From: an uncultured beta proteobacterium
GTDB lineage: Bacteria > Pseudomonadota > Gammaproteobacteria > Burkholderiales > Burkholderiaceae_C
Reading direction: 5' to 3'
Assembly: GCA_903958915.1 (NCBI GenBank)
Contig: CAJBVC010000587.1
Location: forward strand, 1 to 8,452
Length of the DNA: 8,452 bases
Below are positions 1 to 8,452 of the stretch, piece by piece. The notes below the pieces were generated by a model. It searched no databases, was not told where the DNA came from, and saw nothing but the letters and a program-made list of their open reading frames with translations. Positions within the stretch are counted from its first letter, which is position 1, and each line of letters begins with the position of its first letter. The position numbers were made by a program, and so were the translations under genes.

Positions 1-2
1 CC

Positions 3-2429
3 GGCGGCGAAGGTTACTGGCTGTATGCGAAAGTACCGTTCACTGTGGCCCTGCCCACAGGCTCCCCGATCGACTCCGCATCTTTCAAGAACTCGCAATC
101 AGAGTGGAGTCTGATCGCCGTCGGCGATAACAAAACCCCGAGCGCCTTCAACAGTGCAGTGAGCACCACAACGCCTGCCGCCGGACAAGTTCCGAACAAC
201 TTTACCTCGCTGTGGGCCTGGGATACGGCTCTTGCGAAATGGTACCTGTATGTACCCAGCCTGGATGCCACAGGCGGGCTGGCCTCGTATATTCAAACCA
301 AGGGTTATCTCGACTTTGCGGCCACCAACAAGAAACTCGCCCCGGGGATGGGGTTTTGGATCAACCGGGCTGACAACAAAACATCTACAGCAACCATAGG
401 AACTTCGGGCGGAACGGTAGTGGCCGACGGTTTGGTGATGAATTTCCCGCAAGCGGCAGTCGCAAATCCGGTCGATGTTGTTGTCACTCAGACATCCGCA
501 GACTTGACCTTCAATGCAGGATCGACAGTGTTGTCGGGTGCTTACCGTATCGAGATAGGCGCGGATTTGAAGAAACCTATCACGCTCAACTTCGCTGCCA
601 AGACGACCGTCGGCGCCACGGAAATGCCTTTGGCCGCAGTGGTTGATGATCAGTTCACGGATATGTATAACGCCACGCCACATCGTGGTATCAAACTGCT
701 GGAGGTTTCCGTTGGAGCGAACGGCTATACAGTGACCTTGCCCGCCAGCACAAGTGGCACGACAACTTCGGCTGTGGAGTCGCGCAGTGCCGTGCGAAAG
801 GCTGCGGCCGCAAGCCCTAGCAACAATTCCTTCACGATTTACATCTTCGCTGGCTATGCCATGAAAAGCTCGGCCCACTTCAACATTCGCTACCCAGCCA
901 AGGGCTGCAATTCGCTGGTGATGAATCAGTGGTTGCAGAATGCCGAGGAGGCTTACAGCAGGCTGGTCGGAACAATGAAATTTGACCCCTTTGGTTTGGC
1001 AATGCCCGCCACACGTATGACCATGGACGTGGTCGACATGTTGCCTGGCGAATGGGGCACGTTGAGCACCCACGCCTGGACTGCCAATCCACTGGGACTA
1101 TTCAATAATCTGGTAGTCGAGTTCAAGTTGCCAACTCGGGTGTGCAATTCTCCCTCGGCGAGTGATGATCGCGAGATGGAAGTCACGATTGGACACGAGT
1201 TTTTCCATGCCATCCAAAACACCTATGACCCGGCCCATGCCCTGATCAAGGCGGTCTGGAACTCCAGAGGCTTATGCCTTTACGATGCGTCATCTACTTG
1301 GTTTGAGGGCGAAATGCTTGATTCGCCGCCCTACCTTGGTACGCCGGCACGCGAACAGGTATTTGGCGGCAATGCTTACTATTCAAAAGGACTGGGCTAC
1401 GGTTGCGCCACTGACCCCCAAAATTTCGGTTACGGAGGATCCACATTTCTGCGCTACTTAACCAATAAATACGGTCCTGATCTGGTTTTGGTACTTTGGC
1501 GAAACATACTCAATGGAGCTGGTTATGGAGTACCCATTGACGCCATGAAGACGGCAGGAATTAACGTGGCTGACGAATGGAACACGTTCACAACCAAGCT
1601 GGTACTGGGAACTACTGGCATGGGCTGGCCGATACCTGCACCGGACAGTACGCTGGTCTATAAGGCAGCAACCCCATCTTTGAACGTTGTCGACGACATG
1701 TACCAACTTTCTACCAAGAAGCACAAGATTGATTTCACCAGTTTGGCCAACAGCAGCTCCGCAAACCCGAGTTGCAGAATCAATCTGAAGAAGGGTGCTG
1801 GTACTTACAGCGTCAGGCTCTACCACCTGACAACGCTAGTGGCCGAAGTGGACAAAAACTTTACGCCAATTGCAAGTGACAAATACTCGCTGATCGTGAC
1901 CAATATCAGTGACTCGGCGTTCGTTGATGCCGGAATTCGTTATGGCCGAAAGACACCGGTCGAGGTAGTGATCGAGTGCGCTGGGGAGATTCAAGTCACC
2001 TGGTCGTACTCTCAATACTCTTATGTTGACCCCGAGGGTAAGCAGCAATACTGTACAAATAACGACAGCGGCTATTCAACGATTCCCGGTGGCCAATGGT
2101 CTGGCGCCACGTATACCTACAAATATTCGGATTCGGATGGTTCCTCCTCTTTGTCGGCTGAATTTTCAACCGACTACACGGTGCTAAAGCGGTTCAATTA
2201 TTCACTGTACAACTCGGATGGCAAGGTAGTGGGTACGGGTGACGTCATAGATGTTCCGCTCAATCGCACTCTCAGCACCCCCGGGACTTCATTCTTTACT
2301 TTGGAAGGCAGCCAGGGAATTGGCCATGTCCCGAAGTTTTCATCACCGGGGTTTTTTGGCGGTTGCAAGGAAATTGCCTTTACAGGTGGACCGGTGCCGT
2401 TCTTTTTCGGACTCAAATTGATCCGTTGA
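3..2429 (+). CDS. Secreted W-repeat protein with HEFFH zinc-metallopeptidase domain (5' partial)
   Basis: The frame is open to the left edge: codons 3-44 read GGEGYWLYAK and onward, the typical end of a W-repeat, so the true start lies upstream and GTG 45 is only an internal codon. Residues here count from that GTG. A full W-repeat spans about 11-110 (LWAW, KWYLYVP, then GMGFWINRA). A beta-rich segment follows (about 115-290), then a peptidase domain with H384-E-F-F-H388 and a downstream WFEGE whose E421, 33 residues after the second His, fits the third zinc ligand of gluzincins. The last 230 or so residues look beta-rich with no recognised domain. HExxH with a distal Glu is the established gluzincin zinc site; substrate is unknown. 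Export is inferred from the W-repeat partner on the other strand, which has a signal peptide. The stop is 72 bases before the small lipoprotein gene. Peptidase call likely; exact family unassigned. Confidence 0.88.
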   Translation, partial: GGEGYWLYAKVPFTVALPTGSPIDSASFKNSQSEWSLIAVGDNKTPSAFNSAVSTTTPAAGQVPNNFTSLWAWDTALAKWYLYVPSLDATGGLASYIQTKGYLDFAATNKKLAPGMGFWINRADNKTSTATIGTSGGTVVADGLVMNFPQAAVANPVDVVVTQTSADLTFNAGSTVLSGAYRIEIGADLKKPITLNFAAKTTVGATEMPLAAVVDDQFTDMYNATPHRGIKLLEVSVGANGYTVTLPASTSGTTTSAVESRSAVRKAAAASPSNNSFTIYIFAGYAMKSSAHFNIRYPAKGCNSLVMNQWLQNAEEAYSRLVGTMKFDPFGLAMPATRMTMDVVDMLPGEWGTLSTHAWTANPLGLFNNLVVEFKLPTRVCNSPSASDDREMEVTIGHEFFHAIQNTYDPAHALIKAVWNSRGLCLYDASSTWFEGEMLDSPPYLGTPAREQVFGGNAYYSKGLGYGCATDPQNFGYGGSTFLRYLTNKYGPDLVLVLWRNILNGAGYGVPIDAMKTAGINVADEWNTFTTKLVLGTTGMGWPIPAPDSTLVYKAATPSLNVVDDMYQLSTKKHKIDFTSLANSSSANPSCRINLKKGAGTYSVRLYHLTTLVAEVDKNFTPIASDKYSLIVTNISDSAFVDAGIRYGRKTPVEVVIECAGEIQVTWSYSQYSYVDPEGKQQYCTNNDSGYSTIPGGQWSGATYTYKYSDSDGSSSLSAEFSTDYTVLKRFNYSLYNSDGKVVGTGDVIDVPLNRTLSTPGTSFFTLEGSQGIGHVPKFSSPGFFGGCKEIAFTGGPVPFFFGLKLIR

Positions 2430-2442
2430 ACACGAGAGGAAG

Positions 2443-2471
2443 TTGTATTCTGGAACCATCAGCCGTATTAT
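2443..2471 (+). promoter_or_regulatory. Candidate sigma70-type promoter for the lipoprotein / 208-aa pair
   Basis: TTGTAT at 2443-2448 (4 of 6 matches to TTGACA) is followed after exactly 17 bases by TATTAT at 2466-2471 (5 of 6 to TATAAT). Transcription would begin about 25 bases before the lipoprotein ATG at 2502. It sits in the short gap after the peptidase gene stop, so the two downstream genes could be expressed independently of it. Found by eye only. Confidence 0.4.
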
Positions 2472-2501
2472 TTGCAGGATAGCAATCCACTGAAAGCAAC
2501 C

Positions 2502-2654
2502 ATGAAAACACTCGTAGCTCTGACCATGGTTCTATTTTTCCTGGTGTCCTGTGGTGGAGACACTGACAGCCCTTCGGCCAACACCCGCCCAACAGCGACG
2601 AGCAATAAAGAACCAGTATTCGAGACACCACCTTCGCCGGGAGTCAACCGATGA
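2502..2654 (+). CDS. Small lipoprotein with PVFETPPSPG tail (lipoprotein A)
   Basis: This encodes 50 residues: a short charged start (MK), a hydrophobic stretch of about 12 residues, and a lipobox L-V-S-C17 followed by GGD, as expected for signal peptidase II processing and lipidation. The mature part is only about 34 residues, Ser/Thr/Pro/Asn-rich and apparently unstructured, ending in PVFETPPSPG plus VNR. ATG 2502 is preferred over TTG 2472 because it puts the lipobox at normal distance from the start; the ribosome site is weak (GAAAG at 2492-2496). The stop TGA overlaps an ATG (ATGA, 2651-2654) in the frame of the next gene, so translational coupling is possible. A second lipoprotein of the same size and tail lies on the - strand at 5713-5859. 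No family is recognised; a role as a membrane-anchored partner of a neighbouring secreted protein is inference. Confidence 0.75.
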   Translation: MKTLVALTMVLFFLVSCGGDTDSPSANTRPTATSNKEPVFETPPSPGVNR

Positions 2655-2734
2655 GCCTTAAGTGTCTTGCTGAAACCCTCGCACTTATCCGGTCCGCCGT
2701 GCAGACGCTCAGAACTTTTTCAGGGAGAACAAAA

Positions 2735-3361
2735 ATGTCGACTTTTCCAGAATCACCTAGCTTCCCGAACGTTAATGTCACCGTGGCGCCCATCGTTGCG
2801 GGTTACCCTGTCGTCCGAAATGGGGCGAGTACAGCAGCTACGGTTTCTCGTAGCTTGCTGCAATACGTTGCGCTGGCTTGCCAACTGGTTGGGGCAGTCG
2901 TGGCGCCCTTAGCTGTCGCCGCTACGGTGCCTTTTGAGCCTCCTCCCGCCCCGGGTGCAGCAGTGTCCTATGACGGCATCTACCAGTGGTCTACCGGGCA
3001 GTACTTGTCGCTGCATCAGGATGAAGGCAACATGATCGCGACCATTTATTTCAACAAAGATGGGAACTTTACGTTTTACACGCCAGACGGCAAGGCAATG
3101 CTTCCTGTTCCGCAACTCGATATATTTGACCTGTTGAGTGGTCCAGTGACTGGCCGGACAGCCAAGATATCCGGCACGAGATTTCACAGAGCTTGCAACG
3201 TTAGCTATGACTTTGCGTTCAATAGCGATGCCAGCATAACCGTCACCAGAACTGCAGTAAGCAACAGTGCCGCTGCCAATGCTGCGGGTATATCCTGTAG
3301 CACTACCATCGGTGCAGAGCCTATCACCCTGACTGTGCCCATCATTCGCTTTAACCAGTAG
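2735..3361 (+). CDS. Exported or membrane-anchored protein of unknown function, 208 aa
   Basis: ATG 2735 is chosen because AGGGAG at 2722-2727 gives a strong ribosome site with a 7-base spacer. The same frame is open back to an ATG at 2651 that overlaps the lipoprotein stop, giving 236 residues, so a coupled longer form is possible. From 2735, residues 1-40 are polar, 41-63 are hydrophobic and end in AVAAT (membrane anchor or long signal peptide), and 65-74 read VPFEPPPAPG, resembling the PVFETPPSPG tail of the lipoprotein just upstream. The remaining 130 or so residues look like a compact beta domain (YDGIYQWSTGQYLSLHQDEG, then MIATIYFN and DGNFTFYTPDG) with two Cys that could pair. The W-x-x-x-Q-Y-L-S-L-H-Q pattern faintly recalls the beta-barrel 'GWGxxxxxQG' domains of exported proteobacterial proteins, but this is weak. 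Function unknown. Confidence 0.72.
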   Translation: MSTFPESPSFPNVNVTVAPIVAGYPVVRNGASTAATVSRSLLQYVALACQLVGAVVAPLAVAATVPFEPPPAPGAAVSYDGIYQWSTGQYLSLHQDEGNMIATIYFNKDGNFTFYTPDGKAMLPVPQLDIFDLLSGPVTGRTAKISGTRFHRACNVSYDFAFNSDASITVTRTAVSNSAAANAAGISCSTTIGAEPITLTVPIIRFNQ

Positions 3362-3643
3362 TTCATCAATCCTGCCACTTGACCACTGGTCCCACAACTC
3401 TCTCCAGATCGGAGACAAGTGCCTTTCGGTACAACAGATGGTTGAGCGGGGAAGTTTAGCAATTGTTCGACTAATGGACGCTAACATTCAATAGCAGCGT
3501 GCTGCCAGACACATAGATTCCGCAGTCTAGCGTTGTATCGGGTTCGCCGCAGAACCCCAGCAGGTGGTGCCAGTCGCCACATCAACACACCTCTGCGCAC
3601 TGATGTTCCGGCCTTGTCATAGACAGTTGCACCAGATACAACT

Positions 3644-3698
3644 TTTTGAAACTGCGATTGCCAGTGGCAAGTGCTATTTCTAACGCTTTGGCGCATTT
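3644..3698 (+). repeat. Dispersed direct repeat, copy 1
   Basis: The core at 3663-3693 reads AGTGGCAAGTG, two variable bases, ATTTCTAACGCT, then TTGGCG. It matches 6057-6088 at 29 of 31 positions with one inserted C in the other copy. Looser similarity extends about 20 bases to the left of the core in both. Both copies have the same orientation and lie on opposite sides of the - strand two-gene operon. On the - strand each copy can be read as A-L-E-I-x-L-A-T. The element class is not recognised. Confidence 0.6.
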
Positions 3699-3784
3699 CC
3701 GTTGGAATTGGCAACTTGATTGCGATAAGCACAGCCCAAAGCGGGGGCGCTGGGTGTCACTCATAGGCTGTTGTGGGGAAGTGA

Positions 3785-3928
3785 ATGCTGATGGATGAAG
3801 CGTCTATTTACGGGACGGTGTCGTGTGGACACGACGCTGAAATCTCACGTAATCGTATCGCTGACACCCAACGCTACGTTGACTGTAATGACCAAATGCT
3901 TCGCAACGCTGTAGAACTGATTGATTGA
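3785..3928 (+). CDS. Possible small protein, 47 aa (hypothetical)
   Basis: ATG 3785 directly follows an in-frame stop (TGA 3782-3784) and is preceded by GGGGAAG, a passable ribosome site about 4 bases away. The predicted product is charged and mixed rather than low-complexity, with two Cys and a plausible amphipathic C-terminal helix (ADTQRYVDCNDQMLRNAVEL). There is no signal peptide and I recognise no family. It contains a perfect GTCGTGT/ACACGAC inverted repeat, which could mean that the DNA is structural rather than coding. It converges with the - strand gene ending at 4014. Chance cannot be excluded for an ORF of this size. Confidence 0.25.
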   Translation: MLMDEASIYGTVSCGHDAEISRNRIADTQRYVDCNDQMLRNAVELID

Positions 3929-3983
3929 TGTGAGTGGGCGTTCCGTTGCTAGACGATGGCCCAGCAGAACAGGACTAAGAATT

Positions 3984-4005
3984 AACTCCTCGCTCTCCTG
4001 GAGTT
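3984..4005 (-). terminator. Weak hairpin after the W-repeat/FG-GAP gene
   Basis: On the - strand, just past the TAA at 4014-4016, AACTCC and GGAGTT form a 6-bp perfect inverted repeat with a 10-base loop, followed by TTAATTCTT rather than a clean T-run. It may be a poor intrinsic terminator or chance. Confidence 0.25.
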
Positions 4006-4013
4006 GATTTAAA

Positions 4014-5699
4014 TTATGGAATTGGAATAGATATTTGATAATTTGCATCCATTGGCACCAGACTGTCTTTATACAAAACGATAAAATCAAACCAAGTACT
4101 CGAATTGTCTGCGGAATATGATCCATTATGTGTATATAGAACGGATGCAATACCGCTTGTCAGTTCGTATTTTTCAATTTGCACACCAACATATTGATCT
4201 TGAATATGCAGCATATAAACTGCATTCTTCTTAACAACTATATCCAATGGAGTAACATTTTTCATTACTGTTGTCATGGATAGTTTGCTAATGTCTGAGT
4301 AGTGATTGGTCTTGTCATTATAATAAAATGTTGGCGCAATAGATGCTTGCGGAAATTTGTCGAAATAAACCAATCCACCAACCCACAAATCATATTGACC
4401 AATTTGTTTTACATCTATAAATTCTAAAGAATAAATTCCCTTGCCAATAACACTCTGTGGCATCCTGGTCTTGTCTTCTGTGAAAGTTCCGTCCTTTTTA
4501 TTTACGAGATAAAAAGGAGATTGACGAATCGATGTGTCTGTGTAAATAATATCTGAATACCCATTTCCATTCACGTCTGCAACACTACCGCCGTGAGCAT
4601 ATGCAGTGGTAGGTAGCGCGACATTCTCATAGGTGCCATCAGCTTGGCTCATTAATACTCGCTGCTGTTCTCCTGGATATGGTGGAGAATCATAGCCATG
4701 ACAAGCCAAGATAACATCTGGTTTGCCATCGCCGTTTAAATCAGCAACCATTGCCTTACGCGGATGAATGCAGCCTGTGTTATTTGTGAGAAGTAGGGTT
4801 GTAATATCTATCCATTGTCCATTTACTTGCTTAAGGAAATATATGTGGCCCAGTATTGCTTTGTCCAGCGGAAGTGAATTGTTATATTCCAGTGTGTTTA
4901 CAACTACGGTGTAGCTTCCGTCTTGCAAAAAGTCTGCAAATGCTCGAGCATTGCCACTCTTGTCATTTGGCATTTTCTGCGGTCCCAGCGCATTCCCAGC
5001 AGCCATCTTATTCTCATGCGATGAACGCAAAACTGGGATTGGCGTTACTACCTTCGCAGCATCGCCCTTTACCCAAAATCCTTTGCCCACACCACTAACA
5101 CTTCCCGTAATTGGCCCATACTTATTCGCAGTTTGATAACTGGACAACGTCCCATCCATCATCAGCGCTGGCGCATAGAAGTTCCATTTCATACCAGCCC
5201 ACTGCCAAACAGACGTAACATCGACGACTTTCTTTGAGATATGTGAAAACATTTCCACACTAACTGTCGAACTGTCAGCCGTCCCTCCACTGGCAACTAA
5301 ATTCCAACCCGCACCCAGTTTTGGGGAAATGACACCCAAGCCAGTCTGCGGTCCGTAGTCAGTCGCAGTCTTTGCGTTTACCCAATACCCCTCGCCACCT
5401 TCAATAGTTGTCAGCAGTCCAAATCCATTGCTCGATATGTAGGATTGAAGTTCAGCCGTAGACAGCGATGGTGCGTAGAACATCCACCTATTTCCAGTGT
5501 TGTCCCATTTCCAAACAGATGTGACTTTGTTGGTGTCGCCAAACATCGTTGCGATGTTTATGGATTTGTCGACGCTGTTGCCAAGCAAGTTCCAGCCTTG
5601 CGTTGTCTGTAATTGATAGGACTGCTGAACTTGGGCTGTTGCCGTAGTGAAAGCAAACAACATTCCCCACCACAGCAATACAGACCTAGTGGTCGTCAT
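4014..5699 (-). CDS. Secreted W-repeat protein with FG-GAP/VCBS-type repeats
   Basis: This encodes 561 residues from ATG 5699. The frame extends upstream, but that part overlaps the lipoprotein gene and reads as low-complexity His/Gln, whereas ATG 5699 gives a clean signal peptide (residues 1-22, cut after TATA). Two W-repeats follow, at about 33-113 (GWNLLGNS, SVWKWD, RWMFYAPSLS, GGEGYWVNAK) and 128-215 (GWNLVASGG, SVWQWA, KWNFYAPAL, GKGFWVKGD). The C-terminal part holds calcium-binding FG-GAP/VCBS loops at D320-LNGDGKP-D328 and D375-VNGNGYS-D383, with probable degenerate blades around them, suggesting a beta-propeller. Such propellers usually bind ligands or partners at the cell surface; the ligand here is unknown. 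The ribosome site is weak (GGCGGG) and the start is 13 bases after the lipoprotein stop, which suggests coupled translation. By eye, the C-terminal coding part is clearly richer in A+T than the N-terminal part. Confidence 0.9.
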   Translation of the reverse strand: MTTTRSVLLWWGMLFAFTTATAQVQQSYQLQTTQGWNLLGNSVDKSINIATMFGDTNKVTSVWKWDNTGNRWMFYAPSLSTAELQSYISSNGFGLLTTIEGGEGYWVNAKTATDYGPQTGLGVISPKLGAGWNLVASGGTADSSTVSVEMFSHISKKVVDVTSVWQWAGMKWNFYAPALMMDGTLSSYQTANKYGPITGSVSGVGKGFWVKGDAAKVVTPIPVLRSSHENKMAAGNALGPQKMPNDKSGNARAFADFLQDGSYTVVVNTLEYNNSLPLDKAILGHIYFLKQVNGQWIDITTLLLTNNTGCIHPRKAMVADLNGDGKPDVILACHGYDSPPYPGEQQRVLMSQADGTYENVALPTTAYAHGGSVADVNGNGYSDIIYTDTSIRQSPFYLVNKKDGTFTEDKTRMPQSVIGKGIYSLEFIDVKQIGQYDLWVGGLVYFDKFPQASIAPTFYYNDKTNHYSDISKLSMTTVMKNVTPLDIVVKKNAVYMLHIQDQYVGVQIEKYELTSGIASVLYTHNGSYSADNSSTWFDFIVLYKDSLVPMDANYQISIPIP

Positions 5700-5712
5700 A
5701 ACCCGCCCCGCT

Positions 5713-5859
5713 TCACTTTGGCGCTGGTGGTGTTTCAAACACTGGTGCTGATGCAGAGGGTGTTGGTGCTGCTGCTGTGGTCTTGTCAGTCGCACTCGAT
5801 GTGCCACCACCACATGCTGTGATCAGTGCAGCCAAACAGCAATAGGCGACAAGTCTCAT
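5713..5859 (-). CDS. Small lipoprotein with PVFETPPAP tail (lipoprotein B)
   Basis: This encodes 48 residues from ATG 5859, or 50 from ATG 5865. The ribosome site AAGGGG touches ATG 5865 with no spacer but sits 6 bases before ATG 5859, so the inner start is preferred. The sequence begins MRLVAYCCLAALITAC: positive residue, hydrophobic core and lipobox I-T-A-C, then GGGTSS. The mature tail is about 33 residues, rich in Ala/Thr/Pro/Ser, ending PVFETPPAPK. Size, lipobox-CGG context and tail match lipoprotein A on the + strand, though the middle parts do not align. It is the first gene of a two-gene operon with the W-repeat/FG-GAP protein, whose start is 13 bases downstream. It is probably an envelope-anchored partner or docking peptide for that protein (inference). 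It is too short for most gene finders and likely to be missed. Confidence 0.78.
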   Translation of the reverse strand: MRLVAYCCLAALITACGGGTSSATDKTTAAAPTPSASAPVFETPPAPK

Positions 5860-5865
5860 ATCCAT

Positions 5866-6117
5866 CCCCTTCAAACAGTCACAAGTTCATTCAGTTATCA
5901 AAGTGGCAGACTGTCGAGTTTGCACACGCAATCAGTTTCCACTCTCGCTGCCTACTCGCTTGCAACCAACGACGCGAGTGGCGTTTATGCAGTCATTCTG
6001 TGCTTGTGTGGCTCTGGCTTTTTGATGTAGAGCAAGTTTTGGGAAGTGCTACTGAAAGTGGCAAGTGGAATTTCTAACGCTCTTGGCGTTTTGTTACATA
6101 TGTTGGGCTGACAATAG
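5866..6117. other. Noncoding leader upstream of the - strand operon, with repeat
   Basis: This should hold the promoter of the - strand operon, but I find no convincing -35/-10 pair there. The right end contains copy 2 of the dispersed repeat. No protein is recognised in any frame. Confidence 0.5.
6037..6093 (+). repeat. Dispersed direct repeat, copy 2
   Basis: Core 6057-6088 matches copy 1 at 3663-3693 (29 of 31 bases plus one inserted C). In this copy AACGC-TCTTG-GCGTT at 6076-6090 forms a small 5-bp hairpin followed by TTTTG, which could act as a weak + strand terminator; the hairpin is poorer in copy 1. It lies between the - strand operon and the PsiF-like remnant. Confidence 0.6.
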
Positions 6118-6291
6118 TTGCCACTGGCTGGGGCTGCGAAGGCTTCGTCTATCAAGAAGTGTGAGGCGGACTCCAAGGCTACATCAGGATGTGCGGACAA
6201 AGCCATCGATAAGAACGGAACGCCTCTTGCAGGTGCTGCGAAGAACTCTTTCATGAAGAAGTGCGAGGCTGATGCCAAGGGTGGCAAGTAG
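6118..6291 (+). pseudogene. Headless remnant of a PsiF-like repeat protein
   Basis: The frame from 6118 to TAG 6289-6291 encodes 57 residues containing two copies of a short Lys/Cys repeat: PLAGAAKASSIKKCEAD and PLAGAAKNSFMKKCEAD, the second followed by AKGGK and the stop. This resembles small periplasmic proteins with PsiF-type repeats (a K-x-F-M-x-x-C core), which normally have an N-terminal signal peptide. Here a TAG (6115-6117) lies directly upstream, only TTG is available as a start, and neither a ribosome site nor a signal peptide is present in any frame just upstream. The simplest reading is a gene that lost its 5' end. The break lies within about 30 bases of dispersed-repeat copy 2, so a rearrangement there may have removed it. 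The PsiF assignment is by motif resemblance. Confidence 0.55.
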
Positions 6292-6442
6292 GTCTGTTCG
6301 AGGGCTTGAGCGCGTCGTCGCACCCATTCACCTTGCCTGCACGCGGCTCAATCATTGCCCGGGCCATGCGAATCATGCAGAGAGGTAGTATCGTATTAAA
6401 CTAATTGGCGCAGCCATTTCGGGTGCGAACACGCTAGTCACA

Positions 6443-6450
6443 AAAGGAGA
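6443..6450 (+). promoter_or_regulatory. Strong ribosome binding site of the Sel1-repeat gene
   Basis: AAAGGAGA ends 4 bases before ATG 6455, a near-consensus Shine-Dalgarno sequence at good spacing that fixes the start. Confidence 0.8.
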
Positions 6451-6454
6451 CACG

Positions 6455-7456
6455 ATGCAGTTCAAACCCAGCAGCTTTTTTCTGGCAATTGGTCTCGCCT
6501 GCGCGACATTCTCCACAGGAGTTTTTGCTGGGTTAGATGAAGGCATCACCGCTTACGGGAATAAAGACTACGCAGCAGCCTTGCGAGAACTCAAGCCGCT
6601 TGCGCAAAAGGGAGATGCCGGTGCGCAGTACATGCTCGGGCAGATGTATGCTCTTGGGCAGGCTGTTCCTCAGGATGCAAAGGAAGCCGCGAAGTGGCTG
6701 CGCTTGGCAGCCGAACAGGGCTTAAGGCTTGCCCAATACAACCTTGGTGCGATGTACGACAGTGGTCAAGGTGTTCAGCAGGACAGCAAAGAAGCCTTTA
6801 AGTGGTACCGCATGTCCGCGGAGCAGGGGTATGCCTCAGCCCAGAATAACCTCGGTGCGATGTACGACGGTGGTCAAGGCGTTCCAAAGGACATCAAAGA
6901 AGCCATCAAGTGGTTTCGCTTGGCTGCCGACCAAGGTGATGCTTCGGCACAACTCAACCTCGCTGCGAGATACGCTAACGGGCAAGGACTACCGCTAGAT
7001 TACAAAGAGGCAGCGAAGTGGTACCGCTTGGCAGCCGATCAAGGCTTAGCACCCAGCCAATACGGACTGGGCCTTCTCTACGCATCGGGTCAAGGCGTAT
7101 CAGTGAACTACAAGGAAGCGGTAAAGTGGTTCCGCATGGCGGCTGAGCAACGTCATGCAGCTGCTCAGAACAACCTCGGTGCGATGTTTGCCTTGGGCCA
7201 AGGTATGCCAGCAAGCCGGGTTGTCGCCCATGCTCTGTACTCAGTGTCTGGCACCAACGACCCTTCTGGCAATAACAGAGCGTCGGCAAACGCCAAGGCG
7301 TTGGCTCCATCCATGTCAGCTAAAGAGTTGGAAGCATCTCAAGCCCTGATTCGAGAGTTAAGCAAGCCCGGCAACTTTCTCCAAGCGCTTGACCAATACA
7401 CCAGCAAACCTACCGTGAAGGAAACTGCCTCCACGGCAGCACCACCTAAGAAATAG
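6455..7456 (+). CDS. Periplasmic Sel1-repeat (SLR) protein
   Basis: This encodes 333 residues. A signal peptide covers residues 1-25, with cleavage after GVFA. After a lead-in helix pair (GITAYGNKDYAAALRELKPL), five full 36-residue Sel1-like repeats run from about 54 to 233, each with the pattern AQxxLGxMYxxGQGVxxDxKEAxKWxRxAAxQG, and a sixth, shortened one ends near 262 (ASRVVAHALYSVS). A helical, Ala/Ser-rich C-terminal tail follows, ending in PPKK. Sel1 repeats form an alpha-solenoid used for protein-protein contact; exported members often act in envelope processes, but the partner here is unknown. Repeats 2, 3 and 6 are very alike at the DNA level (NNLGAM-type segments), suggesting expansion by duplication. 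It stands alone: no gene on the same strand is close enough to form an operon. The start is certain from signal peptide and ribosome site. Confidence 0.95.
   Translation: MQFKPSSFFLAIGLACATFSTGVFAGLDEGITAYGNKDYAAALRELKPLAQKGDAGAQYMLGQMYALGQAVPQDAKEAAKWLRLAAEQGLRLAQYNLGAMYDSGQGVQQDSKEAFKWYRMSAEQGYASAQNNLGAMYDGGQGVPKDIKEAIKWFRLAADQGDASAQLNLAARYANGQGLPLDYKEAAKWYRLAADQGLAPSQYGLGLLYASGQGVSVNYKEAVKWFRMAAEQRHAAAQNNLGAMFALGQGMPASRVVAHALYSVSGTNDPSGNNRASANAKALAPSMSAKELEASQALIRELSKPGNFLQALDQYTSKPTVKETASTAAPPKK
6614..7240 (+). repeat. Tandem 108-bp coding repeats of the Sel1 protein
   Basis: Six units of 36 codons each (the last shortened). CTCGGTGCGATG or a near copy recurs in several units, for example near 6742, 6850 and 7180. 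Similar DNA between units makes unit gain or loss by recombination plausible. Confidence 0.85.
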
Positions 7457-7469
7457 CCTGTCCCGAGTA

Positions 7470-7595
7470 GTGCTAGCCGACATCGAAACTCAAATCCGTG
7501 AACTTAGGACTGAACGTATGGGGATGCTCAGAATCGCCAAGCAGGCAGGGTGAGGTGTGTCGGTTATCCAAAGGGTTGTCGGGGCGAGTGGGTAA
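7470..7595 (+). pseudogene. Remnant of a serine recombinase C-terminal HTH (probable)
   Basis: Translated from 7479, the frame reads DIETQIRELRTERMGMLRIA then KQAG, a TGA stop at 7551-7553, and GVSVIQRVVGASG before TAA. This matches the usual C-terminal helix-turn-helix pattern of resolvase/invertase-type recombinases, in which I-R-x-L-R-x-x-x-M-G-M-L-x-I-A-K-x-x-G is followed by x-G-V-S-x-x-Q-R-V. The TGA falls where a Cys or similar residue is expected, so a single base change (TGC or TGT to TGA) would explain it. No catalytic N-terminal domain precedes it: the Sel1 gene ends 13 bases upstream. It is therefore a short decayed fragment, not a working enzyme. The family call rests on pattern memory over about 35 residues. 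Confidence 0.5.
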
Positions 7596-7614
7596 ACGAT
7601 GTGTCACCGATTGC

Positions 7615-7665
7615 GGATCGGTAACCTTTAGCTTCTGCAAGGTGAGGATCGGTGCCTTTACGCTT
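7615..7665 (+). repeat. Pair of 20-base direct repeats, 31 bases apart
   Basis: Copies at 7615-7634 and 7646-7665 share GGATCGGT, CCTTTA and GCTT with a balanced one-base insertion and deletion between blocks. The start-to-start distance of 31 bases is close to three helical turns, which would place two bound proteins on one face of the DNA. Confidence 0.5.
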
Positions 7666-7682
7666 GCTATAGCAATTTTTAT

Positions 7683-7736
7683 ATACCCCCCGGGGGGTCT
7701 GGAATTGGAAATGCATGGGGGGGTATTTGTCAGACC
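7683..7736 (+). other. C6/G6 palindrome with possible pseudoknot
   Basis: ATACCCCCC (7683-7691) is complementary to GGGGGGTAT (7718-7726), and GGTCTG (7696-7701) to CAGACC (7731-7736). The two pairings interleave (5' arm 1, 5' arm 2, 3' arm 1, 3' arm 2), the layout of an H-type pseudoknot with a long middle loop of 16 bases. The C6 run also forms a perfect 14-bp palindrome with the adjacent G6, which would compete. Folding is inferred from pairing only. Confidence 0.4.
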
Positions 7737-7827
7737 AGATTAGTGCGTAAGGCCTGCTGGAGCAGGCGTGGGCAAAAGGGGGTGATACGGGTACGGTGGG
7801 GGTCTTGGACTGCCGGTTTCTGGAACA

Positions 7828-8125
7828 GTGCCGTGCCAGAATGACCAGCTGAAGTACTGGTTGCTGCTTGCGCTGATGTTGACCCTGACTCAAGTACCTG
7901 TGTGGGCTGCTCGCAAGCGCAGCCAGAGCGCCGTAGTGGACTTCAAGAAGCAGCATCCCTGTCCTGCTACTGGTTCACCCAAAAGGGCCGTGCAAGGGCT
8001 ACGTGATTGACCACATCAAGCCTCCAGCCTGCAACGGTGCGGACGCACCGAGCAATATGCAATGGCAGACGACTGCTGAGGCTAAAGCCAAAGACAAGTG
8101 GGAGCGAAAGGAATGTGGGAAGTAG
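7828..8125 (+). pseudogene. Secreted HNH endonuclease with a +1 frameshift
   Basis: From GTG 7828 the frame gives a signal-peptide-like start (hydrophobic LLLALMLTLTQVPVWAA), then FKKQHPCPATGS up to 7977, after which it runs out of register and stops at 8008-8010. Dropping one C from the CCC at 7978-7980 restores a continuous 98-residue product: PKGPCKGYVIDHIKPPACNG, then ADAPSNMQWQT and KAKDKWERKEC. This is the small exported HNH nuclease family, with D61-H62 and N76 of the beta-beta-alpha metal site and four conserved-looking Cys (45, 55, 68, 96). Family length and residue spacing across the break agree exactly with a one-base insertion, so the damage is recent, or it is a sequencing error, or there is ribosomal slippage at CCCAAAA. 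The start is uncertain because no good ribosome site precedes GTG 7828. Substrate and role are unknown; nicking of extracellular or incoming DNA is a guess. Confidence 0.8.
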
Positions 8126-8223
8126 TTGCGTCGCACCGAGAATCTAGCGTGAATCACTGAGACACAAAGGCACATTCGGAACTAGACCCAATCAACCGAT
8201 AGGAACACTGGCATCCACAGATT

Positions 8224-8243
8224 TTCTGGCAATATTCTGGCAA
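8224..8243 (+). repeat. TTCTGGCAA direct repeats near tRNA-Lys
   Basis: TTCTGGCAA occurs at 8224-8232 and 8235-8243, 11 bases apart (one helical turn), and TCTGGCAA again at 8297-8304, between the terminator and the 3' end of the tRNA. The series could be a set of protein-binding sites beside an integration site, but no integrase is in view. Confidence 0.4.
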
Positions 8244-8256
8244 CGGAGCCACCAAC

Positions 8257-8290
8257 AAAAAAAGCCCGCTATCTTTTCAGTAGCAGGCTT
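8257..8290 (-). terminator. Rho-independent terminator of tRNA-Lys
   Basis: On the - strand, AGCCTGCTA pairs with TAGCGGGCT (9 bp with one T-G pair) around a 9-base loop, followed by a run of seven T. It lies about 23 bases past the CCA end of the tRNA and is the only strong intrinsic terminator seen in the window. Confidence 0.85.
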
Positions 8291-8312
8291 TCTATATCTG
8301 GCAAGGGTTTTC

Positions 8313-8388
8313 TGGTGGGACGTGCGGGGGTCGAACCCACGACAAACGGATTAAAAGTCCGCTGCTCTACCAACTGAGCTAACGTCCC
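8313..8388 (-). tRNA. tRNA-Lys (anticodon UUU), CCA encoded
   Basis: On the - strand the 76 bases run from GGGACGT (5' acceptor arm) to ACGTCCC plus A plus CCA; the acceptor arms pair fully over 7 bp. The D-arm AGCTCAGTTGGTAGAGC, the anticodon arm CGGAC-TTTTAAT-CCG with anticodon TTT (Lys), and the T-arm with GGTTCGACC are all standard. It decodes AAA and AAG. No second tRNA is seen beside it within the window. tRNA genes are common integration sites for mobile elements, which fits the broken genes to its left. Confidence 0.97.
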
Positions 8389-8433
8389 ATCAAACATCAA
8401 TCCGTTCAGGGATCAATATTTGCGAAGCCTCGA

Positions 8434-8439
8434 ATTGTA
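8434..8439 (-). promoter_or_regulatory. Candidate -10 box of tRNA-Lys
   Basis: On the - strand TACAAT (5 of 6 matches to TATAAT, within GATACAAT) lies 45 bases before the tRNA 5' end. The matching -35 would fall outside the window, so the promoter cannot be confirmed. Confidence 0.3.
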
Positions 8440-8452
8440 TCGCTTTTTTTCA

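Follow-up and report, generated by a model that had tools for sequence, protein, structure and literature searches.

Tiny predicted lipoproteins whose C-terminal tag recurs on neighbouring proteins: a possible docking peptide for W-repeat domains at the outer membrane

Why do two tiny predicted lipoproteins, each encoded beside a gene for a W-repeat protein, end in nearly the same residues? The window, by which we mean the whole stretch of 8,452 nucleotides that was analysed, belongs to a bacterium that is probably a Rhodoferax, and carries the following features:

3..2429, forward strand: W-repeat protein with HEFFH, a putative metallopeptidase; its 5' end lies beyond the contig
3..368, forward strand: W-repeat domain, partial (E 1.8e-47)
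2502..2654, forward strand: A, a tiny predicted lipoprotein (50 aa) with signal peptide, lipobox LVSC, CGG, spacer and tail
2613..2642, forward strand: tail tag of A, PVFETPPSPG (pattern search and codon comparison)
2735..3361, forward strand: YDG protein, a putative barrel (208 aa) with an N-terminal hydrophobic segment, the gene after A
2933..2955, forward strand: tag FEPPPAPG of the YDG protein, past the signal peptide and ahead of the putative barrel (sequence comparison)
4014..5699, reverse strand: W-repeat/FG-GAP protein directly behind B (FG-GAP_3, E 1.1e-15)
5064..5618, reverse strand: W-repeat domain of the B operon (E 3.2e-65)
5713..5859, reverse strand: B, a tiny predicted lipoprotein (48 aa) with lipobox ITAC and CGGG
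5716..5745, reverse strand: tail tag of B, PVFETPPAPK (pattern search and codon comparison)

Our analysis recovered both small ORFs as a sequence-only reading of this DNA had described them, with lipoboxes followed by CGG and with the ends PVFETPPSPGVNR (A) and PVFETPPAPK (B), and it agrees with that reading on their surroundings: A starts 72 bases past the stop of the W-repeat peptidase gene, and B lies on the same strand as the W-repeat/FG-GAP gene, with 13 bases between the stop of B and the ATG of that gene. Judged by their residues, A and B would both be lipoproteins, having a basic N-terminus, a hydrophobic stretch and a lipobox Cys within about 20 residues (FLVSC17 in A and LITAC16 in B); from this Cys onward they read CGGDTD and CGGGTS, respectively. 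The putative metallopeptidase scored 42 bits against NCBIfam NF045524, below the cut-off of 140, and has an orthologue in locus L126 (77% identity over 817 residues).

An unclassified lipoprotein family and its tail

A and B are members of an unclassified family of predicted lipoproteins of about 48 residues. Neither matched a Pfam family at E values up to 10, and a search profile built from A, B and two relatives identified three more members in 103 genomes of the genus (42-51 bits) and, in the protein database, 11 proteins with E values up to 1. Because the profile finds further members in both collections, the resemblance between the tails of A and B exceeds what chance would give. Ten of the 11 database proteins are unnamed, in keeping with the earlier suspicion that genes this small escape annotation. 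In the genomes and database searched, full-length members occur only in the genus of the window and its uncultured relatives: 398 other genomes of the order gave no full-length lipoprotein match at E values up to 1e-5, a plasmid collection searched with profile P0004 gave no match, and one genome outside the genus (G143) matched lipoprotein positions 1-31 only.

That the tail is conserved, as had been supposed, is borne out at the level of both residues and codons. Its F, E and three P are invariant in the 14 rows of the family alignment and, among the 12 members with DNA, pN/pS is 0.12 for the seven codons of the core FExPPxP, a value that is biased since members were found partly via their tails, 0.85 for the eight codons preceding the tail and 0.71 for the signal peptide. 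Codon differences in the tail amount to 0.21, 0.05 and 0.61 at the first, second and third positions, which indicates that the residues are kept and not the DNA. Two details of the sequence-only reading had to be revised: the usual tail is [PST][AV]FE[ATP]PP[TS]PG rather than PVFETPP, and the middles of the proteins, which had been said not to align, do so loosely, forming a G/S/T/N-rich spacer. The DNA pattern for PVFE[TPSA]PP has two matches in the 4.5 Mb assembly, both inside the window, and that for exact PVFETPP has none in 100 other genomes. The tails of the relatives can be reached by the profile only, and not by exact PVFETPP.

The tag on neighbouring proteins and its association with W-repeat genes

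Beyond what the sequence-only reading had seen, the tail is a tag common to the lipoprotein and to adjoining proteins predicted to be exported. Eight of the 12 lipoprotein genes are followed by a gene whose product bears it at an exposed end, and the tagged neighbours span at least four unrelated protein types. The tag follows the signal peptide in YDG proteins (putative avidin-like barrels), opens RTX or Ig-like proteins, or closes another lipoprotein at its C-terminus. In the window, the tagged YDG barrel is encoded by the gene after A; an AGGGAG resembling a ribosome-binding site precedes 2735, and an earlier ATG in the same open frame, at 2651, shares bases with the stop codon of A. The lipoprotein stop and YDG start likewise overlap (ATGA) in loci L126 and L127. 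The YDG protein scored 13.4 bits against the Inh protease inhibitors (PF02974), below the Pfam cut-off of 25. Untagged neighbours also occur: the next genes in L085 and L087, which we take to be acyltransferase-like from their resemblance to WS/DGAT proteins, lack the tag, and the B operon contains a W domain and no tagged neighbour. For the second lipoprotein of locus L125, a DUF4214-like identity was considered and found no support in Pfam.

The W domain has 24 invariant columns across 16 sequences, ten of them Trp, and occurs in 333 database proteins at E values up to 1e-10, in the company of very diverse partner domains. Among the 120 of these proteins that were fetched, 75 end no more than 12 residues past their final W motif, and the tag stands near an end in none of the 120. 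No Pfam family covers the domain in the W proteins searched, and its fold gave no clear structural match, which does not imply a new fold.

The tag and the W domain are found in the same genomes, often side by side, and in different polypeptides. All five tag-bearing genomes of the genus fall within the eight of 103 that have a W domain; with the two seed genomes removed, the three remaining tag genomes are all among the six W genomes of 101 (P 1.2e-4 if genomes are independent). Possibly the W genomes are closely related, in which case this co-occurrence counts a single event. Raw pattern matches, again with the seed genomes removed, show no clear enrichment (6 of 35 in W genomes, P 0.08). 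By reading, none of 25 matches in genomes lacking W lies behind a signal peptide or ends a small lipoprotein; these 25 were taken from the 29 non-W matches among 42, leaving out two from G118 and one each from G119 and G142. A looser motif, applied to 27 loci (mostly W loci), recovered the known tags and one unrelated match.

The sequence-only reading had placed the lipoproteins beside W-repeat genes, and further tail-bearing lipoproteins were indeed found there. Six of the 12 lipoprotein genes have an intact W gene as immediate neighbour, and a seventh has one in its cluster at a distance of about 1 kb; two are preceded by no more than the remnant of a W gene or W-peptidase gene, and three have none (no W domain was present in the locus DNA examined of L127, L085 and L087). 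In a genome of another family (G226), the tag pattern matches only once genome-wide, about 127 bases past a W domain and directly following a signal peptide, and in G123, which has no lipoprotein member, two tagged genes are each within about 3 kb of W genes. No tag was seen at the sensitivity used in four of ten W genomes (G012, G015, G023 and G169), and most W genes of the genome that contains the window lack a tagged gene beside them.

Candidate roles of the tag

Our tentative proposal is that the tail FExPPxPG of the A/B family could be a docking peptide by which exported proteins encoded alongside it are tethered at the outer membrane; its likeliest receptor is the W domain. A lipid-anchored Cys followed by a G/S/T-rich spacer of about 20 residues would leave the tail exposed as a flexible ligand rich in proline, and this ligand would be bound by the W domain, which is rich in invariant aromatics and often forms the C-terminal module of proteins that are otherwise unrelated. 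Any YDG barrel, RTX or Ig-like protein bearing the same tag would bind the same receptor, and enzymes and binding modules might thereby gather in one surface complex. Since the tag is common to the lipoprotein and its neighbours, a common receptor is likelier than the chaperone for a single partner that had also been suggested. The invariant aromatics may be just the core of the W domain, which would speak against W as receptor.

More doubtful is the broader idea that FExPPxPG is a general end-tag with the W domain as its receptor. This would amount to a cellulosome-like surface-assembly code resting on a short linear motif, with a dozen unrelated W-domain secreted proteins collected on lipid-anchored tails and also on tagged barrels and adhesin-like proteins. 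The tag on different exported proteins of one neighbourhood offers a handle on the W-repeat domain. If the idea is true, it would account for the way in which some environmental bacteria organise numerous secreted proteins on their surface, and the linking logic would reside in genes of about 50 codons that are nearly all unnamed. A literature search found no paper on the motif strings (six exact strings only) or on such loci.

It is rather unlikely that the tag instead serves as a docking or sorting signal for a non-W receptor, for instance an outer-membrane machine for export or assembly, of which the W genes would be fellow clients. The tagged proteins carry a lipoprotein signal, a Sec signal or none and thus seem to take different export routes, which would suit such a receptor, as would the secretin, pseudopilin, GspG or GspF genes that adjoin W genes in G226, G169 and G015. 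However, secretins of that cluster's lineage (best E <1e-100) occur in only two of the eight W genomes of the genus (G015 and G123; the incomplete G000 had no match at all) and also in 20 genomes without W, and no other constant neighbour was seen. As a general partner, a type II secretion-like machine is not borne out by this secretin distribution.

A role of the lipoprotein as a maturation or release helper for its neighbour, LptM- or colicin-lysis-like, with the tail binding the client and the tags of neighbours mimicking it or competing with it, seems unlikely. Such a helper would fit the small size, the position of the gene directly behind or before that of the client and the stop/start overlap in L126 and L127, and LptM is reported to work by substrate mimicry (PMC10567701). 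The clients, however, are wholly different (YDG, RTX, Ig-like, W/FG-GAP and acyltransferase-like), and the tail is unchanged. We consider it very unlikely that the tail is a functionless relic, left when a lipoprotein-domain fusion split or when linkers recombined, with the linker kept on both sides. Remnants of W-domain C-termini precede genes in L053 and L125, so recombination does take place at these loci, and the tag links signal peptide to barrel in YDG proteins, others of which lack it; but the residues of the tail are kept while its codons differ, where a relic would drift, and the split would be needed with several unrelated domains. Given these two points, gene fission was set aside as the whole explanation. 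Also very unlikely is a regulatory nascent peptide, whose PPxP would slow ribosomes and govern how the next gene is translated, with the protein itself of little importance. Proline runs slow ribosomes and arrest peptides exist, and the proline pairs near the stop codon would suit this reading, as would the translational coupling of the next gene seen in L126 and L127. It does not fit the same tag at the mature N-termini and first codons of other proteins, and F and E are as invariant as the prolines.

Comparison with known systems

The proposed docking peptide of the A/B family has a counterpart in VirB7 of type IV secretion systems, a small lipoprotein of 30-45 residues when mature that docks to VirB9 by a short disordered stretch (PMC3093366). 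Like VirB7, the members of the A/B family are small predicted lipoproteins with a putative short docking stretch. In a large VirB7 this stretch lies within the flexible N-terminal region and is not common to neighbours (PMC3093366), whereas the conserved part of the A/B family is the C-terminus and recurs on neighbours. No match to the VirB9 or VirB10 families was found among seven window proteins.

LptM is also small, and its conserved part, CGxKGPL, directly follows the lipobox. LptM (formerly YifL) is reported to be a lipoprotein that binds an outer-membrane complex and aids its maturation (PMC10567701). Unlike LptM, A and B have CGGDTD and CGGGTS in place of CGxKGPL, and their conserved part is C-terminal. 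Colicin lysis (bacteriocin release) lipoproteins are encoded by a tiny gene directly behind that of a secreted protein, an arrangement that the A/B family resembles; unlike them, A and B have no Pfam family match (E up to 10) and no adjoining colicin.

In cohesin-dockerin cellulosomes, a common end-module gathers many enzymes on a tether, and WW or EVH1 domains are aromatic-rich domains that read proline-rich peptides. The W domain differs from all of these in having neither a Pfam match in the proteins searched nor a clear structural match; by analogy, the tag and the W domain may work together much as cohesin-dockerin or WW/EVH1 pairs do.

The tail-lipoprotein family and selection on its tail

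Inspection of the sequence bore out the earlier description of lipoproteins A and B, which share the window with the following features:

3-2429, +: putative HEFFH peptidase with a W-repeat (W) domain
2502-2654, +: lipoprotein A, tail PVFETPPSPG
2735-3361, +: avidin-like barrel protein (YDG), tag FEPPPAPG
4014-5699, -: W/FG-GAP protein
5713-5859, -: lipoprotein B, tail PVFETPPAPK
6118-6291, +: 57-codon open reading frame in which KKCEAD occurs twice as a repeat; unmatched in Pfam at E up to 10
6455-7456, +: Sel1-repeat protein with a signal-peptide-like start and six repeats (PF08238, E 1.4e-56)
7828-8125, +: open frames resembling what we take to be a broken HNH-type nuclease (DHIKPPACNGAD...NMQWQT)
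8313-8388, -: tRNA-Lys (TTT) gene

Neither A nor B matched a Pfam family (E up to 10); their NCBIfam matches were all weak and far under cut-off. The exact tail string was confined to the window when its own genome and 100 others were searched. Above 40 bits, a six-frame profile search of the 103 genomes of the genus returned A, B, the other two seeds, which both come from G030, and three additional sites:

G054, contig C136: 50.7 bits
G120, contig C67: 43.9 bits
G000, contig C228: 42.3 bits

The next matches, at 29 bits or less, lay mostly within longer frames and were taken as generic lipoprotein starts, four having been inspected (L088-L091). Behind one W gene of G000 (L037), a lipoprotein start breaks off after CGGG. 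The protein database held 11 matching proteins at E up to 1, one called 'LpoB' by its source and the rest unnamed. Seven loci matched in the named genome collection: four new ones (L125-L128) from uncultured betaproteobacteria and a Rhodoferax sp., L124, which was taken as the same record as L052 (G030 contig 225), and L129 and L130 (the latter from Flavobacterium), which were left out as partial matches only.

Selection was estimated on the 12 lipoprotein genes with DNA (A, B, L052, L053, L085, L086, L087, the first and third of L125, L126, L127 and L128). The pN/pS ratio was 0.12 over the seven codons of the tail, a value biased downwards because members were found partly by their tail, 0.85 over the eight codons preceding it, 0.47 over the nine codons that begin with the Cys, and 0.71 over the last 12 codons of the signal peptide, with pS at 0.62-0.74 in all regions.

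The tag on neighbouring proteins

The gene behind the lipoprotein gene bears the tag in 8 of the 12 cases:

A, L126, L127, L128: tagged YDG barrel, e.g. VFEPPPSPGAASFDGIYQW
L052, L053: tagged gene with MPS[DE]FELPPSPGG; RTX repeat by Pfam in L052, the only one of the two searched
L086: tagged gene with MSIFDPPPSPG; Big_12 and Big_5
L125, first: second lipoprotein, ending in PAFQTPPSPF

The next gene is untagged behind B (W/FG-GAP) and behind L085 and L087 (acyltransferase-like), and the third lipoprotein gene of L125 lies too near the contig end for its next gene to be judged. The acyltransferase-like genes (L085 3523-5079, +; L087 8491-10047, +) are 95% identical and, in two genomes, follow a divergent tail-lipoprotein subfamily. 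Genome G123, which has no lipoprotein member, carries two genes beginning MPAFDSPPSPG and MATFDPPPTPG, both with a GTG start behind GGGAG and with W genes within about 3 kb.

Sorted by reading their sequences, 36 YDG homologues comprised 12 with FEPPPxPG before the barrel, two with a near variant, 12 with a signal peptide and no tag, eight of other architecture and two truncated. Since these homologues occur both with and without it, the tag is an optional module. In the window, the barrel following the putative peptidase has a faint, sub-cut-off match to the protease inhibitor Inh (13.4 bits), and the two could conceivably form a peptidase-inhibitor pair.

The W domain and its association with the tag

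Across 16 aligned copies of the W domain, 24 columns are invariant, including ten Trp; the domain model has a mean pLDDT of 96, and no clear structural match to the domain was found. The database contained 333 W proteins at E up to 1e-10. Among the 120 fetched, partner domains were very diverse, and the last W motif lay within 12 residues of the protein end in 75. None of the 120 carried the tag in its first 70 or last 20 residues, so that tag and domain would meet, if at all, in trans.

An intact W gene directly adjoins the lipoprotein gene in half of the set (A, B, L052, L086, the first of L125, and L126), standing in front of it except at B, where it lies behind. The third gene of L125 follows the W gene of the first at a distance of about 1 kb; at L053 the lipoprotein gene is preceded by a remnant of a W C-terminus, and an intact W gene stands about 1 kb off on the other strand; and L128 is preceded only by the last 85 residues of a W-peptidase. 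No W gene was found within the available DNA of L127, L085 and L087, and the genomes of the latter two both carry W domains elsewhere. Such W-domain C-terminal remnants precede other genes at L053 (1881-2024, -) and L125 (5374-5448, +), as if recombination inside the domain had exchanged the upstream genes. On G000 contig 713 (L039), another protein carries a W domain that hardly differs from the one in the window peptidase.

Within the genus, the W domain was present in 8 of 103 genomes, which include all four with lipoproteins above 40 bits and, counting G123, all five with the tag. After removal of the seed genomes G000 and G030, all three tag genomes fell within the 6 of 101 with W (P 1.2e-4, assuming independent genomes). 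The pattern F[DE]xPPxPG gave 42 matches in the 103 genomes, 13 of them inside W genomes, versus 24 and 2 for the reversed control; without the seed genomes the enrichment (6 of 35, P 0.08) would not, taken alone, convince. Outside the genus, W domains occurred in 2 of 398 other genomes of the order. In one of these, G226, the sole pattern match (MLRYAIILSAFLVSASAMADNQPYFEPPPVPG...) is to a protein of 74 residues whose signal peptide is directly followed by the tag; it lies some 127 bases past the end of a W domain, the chance of a random match within 300 bases behind any of six W genes being about 3e-4. The other, G169, had no match genome-wide. Overall, the tag was found in 6 of 10 W genomes, the exceptions being G012, G015, G023 and G169.

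Gene clusters of a type II secretion-like or pseudopilus kind enclose or adjoin W genes in three genomes, each from a different family:

L181 (G226, contig C8)
L184 (G169, contig C61)
L044 and L048 (G015)

Among the products of these clusters are a secretin with TPR, PilO/GspM-like proteins, pseudopilins, GspG and GspF, and W proteins might be exported by this route. Within the genus, however, 2 of the 8 W genomes have this lineage of secretin (best E below 1e-100), as do 20 genomes without W.

A possible receptor, and comparison with known lipoproteins

Judged from sequence, the tail is conserved, the same tag stands at the exposed ends of unrelated neighbours, and the tag is linked with the W domain by gene place and by genome. 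We infer that the tail may act as a ligand and that the tagged proteins may have one receptor in common, for which the W domain would be the best candidate, being the sole partner seen in every genome in which the tag was found. From its lipobox, spacer and tail, the lipoprotein would serve as a tether. The receptor reading is weakened by the tagless W genomes and by the three lipoproteins with no nearby W gene. A literature search with six tag or YDG strings found no paper containing them. Membership of A and B in either the VirB7 or the LptM family is not supported; VirB7 (PMC3093366) and LptM (PMC10567701) do show that such lipoproteins are able to dock to a larger partner.
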